Assembly (NCBI GenBank): GCA_019054805.1
Contig: JAHQIY010000013.1
Span: forward strand, 3,038,001-3,102,000
DNA length: 64,000 bases
DNA from: Brachionus manjavacas
Lineage: Eukaryota > Rotifera > Eurotatoria > Ploima > Brachionidae
Direction of reading: 5' to 3'
Part shown: one piece after another, positions 1-64,000 of the stretch
Layout of the letters: every line of letters starts with the position of its first letter
Position numbering within the stretch: the stretch's first letter is position 1
The notes under the pieces: generated by a model
Seen by the model: the letters and a program-made list of their open reading frames with translations, nothing else
Database searches by the model: none
What the model was told of the DNA's origin: nothing
Program-made: the position numbers and the translations under genes

Positions 1-375
1 TATTTTGACAATATAGTTAACTGGGCTGGTACTTGGCAAATGATAAAACTATAAAATTAAAACTAGTTAAATTTATGATTAAAAATCTGTTAGTTAAAAA
101 AATAATTAAATAATAATACTTACTTTTATGTGAATTTTTATTGAGTCATTGATTGAAATCGAAGATGTTCGATTTAGAAACTCGTTTAATGCTGCCAATT
201 CTTCCATTAATTCAAACAGCGAGTCTTTTATTCAAAGTAAATTGCTTGTTTTATCTTAGAATTGATATATACCTATTTTGTACGAGTTTGGGTCTGGACT
301 AAACACTTTTAAATCTCTTAGTATATTTACAATGTTCGAGTTTGTGTTCTCTAAAATTTCAATCAGGTCCAAAAG
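1..375 (-). CDS. Unidentified host gene, three exons, incomplete at the window edge
   Basis: Three exons can be read on the minus strand: 375-273, 224-124 and 48-1. The acceptors are AAAG, AAAAG and TATAG and the donors are GTATAT and GTAAGT. Phases agree perfectly: 103 + 101 nt give 68 whole codons, and the third exon stays open for 16 codons to the window edge. The deduced peptide is helical and acidic in the first two exons (LLDLIEILEN..., LFELMEELAALNEF...), then more extended. I do not recognise the family. The first exon begins in phase 0 and no start codon fits just upstream. Either the 5' exons lie on the far side of the MULE at 606-2943, or a candidate ATG at 525-527 belongs to it with an intron I could not phase. 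The splice pattern makes a real gene likely; function is unknown. Confidence 0.5.
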
Positions 376-605
376 CTTTAATAAAAAATTACCAAAAACA
401 AATTAAATATCTAAATGTCTGTTAATTGGTAACTTTTTTGGTAAATGTATTTAAGTAAAATAATAAAATCATAGTTATCTAAAAGCGTAGAAAAAATTGA
501 CTTTGGAATCTCCGAACGACCAGTCATCAAGATTAATACAATTTATTATTTTAAAATACTTTAAATTAAAGAATTTTTGCTTGTCATATTCATCGTGAAA
601 AAAAA
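376..605. other. Short spacer between gene fragment and MULE
   Basis: AT-rich DNA with no complete gene. A minus-strand stretch starting ATG at 525-527 is open for about 35 codons and could be an upstream exon of the 1-375 gene. Its only good donor, near 433, leaves it out of phase with the next exon by one base. Confidence 0.3.
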
Positions 606-2943
606 GGCTGTTAATTACCTGTACTTCGAAAATAATTCCTTTCTGTTGAGATTAATTACTTTTTTTTGTAAAAATAAAAATTCAATTTTGGACAAAAAAA
701 TTTACTTAACAAGTTGAAATTAATTAGTTTTTGTTTAATTTAATTAGTTTTTGTTCATAATTATTTGTTATGTTATACAATGTTTAGTTTGAAGTATAAA
801 ATTATTTGAAATAAAATTGAAGAAAAATGTTTAACATGTCGTGGAAAGTTGTTGCAAACTGAGTGCAAGAAGTTAAAATTGTCGTACGCTAGAAATAAAT
901 CAGATTTGATAAAAAGATTGAACAATTTTTCAAAATATTGTTAGCCTCTTGTTGAAAATTTAGCTGATACCCGAACAAGATGAGTTATTTGGTGTTGAAT
1001 CTGGAGTTGAGATCAATGATTTTAATTTAGGCATTGAAGAAGAAGATTATGAAAACATGGTCCAAAACAGCAACGCAAAACACGTGAGAGCTTTTTATAA
1101 TAAAAGTGAAGATTTTTGAATCTAGAAGCTGCTATTGCTAGACTTGAAGAGTGCCCTGATTGGAAATTTCAAAGAGATAGAGAAACTAAAATCGGTCTAA
1201 AAAAATGTTATTTTTGCTCAGCTGTAAAATCATGTCCAAAGCTTGCTTATATCCTGCTTCACCAAGAAGATTATACATCGTCAAATTGGTACAACACAAT
1301 CGATCACGATTACACCTCTGAGAAGACTAACTTTGGCATCAATGAAATAACAAAGAAACAAGTTGAAGTTTTGTATAAGTCATCGGTTAATACCGCAACT
1401 CGTATACGTTTGGCCTTGCGAGAGCGATTCAGGCAATATTTACCCAAAAAGTTTGACGTTGACCCCGATTCCCGAACGATCTTTATGTTTCCCTTCTTTT
1501 TAACAGGTAAAATAATTTACCTTTATTTTTTAAACTTATTAATTAAATTAATCTACAGGTACAACAGACTTAGAAAAAACATTTCATGCATATACCATTA
1601 GTATTTGTTCCACAGAGACAAGAGATGATTTTGAATTTATATTTACAGCACCAAAAAAACACCTAAAAAATCTATACAATTATGACTTTAAACCAGACAT
1701 TTTGATCGCAGATGGAGCAGAGGCTATTACAAATGGGTTCATGGCTGCCTTTAACTATAAATCAATTGATGACTTTACTCCCATAATGTGTTGGGCTAAT
1801 GTATATCGAGCTATAGACACACGAACCAAGTCAATCAAAGAGAGTACTCGCAGCCAAATTCAAGCAGACATTAGTTCAATTCAGTTATCACCATCACCTA
1901 GTCATTTTAAACTCTCATGCAGTCCGTTTTTTAAAAAACGGTCCAAAAAAATCCTGTCATTGATGTGTTCCCAGCTTATTTTGAATCAGTATGGGTAAAT
2001 TCGCGTAATAACGGTTGGTATGAGGGTCTTTGGGTTAATTTTCCATCAACTGACAATGGGTTGGAAAGTATAAATGGCAAAATAAAACTCATTCACACAT
2101 TACAAGGCTTTTAGTAAATGCCTTTCTTCGAATTTATATAATATGCTTAGGAATTGGTTTAAAGACACATTACAAGAAAAAAATTTTGTTGATAATGTGA
2201 CTTTTTCTAAAAATAGCTGGAAACTAGCTGCAAACTATTTAAAAAGTGGCAATGCTTAAATAAAGAAAATAGGCGATTCTGAAAATTTTGTTTTATTTGA
2301 AAAAAACAATTCAAATTTAATGAATCTCGATTACATAAACTCAACATACAATAAACTAGAATTAGATAAAAAAGTTAATTTTGATAAATCGATTTCATTT
2401 CAATCCGCTTTAAAAAAAATAGAATTAAATAGTACAGATTGGTCTAGTAGTAGATGCACTTGGAGTTATTTTTTCAAGAATTATTATTGCTCTCATATTA
2501 TTTCTTTAGCAGAAAACCAAAAGCTTTTAGCAATCCCATTGAAGTTTATTCAGACAGCTGTTGCTCCAAAAGCAAAAGCCGGAAGACCAGCTAAAGTAAA
2601 AGAATGCCTAGCTAGGCAATAAACAATTAAGTTGTTCTATTTTAACAAGATTTTTTTTTATTTTGTTTTTTGAAATATTGTTTAATAAAATAATTATTAT
2701 GAACAAAAACTAATTAAAATAAACAAAAAATAAGTAATTTCAACTTGTTAAATAAATATTTAAAAAAAAAGTAATTATATACAACGGAAAGTTAAACGTT
2801 AACTAAAAGTAATCATTTTCAGCAATAAATTTACAACTAATTAATTTCGACAGTAAAGAAATTAATTTCAACAAAAAGTAATTATATACAACAGAAAATT
2901 AAACGTAAACTAATTAATTTCAACATGGAGGTAATATTTTCTC
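606..2943 (+). mobile_element. Mutator-like element (MULE), degenerate
   Basis: The element is bounded by imperfect inverted ends. The left starts GGCTGTTAATTACCTGTAC and the right, read inward, starts GAGAAAATATTACCTCCATG, sharing ATTACCT and then GAAA..AATT. The ends are followed by arrays of TTGAAATTAATTAGTTT-type units, inverted between the two sides (about 709-775 against 2694-2755). A 9-bp direct repeat GAAAAAAAA flanks it (597-605 and 2944-2952). Nine bp is the MULE target-site length, but this copy is low-complexity and could be chance. The interior encodes MULE transposase pieces on the plus strand. It lies immediately upstream of the 1-375 gene fragment. Confidence 0.6.
828..2622 (+). 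pseudogene. MULE transposase remnant with SAP-like, FLYWCH-like, DDE and SWIM-like parts
   Basis: Read along the plus strand, an N-terminal piece resembles a SAP motif (NKSDLIKRLNNF). It is followed by a cysteine/histidine DNA-binding stretch of FLYWCH type (about 1116-1350). A catalytic-core piece carries DGAEAI near 1702-1735 and a later CW-N-Y-RA stretch. A C-terminal SWIM-like block (C-x-W...C-S-H near 2455-2495) ends in a basic AGRPAKVK tail that stops at 2622. The order matches MULE transposases. The frame is broken repeatedly: TGA just before 1116, frame changes around 1500-1700 and 1990, and several stops between 2110 and 2320. The gene is dead. Confidence 0.65.
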
Positions 2944-2952
2944 GAAAAAAAA

Positions 2953-3914
2953 ATGAAAGTCCGGACTTGGACTTAACTAGAGACTTGTGACTTTTAAACA
3001 ACTCTGAACAAAATTCCCCAATTTTTAAGATTGTTCATAAAAAATTAATTAACACTAAATTTAATCGAAATCCAATCCAAACTTTTTGATACTCTTTTGT
3101 TTAAAAAAAAATGAAGACTTTAAAAGATAAAAATTAATTATTATGTTAAGATAATAATAAATAATTGATTTTTTCTCTTTTAATTTAATCTAAATTATTA
3201 TCTTTAGAATAATCTGATATTACTAGTTCTATTGTCCATTTTGTTACCAGTCGGTCTCCAATTTGAAATTAAAGTTACTTAAGTTGGGAACAAATTTGAT
3301 AAATCTTAATACAGCCTATGCAAAAACTCTGTATTTCCTCTGAAATATGCACGTCTAATTAAAGCTCAAAATAGATCTACCCAAATAAAATTAAGATTTA
3401 TTGCACATGCTGAAGTTTTTATTTATTTCAATGAAGGTGGGGTTTTGAAGTTTTTTTCAATTCACAAAAATTTAAATAACTTTTTTTTTCTATAAAAAAA
3501 TAATTATGCAAAATAAAATTCTAAATGTTTTTTAATTTTTCTTAATTTAAAAATGTCTGCAAAGTAATTTCACAGTTGATTAGAATATTTTTAATGGTAT
3601 AAAAAAATGCAGATAATTGCAGAGCCATTAGCTTTTTTATTGAACCAAGCATTTTTCAGAATTTAATAGCTCAAATAACCACCATGAACGCTTTAAAGGC
3701 GTTGTAAAGAAAAAAAAATGTTTTTTTTTTAATTTCAGGAATTTTTCAGCTTTTCGTTTATTGAATTATAGTAAATCACCGCGTTTTCTTTTCTAAGAAA
3801 ATTTTTCAAAGTAAGAAAAAACATCCTGTTTTCTTAATTAAGCAAAATATTTAGTTTTGGTAAAATAAAAGATAATGCTTTTTTAACTAAGTTTAGACCT
3901 TTAGTAAAAAGTAA
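2953..3914. other. Intergenic, no gene seen
   Basis: AT-rich spacer. The first 70 bases (2955-3010) carry a GACTT/AAGTC-rich motif (gtccggacttggactt) that recurs near 16800 and 57010-57260. No coding stretch with protein-like character was found. Confidence 0.4.
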
Positions 3915-3918
3915 TTCA

Positions 3919-4372
3919 ATTTTTTGGCCATCAATTAATGGACTGACAAAAATCTACATTTTATGACAAATGAATTAAATGACTGATAAAATAATGATTT
4001 GAGTGACAATACTTTTTGATTTACTAATTAATTATTTTTACAACAAATTAATGACAAAATAAAAATCAAAATCTTGAACTATGGCACCAAAATCGGAAGG
4101 AAGTTCCAGACGATAATGACCAACCGTTTTGTCAAAATCTCATTATCAAGCTAGAGTCAACTATGAGACAACGTCACAATTTTCATTCCTTAAACCTATC
4201 TGTAAAATAGGTCTTATTTTTTCAGTGAAAAATTATTAAATAGTCATCTCAATATATATAAATTTTTGTCAGTCGTTTAGTCTGTTTGTCAGAATTTTTT
4301 TTTTTTCAGTCATTTAATTATTTGTCATAAAATGTAGTTTTTTGTCAGTCCACTAATTGATGGCCAAAAAAT
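3919..4372. mobile_element. 454-bp MITE with about 65-bp inverted repeats and TTCA target duplication
   Basis: Both ends begin ATTTTTTGGCCATCAATTA when read inward. The inverted match continues for about 65 bp (GGACTGACAAAAA, CTACATTTTATGACAAAT, GACTGA) with only a few mismatches. A 4-bp direct repeat TTCA lies exactly outside both ends (3915-3918 and 4373-4376). The interior has no coding capacity. A solitary copy of one terminus occurs at about 33405. Confidence 0.75.
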
Positions 4373-4695
4373 TTCAGCTAAAATTGATTAAATTAGTCAC
4401 CAAATTTAGTTATTTTTGTTATCTTAAAAAAATTAAATTTGTCACCCCTAAAAAAATTTAAGCCAATTTTTTTACATATTTTTCTGTTCTTTTTATCATT
4501 TTATACTGAAGTTCACAAAACCCGAATAATGGCATTAATAAACAACGAGTATGACCGAGAATCAGCAAAAGCAAGTTTGATCAGTAAAATTAGAACTGAG
4601 AAAAATCAAAGAAAAACTTGGTTTAAAAGACAGATATTAAAGATATACATTTTTCAATTAAAAAAATAGCTATTTTATTATCTGCTTATTCGTGG

Positions 4696-7600
4696 TCAAT
4701 TTAATAAATATTTTTTTTCATTTGGTTCATTTATCCGACTTACGTTTGAGACAAGAATGGGATACTTTTGCTGTTCGTTTGTGACTTGATGCATCTTTAG
4801 AAAAAGATGCAGATTGTGAAAGTAGGATATCAAAATATCGAAAAGGTCTATGTTGTTTTGAAAATATTTGATAAAACACTTTATTTCTATAATAAAGCCT
4901 TCAAATGTGTCCTTTGGAAAAAAAGAAAAAATTTTTAGAGTAATTTTTAAAAAAATTGTTTGACTTACAATGCAATATCTCAGCTGAAATTCTTTTAGTA
5001 TACGCTTTGAATTACTAGTGAGCCGAAAAGAGCGGTTATTTTTTAAATTTTTAAATATTTGCTCGACTAGTTTTTGGTACAGTGCGCCAAACTTGGACAA
5101 TTTTTGAATGTACTTTTCTAATTTTTCTTTTCTCAAAGAATCATTGTCATGAACAATGTGTTTAAATTTTGTCAGCATATTATCTATCTCATCAATCTTT
5201 TTATTCTTCCATATTTGATAGCACAATTCTGATTGAAAATTTTCTTTTCTGTAGCACGGGTGTAGATCATTTTCAATCACATGCCTCTGGCTTAACAACT
5301 CTTCTTTCAAAATCTAATTTGGTAATAAATAATTGGAATAGATTATAAGAATTAATATTTATCAATTTAAATGGCTGAATCTCTTCTGGAAGTTATAGGT
5401 CTTTCGGTTCCATACTTTAAGCCCTATGAAGACAAGAACCTAATAAAAGCAAACAAGTAACTCATTTTTGGAATTCTCTTTCAATGCAGTCAAGAAACAT
5501 TTCCAAATTAAAATTTTTAGTAAAGTTCACGAAATTCAAAACTATAGTGCTATCTGAATTTCACATTTTTGACTCAAAATTCAAAAATGATTTTTTTTTT
5601 ATAAATCTAGACAAAATTCTGAACAATTATATGGTTTTACTTTTTTATTTTATTGCTTTATTTTTCTTAGAAAATCTCTTCAATCATGTGATTTTTAACA
5701 AATTTGTCAAATTTGAATTATTTTATTAAAATTTTTAGATTAAACTAAAGAATTCGATATTACGTTCAACAAAAAAAAAAACTATTTTTACATTTGCCAT
5801 TTTTATTAAAATTGTAAAAATCTTAAATTAACTTTTAACTTAAAAATCTGTTTGAAAAAGTTGAATCGATAATTTAAAATTAAAAATAATTTTTTTTCTT
5901 AGACTTTATTAAACTAAAGCATAAAAGATGATAATAAAAATTTCGAATATATTTTAAAACTGAACCAACTTTTTAACTTTTTGAGAAGCTCTAAGTTGTA
6001 CTTCAAAAATATGTAACACTACAAATATTATCCAACTTTGTTTTAGAGTATTCTTCGGCTTATTTTCTTCAGTCCCATAGATTTAGCTAATACGTGTCCA
6101 ACAAAGCTTAAACAATTCCTGCAAACCCGAAAATTAAATTTATTTTCGGGTCTGCTATGATATCGTGATTAGCGGTTATAAAATAAAATAATAAAGAAAG
6201 AAATTATATTTTATTATAATAGGCCGCCTCTAGTCGAAAGAAAAATAAAGAAAATAACAAAAAATAGGTAAAAGTTTCAAAGTTTCTTCTTCAATATAGT
6301 AAGATGGGGCAATTATTTAATGTGTGAATGGGGTGACAACTTTTAAATTTCGTTTTTTTCTAGCTGAAAACTAATAAATTTTCCTAAGATTTTATATTTT
6401 TTATATTTTTCAGGAGCCAAAATTTATAAAAAACAATCCTTTTTTCATTGATTATTTTATCTTAGCCTCCAAATTTAGACTCAAAAATTAATTTTGTCAA
6501 AAGGGGTGATTTTGGAACAAATTATGTATTTGGGAGAATTGGTCAAAGCTGGTGAATTTTATTTATTCCAAATTACCTATTTAGCCTATAAGTTCCAAAG
6601 AGAATCAAGAACGTCACCCTAAAATTTGAATAAGATTGATAAAAAAATAACATGAGTTCTTTTTTGGTGTGAATTTCAGGGGCAAAGGGGTTAATGGGGG
6701 TATCACCTATTTATGCCAAAAACTCACCCGGTTAACCAGCAAATTCACCTGTTTAACCCATTTACCCGAAATTAATTTTTTTCTCAAAATAAAAAAGTAA
6801 ATGAAACGAGAAAAAATTGAAAAGAGACTATGCTCAATCTTTAACTGAAGATGACGCACGTGCACAAACTGAAGAAAAAAACAGTAAAAAAAGAAAAAAA
6901 ATTGATAAAAAAACGAGAATTTAGAAAGTCTAACAACTAGGAGTGTTAATAAAAAAAGCAAAATGAAATAGTTGATAATTCTATAATTTGTTTTATTTGT
7001 AAAATTAACTTCGATTTAGGTAATTCTAGCAAAAATAGTTGGCTAACATGTGAAAGTTGTACCAGTTGGTCGTGCTATAATTGTTTACCAATAGAGAATA
7101 AAAAAGATAAAACTATGGAATTTTTATGTGCAAAATGTAAAAATTAAAAATTAAAAATTTGTTTAAAAAAGTTATTTTTCTTTAAAATATTTAAAATAAT
7201 TTAAATTAAGCTTCGTTAATGTATATAAACTCAAAATTTGTTAAAATTTGTTCCCGTTACGATAATTTATTTTTGTTAAGATTTTTGAAATTTCAAATAA
7301 ATTTTTGTAAAAAAACTCTATTTTTTTTTAAAAAAGCAACTAAAATATAATTAATTTTTTCTTTTGTTTTAGAAAGTAGGGTTAAATAGTTGAAAAAATG
7401 GGGCAAATGGGTTAACCCCATTAACCTAATTGCCCCTCACCCATGTACTAATGGGGTGACCCGAAAATTTCGGTCTAATTGGGTGAACGAATTTCGCATT
7501 TTTATGCAAAACTGTGTCGATAGACAAAAAATAAAAAAAATAGGTCACCCGGTTAGGCCATGTTACTATATAATTTCTAACTAATTTCCAATATTTACAC

Positions 7601-10600
7601 AGTGTTAAACCCGCTGAGGGTGAAAAAATCTTCAAAATATCTCTGCAAAAAGAGGCGAATGTTTAAACCTCTTTCATCATAAAAATAGGGGAACTGGTTT
7701 GAACTGATAATTGCGATGCAGATGATCAACTCGATGCAGTAGGCTCTGGGTCAGATCGGAGCCGTTGCTCAAAAAGGTACTTAAAGAGGAGATAAGTGCC
7801 TCCCCATTATCCACTAGGATAGAATAGGGACAATTATTATTAAATACTAGCGACTTGCTAAATGCATGAGATCATAGTATTTCACTGTGAAGCTATAGAC
7901 ATTTAAGTTGGCTGAAGTCGGTGTTGTAGTAATTGAGAGAACTACAACAGAATTTAAAACTTTGAATTTAGTTCAAACTCAAATTGTTGTTTGAATTTAT
8001 ATATTCCTGCATCTTCGACATTTAAACAAAGATTCTCCAATGTTTAGAAACAGGTCAGACCGCTTGATAGAATTGGTCGACCGGTTAGAGAAACCGGTTT
8101 TAAATAATTTTTTAAATTTTGATTCAAAAACTTGCTTGCAGAACCTTTTATATCTGATATATCTGAAATCTTATACAGAAAAAAACGCAATCGGATTGAT
8201 CAAGTATAGAGACCAATGTTTACCAACATTATATTAACTGTAAATTAAAAAAAATCTTTTATTTTCGGTAAAAAAATTAATTTATTTTTATCAAAATTCA
8301 ATCGATTCTATTCAAAGCCAACCGAGTAAAAATATAGAAAAAAAGAATGATCAATGATTTTAATGGAGCATATGATTTCCTAGATTACCTTTGCATTTCT
8401 ATAAGAAAATGGTGAAGATGAACTCAATAGATCAAAACTTTGATTTAGTTTGAAAATTTATCCGGTATTTTTATTATACTTTTTATGATTTAGTTTAATA
8501 AAGTCCAAGAAATAAAATAATACTTTTTTATTATAAATTATCGATTATTTTATTTTAAACAAATTTTTAAGTTAAAAATGAATTTAAAAATTGAAATTTT
8601 TTTTAGATATGCGATAAACGATGAATCATAGGAAAAAAATAAAATATAAAAAAGTGTTCAATAAATTATTAAAAAAAATAGCAAATATCCATCATTTAAC
8701 TTATCATTTTTTTTTATTCTGACAGTTTAATTATAAAGCTAATTATTTTTATTATTCTAGTCGGGAAAAAAATTTAAAAGCATCACTTATTTACAATTTA
8801 ATTCCTAATTGGTATATAAATTCAAAAAAAAAAAAGTTAAATAAACAGAATGCCAAGAAAATATTGAAAAAGATCTGATTGACCATACTGAGAAAGTAAT
8901 GTAAACTTTAAAAAGTTGTTCTTTTGGAAATAAGAGAAGATTTAGAAAACTTAGAAATTTCACAAAGGCCTTGAATTATTAAAAACAATAAATAAATTTT
9001 TTTATTATCAAAATGAAATAATATAGACTATTATCTACGGCATACAATTATCGTTCACCAATAATATTTTTTTTATTCACCAAAAAAATAAAGAATATCA
9101 CCAAAAAAATATAATCTAAGGCGAAACTCGATTACCTAAATTTAACACCTAATTGGTGTATTTTGTCGCAAATTTATACTTAATTGACACCAAAAAATCA
9201 CAATTACCTGTGCAAATCAAATCACCAATTCAAAATAGGTTTCTAAACCAAATTAATTTACACTTCACCATTTCAATTTTTTATTCACCAAAAATATTAT
9301 AAATAGTATTTTTCGTTATGTTATTTAACCGCAAATCCTTAAAAAACCAATTGAAACTCGATCGATACGATGACAACAGCAGTAATTCAAGATAACACAG
9401 TATCGTCATCAAGTGAAAACGTACTTGTTTATCAAGATACTAGTGATAATGTAGATTCGGATATTGAATCTGAAACATTGCACTGAAAAAGGAAAAGAAG
9501 CAAAGGTCAAGTATACAACGTGCGCAACAATTATCAATTATTTGATGAAGCTTTGAAAGATCTCAATAAAATAGGCAATTGGAGAAAACAACGCAAGCAT
9601 TATACGAGCGATGAAGCACAACATTATTTTAAATGCAGCAACAGCAAGTGTCAGATGCAAGCCTACATTTTAATTAAGAGTGATGACAACAAGGTAGTCC
9701 TATGCATAAATGAAAATCAACACGAACATGGCGATGACATAACATCCAAATTACCCAAAAGCACCCAAGAAGCGATCATTGAATTATTCGAAAATGGAAA
9801 AAGTAAACCAATTCAAATCCTTAATGGCTTAAGCAAGAACGGAAATGTTCATCTAGATGGTACATCAAGAATAACATTTGCAATCTCTTAATTAGTTTAT
9901 CAAAAATTCTTAATATTCCTGAATGTTAAATACCATTATAAGCGAAAAATATTCCTATCGGCGAAAAAAGGAACCTGGAAGACCAGCAAAGGCAAAACAA
10001 GCCTTGATAATTCAGTAATTATTTTTGGTTTGATTTGTATTATTATTGGTGATAAAAACTATTATTTTGGTTGAAATAAATATTTTTTTGGTTTAAAACA
10101 ATTAATAAATTTGGTGAAAAAATAAAATTTTTTTAGGTGATTTATTTTGGTGAAGAATTTGATAATTATTTGGTGAAGTAGAAATTTAGTGTCATTATCT
10201 ACTTCCAGAAGATATTGTTTAAATTTAGTCAAAAATTACCTGTGGGTGAGATTTTTTTAGCAAAAGCCTCTTCATGGCTTTTACCTGGTATTCGTTAAAT
10301 ACTTGGCGTTTAAGACTAAAAATTTCACGTATATGGTCACACAAGCCCTCAGAAGTTGTCTCTAGATCTTCGGCAAAGTTTGTCATAAAGCCTCTTAATT
10401 GGTCGCCTGAGTCATTTAAAGTGTCCGAATCGGATAGAGAAATATCACTTTTTGACGAACAAGATTCAATTGGGGATGACTGGTTGGCTGTGTACAAGTT
10501 AGGGTACAAAGAGCAAATTGTACAGTAGTATAAAACTAATTTCTAATTAAAAAAACAATAAATTAATTAATTTTTTTTAAATTTTTGGTTTCCTTTTACT

Positions 10601-13569
10601 TGATCATGTAATTCTTCTTCATCAATTGGCTCTATTCAAGCAATAAAATATTTTATTTATTAATTTCCAAATTTTAAAAATATATTTTGTAAAAATTCTA
10701 AATTCTAATATTAAAAAGCTTCTTAAAATTTAATTAATCATTAATAATTAAATGATGACTGTTCCCTAAAAGCAGAACACCAAATCCAGTGCGTAAATTC
10801 CGCAAAAATAAGCTCTAAAAATTTATCTAATTTTCGTCTTAAAATGTAAAAAATAAAATTAGAAAAAATAAATTTTATTAGAATATAAATGGATGTAAAT
10901 ATTTCAAAAAATTGATAGCTTCCACTGAATCTATTTGTAATGATTTTACTATTTTTAAGCGATTGATATTATTTAGACATTTTTTAATAATTCAACGACT
11001 TCTGATCCACTTTTAATGTTTTTCCACCTCATTAAAATATTTTATCTTACGATTTTCCGGTAAATAATCACACAATCGGATTGATTAATGAAATTCTATA
11101 GTTTTTAAACTAATTTTAATTAATCAACCATATTTAAAAAAAATTCGGTAATTTTTATATTAGAGAAAAGAAAAAATTAAGAACAGTCCATTTACTCTTG
11201 GGCTGTCGCTTTTACATAAAAAAGGTGATTTCCAATGACAAAATCAACACAATGCAAGTTATATCGTTTTAATCGATTTTTAATTTATTTTCTAATAGGC
11301 GTATATTAATTATGTTTTATCTTTTAATCATTTTGAAGAAATTATTTATTCACCTTTTGAGTGACTATTTTATTTCTCTTAGAATTGTGAATTTTAAAAC
11401 TGACCTAATGGCATTTTTTTTTCAATTAGACTTTATCGTGGCATTGTGAAATTTCAAAACAAACTGCCCAAAATTACAAAAATTCTTGTTTATTTATTTA
11501 AATTGGCAAAATTGAGTTTTTAAAATTTGATGATGAAACAAACAAAATATGTCTCACAAAAAAAAAAAAATAATTTTTATTAACAGGAAAATATTAATGA
11601 TAAAACAAATTATTTATTTCTTGTCTAAATGATCTATTCAAATCAGATTTTTTTTTGCATTTTGTAAATTTATTTTATCAAAATGTTAACATTCTGTCAT
11701 CGTTACAATTGTAAAAATCTTGTTTTTCATTTCTAAGTTAACCTCCAATTTGATTAAAAACAATCAATTTATTGAGAAACATTTTATTAAATTTTTTCTT
11801 AAATTGGACTGTTAAATGAAACGCTTTTGCAACACGTATTAAGCTTAAGAACTTCAATAAATAATTTTTTTTGATTATAAGAAGATTATTTTACTTATCG
11901 CACAAAGTCAACCTCCAATTCTTCAAATCATTTATCAGGCCGTTCTTTGACTATTGTCTTTCGTTATCAATATATTTTACAAAAAGATCAATTCAAAAAT
12001 TAGCTAATTCTTATTACTATTGTGTTCAAAGATTATTTAATATTCGCCCAAATATTCTTGGCAATGATGATTTAACGCTTTAAATATCAAGTTGAATAAA
12101 TTTAACATCGATTGCTTTCAGCATAGAATTATCAAACGTCTTGCTCATTTTGTACATAAAATTGGAAATTTAAAAACATCACCTGAAGACTCAAGTGAAT
12201 TTTTAATCTGCAATAATCTGCAACCGCTCGAAAAATATTGATTATTATCTTAGAAACTCAAATGACTATCTTGTTCCTTCCAAAGGAAAGTTCAATGATT
12301 ATGGTGAAAAAACGTTTGATTATTTTTATTCTAAGTTCATCAATAAATTACTTATTGATGATCTCCAGTTAGATTTTGTCTTATTTAAAACGAAGAATAA
12401 GCAATAACATTAATTTAATTTTCATAAAATTTTGTAATATTTTTTCTAATTTTGATGTTAATTTCAAAAAACTATTTTTTTGTTAATAAATTTTGACCTT
12501 TGGTCTCTTTCGTTGAGTAATAAAAATAAAAAAACATTGTTTGTTTCACCTTTTAAAAATTACAGAAAAATCTTTTGTTCAAAATTAAGAATTTAAAAAT
12601 TTTTTTTTGAATTTTTGTACGAAAATTCTCAATGCCTTAATCGTAAATCGGCTCTTAAAAATTTGAATAAAAATATGATTGATTAATTTCTGATAACTTT
12701 AGCTCAATATTAATTTCTCTTTAAAAGATTTAGTTACACAAAAATTGCGAAAAAAATCTAAATGAAAAAAAAGTTATCATGTATTAAAAAAAATTAAATT
12801 TCTTTCTTAACTCCATGGCACAGAGCATTCTTGAGTATTAAAAAAAAAATTTTCTAAAGCCTTGAAATTTGAAATTTAAAAATTAAAGCAAAAAAAAATA
12901 ATTTTTACTATTAGGTAATTTTAATAATTAAATACTTACCATGAACTAGTTTTTCCATTTGACCCAACTCTTCTTCATTAGAATCTTCAACTATACAAAT
13001 CTAGGAAAACATAAAATTTAAAATAACAAAAAAATTTTCAAACAAATTTTCAAACATTTATTTCACAGTCCGATGGCTTATAAAAATTTGTCAATAAAGT
13101 ACAACAGTTGTGAAATCTTGGAAAAAAATTAAAATTTTTAATCAAATTTTGTTTTTGACATTATTACTGTATTAGTTGAAAATAGTCATAGATTTTTTTT
13201 CGACATTTTGATTTTCTGAAAATTTAAAAAAAAAAATTTGATTAAAAATTTAACATAAACTTACGACAAAATGTCAAGAACAACTTCAGATGGTAAAACA
13301 TTCCTCTCGTCTTTTTTATCAAAAACCGATTCGAAGTTGTTTGCTCTGTTGTTTTTGTGGTTCCACAGACACATCTCGACCAATTTTATTTGATTTAAAT
13401 TATCTGAATTGAGAAACAGGCAATCTGTTTTGTCTAAAAACTGCCATTTTTTTTTAGACCGTGACTTGGCTTTTTTTTGCTTGAACGGCGTTGACACTTT
13501 ATGGAAAGTATCCTCATCTGAATAAAAAGAGTTTTCCAATGGAGTTTCATTCAAGTCGTCTGTAGACAT
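4696..13569 (-). CDS. Unidentified seven-exon host protein, 440 aa
   Basis: Minus-strand exons are 13569-13265, 13116-13056, 13000-12940, 10631-10600, 10542-10240, 5313-4969 and 4911-4696. All junctions use GT-AG and the lengths sum to 1323 nt, exactly 441 codons including the stop. Phase continuity supports joining what look like three separate pieces, including the phase-1 exon ending at 12940 and the phase-2 exon starting at 10631. Residues 1-50 are acidic then strongly basic (KKAKSRSKKKW). Residues 100-200 contain acidic runs and a serine-rich segment. The C-terminal half, from about residue 210, is predicted helical with many charged residues. I do not recognise the family. Two introns are swollen by transposons: 2.3 kb with a LINE remnant, and 4.9 kb with a MULE and a pogo-like element. 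The start is the first ATG of the first exon. Exons are well supported; the 13-kb join is inference. Confidence 0.55.
6126..6150. other. Short GC-containing hairpin
   Basis: Arms CCCGAAAAT and ATTTTCGGG face each other around a short AT loop in an otherwise AT-only stretch. It lies in the large intron of the 440-aa gene. No function can be assigned. Confidence 0.3.
6297..7568 (+). mobile_element. pogo-like DNA element with TA target sites
   Basis: Ends read inward are TAGTAAGATGG (left) and TAGTAACATGG (right), each outside flanked by TA (6295-6296 and 7569-7570). That is the target site of the Tc1/mariner/pogo superfamily. Subterminal DNA on both sides is rich in GGGTGACC, GGTTAACC and GGGGCAATT motifs, which are rare elsewhere in the window. 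The only coding remnant is a plus-strand zinc-finger tail at about 6830-7147. At 1.27 kb, and lacking a catalytic domain, it is a non-autonomous or deleted copy. Confidence 0.6.
6830..7147 (+). pseudogene. PHD-like zinc-finger tail of a pogo-type transposase
   Basis: A plus-strand reading gives an acidic/basic linker (LTEDDARAQTEEKNS...). It leads to a cysteine pattern CxxC...W-x-x-C-x-x-C...W-x-C-x-x-C-L...F-x-C-x-x-C, then a stop at about 7147. The same pattern occurs at 39973-40203. Tigger/pogo-family transposases commonly carry a PHD-like finger at the C terminus. Upstream catalytic sequence is missing and the linker contains a stop. Family assignment rests on the finger plus the TA-flanked ends. 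Confidence 0.5.
7571..9029. other. Intronic DNA, no gene recognised
   Basis: This lies inside the 4.9-kb intron of the 440-aa gene. The stretch 7600-7970 is less AT-rich than its surroundings and includes a small perfect hairpin (TGTTGTAGT facing ACTACAACA, 7932-7959). It does not match any RNA or element I know. The remainder is AT-rich. Confidence 0.3.
9039..10193 (+). mobile_element. MULE with exact 9-bp target duplication ATTATCTAC
   Basis: The 9-mer ATTATCTAC is present immediately outside both ends (9030-9038 and 10194-10202). Nine bp is the diagnostic Mutator-superfamily duplication length. The ends read GGCATACAATTATCG (left) and GACACTAAATTTCTAC (right, inward), both leading into TTCACCAA. 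Subterminal regions carry many copies of TTCACCAAAA on the left and TTTTGGTGA on the right, so the motif is inverted about the centre. The body encodes an N-terminal transposase fragment only. The insertion sits 37 bp from an exon of the 440-aa gene (donor at 10239), inside its intron. Confidence 0.8.
9363..9891 (+). pseudogene. MULE transposase N-terminal (FLYWCH-like) fragment
   Basis: The open part at 9520-9891 encodes a WRKQRKHYTS...HYFKCSNSKCQMQAYI...NQHEH pattern. This is a C-x4-C...H-x-H zinc-binding domain as found at the N terminus of MULE and FLYWCH proteins. Its coding then ends abruptly; the DDE catalytic region is absent. A C-terminal scrap with basic KRKKEPGRPAKAKQ character lies at about 9955-10020, so the middle was deleted. 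Upstream, a TGA at 9484 interrupts the frame. Non-functional by itself. Confidence 0.6.
11871..12420 (+). pseudogene. LINE reverse-transcriptase C-terminal remnant
   Basis: The plus strand encodes a peptide with the FFKSFIRPFFDYCLS motif typical of the connection region after the RT domain of CR1/Jockey-like LINEs. It is followed by helical sequence and a frame change near 12083, then more of the same C-terminal region to about 12400. It lies antisense in an intron of the 440-aa gene. Confidence 0.55.
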
Positions 13570-14486
13570 TTTATGTTTAGAAAATTTTAACTCTAAATAA
13601 GCTTGCTAACAGATATGATATTTTAATTTTTTATAAAAAAGTTTTATCAGTTCGAAATTAAGTCATATGACATAAATCAAGATAAAATTTAAATATTTCT
13701 TCAAGTAAATACCACAGCCTTATTTAATTAGAGTCAAAAATTTTTTTAAGTGATATTCTAATTTTTAACAAAACACTGAGAAATTAAAAAAAAATTAAAT
13801 TAAAATTTTAAGGAATTTAAAAAAGAAGAAAGTCAATTAGGCTCCATTCACGGAATTAAATTTTAGTTTAAAGGAAACAGTTTTATGAAATCTTAAAATT
13901 TTTTTATCTACAAATTTTGACAAACCAAAAGAATTTATTTTTCAGAATTTTTAGTAAGTAAATTTTGATTTTAATTTTTATATTCTTTAAGTTAAAACCG
14001 AGACTAGTTATAAAAAATTAAGAATAATCGCAAATCAATTTTCTACAATTTCAAATAAAAATTTAAGATTATTAATCAAATTTTTTTAAAAAGATTATTT
14101 GATTTGAATGTTTTCTAAAATTTAAATTCTGTTTTTTAAATAAAAAATAATTCAAAATTTTGTAAATACTCGACTTTAATATTTTAAATTTTTTTTTAAT
14201 TGCATTGCTTATTAATTTGACACAAAAAAATTTTAAAATTTTGAACTTAAAAATTTTTGAATTTAATTTAAAAAGTAAAAAAGATTGTTTTAATAAAATT
14301 GATCATTTCTAAACCCATCCGGTAAAAAAGGATTATAATTTTGAATTTATCAATTTATAAACTTGAGGCTGCTAGTAATTTTATTTAAATAAGAGCCATT
14401 CTACTAATTAGATAGAAAAATTTATTTAATTAATTTGAAATATCTAGAAAACGTCTTTTTTATTGGAATTGAATAAATAAACAAAG
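13570..14486. other. Spacer between MCM9 and the 440-aa gene
   Basis: AT-rich. Both neighbouring genes are on the minus strand, so this holds the MCM9 3' flank and the downstream gene's promoter. I see no distinct motif or ORF. Confidence 0.4.
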
Positions 14487-24461
<9,975 letters not shown>

Positions 24462-25558
24462 CTAAATTTTTTTTTTTTTTAATATTTTTTAAAATTAAAA
24501 TTGTACATTATTATAATTTTGCAACAAAAAAATTAGTATGATCAGTCATTTAGAGTTAAATTGTCTTGAATTTTTAAGTATGCATTTTTATAAAATTTCA
24601 AAGAATATTATTTTTTTTTTTTAATTGCTGACCAAAAAATGAGTTTCATTTTTAAAAAATCTTCATATTTTTTTTGTTGCCTAATTATCTAATCAATTCA
24701 TTTTTCTAGGCTGTCAATCTACTTTTTGCCTATTTTTTTTTTAATTTTTTCAAATAAATGAAAAAAAATTAACATTTTTATTTTATAATTGAAAATTCAC
24801 GTTTCTTTTTATTTAAGATTGATCTCTAACCCTAGTACTGATTCTTTAGTGCCAGAGTTTCACTCGAATAATTACCAAGACGACTCAATTAATGAGTGGA
24901 CGTTGGATGTTGTGGTACCTTTAAAAAAGCGTGCTAAGGGTATTTTGTATGAGTTTGTTCAAGAGACTACTGAACAAAACTTTCATATCTGATTTTAATG
25001 CAGAAATAATTGTTTAATTTTTTAATTTTTTCTAAAATTTTCTTTTTGTCATCAAAAATTATATTTTCTTACTATTTTTTAAATTATTTGGTCTTACTAA
25101 ATTTTTTTTTGTCTGTCGAAAAATATTTTATTTGTCCGTAAGAAAAAATAAAAGACTTAATTTACTAATTTAATTTTATAGCATCGGTATATAACATATC
25201 ATGTATATTATTTTTTTTTAAATCAGAATATATCAATTATTTATAAATTATAGTTTGAAGTTTATATCATTTCTATTGATTTTTATAGCATTTGATTTTT
25301 TTTGAATAGCAAAAAATAAAATATTGTAGCACGAAAAAGTCATTTCTTTATCAGCCCCTCCATTTTTTTGCAGGGGACAGAGGCGACTGATATCGGTCTA
25401 TAATTCAATGCATTTTTTGCCACTTCTTGATTTTAAGTTCTCTTGATCTATATTCTTTAAAAATGATTGGGAATCAGCAGGAAATATTATGCAAAATTTT
25501 TTGAAAGATTATTTGAATTTAAAAAACTTTTTTATTCAAAAAAAAATTAAAAAACAAT
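24462..25558. other. Upstream of MCM9; possible short exon at 24815-24992 (+)
   Basis: A plus-strand stretch from a TTTAAG acceptor at about 24814 to a TGA at 24992 encodes a protein-like peptide (SLVPEFHSNN..., VVPLKKRAKG...). I cannot place it and found no companion exon. The end of the region (25290-25340) contains TAGCACGAAAAA, also present at about 37110-37130, which suggests a shared repeat family. The rest is AT-rich. Confidence 0.3.
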
Positions 25559-26180
25559 TACAGTACTGCTACGATAAACTGTTTTTACGAAATTTTACGT
25601 AAATTTACGTGAAATTAATAAAGTAAAAAAAAGTAAATTTCAGAAAAATTACGAAAAATAAAGTAATTTTACGAAAATTTTAGTAAATATACAGTCCCGT
25701 TCTGTTCACTTGTTTTTACCAAAATTTACGTAATTTTACGTAAATTTGCGTAAATTTACGTAAAATTACGTAAAATTACGTAAATTGACAAATGTAAAAA
25801 ATGGTAATTTTACGAAAAATTACGTAAATTTACGTAAAATTACGTAAAATTACGTAAATTTTGGTAAAATCAAAAAGGGACAGAAAAGTTATGATTTTTT
25901 GAAAAAAAGGTTACAATTCTGCTTTTTCATCGACTTTCTACTTTTTACCATGTAAATAAAAATTTACGTAAATTTACGTAAAATTTAGTAAATTTTTTTA
26001 TTTTTTAATGTAAAATTTTGTAAATTTACGTAATTTTACGTAAATTTACGTAAATTTTTAACATTTTTAGGATTTCAGGAAAAAAACGTATTTTTTTTAA
26101 TTTTTATTTAAATATTTACAAATTTTGAAAAACAATTTAATTGGAATAAAGTTTTAGAAAGAATAGTTAAATTTAGTTTG

Positions 26181-27305
26181 TTTTTTTTGAGCTCTTGTCC
26201 ATCTTAAAGCTATTAGCTGCCTTCTCCCAAGCTTCTTTAAACGTCGAGTTTTTTGGCACATATTTTTGTAATTCGTCTTTTTATAATTGTTCTAAATTTC
26301 AATTCTGAACTTTAAAAAATAAAATTACTTTTTATCTCGAGCATACTATTAGGATAGGTTTTCTGGTAATGTCCCAAAGTTTGACCAGGATCGTCCTTAA
26401 ATCTTTTAGTAATTAAGCCTCTTAATGAGTTAGTAAAATCTTTATTGCTCGCTTTGAAGAAAAAAATTAAGATAAAAGTTTATTTATTATTCAAATACAT
26501 TTACTTATAGAATCATTTCCAACAAAATTCTGATCCTCAAAGTCACTATTATCATCACTTGATTTTGAACTCGAACTTTTATTTTTTTCTAAGGAGCTGT
26601 TTTCAACTAAAACATTTTTAATTTCTCTATTTTGGCTCATAATCTCTTTTATGCTTGAGTTCAAATTTTGCAAATTTTCATTTAATTGCAATAAGGCTCT
26701 ATCAAGCGGGACAGTTCCTAAATTTCCTTTTAGTTTGCCTGTCTTAAAAATAAATTAAATAAAGAGATAATATATAATACACCTTAAAATATAAATCTTT
26801 ACTTTATTTTTAGGTACTAAGAAAATTTTATTTGATTGTACAGAAGCCTCGACAATTAAATGATTATTTTCGATTTCGTGTACAAATTTTACCATAGCAC
26901 CTTTAACAAACTTAAAAAATAAGATAAAAAACTTCATTTTACTCTCCTGAAAAATGGGTAGCCATTTTTTCACACAGTATTTTACTGCTGTTGAGTTTTA
27001 AATAAAATTAAATAATTTTTTCACATCATGGTGGTACCATTCACCATTTTTCAGAAGCAGTTCAGTATTTTAGAATCCAACTTCTTGTGTGTCTGTAGGC
27101 TCAATTATTTTTTCTAAAGAAATGCTCCCCGGAACTTGATGAAGATGATGAAATGGATGCTTATTATTCGGAATAAAATATTCAATTGCTACCATTTTAA
27201 CATCTTCATCCTTCATTTTTTTTTTACGGCAAACTCAACATCGGATTCGGCTTCTGACGCCTCGCTAACTACTTTTTTTTTTGAATTTTTTCTTTTCGAA
27301 GCCAT
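26181..27305 (-). pseudogene. Second gene of the inner Tc1 element, probably degraded
   Basis: The minus strand starts ATGGCTTCGAAAAG at 27305 and encodes a basic/acidic N terminus (MASKRKNSKKKVV). Next comes an AIEYFIPNNKHPFHH-like stretch, a segment ending KWLPIFQE, and a beta-rich segment (GAMVKFVHEIENNHLIVEAS, about 26930-26812). A coiled/serine-rich part follows (26745-26510), then an SNKDFTNSLRGLITKRFKD block (about 26455-26340). A final exon of about 25 codons ends in TAA near 26181. Several junctions have good GT-AG signals. A ten-A run near 27220 puts the first segment out of frame and a TAA near 27080 interrupts it, so this copy may be dead. The C-terminal block faintly resembles a BEN domain, but I cannot establish that. 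Confidence 0.4.
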
Positions 27306-27379
27306 AATTTTTTTTGACTAAATTTTTTTTAAAATCTAAGAAAGTTGTTTTAAACTAAAGATCTCTTATTTAAACATGA

Positions 27380-27678
27380 CAGCTGTTGAATTAGGAGTTA
27401 TAGTATTTTTTTTTGATCAATTAAAAGCTCAGCAATTTCATTCTCTTATTTAATTTCATTTTTCATCATTCATCTCGTTTTTTGTAAATTTAAGCTTAAT
27501 TCATATTCATTAAGAATCATTCATCTCGTTTTTTGTAAATTTAAGCTTAATTCATATTCATTAAGCTTAAATTTACAAAAAACGAGATGAATGATTAAAA
27601 ATGAAATTAAATAAGAGAATGAAATTGCTGAGCTTTTAAGTGATCAAAAAAAACACTGTACTCCTAATTCAACAGCTG
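27380..27678. repeat. Near-perfect 300-bp palindrome
   Basis: The left arm beginning CAGCTGTTGAATTAGGAGT is mirrored at the right end. Arms of about 120-150 bp match with a few mismatches (shared AAAAGCTCAGCAATTTCATT and TTCATCTCGTTTTTTGTAAA). The left arm also has a 51-bp tandem duplication (27465-27514 and 27516-27565). It lies between the divergent start codons of the two genes of the inner Tc1 element. It could be a foldback MITE inserted there (CAGCTG on both sides could be a target duplication) or an integral divergent promoter/cruciform. Confidence 0.8.
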
Positions 27679-27792
27679 TTTTCATTTTGAGACAAATGAA
27701 ACAAATTTATAAAATCACGTTTTATAAAAAGTGATTTCTAATAAGTCTATATAAAAGCTAACACACAGTGAAAAAGGATCAACTAAAGAAAA

Positions 27793-29372
27793 ATGAAATT
27801 AAATAAAAATAATATTTTACAGCAAAGAAAAAAAAGTTTTCAAACTGGGAAAAAAAAACAAATTTTTAATAGACAAATTTTATATCTTGCAAAAAGGAAA
27901 AAATATTCTACCAAAAAAATAAGACGAGTATTTAAACTTTCTTATTCTAAAAGACAAGTTCCATCGATAACTGTAAAGATTTTAAAATTTTTATTCGTCG
28001 ACTGTATCACAAGGAAAAAAATCCAATTTTTTTTTTTCGTGTTCAAATTTGATTTGATTTATTTGTGTTCTAAGAAACAAAATTTTTATCAAAAAAATTC
28101 TTTTGCTACAGGAGTCTTTTAATCTTTGCTCATGAAGTCTTTTTTTTTAAAAAAAAACAACTAATGAAATCAAATTAATTTTTTAAAATAGAATAGTCGT
28201 GAGCAAATTTTATTTCCAATATTGTCGTCTGAATTTAAACTTTTCTCTTTTCTTTTAGTTTATTAAAAGGACCATTAAAAAAAATGGTAAAAAGTGTTTA
28301 AGAAAAGAAAGAAAAACTTTGATGGATAAAAATGTTATTAATTTCATTAAGGTAAGATAAAAAAATCGTTTATTATTTCTATTTTTTTTATCAAGAAAAA
28401 ATCTTTGGAAAATTTCGGATGTGTATCTTCTGTCGAATTAGCTTTTAAAATTGAAAAAGAGTTAGGAGTGAAAATTAGTAGTAGTAATATTCGAAGACAT
28501 CGTTTTAAATTAGGTATCTTAAATCTATTTAAAAAACTCATAAAAAATATTTTAATAAATTAAAGGTTTAAGATACCGTCGTTTGCGAAAATCGCCTAAT
28601 TTAACAGACTCACATAAGCTGGAAAGACTTGTCTGGTGTCTTAAAAATAAAAATACCGATTTTTCAAGATACATTTTTGTAGATGAGACAACAATTAGAG
28701 TTTTTGATAGGCCATTGTATCATGTTAGATATCCAACCAAGTATCCAAAATCATTACCATGTTCTTCAAAATTTGAAGCTAAATTAAATATTTGGGGAGG
28801 AATTTCAGTTCAAGGAGCTACAGAATTCGCAGTAAACAAGACATTTTTTTATATATTTTTTAGTTAATTATTAAAAGATTTTTAGTCAAAATATGGATTC
28901 TGAACTTTACAGGGAAATTTTGGCCGATTTATTACTCCCTTTTGGGGCTTTGAGATATGATTTTAATTTTAAACTTCATCAAGACAATGACCCAAAACAT
29001 ACATCCACTGTATGCAAAATGTTTTTAGAGAGAAACGGGGTGCTTTGGGTAAAACAAAACCTCTTTTTTTATTTCTTTTTTTTTTAAATTTTTTCAGGTT
29101 AAGTCTCCGTCAAAATCGCCTGATTTAAACCCTATAGAGATGATATGGAGTGAATTGAAAAATTATGTGAGGAAAAGAAATATAAAAACCATCGAAGAAG
29201 CTGTTGAGTCAATTCGATCTTTTCAAAAAAATTTAACCCCGGAACACTGTGTAAAATATATTAACAATTTGAAAAAAGTAAGTAATATTAATTGAGAGAA
29301 AGAAAATTTAAAATTTTGTAATAGACCATTAAGATTGTCATTGAAAATAATGGTGAATGGTCGAACCACTGA
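27793..29372 (+). CDS. Tc1/mariner DD34E transposase, seven exons, 351 aa
   Basis: Exons: 27793-27972, 28259-28351, 28396-28513, 28566-28831, 28878-29048, 29098-29277 and 29325-29372. All introns are GT-AG, and the sum is 1056 nt or 352 codons with the stop, the usual Tc1 transposase length. The N terminus is basic and helix-turn-helix-like (KKYSTKKIRRVFKLS). The catalytic triad is complete: Asp in YIFVDETT, Asp in KLHQDNDPKHTS, Glu in SPDLNPIEMIW. Thirty-four residues separate the second Asp from the Glu, counted across the spliced junction. GGI and WSELKNYV segments are also present. It cuts and reinserts the element at TA sites. Six introns are unusual, as most Tc1 genes have none or one. 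The start is the first ATG in frame after the palindrome. Catalytic exons are very well supported; exon 1 is less certain. Confidence 0.85.
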
Positions 29373-30119
29373 AATAATATTATTTTTAATTAAAACTAAT
29401 TTGTAAATAATACCATGATTTTGTTTTAAAAAATAGCGTAAAATTTGTATATTCATATATTTTTTAATAAAAATTAAAAATAATTTTAATAAAAAATTAA
29501 CTTTTTTCTAGATTATCCTAAAAAAGTTAAAAATTTACGTAAATTTTTATTTACATGGTAAAAAGTAGAAAGTCGATGAAAAAGCAGAATTGTAACCTTT
29601 TTTTCAAAAAATCATAACTTTTCTGTCCCTTTTTGATTTTACCAAAATTTACGTAATTTTACGTAATTTTACGTAAATTTACGTAATTTTTCGTAAAATT
29701 ACCATTTTTTACATTTGTCAATTTACGTAATTTTACGTAAATTTGCGTAAATTTACGTAAAATTACGTAAATTTTGGTAAAAACAAGTGAACAGAACGGG
29801 ACTGTAAAAAGGACCAAAAAAAACTCAAAAATGGCGATTTTTAGGAATTTTTCTTTTTTTTTTGAAAATTAAAATGAAAATAAAAAAAAATAAAAAATTT
29901 TACGTAATTTTTTATTTTATTAAATGGGAAAATGGTAAATTTTAGTAAATTGTAGTAAAAAAACGAGAAAAAAAATTATCAAAAAAAAACACAACTACAA
30001 TGCAATTACTAATGGTTCGACCAGTCACCGTTTTTCTCAATGACTATTTTAATTACCTAAGAATTAATATCTGTTGAATATCTTTTTTACTAAATAATAT
30101 CTTCTTTAAGTGATCAATA

Positions 30120-30280
30120 TATCTTTTACATTGTTTTTTCAAATTCTCTAATAGCTGTAACGGGATCACAATCGGATAAGACCATTTTTTTTTTACAAAA
30201 ACTTTTAGCTCATTCCATAATAATTCAATTGTGCTAATATCTGGTGATTTCGGAGGTGACTTTATCTTTTTTATACTAGA
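30120..30280 (-). pseudogene. Tc1 transposase C-terminal scrap in the outer element
   Basis: The minus strand reads SPPKSPDISTIELLWNELK then helical residues, the final-Glu region of a Tc1 transposase (canonical SPDLNPIE here SPDISTIE). Nothing of the first two Asp motifs survives, so this is a remnant of the outer element's own gene. Confidence 0.6.
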
Positions 30281-30637
30281 TTATTTATTTATATCATGAA
30301 TTTTAGTAAATAAAGTATCAAAGAGTCATGGAAAAAAGCCACAGATAGTCTCAAAACATATAAAAATAAAAAATCGAAATAAACAGTTAACTTTTGTAAA
30401 TATTTTACATAAAAAATTAAACTATTCAAAATTTACTATTTTTCCCGATTTTCGTTTTCTTGTTTTTTTACTAATATTTACTACAATTTACTAAAAATTA
30501 CTATTTTTCTCATTTAACATAATAAAAATTTACGTAAAATTACTTAAATTTACTTTTTTTTACTTTAGTAATTTCACGTAAGTTTACGTAAAATCACGCA
30601 AAATTTCGTAAAAACAGTTTATAGTAGAAGTACTGTA

Positions 30638-30960
30638 AAAAAAATCAACTTAATATTAATAATAAATGCTTGATGGTCAGACTGTTAAAAGCAATATTTA
30701 AAAAAAGTTATTTTTTATTTTTTAAGCAAAAAAAAAACCTAAAACATTTTAAATTTAAATTAATTATTTTTTTAAATAATTAGTTAAATCTTAACAGTTA
30801 GTATTGAATCTTAATTTTTATGTAAAAACTTTAATAATTTTTTTGTCAGTTGATAATTATTCGAAAAAAAAATATCAAAAAGAATTTTTTTTAACATTTT
30901 TATCTAAAATTAAAAAAAAATTGTTTCTAATTTTCTTAAATAATTATCTTCTCAGCAATA
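30638..30960. other. Spacer 3' of the dioxygenase gene
   Basis: AT-rich 3' flank of the minus-strand dioxygenase gene; no feature recognised. Confidence 0.35.
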
Positions 30961-33900
30961 TCAGTAAAAGTCATTATTGGCAACATTTACATTCCAAAGT
31001 TTTAGACGACAAACGTCAAAAGCTTGATCAATTGCATCAGCTTTATTTTGATTATTTAGTTTGTACTCAAGGGCTAGAACTTCACTTTTAAATTCTTCCA
31101 TAGTCAAATAGCATCCCTTTGATATAAAACAATCAATGAAAAATAAAAAAAAATTTCTTATTGACCAAAATGAAATTACCTGAAAGTGTCGTGATCCTTT
31201 AGGCTGTTTGAACCCATTACGGGAATGAATAAAGCGTCTGTTGTTAAAGCAAACAGCTTCGCCTGGGTTTAGTCTGATAGCAGTCTTAAAAAATTTAATC
31301 AACTATAAATTAAATTTTTTAAAAAAAAGTACAATATTTGATTTATCATTAACTGCCTTATTGAACTCAAGATAAGCTTCATAGTATGCTTTTATTTCAT
31401 TCTTTATAAAAAAATTATTTAAATAATCTTTTAAATAAACTTGTTGTCTAACTCGAGTAGAGTTTCTGAGCGGTCCTTCATTTGCCGGTGCCCAATTTAC
31501 CCCAATTATCTAAAATAATTTAAGCAAATATTTACTACTAAATTACGGTAGCAAATTTTTACTTTTTGTCTATGATTTACAACTATGTGTGGTTTTGAAT
31601 GTTGAATGAAAATTTTTCGTCCCTTGTAATCATGTGTCTTTTGAAAAGAGGCTGGTATTCGGGTCAATACATCGAATAATTTTGGATGCTCTTGTCTAAA
31701 TCTTTCAGCTATCTGAAATCCATCAACAAACAAAGTTTCGCCTCCTACTACTGACTCATCAAATCTTAATTTTTTTTTATTTCATTAATAAAATGGCAAA
31801 ATGAAGTTAATGATCATTAAAAAAAAAAACTTCAATATTTTTTTTAAATTAAAAAAATTAAAAATTAAAATTTTAATCTTATTAAGTATTTTTTTTATAA
31901 ATATTTTTAAAATTTATCATTAAATTTTTTTTTGTAACAAAAAACACACTTAAGAAATAATTTTCTTAAATAAATTTTTTTCTAATTAAAAAAATTACGT
32001 AGCAAAAAAGATAATAAACATTACATAGAGAATTTTTCTTAAAAAACAAATACTGCGTTGGCTTGTACTTAGAATGAAAGAAACATGGATACTAAAAAGA
32101 AATGATGTTTATATTTATAAAAAAAAAATATTGATGAATCTTTTTTATTTATTTATCTATCCTTAATTATTTTCAATTAACGCCAATTCTGACGATGATA
32201 AAATTTTAAATAAAAAGTAATTTTGTAAAAATTGAGTATAAATGCAAATTTCTTGGTGTAATTATTTTTTAAAATTTAATTGAAGAAAAAATTTTAAAAA
32301 TTTCAAAAAAAGTTGTCTTAATTCAGGTAAAACTATATAACTGAGCTCAATGAAGACCCAAATTGCTCTTCTCTTAGCTCGAGGTAAATCTTCGAGGATT
32401 ACTAAAATGCAAAACTTAGACATTTTGAATTTTGAAATAAAAAAAAAACAAAAAAAATTCAAAATTGAAATAGCTTTATTTGATTTAAATATAAAACTGT
32501 AAAATGTGTCTGCAGACTGAAATTTTTTTCACCCCAATTTGGTCCCTGCAATTCAGCCTAGCACTAAATCTAAATAATTTATTTATAAAAATTTATCTGA
32601 GACTCAAAATAGGTCTAGAAAGAAAAAGAATCCTAAAAGATAGATTTGATAAAGAAAAGGTGAACTAATATTAAAGGAACAGTTTTATTTCAAAAAAAGT
32701 CAAATGACTTGACTCAGAAATTTTTTAAGTAGAAAATAATTTACTCTAAGATAAAAACTTCAATACTGTAATTTTTCAAAAAGATGAAATTTCAATAAAT
32801 TCAGTCTTTTAAATTGTAACTACATGAATAAAGTCTCTTAGATCGATGATAAAATTATTTTCTACTAATGAAAAAATACTATTTTTTTTTCATTTAATAT
32901 ATTTATCAATAAATTTATTTATTAATAAATTAATTAATTAATTTATTTTACAATAATCAAAATAAGGAAGGATAAAAATTTTTTTAAAACTTTTGATGAA
33001 AATTTGAATTCTATGATAATTAAATTTTATTCTTTTTGAAATATTATTATATTATATTTTTTTGTTATTTTTATTTTATTAATTTTTTTAATTACGTTTT
33101 TATATTTTATTTTATTTTTTTTTGTGGGTTCCATGATAAAATCAAGGAGCACTTAACTTAAAAAGTTAACCGGTAAAAAAATATCAGATAGACTATTGTC
33201 TTATTTAACTTTTGTTCACATTTAATAAATAATAAATAGATAAATAAAAAAACATATTTATCCTTTTTTAATCCCCTATAATTTTAAAATAAAAATTTAA
33301 ATTTTCAAGACTTTAAAATGTCTTTTTTTTTACTTTTATACAAGTCTGTAAATAAATAAATAGCTTGACTTTTTATTCATTTTATTAAAAGAATTATTTT
33401 TGGCCATCAATTTAAGCACTGACAAAAAAATGATCTTATGACTTACTTATTAGAAATATCATAGGAAGCTGAAGGTACACTGATTAGTGATAAAGCGAGG
33501 AAGACCAAAGAAATCAAAGTCTGCTCTATACTATCACGATGATTACATCGAAGCAGAATCTTTATATGAGTAAGTATCATATGATTTAAAATAATTAATT
33601 CTTAATATTTTTTTTAATTATTTTTGACTAATGAAATAAGATAATTTTATCAATTAATACTTGTGTCTTCTTCAGAAAAATTAAGTCATCTGCATTTATT
33701 CTTTTAAAAAATAACAATTTATTTCATAATTAAAACTTGATTTGTTTATTTTGAGCATCAAAAATTGATCATTAATTTAGTAAAAATCTTAAAAATTGGT
33801 TAATTTTGGGAAAGTAAAATCCTTGATCAAAATTTTGAAATTTCTAGCATGCTTACACTGCAGTTTTCCAAATATAGACAAGAGAAAAGAACCTAATGGA

Positions 33901-35226
33901 TCTAACAGGTGATCTAAAAAATAAAAATCTTGTATTTTTTTATTTCTAATTTTTTAATATTATTATATTATGTTGGAAAATTAAATTTAAAAAATCAAAT
34001 AAAATTATTTGTAAAATAAAATCATGTAAAAAAATCTCGTATTTTCTTGGTTTTTTGATCAATAAATTTAATCATTTATAAATTTTTTACAATCAAATAT
34101 GAAATGATAAAAAAATAAATAAATTTTTATTTTCATTCAAAAACAAATTTCAGAAAGGGTCGAAAAAACTCCTCAGGCATTTGAATGTTAAATAATTTGA
34201 ATGTTTTTTTTTGATATTTTTTTTGTGTTGTAATTTTGTTTTTAATAAAGCCGATTTTCATGATTTTTATGTAATGGAAAAAAATTTAACCAAAATTAAC
34301 CAAATTTTTCTAAAAAATATCCAAATTATTTTCAATATAAATTTCACAAAAATTTATCAATAACTTAAATTAACCGAAAAATATTCAGGAATTTTTAATA
34401 AAACTTTACAATTAGACCAACTCTGATTATGACGATTGAAAAAAAATAGACTAAATTAAAATTACTTTAAGCAGTGCAAGAACTGAATGCCAGGTGGCGA
34501 TTCATAGTAGATCAAATCATTGTGAAATTCAAGAGGAGAAGCCGAAAATGCCAAATTGAGTGGATTTACATCAATTCTGACATCAAACATTTCCCCATAG
34601 ATGGTCCTCTGCAGCGGAGCGACCATTTCAACTAAATTTCTCAGCATATTTTCTTTGGTCGGCACATTCTTTACCATGCATAGGCCATACTCGGCCAAAC
34701 ATTTCAACCACCTTTGAATTCATAAATTTAAGTTTATAGCCCCAAAGAATAGTTTACTCAAATATTGCAGCATCATTTCTAATGTCATCAGCAAAAAAAG
34801 AATTGTAATCAAAAAAGAAAATGGTGTCTAGTGTCAAATAATGCTTGTCAAAATCAATTGAATTCAAAGAAGGACTATTGTTCAGCAGAAACTCGATGGG
34901 GATCAGACTGTCGCTTTGGCCCGATGATTCATCCCACACAATTCTTACTGAATCATTTTCTATTATGGCACTTTTAATTTTCAAATCTGCAGGCACATTG
35001 TTGATCACTATAGTTCGTTCTCCGGTACTTGGCTCTCGGCTTTTGCCCGATTGACAATTGAATCGCAACCAGTGAGGCTCAAATCTAAAAAAATTTGATT
35101 TAATTTGAAGCATTTAAATAAAGCTCTTGAATTAAAATACTTTAGGACACTCTGCTTTTCATCAAGATTCACCAATAGTTCCAAATGGTCGAATTTATTT
35201 TTCAAGCCTATTGACTTCGGATTCAT
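30961..35226 (-). CDS. Gamma-butyrobetaine dioxygenase-like (BBOX1/TMLHE family) enzyme
   Basis: Seven exons: 35226-35141, 35084-34758, 34711-34466, 31764-31563, 31509-31333, 31302-31180 and 31116-30961. The sum is 1317 nt, giving 438 aa. It has the family's N-terminal domain (HWLRFNC...) followed by the TauD-like 2-oxoglutarate/Fe(II) oxygenase fold. The iron ligands appear as HND in LEFHNDLIYYE, with the distal His in NNRRFIHSRNGF. PPGIQFLHCL and GGETLFVDGF are family hallmarks. Members hydroxylate gamma-butyrobetaine or trimethyllysine in carnitine synthesis. An oddity: the zinc-binding cysteine cluster normally following WLRDNC is reduced to a single Cys (NCQSGKSREPS). BBOX1 versus TMLHE cannot be settled by eye, so no symbol is given. 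Intron 3 (2.7 kb) holds repeats. Family assignment is firm. Confidence 0.85.
33405..33585 (+). other. Terminus related to the 3919 MITE next to an AT-hook exon
   Basis: 33405-33450 reads TTTTTGGCCATCAATTTAAG, then CACTGACAAAAAAATG and CTTATGAC, matching the terminus of the 454-bp MITE. About 40 bp on, a plus-strand stretch encodes VIKRGRPKKSKSALYYHDDY (RGRP is an AT-hook core). It ends at a perfect GTAAGTAT donor near 33570. This may be the remains of a larger, coding relative of the MITE. It lies in intron 3 of the dioxygenase gene. Nothing else is recognisable in this 2.7-kb intron. Confidence 0.4.
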
Positions 35227-36029
35227 TTTTTAAAAAGAGTTGAATTTTTGAATTTTTTTTTCAAGTGAAATTAAATTGTAAGCTAACTGAAGTTTAAGGT
35301 TACCTGGAGAAAATATGATGACACTTGTGAATGATGAAAAAAATGCTGTGAAAGCAGGTTTTTATCTTTGAAAATTTGATTTAAAATGAAACACATTTTT
35401 TTATTCTCATTAAAAATAAATGATCGATTTATTTAGGAAAAATGAGATTTAGATATTTTGTTTGGATTTTAAGACAAAAAATACTTGATAAACATCTTGA
35501 CTTTTATTTTAAAATTTAAATTTTAGTTGGAAATTTTAAAAATTGAGATCATAAGAAATGTACTCTAAAAAATCAAGACTTAAGTCATTTGTTTATTCCA
35601 AATGAACAATTAATTTATACGACAAGAGGCGAGCTCTTTAAGATAGTTTTCACAATTGATTTATTTATTCAACTTTAATTAATATTTTAGAATTTTTTTT
35701 TAGTTTTTACTTATTCAACTTTTTTAAAAATACTAAATAATTCAAATAAAACAAAAAATTATTAATTTATTTTTTTGAATTTTGTTTTATTCTAAATAAA
35801 TTTTTATGAACCTCTGTTTTGTCTAATCTTCATTGTTTGTCAGCTCTTTTTTATTATTTTTTAAAAAAGACGATACTTAAATTGTCTTAATTTATTATTT
35901 TTCTATATTAACTGTCTAGATTGAATGAAATATATGATATTCTTGAGAAAGTATAATTTAAATGTTTTGAATTAAATACGATGCTATCTTATAGTAGAAG
36001 TAGCAAAGTGCAGTATAAGCATTTGCCTA
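35227..36029. other. Dioxygenase upstream region
   Basis: AT-rich, no gene; contains the promoter side of the dioxygenase gene. No TATA-type element can be singled out in such AT-rich sequence. Confidence 0.35.
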
Positions 36030-36830
36030 TATTAACGCGTAATTACGCCTAGCCATAAAAAGGTTATTGCAGGCGTTAGCTTGAGCCATTCCAAAAACTT
36101 TCCGGTCAATAAATGCTTTGAAACTATTGACTGACTTCGCATTAACCGGATTTGATGAGAATTTGTTCCATGTCTCGATTACTCTGTTCGTTAAGAAATT
36201 TTAGCAATATTTTCCTCTTTTGCTTATTGCCATTACCAATTTTTTATTATTTTATCTTCTTAAATTTGGAGATAAACTTTTAGCATAATTCACATCATTT
36301 AACATTTCTATATTCTCAACCTTGTGCACAATCTTTTACATTTGGATCAAGTCACCTCTTAGTCGGCGTTCCTCTAAGGTAATCATTCTTCAAAAGGTTT
36401 CTCTTTAACTGATTCAACCAATTTGGTTCCTCTCCTCTAGACCTTCTCAAGAATATTTATGGCGCTTTTAAAAGAGGCGACCAAACACTGACTGCATATT
36501 AAAAATGAGAGCGAACCAGTCACTTGTAAAATGGCTCAATCGTCCCTCTGTCCAAATATGAAAAAGAACTCTTGATTTGACCCAAAACACTATTTGCGTT
36601 TGCAACGTAACATTGCCTGTTCCAATTTAGATCATTTGAAATAAACAGGCCAGGATCTTTCTCTTGACTCGTCTCCTCGGGTTAATGTATACTATTCGAG
36701 ACTGAAATATGATAAACATTCTTCTGCCTTTTTCCATCAAGATACATCGTGTTACATTTCGAGAAATTAATCTCTGTATACCAAGTTCTACTCTATTCGC
36801 TTAACATCTCCAAATATTTGTTGTAACAGT
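36030..36830 (-). pseudogene. CR1-like LINE, RT C-terminal remnant (family B)
   Basis: The minus strand, in several frames, gives successive pieces typical of the C-terminal part of CR1-type RT. These are DPGLFISNDLNWNRQCYV, YLDRGTIEPFYK, LVRSHF-YAVSVWSPLLK, LRGDLIQM and NRVIETWNKFSSNPVNAK. The FKAFIDRK... end is reached near 36060. Frames change at least three times and stops intervene, so it is an old copy. Relatives: 41500-42240 and 63640-64000. Confidence 0.6.
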
Positions 36831-36837
36831 ATCAGAT

Positions 36838-37130
36838 AATGAAGAAAATATTGATCCTATTGTATTTGCAAAAAAAAGAGGAAGACCAGCTGGCTCAAAA
36901 AATAAACCAAAAGATCAATCAACCGGGTCTAATACTCATAAAAGACTAAAAAGAAAATAGTTGACCTTTTTTTCTTTGTTTTTTTTTTATTTTTATATCA
37001 TTTGTATTTTTATTATACTAGAAAAATAAAGAATTATAGCAGAAAATAATAAAATAAAAATAATATTCTTTTAGCATTATTTTTTTATAGCAAAAAATTA
37101 AATTATTATAGCACGAAAAATAAGACCCTA
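36838..37130 (+). pseudogene. AT-hook tail of an unidentified transposon
   Basis: 36840-36960 encodes an open tail with KKRGRPAGSKNKPKDQS and ends LKRK-stop. RGRP is an AT-hook core and such basic tails end MULE transposases in this window (AGRPAKVK at 2580-2610). The following 170 bp carry TATAGCA repeats ending TATAGCACGAAAAATAAG, shared with 25290-25340. Confidence 0.4.
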
Positions 37131-37989
37131 AAGAAAGTGGTAATTTTTTATCTAATTTTTTTAAAAAAATCAAAAAATTACCTTTTTATTTGTTTTTTGA
37201 TACAAGATTCATTAAAGAATATGAAACAATATGAAAAAAAATCAAAATTTTTATTCTTCCTTTAAAATCATTAATTTATACTTAATATGTGTCACCAAAA
37301 ATTTTCAAATAAGTACAAAAATGATCCTTCAATTATTGAAAATGCCAAATAAATTTTATCTGAGGCCAAAAAATAAAAATTAACTAATTTAACTTTCATA
37401 TGTACCTTTATTACTAATAAAAAAAATTAAAAGTTTTTAAGCTTTAAGAAGCCGTTTTTTTGCTTTAAATTAAGATATCTTTTTCAATATTTCCCTATTT
37501 TTTCAACTACTAAAATAAATATTGTAATTTTAAGCTAAGTTTAATTAATTTGTTTTTCTGCTTCAAAATAAAAATAAAAAAATTTAAATGATGTCTAAAT
37601 ATTTTTTGATAGTGCCATTTTTTTTCTTAATGATACAAAATAAATTAATTATTACATGATTTTCCGCTTCGTGAAAATTGAAAAAAGGACAAACAACTAA
37701 AACAGCCGATTGACACTCTATCTAGTAACGAAATTAATATTCCGAAGATGTAGACTATTCAATTTATATAGATCAAATACCAAAACAATCAGTTCGAGAT
37801 GCATCCCATTATAGTTAAAATGTCCACTGAAGAGCATAGTGAAAATCCAGTTTTAGTTGGGGATATATCAAAATATAGAAAAAAAATATCAAAAAATATA
37901 GAAATATATAAAATGTAGAAAAAGTAAATATCAAAAAAAATATAAAAAAATAAAAATCATTTATTTGAAAGGAATAAAAATATAAAAAA
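37131..37989. other. Intergenic, mostly featureless
   Basis: AT-rich. 37690-37870 has scattered protein-like plus-strand words but many stops, and may be upstream coding of the MULE fragment that follows. Confidence 0.3.
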
Positions 37990-38331
37990 CATCTTGTTTA
38001 TTTCAATGAAAAACTCTTAAGTAAATATGATAATTGGTATTGTGATGGCACTTTCGATATTAGCCCTACGTTGTTTAAACAAGTTTATTCATTACACATT
38101 AAGATATCAGACTCGCCTTTGCCTATGGTCTATTGTTTATTGCCAAATCAAAAAATTGTTACTTACAAAAAAATGTTTAATTTTATCAAGAGTAAAAAAA
38201 GCAAAATGCCTGACTCAATGAACATGGATTTTGAATTAGAAGCAATAAATAAAGAAAAATTCAATTACAAGATCAATGAAAACCGGAAAGCAAAGGTATC
38301 GAAAAAATGTATGCATCTTTTCTTTTTATAA
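37990..38331 (+). pseudogene. MULE transposase catalytic fragment
   Basis: The plus strand encodes WYCDGTFDISPTLFKQVYSL followed by a PMVYCLLPNQKIVTYKKMF segment. This is the first-Asp region (DGTF) of MULE transposases. The fragment continues as charged sequence to a stop near 38331. A run of NNNAAATAT-type repeats precedes it. No ends or target duplication were found. It stands 300 bp upstream of the PRCC start. Confidence 0.6.
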
Positions 38332-38629
38332 ATTTTATCTTTAACCTAATGTTTGAAAACAAATATCATACTTTTTATTTTTGAAGCAATAAAATAAATA
38401 AAAAAAAATATTATCATTAAAACATACATTCATATTTTAAAAAAAATTTTAAAAAATCAAGATTGATTATTTTATTCAAATTTAAAAAAAAAACTATTCA
38501 TTTTCTCTCAATTTTGTATTTAAAAAAAGAAATTTTCTAACTTAACAAAATTTCAAAAATTTTAGAAATTAACCAAAAAAAATTTAAATATAAATAAATG
38601 AAATTATAATTTTTTTGCCAAATTAAATA

Positions 38630-39409
38630 ATGAGTAAATCAACTGCAATAGTGGTAGGCAAAAGTGAGAACAAAGTTAAAATAGCTCTACCGAGTTTGTG
38701 CGATTATGACTCAGATGACTCAGATGAAGTCGAAGAGCAGCCAAAGTTGAAAAATTTGAATCCTCCAAAACAAGATTCAAAACCCAGATCGAGCCTTTTA
38801 TCAATGCTGCCTGCGCCAAAATCTTCTACAAACATGTTCACAAAAAAAACAACCACAAACACTCAGCCACTATTCTTCAAAGAAGACTTGTACCACAAAG
38901 CAAAAAAGCTAAAGCAAGATGAAGAACCAGTAAAGACTAGTGGAAAGCTGGGCTCCTATTTAGAATACCAGGATGAAGATCCGGAGCCTTTTCCGCAAGA
39001 ATATGAAGACAAAATTGAAGTCGAGAGCAGAAAAAGTGAGGGAAAAGAGGAAGAAGTTGATGGAGAGACTTCACCTGAACTCAAACCACCGGCACCAGTG
39101 GCTTTTGATCAAGAGGCTTTGGTTAAATTGTGCGGCTCTCAAGCTAAACGAAAAGGCTTCGATTCTATAGAGCTGTTGAATGTGGGAGTAGGTGACATTG
39201 TCGGCAATAATAGATCAGAGCTAGTCAAACAAATAACTAGTGATTACAGGCCGCCTTCGAACAAAGACTATTTTTCCTCCTCTTCCAGAAAAACTCATCA
39301 TGTTACCTATTTGGCTAAAGTTGCCATTGAGCGCGACCAGGAGTTGAAAGAAACGTGGGCTCAGAGCAAATTCAACAGACAACAAGCTCGACAAAAATAC
39401 GGATTTTGA
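38630..39409 (+). CDS. PRCC: PRCC family protein (proline-rich, mitotic checkpoint/splicing)
   Basis: A single exon of 259 aa. The signature is the C terminus: RKTHHVTYLAKVAIERDQEL, then KETWAQSKFNRQQARQKYGF ending the protein, which closely matches the conserved PRCC tail (H-x-ITYL...ELK-TW...N/S-R-x-Q...KYGF). The N-terminal half is acidic (DYDSDDSDEVEE) with PPKQ and LPAPKSS segments. Human PRCC is nuclear, associates with spliceosome components and binds MAD2L2. At 259 aa it is about half the human length, with the proline-rich N terminus shortened. No intron is evident. The start is the first ATG in an AT-rich leader. AATAAAG 25 bp past the stop could serve as a polyadenylation signal. 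Confidence 0.9.
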   Translation: MSKSTAIVVGKSENKVKIALPSLCDYDSDDSDEVEEQPKLKNLNPPKQDSKPRSSLLSMLPAPKSSTNMFTKKTTTNTQPLFFKEDLYHKAKKLKQDEEPVKTSGKLGSYLEYQDEDPEPFPQEYEDKIEVESRKSEGKEEEVDGETSPELKPPAPVAFDQEALVKLCGSQAKRKGFDSIELLNVGVGDIVGNNRSELVKQITSDYRPPSNKDYFSSSSRKTHHVTYLAKVAIERDQELKETWAQSKFNRQQARQKYGF

Positions 39410-39689
39410 ATTTTTTTTTATTTTTGTGTAAATAAAGTTTTTGTTAGTTAAGTTTTTTTTTAATTTTTTTTCTAAAAAAGTTTACTTCATATGGCTCAAT
39501 AAGATAATCTTAAACATTACTTAATTAAAAGAAAAATTTTTTTTTTAGTCTAATTTTATTCTCGAGGTAAAATTGTGAATTTTTCAAGAAAATTTTAAAA
39601 TTTTTCTTTCCAAAATAATTATCTAAGAGCCAGTTTTTTTGGCCGCTTTTTCTCTTTCTTTATTTTGTTTAACACTCTCATTTAGACTA
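39410..39689. other. PRCC 3' flank
   Basis: AT-rich, contains an AATAAAG hexamer near 39430 and no other feature. Confidence 0.35.
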
Positions 39690-40560
39690 TAGTCAAACGG
39701 GGTAAAATTCTTTTATTTGATCGCTAATTAGTTGTGAGATTTATTTTTTTTTTCGAAAAAAATATAAAATAATAAAAGAGAATATTGCCTTTAATTTAAA
39801 AAAAACTTTATTTAAAATAAAAGAACGGTTCAAAAGTTATAGTTAAAATAAAATAAGATCTTTCATTAACGCTTATATTGGGGTATATCCGTGAATTACA
39901 TAAATTCAAGCAATTAAAATACAAAAAAAAGTATAAGAAAATATATGTATCCTATTTTAAAACAAAATTTATCTATTTAGAACACTTTTTTGAACAAAAA
40001 AATTCCAAAGTTAAATCAAAGCCTCTTGGAAGGCATTTCCCACAAGACCAATTGTTACATTTCTCCCAATAAATCCATTTGTTTTGATTTGTTTTGACTT
40101 TTCCAAATACTGTTTTACATTTGAAACAACTTTTTTGGTCGTTCAGTGGAGATATTTCAATTTCAGACTCTTCTTCATCTTCTTCATCACTGATTATTGT
40201 CACTTTTTTCCTTATTTGTTCAACATTTTTGCCTCTTCATCTTCTAATTGTTTAAAAACTTGATTCTCAGTCAAAACTTCACCGTACTTTCTTTTAATCC
40301 TCGTTTTTTTTGTTGACGTTTTCTCTTTATTTGCTGAAATAGTGTTTCACAAAGTTTCTAATGCTAGCAAAATTAATACCATGACCCCAATCTGCTAATT
40401 GTTTGATCACTTCAACTAAAAGCGTTTCAAATTCTTTAGGGATCCATGGGGAAGCACCTTTACCATTTGCAGGTCTTTTATACTTTTCATTGATTCGGTC
40501 GTTAAATGAATGAATATGGAATGTTAAAGCGCACAGAAGCTTGATGTTAGTTTAATTTTT
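39690..40560 (-). pseudogene. Internally deleted pogo-like transposon
   Basis: The minus strand encodes a helix-turn-helix N-terminal part (GKGASPWIPKEFETLLVEV..., LADWGHGINFASIRNFV). After frame breaks comes a KKTRIKRKYGEVLTENQVF linker and then an acidic stretch (ISDEEDEEESEIE). A PHD-like finger closes it (CFKCKTVF...W-x-K-C-x-x-W-x-C-x-x-CLP...FFCSKKC), with the stop at 39973. The DDE core between HTH and finger is missing. A candidate end TAGTCAAACGGGG next to TA lies at about 39697, resembling TAGTAAGATGGGG of the 6297 element; the other end was not found. Confidence 0.55.
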
Positions 40561-41104
40561 TAGCTTCAATTTCGGCATTGGCTATTTGTAAGGTTTCTTC
40601 GCTATAAGCTTTTTGGGTCAATAAAAAATGACGTTTTATCAGCCAAAGTGTTAACACCATCATCAGCATTTTTAATAAAAAAAAGTAATGATGGTTATTA
40701 TAAGAAAAAAGAGATGCTTTTTGATGCTTAATTATGCTTTTTTAATTTTAATAAAATGAGTAAAGAGAATTGAATAATGATTTATTTTAATTTAAAGTTA
40801 TTTTTGGAAAAAAGTACAATTGGTAATATATATTTGTAATATATGATTGATTTTGCCTCAAACCTTTAGGACAATAATCTCGACAAATCCAATTGCCCAA
40901 TAACACAAAATCCAATAACACTTTTACTTCTTTGTTGTTCATGAACAACCGCTTTTGACTTTTTTTTCTCTATACAAGAGAATAAATCTTGACATGAACA
41001 AAAGCATATGGAGGTTTTCAATTGAGTTGATCTATTATAATGTATTATAATTTACTGAAACATAGAATATTTAATAATCAATTAAAATGAAAATAAAATC
41101 TTAA
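40561..41104. other. Intergenic, no feature recognised
   Basis: AT-rich, no protein-like reading frame. It may contain the missing end of the pogo-like copy. Confidence 0.3.
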
Positions 41105-41345
41105 GCCTATTATTTAATTATTTATTTATTTGTTTTCCGAACCGAGCTAGAGCTTCTTCAGAATAAATTTTAAAAATAAAATAAAACTAAACATAGAGTT
41201 AATAAAAAAAGATCAAAAAAAATCAAAATAAAATAAATAAGTTTAAAAAAAAATGAAAAGAAAGTTTACAAGACACATATTGAAGTAGGTTGTTACATGT
41301 GACATATGTTTACATAGTTGGAGCTTCATGAAAAAAAGAAAAAAT
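41105..41345 (-). mobile_element. LINE family A 3' end
   Basis: The minus strand ends GAAGAAGCTCTAGCTCGGTTCGG followed by AAACAAATAAATAAATA-type tail. It matches the 3' UTRs at 45690-45925 and 62495-62720, including TGTAACAACCTACTTCAATATG-like sequence and TATTTATTTTATTTTGATTT. It is a 3' fragment. Confidence 0.65.
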
Positions 41346-41499
41346 TGTAAGGTAACAATTACACAATGGAGTTGGGTATTCAATAGTCTAAATTTCTATT
41401 ACTTAAAATGGCTCAGAAAAGCTCAGAATGGATCAAGGTCTTTCTTTGTTTTACAATTTATAAGACGAATAAGAAAAATTATTTCTGCATTAAAATAAA

Positions 41500-42240
41500 T
41501 AATAATAATAAAAAGCTACAGCAGGCTAACTGCGGAGCAAGGCTTTAAGTAGCCTCGCTATGGTAACTGTCTGGTTTTAACATAAATCCTTATAATGGCA
41601 AAATTATGTTAATAGAGGAAATTAATTATTTTAGTTTCAAAAATTTATCAAGTTTGTTTTTGAATTCATTTTTGGATTTTGCATTAGCAACCTCTACTAG
41701 TTATTTGTTCCACTCGTTTACCACTCGATTTGTCAAGAAGCTATCCCTTTTTTTAATTCGTGTCAATTGTTTGGTCAATCTTCTTGGATGCCCTCGGATT
41801 CCTCCAGCTGGACCATTAGATGAGAGAGCATGGCTTTTAATGTGCATATTCTGTAACTGGATTTTACTTAGACCGTTCGTTATCTTAAAGGTCTCGATTA
41901 GGTCTCCACGTTCGCGTCTTGCCTTCAGTGTCGTTAGTCCCAATCTTGTAAGTCTTTCTTCATATACTAGATTTTTTAAGCTAAATACTAATTTTGTAGC
42001 TCTTCTTTGTACTTGTTCGAGAATGTTTGAGTCCTTTTTTGTATAGGGGCTCCTGACTGCTGCTGCATACTCTAGATGTGGGCTAACAAATGAAACGTAC
42101 AACTGTTTGAATGTACTTAGAGACCAGCATTTGAAGGTTTGCTTTAATTGATCTAAAATTGCGTTTGCTTTGTTAGCTGCTTGTGTCGCTTGGTGAGTCC
42201 ATTAAAGGTCATCTGTTAGATAGATTCCAAGATCTTTCAA
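41500..42240 (-). pseudogene. CR1-like LINE, RT C-terminal region and 3' end (family B)
   Basis: The minus strand 42102-41701 is open and encodes FVSPHLEYAAAVRSPYTKKD, then EQVQRRATKLV, RRERGDLIETFKITNGL, and LTNRVVNEWNK with a stop. These are the classical C-terminal motifs of CR1 RT proteins. In a shifted register it continues NSKNEFKNKLDKFLK to about 41620. A 3' UTR follows, ending in an ATT-rich microsatellite near 41500. Catalytic motifs are absent, so it is 5'-truncated. Confidence 0.7.
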
Positions 42241-42479
42241 TTTGATTCCAAGATCTTTGAAATAGTTAAACAAAAAAAACATTTAATTTTAATTGAGCAT
42301 AATTTAAAATCGAATACAATAATTATCAATATTTTTATATGAAAATTTGAATTAAAGTCTAATCTAGTTGCAATGAAAATTAGAATTTGATATAAAAAAA
42401 ATTGTTATAAGATAAAAATTAGAATTTTATAGAAAAATAAAAGCTAAAAATAAAAATAAAAAAGAAAAAATTGTAGATT

Positions 42480-42890
42480 TTGTGTGTTTGGTTAGGCGAC
42501 TGCGGGCTCAAGCATTTGGATATTGTTCCATTTTTCGAAAGGTTTGGTGAAGCGATTGATAAATCGTGAGGTTGGTGGATAATGATTTAAAAAGTGCTCT
42601 ACTTAGTCGATTAAAATATTATTTGACGTTTTTTTTAGTGAAGTTAAGGAGAAGCTTTCCGAGACGCTGTTCGAGCATTTCTATGTTTAGACATTTGTGC
42701 ATGTTCACTATTGATGATTTAATAGGAAAGCATTTTATTATTCTTAAAATTTTTTTTGAATTTTTTGTATTTCAGGGATGATTTTTTGGGTTGAGGAGGA
42801 TGTGATGACGTGACAATAGTCGAAAATAGAATGGATTAAGGATTTAACAAAGTGTGATCGAAGTGTTTGTCGAAATAATCCATTTACTAA
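42480..42890 (-). pseudogene. LINE fragment related to the 18393 copy (family C)
   Basis: The minus strand gives HFVKSLIHSIFDYCHVITS, KIQKKFKKIIKCFPIKSS and HKCLNIEMLEQRLGKL, matching the same positions of the plus-strand LINE at 18900-19160. Several stops and a poly-T run interrupt it. Confidence 0.55.
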
Positions 42891-43036
42891 TAAATAAAAT
42901 AATTAAAAAGACAATGTTAGTTTTCTAGAAAAAAAGGCTTCTTTCCAGTGTCTGTTATCGAAATTCTCCTTTTTAAAGCTTTTTGGATTTAAATCATAAA
43001 TCATAAACTTCACTTTTTATTTTTAGAAAAATTTAT

Positions 43037-44160
43037 TTATTTGTTTTATTTGTGCAGAGCTAAAGCTCCTTAGAAAAATTAAGACAAAATAAAATAAAAT
43101 GTAAAGTGTTTGACAAAATTTTTATTAAGTTCTACCGTGAACTACAACGCTTTTTTATTTCATCAACCATTGAGGGAAAGGTTAATTTTGAATCAAATTT
43201 TAGACCTAAAAACTTGATTTCCTTTTGACTCTCAATTTTATTTTCATATTATTTTAATTTTAAGTCAACATTTTCCTTATTATATTTAGTGAAGACAATG
43301 AAGCAAGACTTTTCAACAGATATTTTCATTTTCCACTTGAAGAGCCATTTTTCTAGTTCGTCTAAGTATTTGTTTATCTTTTTTTCTAGATTTACTTCTT
43401 TCTAAAAAATAAAATAGAATGTAACCAAATCATGAGCAAAAAGAAGAGAGTATTCACTGTTTGTTTTATTTCTTTTAGGAATATCACTGATGAAAATGGT
43501 AAAAAGTAATGGACTAATTACCGAGCCTTGAGGAACATCTGCAGTAATATGGTATTCATCACTAATGTGACCATTTATATCTACCTTAAATGATTTTGAG
43601 TCTAAAGACGAATTAATCCGATGTATTAGGTAAGAGGGAAGGTTCATTTTTATTAATTTATAAATAAGACCATCATGCCAAACCCTATCGAACGCTTTGG
43701 AGATATGAAAAATAGGGAACAAAATAGGGATATCAAAAAATTACTTTTTATGTATCATAGTAATGTTAGCAGATTTCCATGTCTTTAAAAATATTTTGAG
43801 GTACATTTTTTAACATAAGGTTATGAATTTGGTCTGGTCCCGAAGCTGCTTCCTCTTTTAACCTTATTATCGCTGATGTAATCTCTTTAGTACAAACAGA
43901 CTCATCAAATTTACATTGATTTTCCTTATTAAAAAACTCAAGATTATAATTAATTATTTCTCTATCTTTTTGGGGATTAATTAGATCGTTATTCGGATTA
44001 AAAGTTTTTTGAAGAAATTCACCAAAAAAGGTAGCCTTTTCTTCATCAGTTCAGTATTATTAGAGATTAAAGTAGGTATTAATCCAGATCCTTTCTTTGA
44101 TCGAAATTTATTAATTTTTTTCTAGAATGGTCTACTTGAAAGCGGATTTTCTCCAATTTT
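43037..44160 (-). pseudogene. LINE family A RT fragment
   Basis: Minus-strand coding includes (in order) SGPDQIHNLML near 43840-43800, ISKAFDRVWHDGLIYKLIKM (43710-43650), and VPQGSVISPLLFTIFISDIP (43540-43480). The catalytic box here reads LLFAHDLVTF (43440-43410). The second residue pair of the FADD box is mutated to His-Asp, so this RT cannot be active. The frame is also broken on both sides. A degenerate family-A 3' end lies at 43037-43080. Confidence 0.65.
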
Positions 44161-44199
44161 TTTAATAAAATCAGATCAGTTTTGATTCCAAAAATTTTT

Positions 44200-44867
44200 T
44201 AAATTGATTCTTAACTCTGAAGTCATTTTGTTGAATAAATTCATAAAAATTCATTTATTGTTTTATTTTGAAACAGAAATTTTCAAAATTGTCAATTTTA
44301 GGCTATTTTTTAAATTAGTGACATGTCATTATATTATTTTTGAAAGCAAGTGTTGGATACATAATGACATGTCACTGTATATGCTGTGACATGTTGTTAA
44401 AATCAAGATTATACGTAATCAATGGAATACTCGATTAAACTCAGAGTTATAGAATAAAAAGAGTAAACAAAAACAAAAATGTCATATTATTTTAATTAAT
44501 TAATTGTTTGTTTTTGGAACAACTATTTTACTAGGAATGTTTTTGAGTCAATTAAAAAAATTACTTTTTAATAATGACACAAATTTTCTTAAAAAAAAAT
44601 TAGTGCGAGCAAAATTTAATCTCTGCAACCGATTTTAGATTGATTTTCCATTGCCTATTTCAATGATGGTATGCAAACTTACTCAACAAATACGGCGAGA
44701 CTCAGAGTTATCTCTAGAATTTCTTATTTGTTTTTATTTTTTCTTATAATTGATTTTTTTTTGTCATTATTTTAATTGACATAAGATTAATTTATCATTT
44801 GATTTTTTTTTACAAGATTTTTTAAATTAGCAATAAATCTATTTACTAAATAGATTTATTATCTAAT
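44200..44867. other. Spacer with GTGACATGTCA inverted motifs
   Basis: At 44320-44336 and 44363-44380, GTGACATGTCATTAT and ATAATGACATGTCAC form an inverted pair. The same core recurs in the foldback at 55597-55693. No gene. The region may include 5' DNA of the hAT remnant that follows. Confidence 0.4.
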
Positions 44868-45251
44868 TTGAATAGACTAAGTCAACCTAATAATTCATCA
44901 AATATCTTGATTTCTCCTTCTCTAGAAGACAAACGTTTACAGTATTTTGATTTTACTGCAGATTATGAAACCAAAAAAAGCTATTCAAAATTAAGTAATT
45001 TAGAAAAGGAATTCTATCGCTATAATTTAGAAGCTTCTAAAAACATTGAGCCTTTGGAATTTTGGAGGATTAACAAACATATTTATCCTATTATTTATGA
45101 AGCCTTTATACGGATTTTTTGCACGCCAGCAACTTCAGTCCCTTCAGAACAATTATTTTCCAGTGCCGGTTACAGCATTTGGGATCGTCGTAATAAAATT
45201 AACCCAGAAAATGTCAGAAAAGTTGTTTTTGTCTGTCAAAATTTAAAATGA
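44868..45251 (+). pseudogene. hAT transposase C-terminal dimerisation domain
   Basis: The open plus-strand 127-codon stretch ends with the hATC signature. Its segments are LEFWRINKHIYPIIYEAF, FCTPATSVPSEQLFSSAGYS and WDRRNKINPENVRKVVFVC. The RNase-H-like catalytic core and BED finger are not found upstream, so it is a remnant, unless upstream exons are too diverged to see. The domain itself shows no breaks. Confidence 0.8.
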
Positions 45252-45404
45252 ATGTTTTTTTATTGAATTTAAATCGAAACAATTCAAATTGTTATTTTTT
45301 ATTCAATTTTTCTAATCGAATATTTATTTCAAATATTTTTCTGTAAATTTTTTAAGTAAAATAAAATTTAATTAAAATTTTTTATTTGAATTAAAATTCA
45401 TTCG

Positions 45405-45595
45405 AATAAGCTATTTGATTGAAAATTCATTCGAATAAGTTATTTGAATGAAAATTCATTCTAACAAGTTATTTGATTGAAAATTCATTCGAATAAGTTA
45501 TTTGAATGAAAATTCATTCTAACAAGTTATTTGATTGAAAATTCATTCGAATAAGTTATTTGATTGAAAATTCATTCTAACAAGTTATTCAGAAT
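45405..45595. repeat. Tandem repeat, about 29-bp unit, 6-7 copies
   Basis: Units of the form AAAATTCATTCGAATAAG + TTATTTGATTG repeat head to tail. Two variants alternate: CGAATAAG with TTTGAATG, and CTAACAAG with TTTGATTG, giving a 58-bp higher-order period. The core GAATGAAAATTCATTC is palindromic. It begins about 150 bp past the hAT stop codon and may be subterminal DNA of that transposon. Confidence 0.85.
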
Positions 45596-45689
45596 AATTT
45601 TTTATTCAAGTTTCAATTTTCTTATAAAAAAAAAATTCGATTTCATCACTACTATTTAGCATTATTTTCTTAAAATATTTTTTGACAAT

Positions 45690-45925
45690 AGAATATTTAG
45701 GCATTATTTTTTTGCTACCTTACTATTTCCTCTTTTTTCCTGAACCCTGAACTATGTAACAATCTATGTCTTCTTAACCTTAATTTTTTTTCAGCTTATT
45801 TGCTTTATTTTGATTTATTTTTATCTCAATTTATTAACTTTGATTTTATTTTTGATTTTTTTTTTTAATTTATTTTGGGGAGGCCCTAGCTCGGTAAGAA
45901 AACAAATAAATAAATAAATAAAAAT
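45690..45925 (+). mobile_element. LINE family A 3' UTR and tail
   Basis: This matches the reverse complement of 62495-62720 (CTACCTTACTATTTCCTC, CCTGAACTATGTAA, ATCTATGTCTTCT). It ends GGAGGCCCTAGCTCGGTAAG followed by an (AAAT)n tail. It is a short 3' copy inserted between the hAT remnant and ADSL. Confidence 0.75.
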
Positions 45926-46136
45926 ATTTTTTTTGAATCCAGACTAAATTTGGTTGCATCAGCTGACACATTTAACTAAACGCAAAGAATAAAAATGTAA
46001 CAAAATTTTTTGTGTTTTTATTTTATTAAAATACATTTTTTTCTGTTTTTTTTTCAATTTTTAAAAATTATTCAACTTTTAATTTCGAATAAAAAATGTG
46101 ATAAATTTTTTTCATATTTTTTCAATTTTTTCCTAG

Positions 46137-47581
46137 TGAACAACGATCAGTATGCTAAGTACGAGTCGCCATTGGGCTCGCGATACGCCAGCAAAGAAAT
46201 GCTGGAATTGTTCAGCAGTTTTAAACGCATCAGAACTTGGCGTCTCCTCTGGTTGTATTTGGCCAAGGCAGAAAAATCTCTCGGTCTTAACATAACCGAT
46301 GAGCAAGTCGAACAAATGGAACAAAACTTGGACAACATTGACTTTGATTTTGCTCAACAAGAAGAGAGACTGATTCGGCATGACGTAATGGCTCATGTGC
46401 ACACATTCGCCAAGTGCTGTCCAAAAGCAGGGCCGATAATTCACCTGGGCGCCACTTCATGCTACGTCACCGACAATGCCGATCTGATCATCGTCAAACA
46501 GGGCTTTCAATTTCTCCTGACCAAGCTGGCGTCGTCCATCAACTCGTTGAGCAATTTTTGCCTCAAGTACAAAGACTTGCCATGTCTTGGCTACACTCAT
46601 CTTCAGCCGGCTCAGCTGACCACTGTGGGAAAAAGAGCAAGTCTCTGGCTCCAGGACTTGTGCTTTGACTTCGAAAGCATTGAGAGTGCAATGAACAAGC
46701 TTAGATTCCGAGGCGTCAAAGGAACCACTGGAACCCAGGCTAGTTTCATGGAATTGTTCAGCAACGACCACCAAAAAGTCAAAAGCCTCGACCAACTTGT
46801 GACCCAAATGGCCGGCTTTCAACATTCCCTAATGCTTAGTGGACAGACCTATACTAGAAAAATGGACATTGACATTCTTGGCGTTCTGAGCTCATTTGGC
46901 GCCACTGTTCACAAAATATGCACTGACATCAGACTGCTGGCTAGTTTTAAGGAGCTAGAGGAGCCGTTCGAGAAGCAACAAGTGGGATCTAGTGCCATGC
47001 CGTACAAACGCAACCCGATGCGCAGTGAACGAGCCTGCTCTCTAGCCAGACACTTGATGATGTTGGTGAACGATGCTCTGGCCACTTATTCTGTCCAGTG
47101 GATGGAGAGGACCCTGGACGATTCGGCCATTAGGCGAATATCACTGTCCGAGGGTTTTTTGTGCGCCGATGCGTGTGTGATCATACTGGAGAATATTTTC
47201 CAAGGTATGGTTGTCTATCCAAAGGTGATCGAGAGTCGGATAGGCCAAGAGTTGCCGTTCATGGCCACAGAGAATGTTCTCATGGAAATGGTCAAGAGTG
47301 GTGGCGCTGACCGTCAAGAATGTCATGAGAGAATTCGTGTGCTGTCCCAAGAAGCAGGAAAAAATGTTAAACTAGAAGGCTTGAGCAACAATTTGATAGA
47401 ATTGATCAAAAGTGATGATTATTTTAGGCCAATTCATAGCAAAATAGATACTATGCTGGATGCCAAAAAGTTTATTGGAAGGGCTGATGTTCAAGTTGAA
47501 GAGTTTGTCAGCCAAGTTGTTAAGCCAATTTTGGATAAGTACAAAGATTTCAATTTTAATCAGTCTCAATTGTTGATTTAG
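46137..47581 (+). CDS. ADSL: Adenylosuccinate lyase (main exon)
   Basis: The exon encodes 481 residues, near the human length of 484. It shows the fumarase/ASL superfamily signature [14 protein letters not shown] containing the catalytic serine loop. [23 protein letters not shown] and [14 protein letters not shown] supply substrate and catalytic His positions; [11 protein letters not shown] follows. The enzyme cleaves SAICAR and adenylosuccinate, releasing fumarate, in purine synthesis and the purine nucleotide cycle. A TTTTTCCTAG acceptor precedes the first base. In frame, the exon begins with TG, so a preceding exon ending in A would create the ATG across the splice, giving [14 protein letters not shown]. 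That 5' exon was not located with confidence. Codon use and GC are higher than the surroundings, as expected for a conserved gene. Confidence 0.95.
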
Positions 47582-47610
47582 GTTTTATTAGAATAAATAG
47601 TTTTTGTTGA

Positions 47611-48044
47611 GCTAAAAATTTTTCATCTGCTATAAAATGAAAACACAAATATTTAAAATTTTATTTTATTTTATTTTTTAATAAAAAAATCTCCAGTCCC
47701 TAAATTTAGAAATTTAGCCTCTTTGAAAATCTTCAATAAGACTTACAACAATTATTCATCAGATAAAATGACCAATGTTGTAATGTAAAGGTGTTAAGAC
47801 CCAAGTCTTGACACCTCTCTGCAAAATACAATTGATTTGCATGCTTTGAGCTTGGTGCAACTGATACGCACGTTGTAGCTAGTATTTAAACCACTACATT
47901 ATTGTTACAATTTCGGATTCCATTAAATATACTTTTGACTAAATTAAATTGTTTTATTTATTTCTTGGCTTAAATCCCTAGAGTCCGAATCCGAGACTTT
48001 ACAAAGATACAAATAATTGAGACAGACAGAACTAAACATATAAT
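47611..48044 (+). repeat. ADSL 3' flank plus R1 repeat (copy a)
   Basis: 47611-47791 is unique-looking flank that reappears at 54465-54646. 47792-48003 is a 212-bp unit starting TGTTAAGACCCAAGTCTTGA and ending GACTTTACA (TG...CA, LTR-like). It is followed by 41 bp (AAGATACAAATAATTGAGAC...) also present after copy b at 52431. No clear target duplication flanks it. Confidence 0.65.
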
Positions 48045-48289
48045 CAAATGAATAGAAAAATAGAAAAAATTTTAATTAATTCGAATTAAGATCCAGTCTC
48101 AATTTCGCCTTATTTTAATGCTTTTTTATACCTCACGCCAAATAGTATATAAAAGAAATTCTGAATCTAATTATCCATAAAATTTAAAAAAAAACGATTT
48201 TACACTCGAGTTTGGCCAATACTTTAGTTTTAATAACTTAATAATATGTTTTAATAAATCAATAACAAAGATACTACTTTGTTAATTTA
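48045..48289. other. Intergenic, no feature recognised
   Basis: AT-rich spacer between R1 and the MITE-like palindrome. Confidence 0.3.
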
Positions 48290-48905
48290 CAGTGGTGTTA
48301 CAATATCTGTATTTGACTATTTTTTACTATATTTTACGTAAATTATCGTAAATTTACGTAAAATTATCAAAGTGAAATAAATTTTTCGTAAAATATAGAA
48401 AAAAATAGTAAAAACCAAGATTTCCAAAAAAAAAACATAATTTTGACATATTTTAAAAAATTTTTATTTTTTTTAGTTTTTTAATTTTAAAGAAAAATTT
48501 TGTAAGTTTTACTTTTTTTTACCATTTTTTTCTTAAATTATGGTAAATTTTGATTAAAAAGAGAAATTAAAAATACGGAAAATAATCAAAATTTTTTTTA
48601 AAAAAACTTTTTATACATTTTTAGCTGATTTTTTTATACAAAATATAAGTTTATAAGTTTAATATATAAGTTTTTTTTTATAAATTTTGATTATTTTCCG
48701 TATTTTTTAATTTCTCTTTTTAATTAAAATTTACCATAATTTACGAAAAAAATGGCAAAAAAAAGTAAAACTTACAAAACTTTTCTTTAAAATTAAAAAA
48801 CTGAAAAAAAAAAAATTTTTTAAATATTTCAAAATTATGTTTTTTTTTCTATATTTTACGAAAAATTTATTTCACTTTGGTAATTTTACGTTAATTTACG
48901 ATATT
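48290..48905. mobile_element. MITE-like foldback with about 240-bp arms
   Basis: It starts TA then CAGTGGTGTTACAATATC at 48290. From about 48332, the left arm (TATTTTACG..AAATTATCG, GTAAAATATAGAAAAAA, AATACGGAAAATAATC) is mirrored at 48672-48905. The arms are separated by about 70 bp. The outermost 40 bp of the left side have no right counterpart, so the right end is probably lost. It carries the ACGTAAA motif found in the Tc1 ends of this window. No coding. Confidence 0.65.
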
Positions 48906-49569
48906 TTAAGTATTTAAATGAAATATTTACTTAAGAAGTAATAAAACTAAATGTTAACTAAAACACGATATCAAATTATTCAATGTTTTTCAATCAAACA
49001 AATATTCACAGCTGATTTCTAAAAAATCTTTTTAGATAACTAAACCATTTTAATGTTCCAAAACAAAAGAAGGTCCATGAATTATCGCAACGTATCCCTA
49101 CCACCAAAATTGCTATCCGTCCTTAAATTAAATATTTAAGAGATTTTTAACGGATGACCAAAAATGGTTGTGCTAAAATTCAATTTGAAAAAAAAAATGA
49201 TGAACCGATAATGATATAATATAATATATATAATATTTATTGTTTCGTTCCTTTTTCCTTTTGTTGGCTTTGTATCTATATTGTGACGTTAACTGTATTA
49301 AACACTAAATAACAAAACGCAAAACAATATTAGAACCAAAAAAACTAAAGATGCCGTTTTGCAAATTTTTTTAAATAACATTTTTTTCTAATTATGTTTT
49401 TGTATCGACAAGTTTGAAATAGAGTTTTGATTTTGTTCATCTACTAAATCTTATGAGCTTAAAAAAGCTCTGAAAGTTGTAGATAAATAACCAGAAAATG
49501 ATGTAAAGTGTTTGGTTTTTTTCGACCAAAACGCGATAAAATTGGACGTGAATTATGAGGAAAATGTTC

Positions 49570-49860
49570 TGAAATTCTAGCAAATAGCCAACAAAATCGC
49601 AAAAATAGATGAATTCGAGTTGGTTTGGATGTTTTTTGACGCGGTCGACCCTCGCGTTAGAGCTGAGTTGGAAAGCAAAAATATCAAGACACTTGATGTT
49701 GCTATAAATTAAGCTAGGATATTCAGTAGGAATACATGGAATGCTTATAAGTCAGTACCCGTTTACTTTTCCAGAAACAATTATAAGAAGCGCTTAAAAC
49801 CATTCTATTACTTAAGAGAGAAACAAGTTGATAGAGGAAATAAACTTATGTAAATATAGC
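49570..49860 (+). pseudogene. Ty3/gypsy-type Gag remnant
   Basis: The plus strand gives VWMFFDAVDPRVRAELESKN then IKTLDVAIN, a stop, and ARIFSRNTWNAYKS. This resembles the Gag pattern 'L-x-PEVR-x-V-x-PKTLEEAI..A..F' of LTR retrotransposons. No pol region or LTR could be linked to it. Confidence 0.45.
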
Positions 49861-50289
49861 CAATTACGATTATTACTAGTACGATCTTGCTGAGATAAAA
49901 ACAATTAAAGAAAAATCTTTTTGTATTTTAAAGCTTTTTTTCGAATAATTAAGACTGATAATGGATCTCTTTTTTTTACAAAATTTACAAAATTAAATCT
50001 TAGAGAAAGCTATTTGAGTTGTTTTTGAAGTTAAAAGGATTTAGGAAAATTAAGTAAAAATAATGAAGCCAGCAAGTTGAAAATCATCTTCAATTCGGAA
50101 ATAAAATTTAATCTATCTGATAATTTTAAATATTAAATCTTTCTATTTTTAAGAAATTTTTTCGGTATGGCCCATCATTTATTAAATTCTACCCATCAAT
50201 TTAAATCATCTAAATAAATTTTTTTTCACAAAATTTATTTTGTATTAAAATAAAATAACTATTGAATAAACGAATTTTTTAATCTATTA
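49861..50289. other. Calpain 3' flank
   Basis: AT-rich spacer downstream of the minus-strand calpain gene; no feature recognised. Confidence 0.35.
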
Positions 50290-53200
50290 TCACATAATCA
50301 TACAAGCTCTTGAAGCATTTTCTCTGGCTTGATTGTTCAGCTCTTCTATTTGTTGTTTATCCATGCCTCGATAAAACAATTTATCGTAAAGATCTCTGTC
50401 ATCTAATATTGGATTAGCGTCATCAGGAAAGTTGTCATTATCATTTTTTTCCAAATCATTCTGTTTATCTGTTTGCATGTATATTCTAACCACATAACTT
50501 CCTGGTCGATCTCTTTTGAAACAACAAGGAAAAATGACATAATCACCAGGCGGGATATTCAGTCGCAACGAAACCTCCTTTTGATATTTGAAAACTTTTG
50601 TATAATTAAATAATTTTAAGTACGATTTATCATATCTTCCTTCAGTGTCAACCTGCGCACCTTGGCAAATAGCATAAATATAAAAACCAATTGCTTCGTG
50701 CATTCCTACAAATTGTCCTTGAGTCTGGAATCTTTTTTTGCTAATACCCTCTTGACCTATAGAAACAAGAATAGACAAATTTGAATCCTTAATGCTGAAC
50801 TGATGCTGAGGATTTGTCCATAAAGTTTCCTCATTACCAGATCCTCCGGCGTTTTTGCCAACTATCCAATCCCCTTTGAACATTTTCATCTCCCAATGTA
50901 TATCACCATAGTTTCCTTCATTAGACAAACCATTCATGTTCACATGACAAATGCTCAGAAAGTCCATGTTTTCAATAAAATCCTCGAAGCATATAAGAAA
51001 TTGTCCGTCTTCTTGAAATTCTGGATTAATTTTTTTTTTCACTTCTTCTCCAACTTTATTCCATTCTGCAGTGCCTTTGCTCCAGGCACCATTGAAATTG
51101 TTATTTTTGCCAAATGGACTTCTCAGTCTTTTGAGAAAAAATTAATTTTTTTTTTAAATAAAAAGATATTTTTAAATTTTGTATGCTATTAGATTAATTT
51201 TTTCAAAAATCTAAAATTCAAAAACTCTTTTGATCAAATTTTTTGCCCAGAAGTATCACCTATTCATCAGCTTGTCAAATGATGCACAAATTAAAGTTAA
51301 AATTATACCTGTCACGCTTCTCAAAAGTAAGACGCTTCAAATATCAAGGAAGCAATATCGAAAAGGGTTTCTGTGAATTTTTTCTATGAAAAGATCGTCG
51401 CCCGAGTTTATGTTAAACCGGTTTCATTTGGCAGCAAAGAAAAAATGATTATCATTATAAAAGCAGTCTCAAAAGATTAAATAAACTCTTTACCCTAAAA
51501 CCCTATTTATCCTTTATTTAGATAAATTATATATATTTTTTTTTTGAATATAATTTTTTCTGAAGGAGCATTGGCTCGATCAGAATTCTTTACTAATAAA
51601 TAAATAAATAAAACGGAATCAAAACCAAAAGCATTAGGTAATCTTTACAAATCCTTGATAGGATCAATCTTGGATTATTCTTTTCCTTGTTTTAATTCCT
51701 TCTTTGAAACAAACATTAAAAAATACAAGTTATTCAGGGCCTAGATAGAATCGAAGTTTTAAGTTGAGTGAGGAATATGTCAGGACAGGACTGAATCATT
51801 CTGATCCATAATTTTTTTTTATTTTCCTGAACTATCAAATATTTAAAACAAATATGTCTAGCCTCTAGCGATTTCAGTACATGGCTTTTAATTTTCTTTA
51901 TATTTTATTCTGAAAGAGAATTAGCTCGGTAAATCAATCTGCCTGATTAGATTTCGAAAATGAAGTAAAACAATATGCACCTTGCTTTTTTAAACATTCA
52001 TCGGGATTAAGTTTTATCTTTAGTAAATAATTTTTTTTTGCCAATTTAAATCAGGCCTGTGCAAAAGTCATAAATAAAGTCATTTTTCATTTTTCATAAA
52101 ATAAGATCAGTGCGGTCAAAATCACGTCCAAATTTATTTTTTGCCGTTCCAGTCAATTTTTGTGGCGGTCTTTTTTAAGTCAGAGTCTTTGAAATGATTT
52201 TTTTAAATAAAATTTTTACTTACTTTTCAAGTAATGAAGTAAAAACAAGTAAAATAAATAAGTAAAAAAGAAAGTATAATATTACATACATAAATATAAA
52301 TAATGATTTCCTAACTCCTAACCCCATGTTAAAATTTGAAATATAATTAGGCAATTATTTCTAAAAATGTAAAATAGAAAAAAAAACTAAGTAACTTTTT
52401 TCAAAAAGTTTAAAATTAGTTCTGTGAATGTGTTATTGCCCAAGTCTTGACACCTCTCTACAAAATAAAATTTATTTGCATACTTTGAGCTTGGTGCAGC
52501 TGATACGCACGTTGTAGCTAGTATTTAAACCACTACATTATTGTTACAATTTCGGATTCCATTAAATAAACTTTTGACTAAATTAAATTGTTTTATTTAT
52601 TTCTTGGCTTAAATCCCTAAAGTCCCTAAAATACGAGACTTTACAAAGATACAAATAATTGAGACAGACAGAACTAAACATATAATCCAAAATCCAAAAA
52701 AAAAATTTTTTAAGTATTGCAGAAAAATTATTTAAAATCTAAAAAATATGAATATGGTTAATTTGCATACAAAAATTCTAATACATAATTTAAACTCTAA
52801 TACTAAAAAAGAATATGGATTTTTTCTTTATGTTTTAAAAGGTAAAACAAACAAAGTTTTAGTTAATAGAAAAAATTTAAATAAATATTCGCCAATAAAT
52901 TGATGAAATTTGCAAAAAAAATTCTAATTAAAATAGATTACTTGAATTTAATAATATTTCCCTGTTAGTTAACAAATTAATTTTTATGTTGTTGCATCAT
53001 CAAAGTAAAAAAAATAAATCTTGTTAATTAAAATTTAAATGAAAAAGAATTTTAGTTTTGTAATTTCAGCAAGGTCTGCATGAAAATTCCCAATGAAAAA
53101 TGTAAAATTATTTACATTTTGCCGTATGCCTCAGAAATTCATTAGGAAAAAATACTTGCTATAAAATAGTAGTAAAATTAGAAAAAAAAATTTAGCTACC

Positions 53201-54065
53201 TTAACAATCTAATTGAGTTTGAGGCTGTTTTTTTCGAGCCTATCTCTCTAATTTGGTTGTAAACGCCGTCGCTTTCAATAAGCTCGAACACATTTATGAT
53301 ACTATAGGCCATACTGATAACCAGACCATTTGGTAATACTGCTCCAATGCCATAGCCATTCTTGGTAACAATGGTGCCAATGGATAGCGAGCCATAGCTA
53401 CTTGTCTTGTACAGAATTTCCCACAATCTATTCGGGTCAAAGAACGTGTCTGTTGCGGCCGATGCACGGCTAAAGCTCAGATTGTACACTTCATTTACTC
53501 CACCGGTGAAATCAACCAGAGCATCGTGTGGATAGCCTACGATCAAAAACTCGTAGCAAATGTTCAATTTGGCATAGGCCTTTTCAAATAAGGGTCCATA
53601 CATTTCGTTTTTTTCCACCAGATTTTTGCAGAAAATCAGCTTATTGCTTTCATCAACAGGCAAATAGTCGTCCACGACCACATCCAACCATTCACCGTTC
53701 ACCCAGAACTTAAAATGGAATATTCCTGCATAGTCCGGCTCATCGAATGTCTGCTTTGTGGGTATTGTTCTTTCAATTAGCTCAGGCGAGCTCAATACAC
53801 AAGAGCCAGCAGCTATCATCCAGCAATCGCCCACTTTTCCCTGGTCCAAGTCGTTGGGCTCAATTTTGTTCACTATAAACTTTGGCTCCTGCACTATTTC
53901 GTGGGCTCTTTTCCAGTAGACTTGTTTTCCTAAAAAATTTTTAAACCTAAAAATGCTCGAGTCATCGGCCGCGAATTTGTCGTCCACAAACAACTCGCCT
54001 GAACTCTTCGCCTTTGATTTCAAGCTTTCATAATCCTGGTCTAAAAAAGATTTTGTTTGTGACAT
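50290..54065 (-). CDS. Calpain-like protein, probable pseudoprotease with C-terminal CAAX box
   Basis: Two exons, 54065-53200 and 51127-50290, total 1704 nt, giving 567 aa. Residues 80-290 match the calpain protease domain: QGKVGDCWMIAAGSCVLSSP retains the catalytic Cys, and DALVDFTGGVNE is present. Where calpains have the catalytic His (GHAYS) this reads ISMAYS, so His is Met. Where they have Asn (LRNPWG) it reads LRSPFG, so Asn is Ser. Proteolysis should therefore be lost or crippled. DGQFLICFEDFIENMDFLSIC leads into the C2-like domain III. There is no penta-EF-hand; instead the protein ends ASRACMIM, a CaaX motif predicted for farnesylation. ATG at 54063-54065 is the first in frame after an upstream AG. 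The 2.07-kb intron holds LINE and R1 pieces. The two catalytic losses are directly readable. Confidence 0.88.
51540..51940 (+). mobile_element. LINE family A fragments inside the calpain intron
   Basis: 51540-51610 carries a 3' end (TTCTGAAGGAGCATTGGCTCG then AAATAAATAAATAAA tail). 51620-51760 encodes ALGNLYKSLIGSILDYSFPC, as in the RT copy at 62924-63439. 51890-51935 is a second 3' end (CTGAAAGAGAATTAGCTCGG). They are at least two overlapping fragments, plus strand, antisense to calpain. Confidence 0.6.
52431..52686 (+). repeat. R1 repeat (copy b)
   Basis: 215 bp starting TGTTATTGCCCAAGTCTTGA and ending GAGACTTTACA, plus the same 41-bp extension as copy a. About 95% similar to copy a by eye. 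Inside the calpain intron. Confidence 0.7.
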
Positions 54066-54385
54066 TCTCAACTACTGTTTAATTAATTTGAATTTGAATT
54101 TTTCGTTTAAAATTAGCTTTATATCTTAATTTATGTTTCCATAGAAGGCTTTTTTTAATAAACTTGTCAGAACACGTTTTGACGTAAAGGTTGCTATGAT
54201 TTTTTTGATTTTTTTGTAGACTTTGCTTGTTTCCCAGTCGAAATTCTGCCAGTCAATCCAGGTACAAACATGGGAGTATTTTCTCTTTTTTTTTATTAAT
54301 AAAATACTTTTTATATCCAGCACTGATTTGCTGATATCTGATAATATTTTAGCTAAAAAACACTATTTACGTTAAAGAATGTAAT

Positions 54386-54464
54386 TGTTAAGACCCAAGT
54401 CTTGACACCTCTCTACAAAATACAATTGATTTGCATGCTTTGAGCTTGGTGCAACTGATACGCG
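54386..54464 (+). repeat. R1 repeat, 5' 79 bp only (copy c)
   Basis: This matches the first 79 bp of R1 (TGTTAAGACCCAAGTCTTGA ... GATACGC), then switches directly into the ADSL 3' flank sequence. It lies about 320 bp upstream of the calpain start codon. Confidence 0.7.
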
Positions 54465-55190
54465 CTAAATATTTTTCATCTGCTATAAAATGAAAACACA
54501 AATATTTAAAATTTTATTTTATTTTATTTTTTAATAAAAAAATCTCCAGTCCCTAAATTTAGAAATTTAGCCTCTTTGAAAATCTTCAATAAGACTTACA
54601 ACAATTATTCATCAGATAAAATGACCAATGTTGTAATGTAAAGGTGTTAAGACCCAAGTCTTGACACCTCTCTGCAAAATACAATTGATTTGCATGCTTT
54701 GAGCTTGGTGCAACTGATACGCACGTTGTAGCTAGTATTTAAACCACTACATTATTGTTACAATTTCGGATTCCATTAAATTAACTTTTGACTAAATTAA
54801 ATTGTTTGTAAGTCGGGTTAATGAATAATAAAACAAGTATACTTTTGAATAGTTTATTAAATAATTGTTGAGCTCTAACAATTTATATAATTAGTGTAAT
54901 CCCTAAAAATATCTCCCTCCAAGCACTGAGAATGGAATCATTATTTATACCCATGAGTTCGTGTCAAGAACACGGGCTTATAATTAAGACAAGATTTGAG
55001 CTATTATATAAATGTTTATATCAGCATCTAGAAGCGTCTATCTTCTGAGATACGTGACAATTGTATTAATTCTTTCTTTTCATTGCGCATCAGTTGAGAA
55101 GCTGATGATCAAGTGATACGTAGGGTGTATTACATGTTTTACTTATTTCTTGGCTTAAATCCTTCAAGTCCAAATCCGAGACTTTGCATA
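54465..55190 (+). repeat. Duplicate of ADSL 3' flank plus R1 (copy d), interrupted by a solo LTR
   Basis: 54465-54646 copies 47611-47791 almost exactly (TTTTTCATCTGCTATAAAAT, CTCCAGTCCCTAAATTTAG, GACCAATGTTGTAATGTAAA). 54647-54806 and 55135-55188 are an R1 unit split by the insertion at 54807-55134. The calpain promoter region must lie in or near this array. Confidence 0.75.
54807..55134 (+). mobile_element. Solo LTR, 328 bp, TGTT target duplication
   Basis: Starts TGTAAGTCGGG and ends GTGTATTACA (TG...CA with inverted TGTAA/TTACA). A 4-bp direct repeat TGTT lies exactly outside (54803-54806 and 55135-55138). Deleting it plus one TGTT restores the R1 sequence seen at 47930-47960. It has an AATAAAA hexamer near 54823 and no coding potential. 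Orientation is arbitrary. Confidence 0.75.
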
Positions 55191-56806
55191 ATTTTACGAT
55201 AAATTTTGTAAAATGACGTAAAATCAATTTTGTAAACGACAATTAACGATAAATTACGTTAACTTACATATAATTACTGATTTTCAAGATACATATCAAA
55301 TGAGACTTCCATCATCTAACCGGAAGTCTTAGCCTGTTTTACAGAATTTAAAGGGAAAATACATATTATATATTGGTTACGTCTTTGATTTAAAGGAGTG
55401 ACTGATTTGAAAAAATTATATTAAATGAGTTTAAAAATTTTTTATTAATCAAGTGTTTTTTTTTTAATTCTAAAAATTTACACAGGCAAAATTTCTACCA
55501 AAATTTAAATGCTATAGAAATGGTCTGTAACGAATTAAATGATTACTAGGAAATGTCAAGCCAATATTAAACATTTAAATCAAGAAAAAAAAATTGCCAA
55601 AAACGTAATTATCCGAATTTAGTGACATGTTACCAAAAAATGAGCACTCTTTCTTATTGACATGTCACTCAATTCGGATGATTACGTTGTTTAGACGATA
55701 AGGGTTGTTAAACAAAGAGATGGAGATTGGTAAAACTGTTGATTATTTTTTAAATAAAAAAAATTAATAAAAAAATTAGACTTTTGGAAATTATTTTACG
55801 TAAAAACTTTATTTATTTGATAAAACACATTTTTTTTAAATAACGTAAATTTACGTAATCGATAGATATCGTATAAAAAAATTATTTTTAAAATTAAATG
55901 TAACTAATGATTGCAACAAAAAGTTATGATTAATTTTTAATTTTTTTTTTACTTGACTTTAAAAAAAGATAAATTCAATCTTTAAAATAATAATTTTTCG
56001 CCTAAAAACTCAAGAAATACCTCATTGATTCAAATTGATTTTTAGATCCTGGGAATTAAAATTAAAAATTATTTTTTTAAAAATTAAATTGATTATTTGC
56101 AACCTAAAATTTTTATCAGTTATTTTCCACCAAAAAAATGACCCCAATATTATTTACCTAAGAAATAAAATTTCGAAAATTTCAACCTAATAATTTCGTT
56201 TGAAATTATTTTTCCTATATAAAATTTAATTTTTCTACATTTTAAAAAATATGAACCCTGAAACCCAATTTTTCTTTAAGAAAATTTCCAAAAAAAAAAC
56301 TAAATGCAGAAATGAAAAATGGAAAATGTGAATAACGGTCCAGTCTCATAAAAGTGGGGTTGAGCAGAGGACATAATAAAAAAATTTTTTCAAAAAATTA
56401 AATCTTTACATGCATAAATTTAATGTAGTCAAAAACAATTAAAACATTGGCATGTAATAATGGCATGTAACCAAGATTTAAAAAAATTAAAATTAATTCA
56501 TTTGTATTTGAAATTTTTTTTTTTTGAAGCAAGTTAAATGTGAGAGCGAAAAGCCTGTTAGACAGCTGATATTCAGAAAAAATTAAGTTAATTTTTAAAT
56601 CATAAAGATTTAAGTTTTAATAAAATGAGTTAATAACAAAGATCAAAAAAAAATCAAAATAAATTAAATAAGTTAAAATTTAAACTTATTTTTTAAATTA
56701 TTCATAAATTAAAATTGAAGATTAAGTTGTTAATTTTAAATTTTGGCGGATGTTCAAAAAATCTCGGTGCTTTTTTTAAATGAAAAAAAAATATATGTTG
56801 CAGATC
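55191..56806. other. Intergenic with a small foldback at 55597-55693
   Basis: Arms of about 29 bp (AACGTAATTATCCGAATTTA + GTGACATGT) face each other, with AATTCGGATGATTACGTT on the other side. They are separated by about 35 bp. The remainder of the region is AT-rich without recognisable genes. Confidence 0.5.
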
Positions 56807-56998
56807 CTAATAATATGAAACGGATCCGTAATTTACTACAAATAGCTTTTTTACTTTTTTGAATAAAGGTGTAACATTCGCCTGCTTCCAAACTAGATGC
56901 AATTTACCACTAAAAACATAGAGTTGAAATAACAAAACAATCGGGCTAAGAATAGCATTAGCCAATCTTTTCAAAACACTATTACCAGACATGCGCAA
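56807..56998 (-). pseudogene. LINE RT fragment
   Basis: The minus strand encodes AILSPIVLLFQLYVFSGKLH, then LVWKQANVTPLFKK and KLFVVNYGSVS. This is the motif 0-1 region of LINE RTs (P.WK.A.VTPLFKKG...NYRPVS). Only about 60 codons remain. Confidence 0.6.
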
Positions 56999-56999
56999 A

Positions 57000-57260
57000 A
57001 GTAAAAAAAAGTCATTTTAAAGTCTTTTGACCTTTTTTGAAATTTTTTTTCTGAAAAAAGTAATTTCAAAGACTTGGAAATAAAAATGGTTACATGGAAC
57101 TGCAAAAAATTCATGTGGTCGCCTTAATAACTAGAATTAACGGCAAAATACTTATTTTTAAAAAAAAAATTTTTTCAAGTCAAGTCAATCAAGTCAAAAG
57201 ACTTTTTAAGAAAAAAAAAAATCTATGACTTAATGATTTTTAAACAACTCTGACTTTTAC
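57000..57260. repeat. GACTT/AAGTC-rich dispersed repeat
   Basis: Two inverted blocks (AAAGTCTTTTGACCTTTTTT and CAAGTCAATCAAGTCAAAAG) flank about 100 bp. Related sequence is at 2955-3010 (with ACAACTCTGA), 16800-16880 and 52060-52200. Probably a MITE family; ends undefined. Confidence 0.45.
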
Positions 57261-57521
57261 TTCCGGACCACTTGATTTGGTGATGTTGAGTTTAGTAAAC
57301 TTTTCTAATACATTTTCCTCCTTAATTATTTTTTGTTATTACCGCGAGCCACCAAATCCAAACATATATGGAAGATACATATTTATTTAAGGTTTATGTT
57401 GCCGGGTATCTTGACTGGATCTCTTGACATATGACATATTAGTGGGAGTAATGTTACTTAAAAAATATAAAATTTTTCTATTCAAAACACAAAACAACAG
57501 CTATTTATTTATTTAAATATA

Positions 57522-59826
57522 TGTAACAGTAAAATTCCTTAACACGTAAATTTCTAAATTTACTGGTCCATCAGTAAATATGTAAAATGAATATAAAAAA
57601 AATTATGTTTTGTTTTTTTACTAGTAATTTTGTAAATTTACTTTTCAATCAGTTATTATGTAAAACAGTTTTTATTGCTTCAGTAATTAACTGAAACTAA
57701 TTTCAGTAAAAAACTAAAACTTTTTCAGTAAATTTTCTGAATTTGTAATTTGAAAAATAAAAAATGAATTTATCAATACTTTTGGTTATTTTTGCCATGG
57801 TTCTAGACCTGGCAACTAATTCTCAACCCGAAATTTTAAATGTTGATCAAGAACGCATGCACAGAGAAAAGTTTTATTCAGCATTCGAAGCGTTTACGAT
57901 CGAAGAAAGCCTCAAAAATCCCGATAAAAAGAAAAAAAACTCGGACGATTACATCGGCGACTGAATATCAAGCTTTAATTCTCAAAATCGAATCTGCACT
58001 AGAGAAAAAAACAAAGAAAAACTCCTGAAGAATATTATTTTCTAAACCAATATGAAATTTTAGTTTTTGGCGATATTAAAAAAATAATAAAAAAAAGGAA
58101 AAACCAGGACGAACCGATTAGATTTCTCGTTCCTTGGGACCAAATTTTTGAAACGATTTATCGTATCCACGATCAAATCGGACACAAAGCACGTGATATT
58201 ATGATAAAAAAATGTAACGAAAATCACTTAAACATAACAGTTGACATGATCGTAAGTAAGTTATGAAAAAATTTACCTGTAAAAATAAAAATGTGTCAAT
58301 TAATTAATTAAATTTTAAGTTTTCATCAATACATGTGAGCAATGTATTATGAATAAAAAAAGAAGCAAGACCACTGGTGTAGTTGTAAAGCCTATTCTCT
58401 CAAATAATTTTAATAGCCGTGCTCAAATGGATTTAATTGATATGCAAACGTTACCGGACGGTGATTTCAAGTGGCTTTTAGTTTACCAAGATCATCTAAC
58501 TAAATTCATCTTGTTACGAGCACTCAAAGCTAAATCGGCAATTGAAGTTGTAAATGCACTCTTCGACATTTTCACATTGATTGGTATTCCAATGATTTTG
58601 CAATCTGATAATGGTCGTGAATTTCGAAACCAAATAGTTGAAGCGTTAAAATCAATGTGGCCAGATATTAAATTTGTACATGGCCGAGCTAGACATCCTC
58701 AGTCTCAAGGTAGCGTAGAAAGAGCCAACGCGGACATAAAAAAAATGCTTGCTACTTGGATGCGAGAAAATAAATCGACCAAAAAGTCGACTGGAATTAA
58801 ATTTGTCCAACTAAAAAAAAATCATTCATTCCATTCAGGGATAAAATGAAGTCCCTATAAAGCTGTTTTTGGCGTTGAAACACCACTCGGCTTAAGTTCC
58901 ACAAGTATACCTGCTGAAGAATGGGGCAAATTGGATTCAGCTTAGCAGTTGTTTGATTTAGTTGGTTACGAGTACGACTCCTCCGAAATCCTGGAAGATG
59001 AAGACGAAGGCCATGATGACATATTTGACCCGAATGAATTTCAACTCGACAACCTAAACGAGCCATCAAATGATCCTCCTATTGAAGATATTATCGATAA
59101 AGTTAATTCGATATTGGGAATAAGAAATAATGTTCGTGAAAATCAACAAAAACAAGCAAAAAAAATGATGACAAGAAGTAAGAAATATATCCCAGAAGCT
59201 TATATTGGAGACATTGTTGTTTTGCCCATACCAGAAGTTGATAAAGGTCTCACTGAAGCTCCGAATTTGGTCTGTCGAATAGTTGACATTGACTTTGATA
59301 AGTCATTATATGAATTAGCTTGTGAAGCTGGAGTGCTTAATACTCTGTTTGCAAGAAACAGCTTTGACTTGGTAAAAGATTGTTCTATAGAGCTAAATTT
59401 AAAACTAGACAAAGCTTTAAGTGTGAGGCAAACAGTAAATGAATTATCAATTGGTGGTGGTCAAGGCATGGTAAAGTGCAACTGTACTGGTCAATGTATG
59501 ACAAATCGATGTGGTTGTAAAAAGTCGCAGTTGTTATGTAACTCAAGATGTCATGGAGGCAATTCAAGCTGCAAAAACAAATAAGCTTTTTTTTTATTAG
59601 ACTAATTAAATAAATTACTATAACTTAAAGAGATGAATATTTGTTTTTTTATATTATGAAAATCTACGTTTCATTTCAGTAATTTACTAAACTAGTTTCA
59701 GTAAATTACTGAAAAAATTAAAAAATCAGTAAATAACTAAAATTTATTAATTTTTTTATGTTTTACATATTTACTGATGGACCAGTAAATTTACAAATTT
59801 ACGTGTTTTAAAAATTTACGGTAACA
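57522..59826 (+). mobile_element. Ginger/KRBA2-type DNA transposon, 2.3 kb
   Basis: The ends TGTAACAGTAAAATTCC and TGTTACCGTAAATTTTT (inward) begin inverted repeats of about 66 bp. Their inner 45 bp (AACACGTAAATTT, TTACTGGTCCATCAGTAAA) are nearly identical. TATA lies outside both ends, a plausible 4-bp target duplication in an AT-rich spot. Subterminal DNA has multiple CAGTAAATTACTGA-like motifs on both sides. It encodes one integrase-type transposase, now broken. Confidence 0.82.
57764..59584 (+). pseudogene. Integrase-type transposase of the Ginger/KRBA2 group
   Basis: In order, there is an N-terminal helical part (57764-58080) and an HHCC zinc domain split by an intron near 58255-58318 (RIHDQIGHKARD..., then FINTCEQC). 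The rve core follows, with Asp in QMDLIDMQ, Asp in LQSDNGREF and Glu in HPQSQGSVERAN. A spacer domain leads to a Cys-rich tail with GCKKSQLLCNSRCHGG, stopping at 59584. This layout is that of Ginger transposons and of the domesticated KRBA2/SCAND3-type proteins. Breaks: frameshifts in A-runs near 57930 and 58010-58020, TGA at 58847-58849 where a Cys is usual, and TAG near 58943. The catalytic triad is intact but the gene is not. Confidence 0.85.
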
Positions 59827-59989
59827 TATATATATATATAAATATAAATTTATTTATATATTATTTATAATTATAATATTATATAACCCATCACCGGATT
59901 GCTTTAAGGCTCGGCCTTTTTCAACCCATTTTTTTTGGTTTCTTTGTTGTTTGTTCTCTGTTTGTCTATCTTCATTGTTTTGCTAATTT

Positions 59990-60620
59990 GTTGCCATTAG
60001 TGAATAGTAAACTGTTGTCAATGCACTGGAAAATGAAACTCAGCACAGCAAAGACAGTTTGTACAATATGCACACGTCTCAATGGACAGGGAAATCGCAA
60101 GCTCGACATAATACTACATGGCAAGAGGATCAAGCACGACAATAAGCCTTAGCTGCTGGGGCTTAAGTTGGACAAGAACTTAACGTTCTATAGCCACATT
60201 AAAGAAATCAACGCTAGAGTTGATCGCAGAATCAACATGATGCGATCAATAAGGGGTAAAAACTGGGGTGCCTCACCAAAACTGCTATTAACAACGTATA
60301 AGACACTCAGGCCGATAATAGAGTACATAGCGTTCATCAAGTACAGTGCATCGGAAACAAGCATGATCACACTTGAAATGCGCCAACGAAAAGCAGTCAA
60401 AATAGCGTATGGACTTCCCTTCTCAACTGCAACAAAAGACTGCTACAAGTTCGCAAGAATCGACAGCTATTTATTCAAATTAAACTATATTTTTATATTT
60501 CTTAACTTTGCGCCAACAATCAATCAGTTGTGTTAGACTAACAAACTAGCAACTAGATTCATGACACTCATGAATATGAAAGGAACAATAACCGGGGACT
60601 AGCTACGCCTATATAATATA
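59990..60620 (+). pseudogene. LINE RT C-terminal remnant (family D)
   Basis: The plus strand encodes LDKNLTFYSHIKEINARVDR, MMRSIRGKNWGASPKLLLTT, then YKTLRPIIEYIAF and RQRKAVKIAYGLPFSTAT. These are the post-catalytic RT motifs of Jockey/I-like LINEs. Upstream (60020-60160) is KLSTAKTVCTI, the motif after the catalytic box. A stop near 60150 and loss beyond 60480 make it a dead fragment. Confidence 0.6.
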
Positions 60621-60902
60621 GTAACACGTCAACATTGTAACACATTTTATAACACATTTTGATGGCCAAGTTCTTTTGAAGATCTCGATGGGATCCAAAA
60701 ATATCAGTGGTCAATAGATTGCATAAAATCCTTGTTAAGGGAGCATTTTTGCTATTTTTCTAAGATAGAGTTTAAAAAAAAGTACAAAATTCTTTATTAA
60801 ATGCTGAATATAAAAAATAATTAAAAATGAATGAAAACAAAAAAATAAAAGAGAAAAGCCCAGAAAAAAACAAAAGCTACAGTACTCCTTAGCATCTAGG
60901 AT
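60621..60902. other. GPCR 3' flank
   Basis: AT-rich 3' flank; AATAAA-type hexamers are present near 60790-60850 on the gene strand, none certain. Confidence 0.3.
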
Positions 60903-62225
60903 CTAACAAGACGAACAAAAACTTTTGGCCAAATAGAGAGCATTTTTTCTAAATCTCTTGTTGACAAAAGAGTAAAAGAGTGGATTAAGCACATAGTTTA
61001 GTAGGTACACATTTTTGAGGATTTTGGTGAGTAGAAAGTTGTGGCGTTGAGCGTCGAGGCCGAGCAATTTGTGCAGCCAAAAGGGCGTCCATGTGAACAC
61101 AATGACGAGTATGGTGAGCGCGAGCACTGTGGCAGTCTTGGTGTGCTTGTACTTGCGGCTGGTGTGTCTGCGAATCGAGATGGCCTTGACATTCTGCGAC
61201 GAGTTTTGGGCCGAGCTGGCCATCTGGTTCTCGGAGAACTTTCTAAGCCGCTTGGCCAAATGGTCCACTCTGCGGCTGGGGCCGAACGCACTCCTCAAAT
61301 CTACGGGACACGAAACGCGTCTCTTGTACAAAATTTTGCTCTGCACCGCCACCGGCTTGTGCTCGGCGCGCTGAGTGCGCAACGTGCGGTAAATGTGCTT
61401 GTAGACGCGTATGTAACACGTGACTATGCAAGATAGGTTGACCACGAACACAGCGAGCAAAAACGTCTCATAGACTTTCTGGGCGAACGGTTGTTTTGTT
61501 GTGCAAGTGGAGTTGGACGCGTCCGAGTCGACTAGGAACAGGTGGGGCGACGAGATGAGGCACGCGAGCACAAGCGACGACATGGTCAAGATTATGAATT
61601 TGTTCTTGTCGAAAAAATAGGAATCAATAGACCTGAAGACGCTGGAGTAGCGGTCGAGAGCGATCAGCGACACAATTTCGAGCTCTAGCACAATGGGCAC
61701 CTGGTAGAGAAAGTGGCCGAGGGGACACAAGACCGAGAGGAGACTGTGCTCCAAGGTGATGAGTGAGCGGAGCGGCCGTGACTGGTACACTAGACTGACG
61801 GGCATGTTTACTACACAAATGAACAGATCGCACACGGCCAACACCAGGATAAAATAGGAGCACAGAGTGCGCCGGTAAATGTACACATTTTGGCTCGGAA
61901 ACAAACACTCGGTGTACTCGTCGTTTCGATTGTTGGCCATTGACTTGGGCACGCTGAGCATTGTTTCGGTGAGGCGGCGTCGAAACTTCGACTGGGTCTG
62001 GTGACACTCTGGCCGCGATTCTTTCACGTCGCTCACGGCTTTTGGTTTGTACGCGCAAAGCTTTCGATTGCGGAAATTGCGAAAGCCCGCCTTGTACGTC
62101 AATATGACCACAAAATTGACGCCCGAACTGATCGAGATGATCAACAGGGCCACTATGGTGTACGAGTCGACAATGTCCGACGAGTGCACTGGCCGCCACT
62201 TTGTCTCATTGTTTGCTTGATTCAT
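60903..62225 (-). CDS. Class A (rhodopsin-like) G-protein-coupled receptor
   Basis: A single exon of 440 aa from the ATG at 62225. An in-frame ATG at 62270 adds 15 residues; I prefer the second because it gives MNQANNETKW with an N-glycosylation site. Seven hydrophobic spans are visible. TM1 is SYTIVALLIISISSGVNFVV and TM2 is FILVLAVCDLFICVVNMPV. TM3 has LEIVSLIALDRY (DRY motif) after the conserved Cys. TM4 and TM5 follow, TM6 has VFTWTPFWLHKLL (CWxP variant), and TM7 has LNYVLNPLFYSF (NPxxY variant). A Cys in extracellular loop 2 (SNSTCTTKQ) can pair with the TM3 Cys. Intracellular loop 1 is about 75 residues, far above the usual 5-10, and loop 3 is about 90. The ligand is unknown; the TM6/TM7 pattern suits a peptide or amine receptor. 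GC content is clearly higher than the surrounding DNA. Confidence 0.88.
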   Translation of the reverse strand: MNQANNETKWRPVHSSDIVDSYTIVALLIISISSGVNFVVILTYKAGFRNFRNRKLCAYKPKAVSDVKESRPECHQTQSKFRRRLTETMLSVPKSMANNRNDEYTECLFPSQNVYIYRRTLCSYFILVLAVCDLFICVVNMPVSLVYQSRPLRSLITLEHSLLSVLCPLGHFLYQVPIVLELEIVSLIALDRYSSVFRSIDSYFFDKNKFIILTMSSLVLACLISSPHLFLVDSDASNSTCTTKQPFAQKVYETFLLAVFVVNLSCIVTCYIRVYKHIYRTLRTQRAEHKPVAVQSKILYKRRVSCPVDLRSAFGPSRRVDHLAKRLRKFSENQMASSAQNSSQNVKAISIRRHTSRKYKHTKTATVLALTILVIVFTWTPFWLHKLLGLDAQRHNFLLTKILKNVYLLNYVLNPLFYSFVNKRFRKNALYLAKSFCSSC

Positions 62226-62494
62226 GACTCGACGAAGGCTTAAAATGCATACTCTAAACAAATCGCGCACACAAATTTTATTTAATTTTTTAATAAAATT
62301 TTTTAATAATTTTTTTTAATATTTTTTTTGATTTTTTAGTGAAAGAAAAAATGTGAAAAATATGCTGATGATACAATAGTCAACTATTTTATTTAGTCCT
62401 TATTTCTAGTTGTTGTTCATTTTTTTAATACACACTGGCTCAAGAAAACGGGAGTTTTGAGGCTCTGGACTTTTAGATTTTATTTTTTTTATTT
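62226..62494. other. GPCR upstream region
   Basis: AT-rich; contains the receptor's promoter side. No motif stands out. Confidence 0.3.
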
Positions 62495-63620
62495 ATTTAT
62501 TTTCTGTACCGAGCTAGGGCTCCTTCAGAATAAATTAAAAAAATCAAAATCAAAATAAAAAATAAAATTAAAGTTAATAAAATGAGATAAAAAAAAATCA
62601 AAATAAAGTAAATAAGCTAAAAAAAATAAAAGTTCAGAAGACATAGATTGTTACATGTGGCAAATGTTTACATAGTTCAGGTTTCAGAAAAAACGGAGGA
62701 AATAGTAAGGTAGCAATTACACAATGGAGTTGGGTATTCAATATATCTCGATTCGAAACCTTCTTTGTATTCTTCCAACAGTATGACAAACAATGGTATA
62801 GAATGACACAGTCCTGTCCCAACATATCTCTCACTCAACTCAAAAAGCCGATTTGAAGACTGGTAGTAATTAAAGTTTTAATAAAAGCGTCATGATGCAC
62901 GATGTTGGAGGGAGTATCATATTTTAACTTAAGGATAGATTTGACTGCTGTATTCTGCTGTATGCTTGTAGTTTTTTGATTTTATTTTCTGAAAATGAAT
63001 TCAAGCAAGGAAAAGAATAGTCTAAAATTGATCCGACTAAAGATTTATATAAATTTCCTAGTGTGTTTTGAGTGAGACCCCATTTTTTATTTGAAATTAT
63101 CTTAATAATATTTAGCCTTTTGTTGCAGCGTTCTTTAATTACGTCGACCATTATATTAAAATTTAACTTAGAATTCAATTTAATACCAAGAAACTTGATT
63201 TCTTTTTGGCTCTCTATTCTGTTTCCATAAATTTTTAAGTTTAGATCATCACTCTCTTTTTTGTATCTAGAGAATACTACTGAAAACGACCTTTCAACTG
63301 ATATCTTCATTTTCCACTTTATTAGCCATTGTTCTAGTCTGTTGGTGTATTTATTTATCTTATTTTCTAGGTTCCCCTTTTTGTTATAAATGAAGAATGT
63401 AACTAGATCATCTGCGAAAAGCAGAGAGTATTCGTTCAATTTTTTTTGTTTCTTTTTGGGATGTCATTAATATATATACTAAATAAAAGAGGACTAATTA
63501 CTGAGCCTTGAGGAACACCTGCAGTTATTTGATATTCGTCGCTCAAGTGGTCATTCACATTTACCTTAAATATCCTACTATCTAAAAAGGATCTAATTCA
63601 ATTAGTCAAGTAATCTGATC
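62495..63620 (-). pseudogene. LINE family A, 5'-truncated, with 3' UTR and tail
   Basis: The minus strand from 63600 encodes EYQITAGVPQGSVISPLLF, then YSLLFADDLVTFF with the catalytic FADD intact. It continues SVERSFSVVFSR, EIKFLGIKLNSKLNF and LYKSLVGSILDYSFPC, and ends at 62924. A frameshift near 63440 separates the first two blocks. A 3' UTR of about 400 bp ends GAAGGAGCCCTAGCTCGGTA and then an AAATAAATAAA tail at about 62495. It gives the best view of this family's 3' end. Confidence 0.72.
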
Positions 63621-63639
63621 AGGTTATAAATTATTAGGA

Positions 63640-64000
63640 ATTGTATGAGATCTTGGAGATATCTTCAATACAAATCTTAAATGGAAAAATCAAGTGATAG
63701 AGGCTACAAACAAAGCAAATCAAATGTTCGTTCGAATCATTCGCTCGTTTTGATTGTTAGTTATTTAGATCTTTGTATTTAACTTTTGTTCGTCCTCTTT
63801 TGGAATTTGCTGTTCCTGTATGGTCTCCATTTCTTAAGTCGGATTGTGAGAATCTTGAGAGGATTCAACGCAGAGCTACGAAATTTGTTTCTTCAATTAG
63901 AAACAAACCGTATGAAAGCAGATTGAACACTTTGAACATTCCAAATCTGATGGAAAGAAGAAAAAAAGGTGATCTAGTTCAATTATACAAGTTCATGCAT
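63640..64000 (+). pseudogene. CR1-like LINE RT fragment (family B), runs off window
   Basis: The plus strand encodes RDLGDIFNTNLKWKNQVIEA, ATNKANQMFVRIIRSF, then (shifted frame) LYLTFVRPLLEFAVPVWSPF. It ends with LERIQRRATKFVSSIRNK and MERRKKGDLVQLYKFMH at the edge. It is the same protein region as 41701-42102, in the opposite orientation to the neighbouring family-A LINE. Confidence 0.65.

Follow-up and report, generated by a model that had tools for sequence, protein, structure and literature searches.

A divergent second gene accompanies an intron-rich Tc1-type transposase in a clan of elements from the rotifer Brachionus manjavacas

Background

Tc1/mariner elements are the textbook transposons that need one protein only. 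In this paper we show that, in a clan of such elements in the genome of B. manjavacas, the transposase gene and a second gene of opposite orientation, here called gene B, form an old and integral unit. The element studied lies in a 64,000-nucleotide stretch of contig JAHQIY010000013.1 (the window, whose coordinates are used throughout; Table 1) and probably represents a Tc1 (DD34E) element, within IS630/Tc1/mariner, that has two genes, with gene B as the accessory gene. The initial annotation had described it as a single-gene element and missed gene B, which is encoded on the minus strand of the left half.

Table 1. Features of the window element, its further full-length copies and the subfamilies compared
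Feature	Position	Strand	Basis or remark
Tc1-type element	25692..29804	.	4113 bp; end repeats, TA flanks, copies
Left TA target duplication	25690..25691	.	empty-site comparison, flanks of copies
Right TA target duplication	29805..29806	.	empty-site comparison, flanks of copies
Left terminal inverted repeat	25692..25975	+	phased TTACGTAA sites inside
Right terminal inverted repeat	29531..29804	-	phased TTACGTAA sites inside
Gene B exon 5	26173..26276	-	includes stop
Gene B exon 4	26329..26451	-	
Gene B exon 3	26505..26742	-	coiled-coil-like and Ser-rich acidic stretch predicted by eye
Gene B exon 2	26803..26910	-	
Gene B exon 1	27082..27305	-	frame shifted in window copy by shorter A-run
Foldback	27407..27653	.	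arms of 108 nt at 94%; lies between the starts of both genes
Transposase exon 1	27793..27972	+	gene model
Transposase exon 2	28259..28351	+	gene model
Transposase exon 3	28396..28513	+	gene model
Transposase exon 4	28566..28831	+	gene model, triad placement; catalytic D170
Transposase exon 5	28878..29048	+	gene model, triad placement; catalytic D255
Transposase exon 6	29098..29277	+	gene model, triad placement; catalytic E290
Transposase exon 7	29325..29372	+	gene model; includes stop
Further full-length copy	C26:330862-334950		98.5% to window over main alignment
Further full-length copy	C12:1665643-1669729		96.7% to window over main alignment
Subfamily A	window, C26 and C12 copies		both genes divergent, TA-ended inverted repeats
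Subfamily B	C12:2780621-2784405		both genes divergent, TA-ended inverted repeats
Subfamily C	C7:5056389-5059921		both genes divergent, TA-ended inverted repeats

Results

The termini of the element, CAGTCCCGTTC...GAACGGGACTG, span 25692 to 29804 exactly. Its inverted repeats agree at 97% over 251 nt when ungapped and at 95.8% over 286 nt when gaps are allowed and the TA is counted in, which bears out the nearly identical ends on TA noticed earlier. TA is present on both flanks in four of four copies, and the duplication is absent at all five of the paralogous empty sites inspected, these being taken from the 39 rows of a 57-row table that span the junction and lie outside the window. The element is itself nested within the end of a related family.

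A search for other copies, proposed in the initial annotation, returned two that are full-length. Over 3548 aligned bases of the interior, the window element and the C26 copy are separated by 6 substitutions and 7 indels; over 3524, the window element and the C12 copy are separated by 25 substitutions and 12 indels. The likeness of the two ends cannot date a DNA transposon, so end identity is no clock, and we dropped it as a measure of age on that logic and on the between-copy divergence; low divergence between copies is the better evidence of recent activity. The annotation's "recently inserted" is therefore upheld as to recent activity and loses the ends as its support.

The transposase frame of the window copy is open across seven exons, 1056 nt comprising 351 codons and a stop, and all six predicted introns are GT...AG, as had been reported from the first reading (352 codons, GT-AG junctions). 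The catalytic triad, also claimed there, is complete after splicing in silico: D170, D255 and E290 form a DD34E signature, in which 34 residues separate the E from the second D. The product scores 57.6 bits against Pfam DDE_3 (cut-off 28.6) and 28.5 bits against HTH_Tnp_Tc3_2 (E 1.8e-6), below the cut-off of 31.5. By sequence, the one relative of solved structure to be found was Sleeping Beauty, matched with E 2.5e-19.

Gene B has five exons on the minus strand, from 27305 to 26173, is divergent from the transposase gene and occupies approximately 1.1 kb. Its predicted product is basic and about 266 aa long, the length being taken from the C26 copy; the boundary of exon 3 at 26505 is likewise the donor of the C26 model, the automatic end having been 26499. 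Domain searches, including Pfam, gave no credible known domain in gene B, and neither a zinc finger nor a site-specific recombinase domain was found by them. A BEN- or DUF4806-like identity was a guess without support in Pfam. The predicted fold of one piece of the protein was poor (mean pLDDT 46.9).

Both frames are open in none of the three full copies. An A-run near the start of gene B is 10 A long in the window copy, shorter than in the C26 and C12 copies (14 each) and the C11 remnant (13), so that the frame of gene B is shifted; the description of the window element as apparently intact thus holds for the transposase and fails for gene B. The C26 copy has an open gene B and a transposase with a premature stop; in the C12 copy the transposase is frameshifted and gene B is interrupted by a stop. 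Within the limits of the aligner, each of the relatives inspected carries a stop, frameshift or truncation somewhere, the exceptions being the transposase of the window copy and gene B of the C26 copy.

In subfamilies A, B and C the two genes stand head to head between inverted repeats that end in TA. Among the matches listed, gene B occurs within 3 kb of the transposase in 22 of 93 clusters (21 divergent, 1 tandem), where 0.67 is expected by chance; the other 71 clusters have no gene B within 3 kb among those matches, many of them are fragments, and intact transposase-only elements could exist among them. Between subfamilies both genes look, from their sequences, to be under constraint (pN 0.24-0.45 versus pS 0.56-0.80), these ratios being rough because dS is near saturation; within subfamilies the ratios scatter from 0.27 to 1.28, as in decaying copies. 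Amino-acid divergence in the transposase and in gene B is correlated at 0.93 (45 non-independent pairs), and the trees of the two genes give identical subfamily groups.

We infer that gene B probably serves the element. The main alternative is that it is a passenger, either selected for a role other than transposition, such as regulation of the element or resistance to host silencing, or derived from a host gene captured long ago. No domain in gene B points to a transposition role, and the C11 remnant and L077-type derivatives retain much of gene B with most of the transposase gone, which would suit a passenger; L077 and L076 are deletion derivatives that keep 3' parts of both genes. However, the match of the C11 remnant begins at window 27273 and so lacks the gene B start, and the survival of gene B in that remnant is not necessarily a sign of function. 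Since gene B also accompanies the transposase in the sampled subfamilies and diverges in step with it, we regard a passenger as unlikely, though still worth weighing.

The introns of diverged loci fall at the window positions and phases in 49 of 52 cases for the transposase and 14 of 15 for gene B, whereas with six control signals the corresponding counts ranged from 0 to 17 and from 0 to 5. Transposase intron position 61 is kept in 10 of 12 spanning loci, position 92 in 12 of 17, position 131 in 17 of 21, position 220 in 18 of 24, position 277 in 18 of 21 and position 337 in 16 of 19; the four introns of gene B are kept in 12/13, 12/15, 10/13 and 8/10. That the degenerate relatives L069 and L060 are without some gene B introns was considered and rejected, as their DNA still contains intron-like sequence in the cases examined. 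Between near-identical copies exons vary less than introns, with Fisher p of 0.009 and 0.011 against the C12 copy and 0.12 for the window and C26 copies. It is very improbable that the gene models are pseudogenes with unspliced introns: the lesions found in nearly all relatives would agree with such decay, but the constraint between subfamilies, the contrast between exons and introns and the splice-signal control all speak against it.

With positions and phases common to diverged loci, the introns are ancestral. Copy-specific insertion, which the initial annotation had named as the finding that would overturn its reading, is rejected on this sharing across diverged subfamilies together with the signal control; its proposal of intron acquisition survives as an intron-rich lineage, and not as a gain by the window copy or a recent one. 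An ordinary one-gene Tc1 copy with recently acquired introns would also display an open frame and six introns that look real, but we give that reading almost no credence, as subfamilies that differ by 40-55% in protein have the intron positions and phases in common and a second gene exists. An origin of gene B from another transposon nested within the element is equally hard to credit, for although nesting is real at the outer level, repeat searches in the three full copies showed no termini belonging to gene B itself, and the layout recurs in other subfamilies.

The motif TTACGTAA occurs 23 times in the window element and never in its middle. Across five elements no site is more than 500 bp from an end, spacings of 10 bp are frequent, and none is mid-element in any of the five. 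A three-site array pattern is found 84 times in the genome, compared with 0 for the reversed control. Of 28 array places, 12 are near a listed gene, 2 are in the family into which the window element is inserted, 9 are at end-like matches, a circular class because the motif itself helps to create those matches, and 5 are at nothing known; arrays therefore occur also away from listed genes. The foldback between the two gene starts is confined to the three full copies of the window subfamily.

Discussion

The presence of a second gene of opposite orientation, and intron positions in both genes that recur in distant relatives in this genome, suggest that the product of gene B aids the persistence or movement of the element. 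Ten common intron positions are odd for a selfish element: the subfamilies have retained these introns instead of losing them, so the place or time of protein production may be restricted by splicing. Six spliceosomal introns would have to be removed from the transposase mRNA before the protein could cut and paste the element at TA, a target whose duplication is observed and whose cutting is expected from the family. Gene B, head-to-head with it, would encode a basic accessory factor, most likely a DNA-binding or architectural protein that acts at the phased TTACGTAA sites of the long termini. PIF/Harbinger and En/Spm elements encode a transposase and a separate DNA-binding accessory protein, En/Spm carries short subterminal sites in arrays, and its TnpA provides the model for gene B acting on phased end sites. 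Their transposases and target sites are unrelated to those of the window element, which has a TA duplication and a Tc1-type DDE_3 domain instead of the 3-bp duplication and PIF-type transposase of PIF/Harbinger, and the comparison is one of analogy only.

That gene B acts by binding the TTACGTAA arrays is a tentative proposal, which we think somewhat more apt to be wrong than right. We hold with the same reserve the fuller proposal of a two-component clan, in which gene B might be a cofactor, either obligatory or strongly stimulating, that assembles or controls the synaptic complex through binding to the helically phased arrays in the long ends. If true, the clan would be, as far as our literature search shows, the first two-protein Tc1 system outside ciliates, and the Tc1/mariner group would be able to evolve two-component control, with a second gene that is constrained and held in fixed head-to-head order.

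Animal Tc1-like DD34E elements, among them Tc1, Sleeping Beauty and Intruder, have in common with the window element a TA target, inverted repeats, DDE_3 and a DD34E transposase of approximately 350 aa, whereas the window element is 4.1 kb long with two genes and six plus four introns. It thus departs from the usual, though not strictly defining, Tc1 layout of one transposase gene in 1-2 kb. Intruder is given a single ORF and 1.5-1.7 kb (PMC7731502), and Minos one small intron of 60 bp (PMC2874221). Among the open PubMed Central papers searched, none was recognised as describing a second gene conserved in an animal Tc1 element.

The nearest precedents that we found for the two-gene layout are the ciliate TBE, Tec and Anchois elements. 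TBE and Tec are Tc1/mariner elements with a DD34E transposase and extra ORFs, which include a zinc finger protein in TBE and a site-specific recombinase in Tec; Tec has ends of approximately 700 bp and one ORF in the complement (PMC7325037). By these descriptions gene B is set apart from both, showing neither domain. The Paramecium elements Anchois, Sardine, Thon and Tennessee combine an IS630/Tc1-group DDE transposase with hypothetical ORFs; the ends of Anchois are approximately 22 nt, Sardine and Thon have internal palindromes within their ends, and Sardine encodes a tyrosine recombinase besides a transposase termed DD35E (PMC3464196).

Element boundaries, copies and insertion site

We show that the Tc1-type element, and the pairing within it of a transposase with a second gene, gene B, are real. 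The element lies exactly where the initial annotation had placed it, and its ends, described there as nearly identical, agree at 97% over 251 nt without gaps and at 95.8% over 286 nt with gaps. When the element is removed and its flanks are joined, the resulting sequence matches at least 39 other places across the junction (among 57 matches listed); in all five junction matches inspected, one TA of the filled site is missing. The target, at 25560-25691 and 29807 onward, is the terminus of a related family, and therefore the element jumped into a relative; TACAGTACTGCTACGATA, present at 25560, also starts the ends of L077, a deletion derivative.

The search for other copies that had been proposed yielded two further full copies, on contigs C26 and C12 of the same genome, which together with the window copy form subfamily A. 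Between the window and C26 interiors there are 6 substitutions and 7 indels over 3548 bases, and between the window and C12 interiors 25 substitutions and 12 indels over 3524 bases. It is this low divergence between interiors that indicates recent activity, and not the likeness of the ends, from which a recent insertion had been argued. The description "apparently intact" holds for the window transposase, which is the only open one among the three full copies, and fails for gene B, which is free of stops and frameshifts only in C26. An A-run in gene B is 10 bases long in the window versus 14 in C26 and C12, and the window length is possibly an assembly error.

Locations of the element, its relatives and other features (C numbers are contigs of the same genome)
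Feature	Location	Strand	Remarks
Tc1-type element	window 25692-29804		TA flanking both sides
Gene B	window 27305-26173	minus	five exons; left half of element
Full copy, subfamily A	C26:330862-334950
Full copy, subfamily A	C12:1665643-1669729
Remnant	C11:624266-625852		lacks right half
Short stretch	C13:1370003-1370382		both ends only
Subfamily A, three copies			both genes within TA-ended inverted repeats
Subfamily B	C12:2780621-2784405		as subfamily A; 292-nt ends
Subfamily C	C7:5056389-5059921		as subfamily A; 486-nt ends
Deletion derivative L077	C6:6483830-6485700
Deletion derivative L076	C31:422292-423062
Transposase relative L020	C32:511959-512639		open frame, 433 aa
Transposase relative L021	C35:298005-298688		open frame, 536 aa
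Adenylosuccinate lyase	window 46001-47581		Pfam
Calpain	window 50290-54071		Pfam
Rhodopsin-type receptor	window 60903-62315		Pfam
Reverse transcriptase	window 18396-19298		Pfam
Integrase-like (rve)	window 58319-58849		Pfam, under its cut-off
hAT dimerisation region	window 44850-45251		Pfam

Pairing of the two genes

Searches with the gene B protein found relatives adjoining transposase relatives. Clusters built from 150 of 160 transposase and 149 of 154 gene B matches number at least 93 and 103, respectively, among the matches listed, and at least 22 pairs of these lie within 3 kb of each other (21 divergent, 1 tandem) against a chance expectation of 0.67. A further 71 of the listed transposase clusters have no gene B nearby among the matches listed, many of which are fragments. 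Deletion derivatives (L077, L078 and L076) hold gene B exons with the transposase 3' end, or just the last exons of both genes; L077 and L076 retain 3' parts of both. The last gene B exon also has many matches scattered in the genome, which suggests a multiplied miniature form. In subfamily C, the last transposase exon was aligned past the right end, across a 724-nt intron, and this is regarded as an artefact.

Between subfamilies, both genes gave pN of 0.24-0.45 and pS of 0.56-0.80, with ratios, where defined, of 0.12-0.46 that are rough because dS is near saturation; within subfamilies the ratios range widely, from 0.27 to 1.28. Divergence of the two genes is correlated (0.93, 45 non-independent pairs), and in trees built from 21 rows for the transposase and 14 for gene B the subfamily groups match, the deep branches being open in both.

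Transposase and introns

The transposase has the seven exons, open frame and DD34E triad (D170, D255, E290) first reported, and encodes 351 aa plus a stop. It exceeds the cut-off of Pfam DDE_3, the helix-turn-helix model scores under its own, and among solved structures Sleeping Beauty is the sole relative with an E of 0.001 or less. Two distant relatives with long open frames, L020 and L021, have IGKTTL in place of VDETTI at the first catalytic Asp region and are possibly domesticated.

Counting as retained an intron in phase and within two codons, and including the near-identical subfamily A copies, the six transposase positions are kept in 10/12, 12/17, 17/21, 18/24, 18/21 and 16/19 spanning loci (25 loci) and the four gene B positions in 12/13, 12/15, 10/13 and 8/10 (15 loci). 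In a control with flat splice scores and those copies left out, GT-AG recovered the window's positions and phases for 49 of 52 introns across nine transposase loci, and for 14 of 15 across four gene B loci. That these are common to diverged loci speaks against copy-specific insertions, the finding named at the outset as counter-evidence. Six other dinucleotide pairs placed 17, 13, 0, 0, 0 and 0 transposase and 5, 5, 0, 0, 0 and 0 gene B introns there, each pair with a non-zero count having one true signal in common with GT-AG. GT-AG scored highest in 9/9 transposase and 4/4 gene B loci, with some bias in its favour as the reference positions came from GT-AG models. Exons had changed less than introns in two near-identical C12 pairs (p 0.009 and 0.011), with p 0.12 for the window versus C26, one gene B exon end being 6 bases off in these comparisons. 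An ancestral origin of the predicted introns is strongly supported by these sequence comparisons.

Gene B and the motif arrays

The first exon of gene B starts facing the transposase start, with 487 bases between them. A foldback with 108-nt arms (27407-27653) lies between the two starts; it was seen only in the three full subfamily A copies, and the intergenic stretch is much shorter in the other subfamilies. The C26 protein has about 266 aa and a pI of 9.2, its first 36 and last 74 residues being basic. Searches of Pfam, PDB sequences, NCBIfam and PHROGs gave no credible match; the best E values were 0.54 in PDB, to a designed protein, 0.008 in NCBIfam, for one of eight members, and 0.021 in PHROGs. 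A single structure prediction was poor. Gene B probably encodes an accessory factor.

The window contains 33 occurrences of the motif TTACGTAA, versus 2.7 expected by base composition; 20 of them fall within the two ends of the element, whose interior (26100-29500) has none. Every occurrence in five elements of three subfamilies is within 500 bp of an end; in subfamilies A and B the spacing is often 10 bp, and in C it is 20, 30 or 44 bp. Three motifs at 10-bp spacing occur 84 times in the genome, the reversed pattern never. Fifty listed array matches represent 28 places, of which 12 are near a listed clan gene, 2 in the family hosting the insertion, 9 at end-like matches (a partly circular class) and 5 at nothing known. 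Arrays away from listed clan genes include C2:7905197, C12:128120, C13:1486015, C7:4787566 and C8:4647597. We tentatively propose gene B as a putative binder of the arrays in the element's ends. The motif resembles the site of PAR-type bZIP factors, and a host factor could therefore bind the arrays instead of gene B.

Comparison with known elements

Tc1/mariner elements with genes beyond the transposase are described in two sources, namely TBE and Tec (PMC7325037) and Sardine, Thon and Anchois (PMC3464196); the present element resembles them in this respect, and all of them are from ciliates. The animal elements described in two others have a single ORF (PMC7731502) or one intron (PMC2874221), whereas here there are two intron-split genes. 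A literature search of mostly open-access papers found nothing resembling this two-gene clan. Within the window, the reverse transcriptase, rve-like and hAT regions represent other transposable elements, and the three host genes identified with Pfam (adenylosuccinate lyase, calpain and rhodopsin-type receptor) point to an animal-like host.
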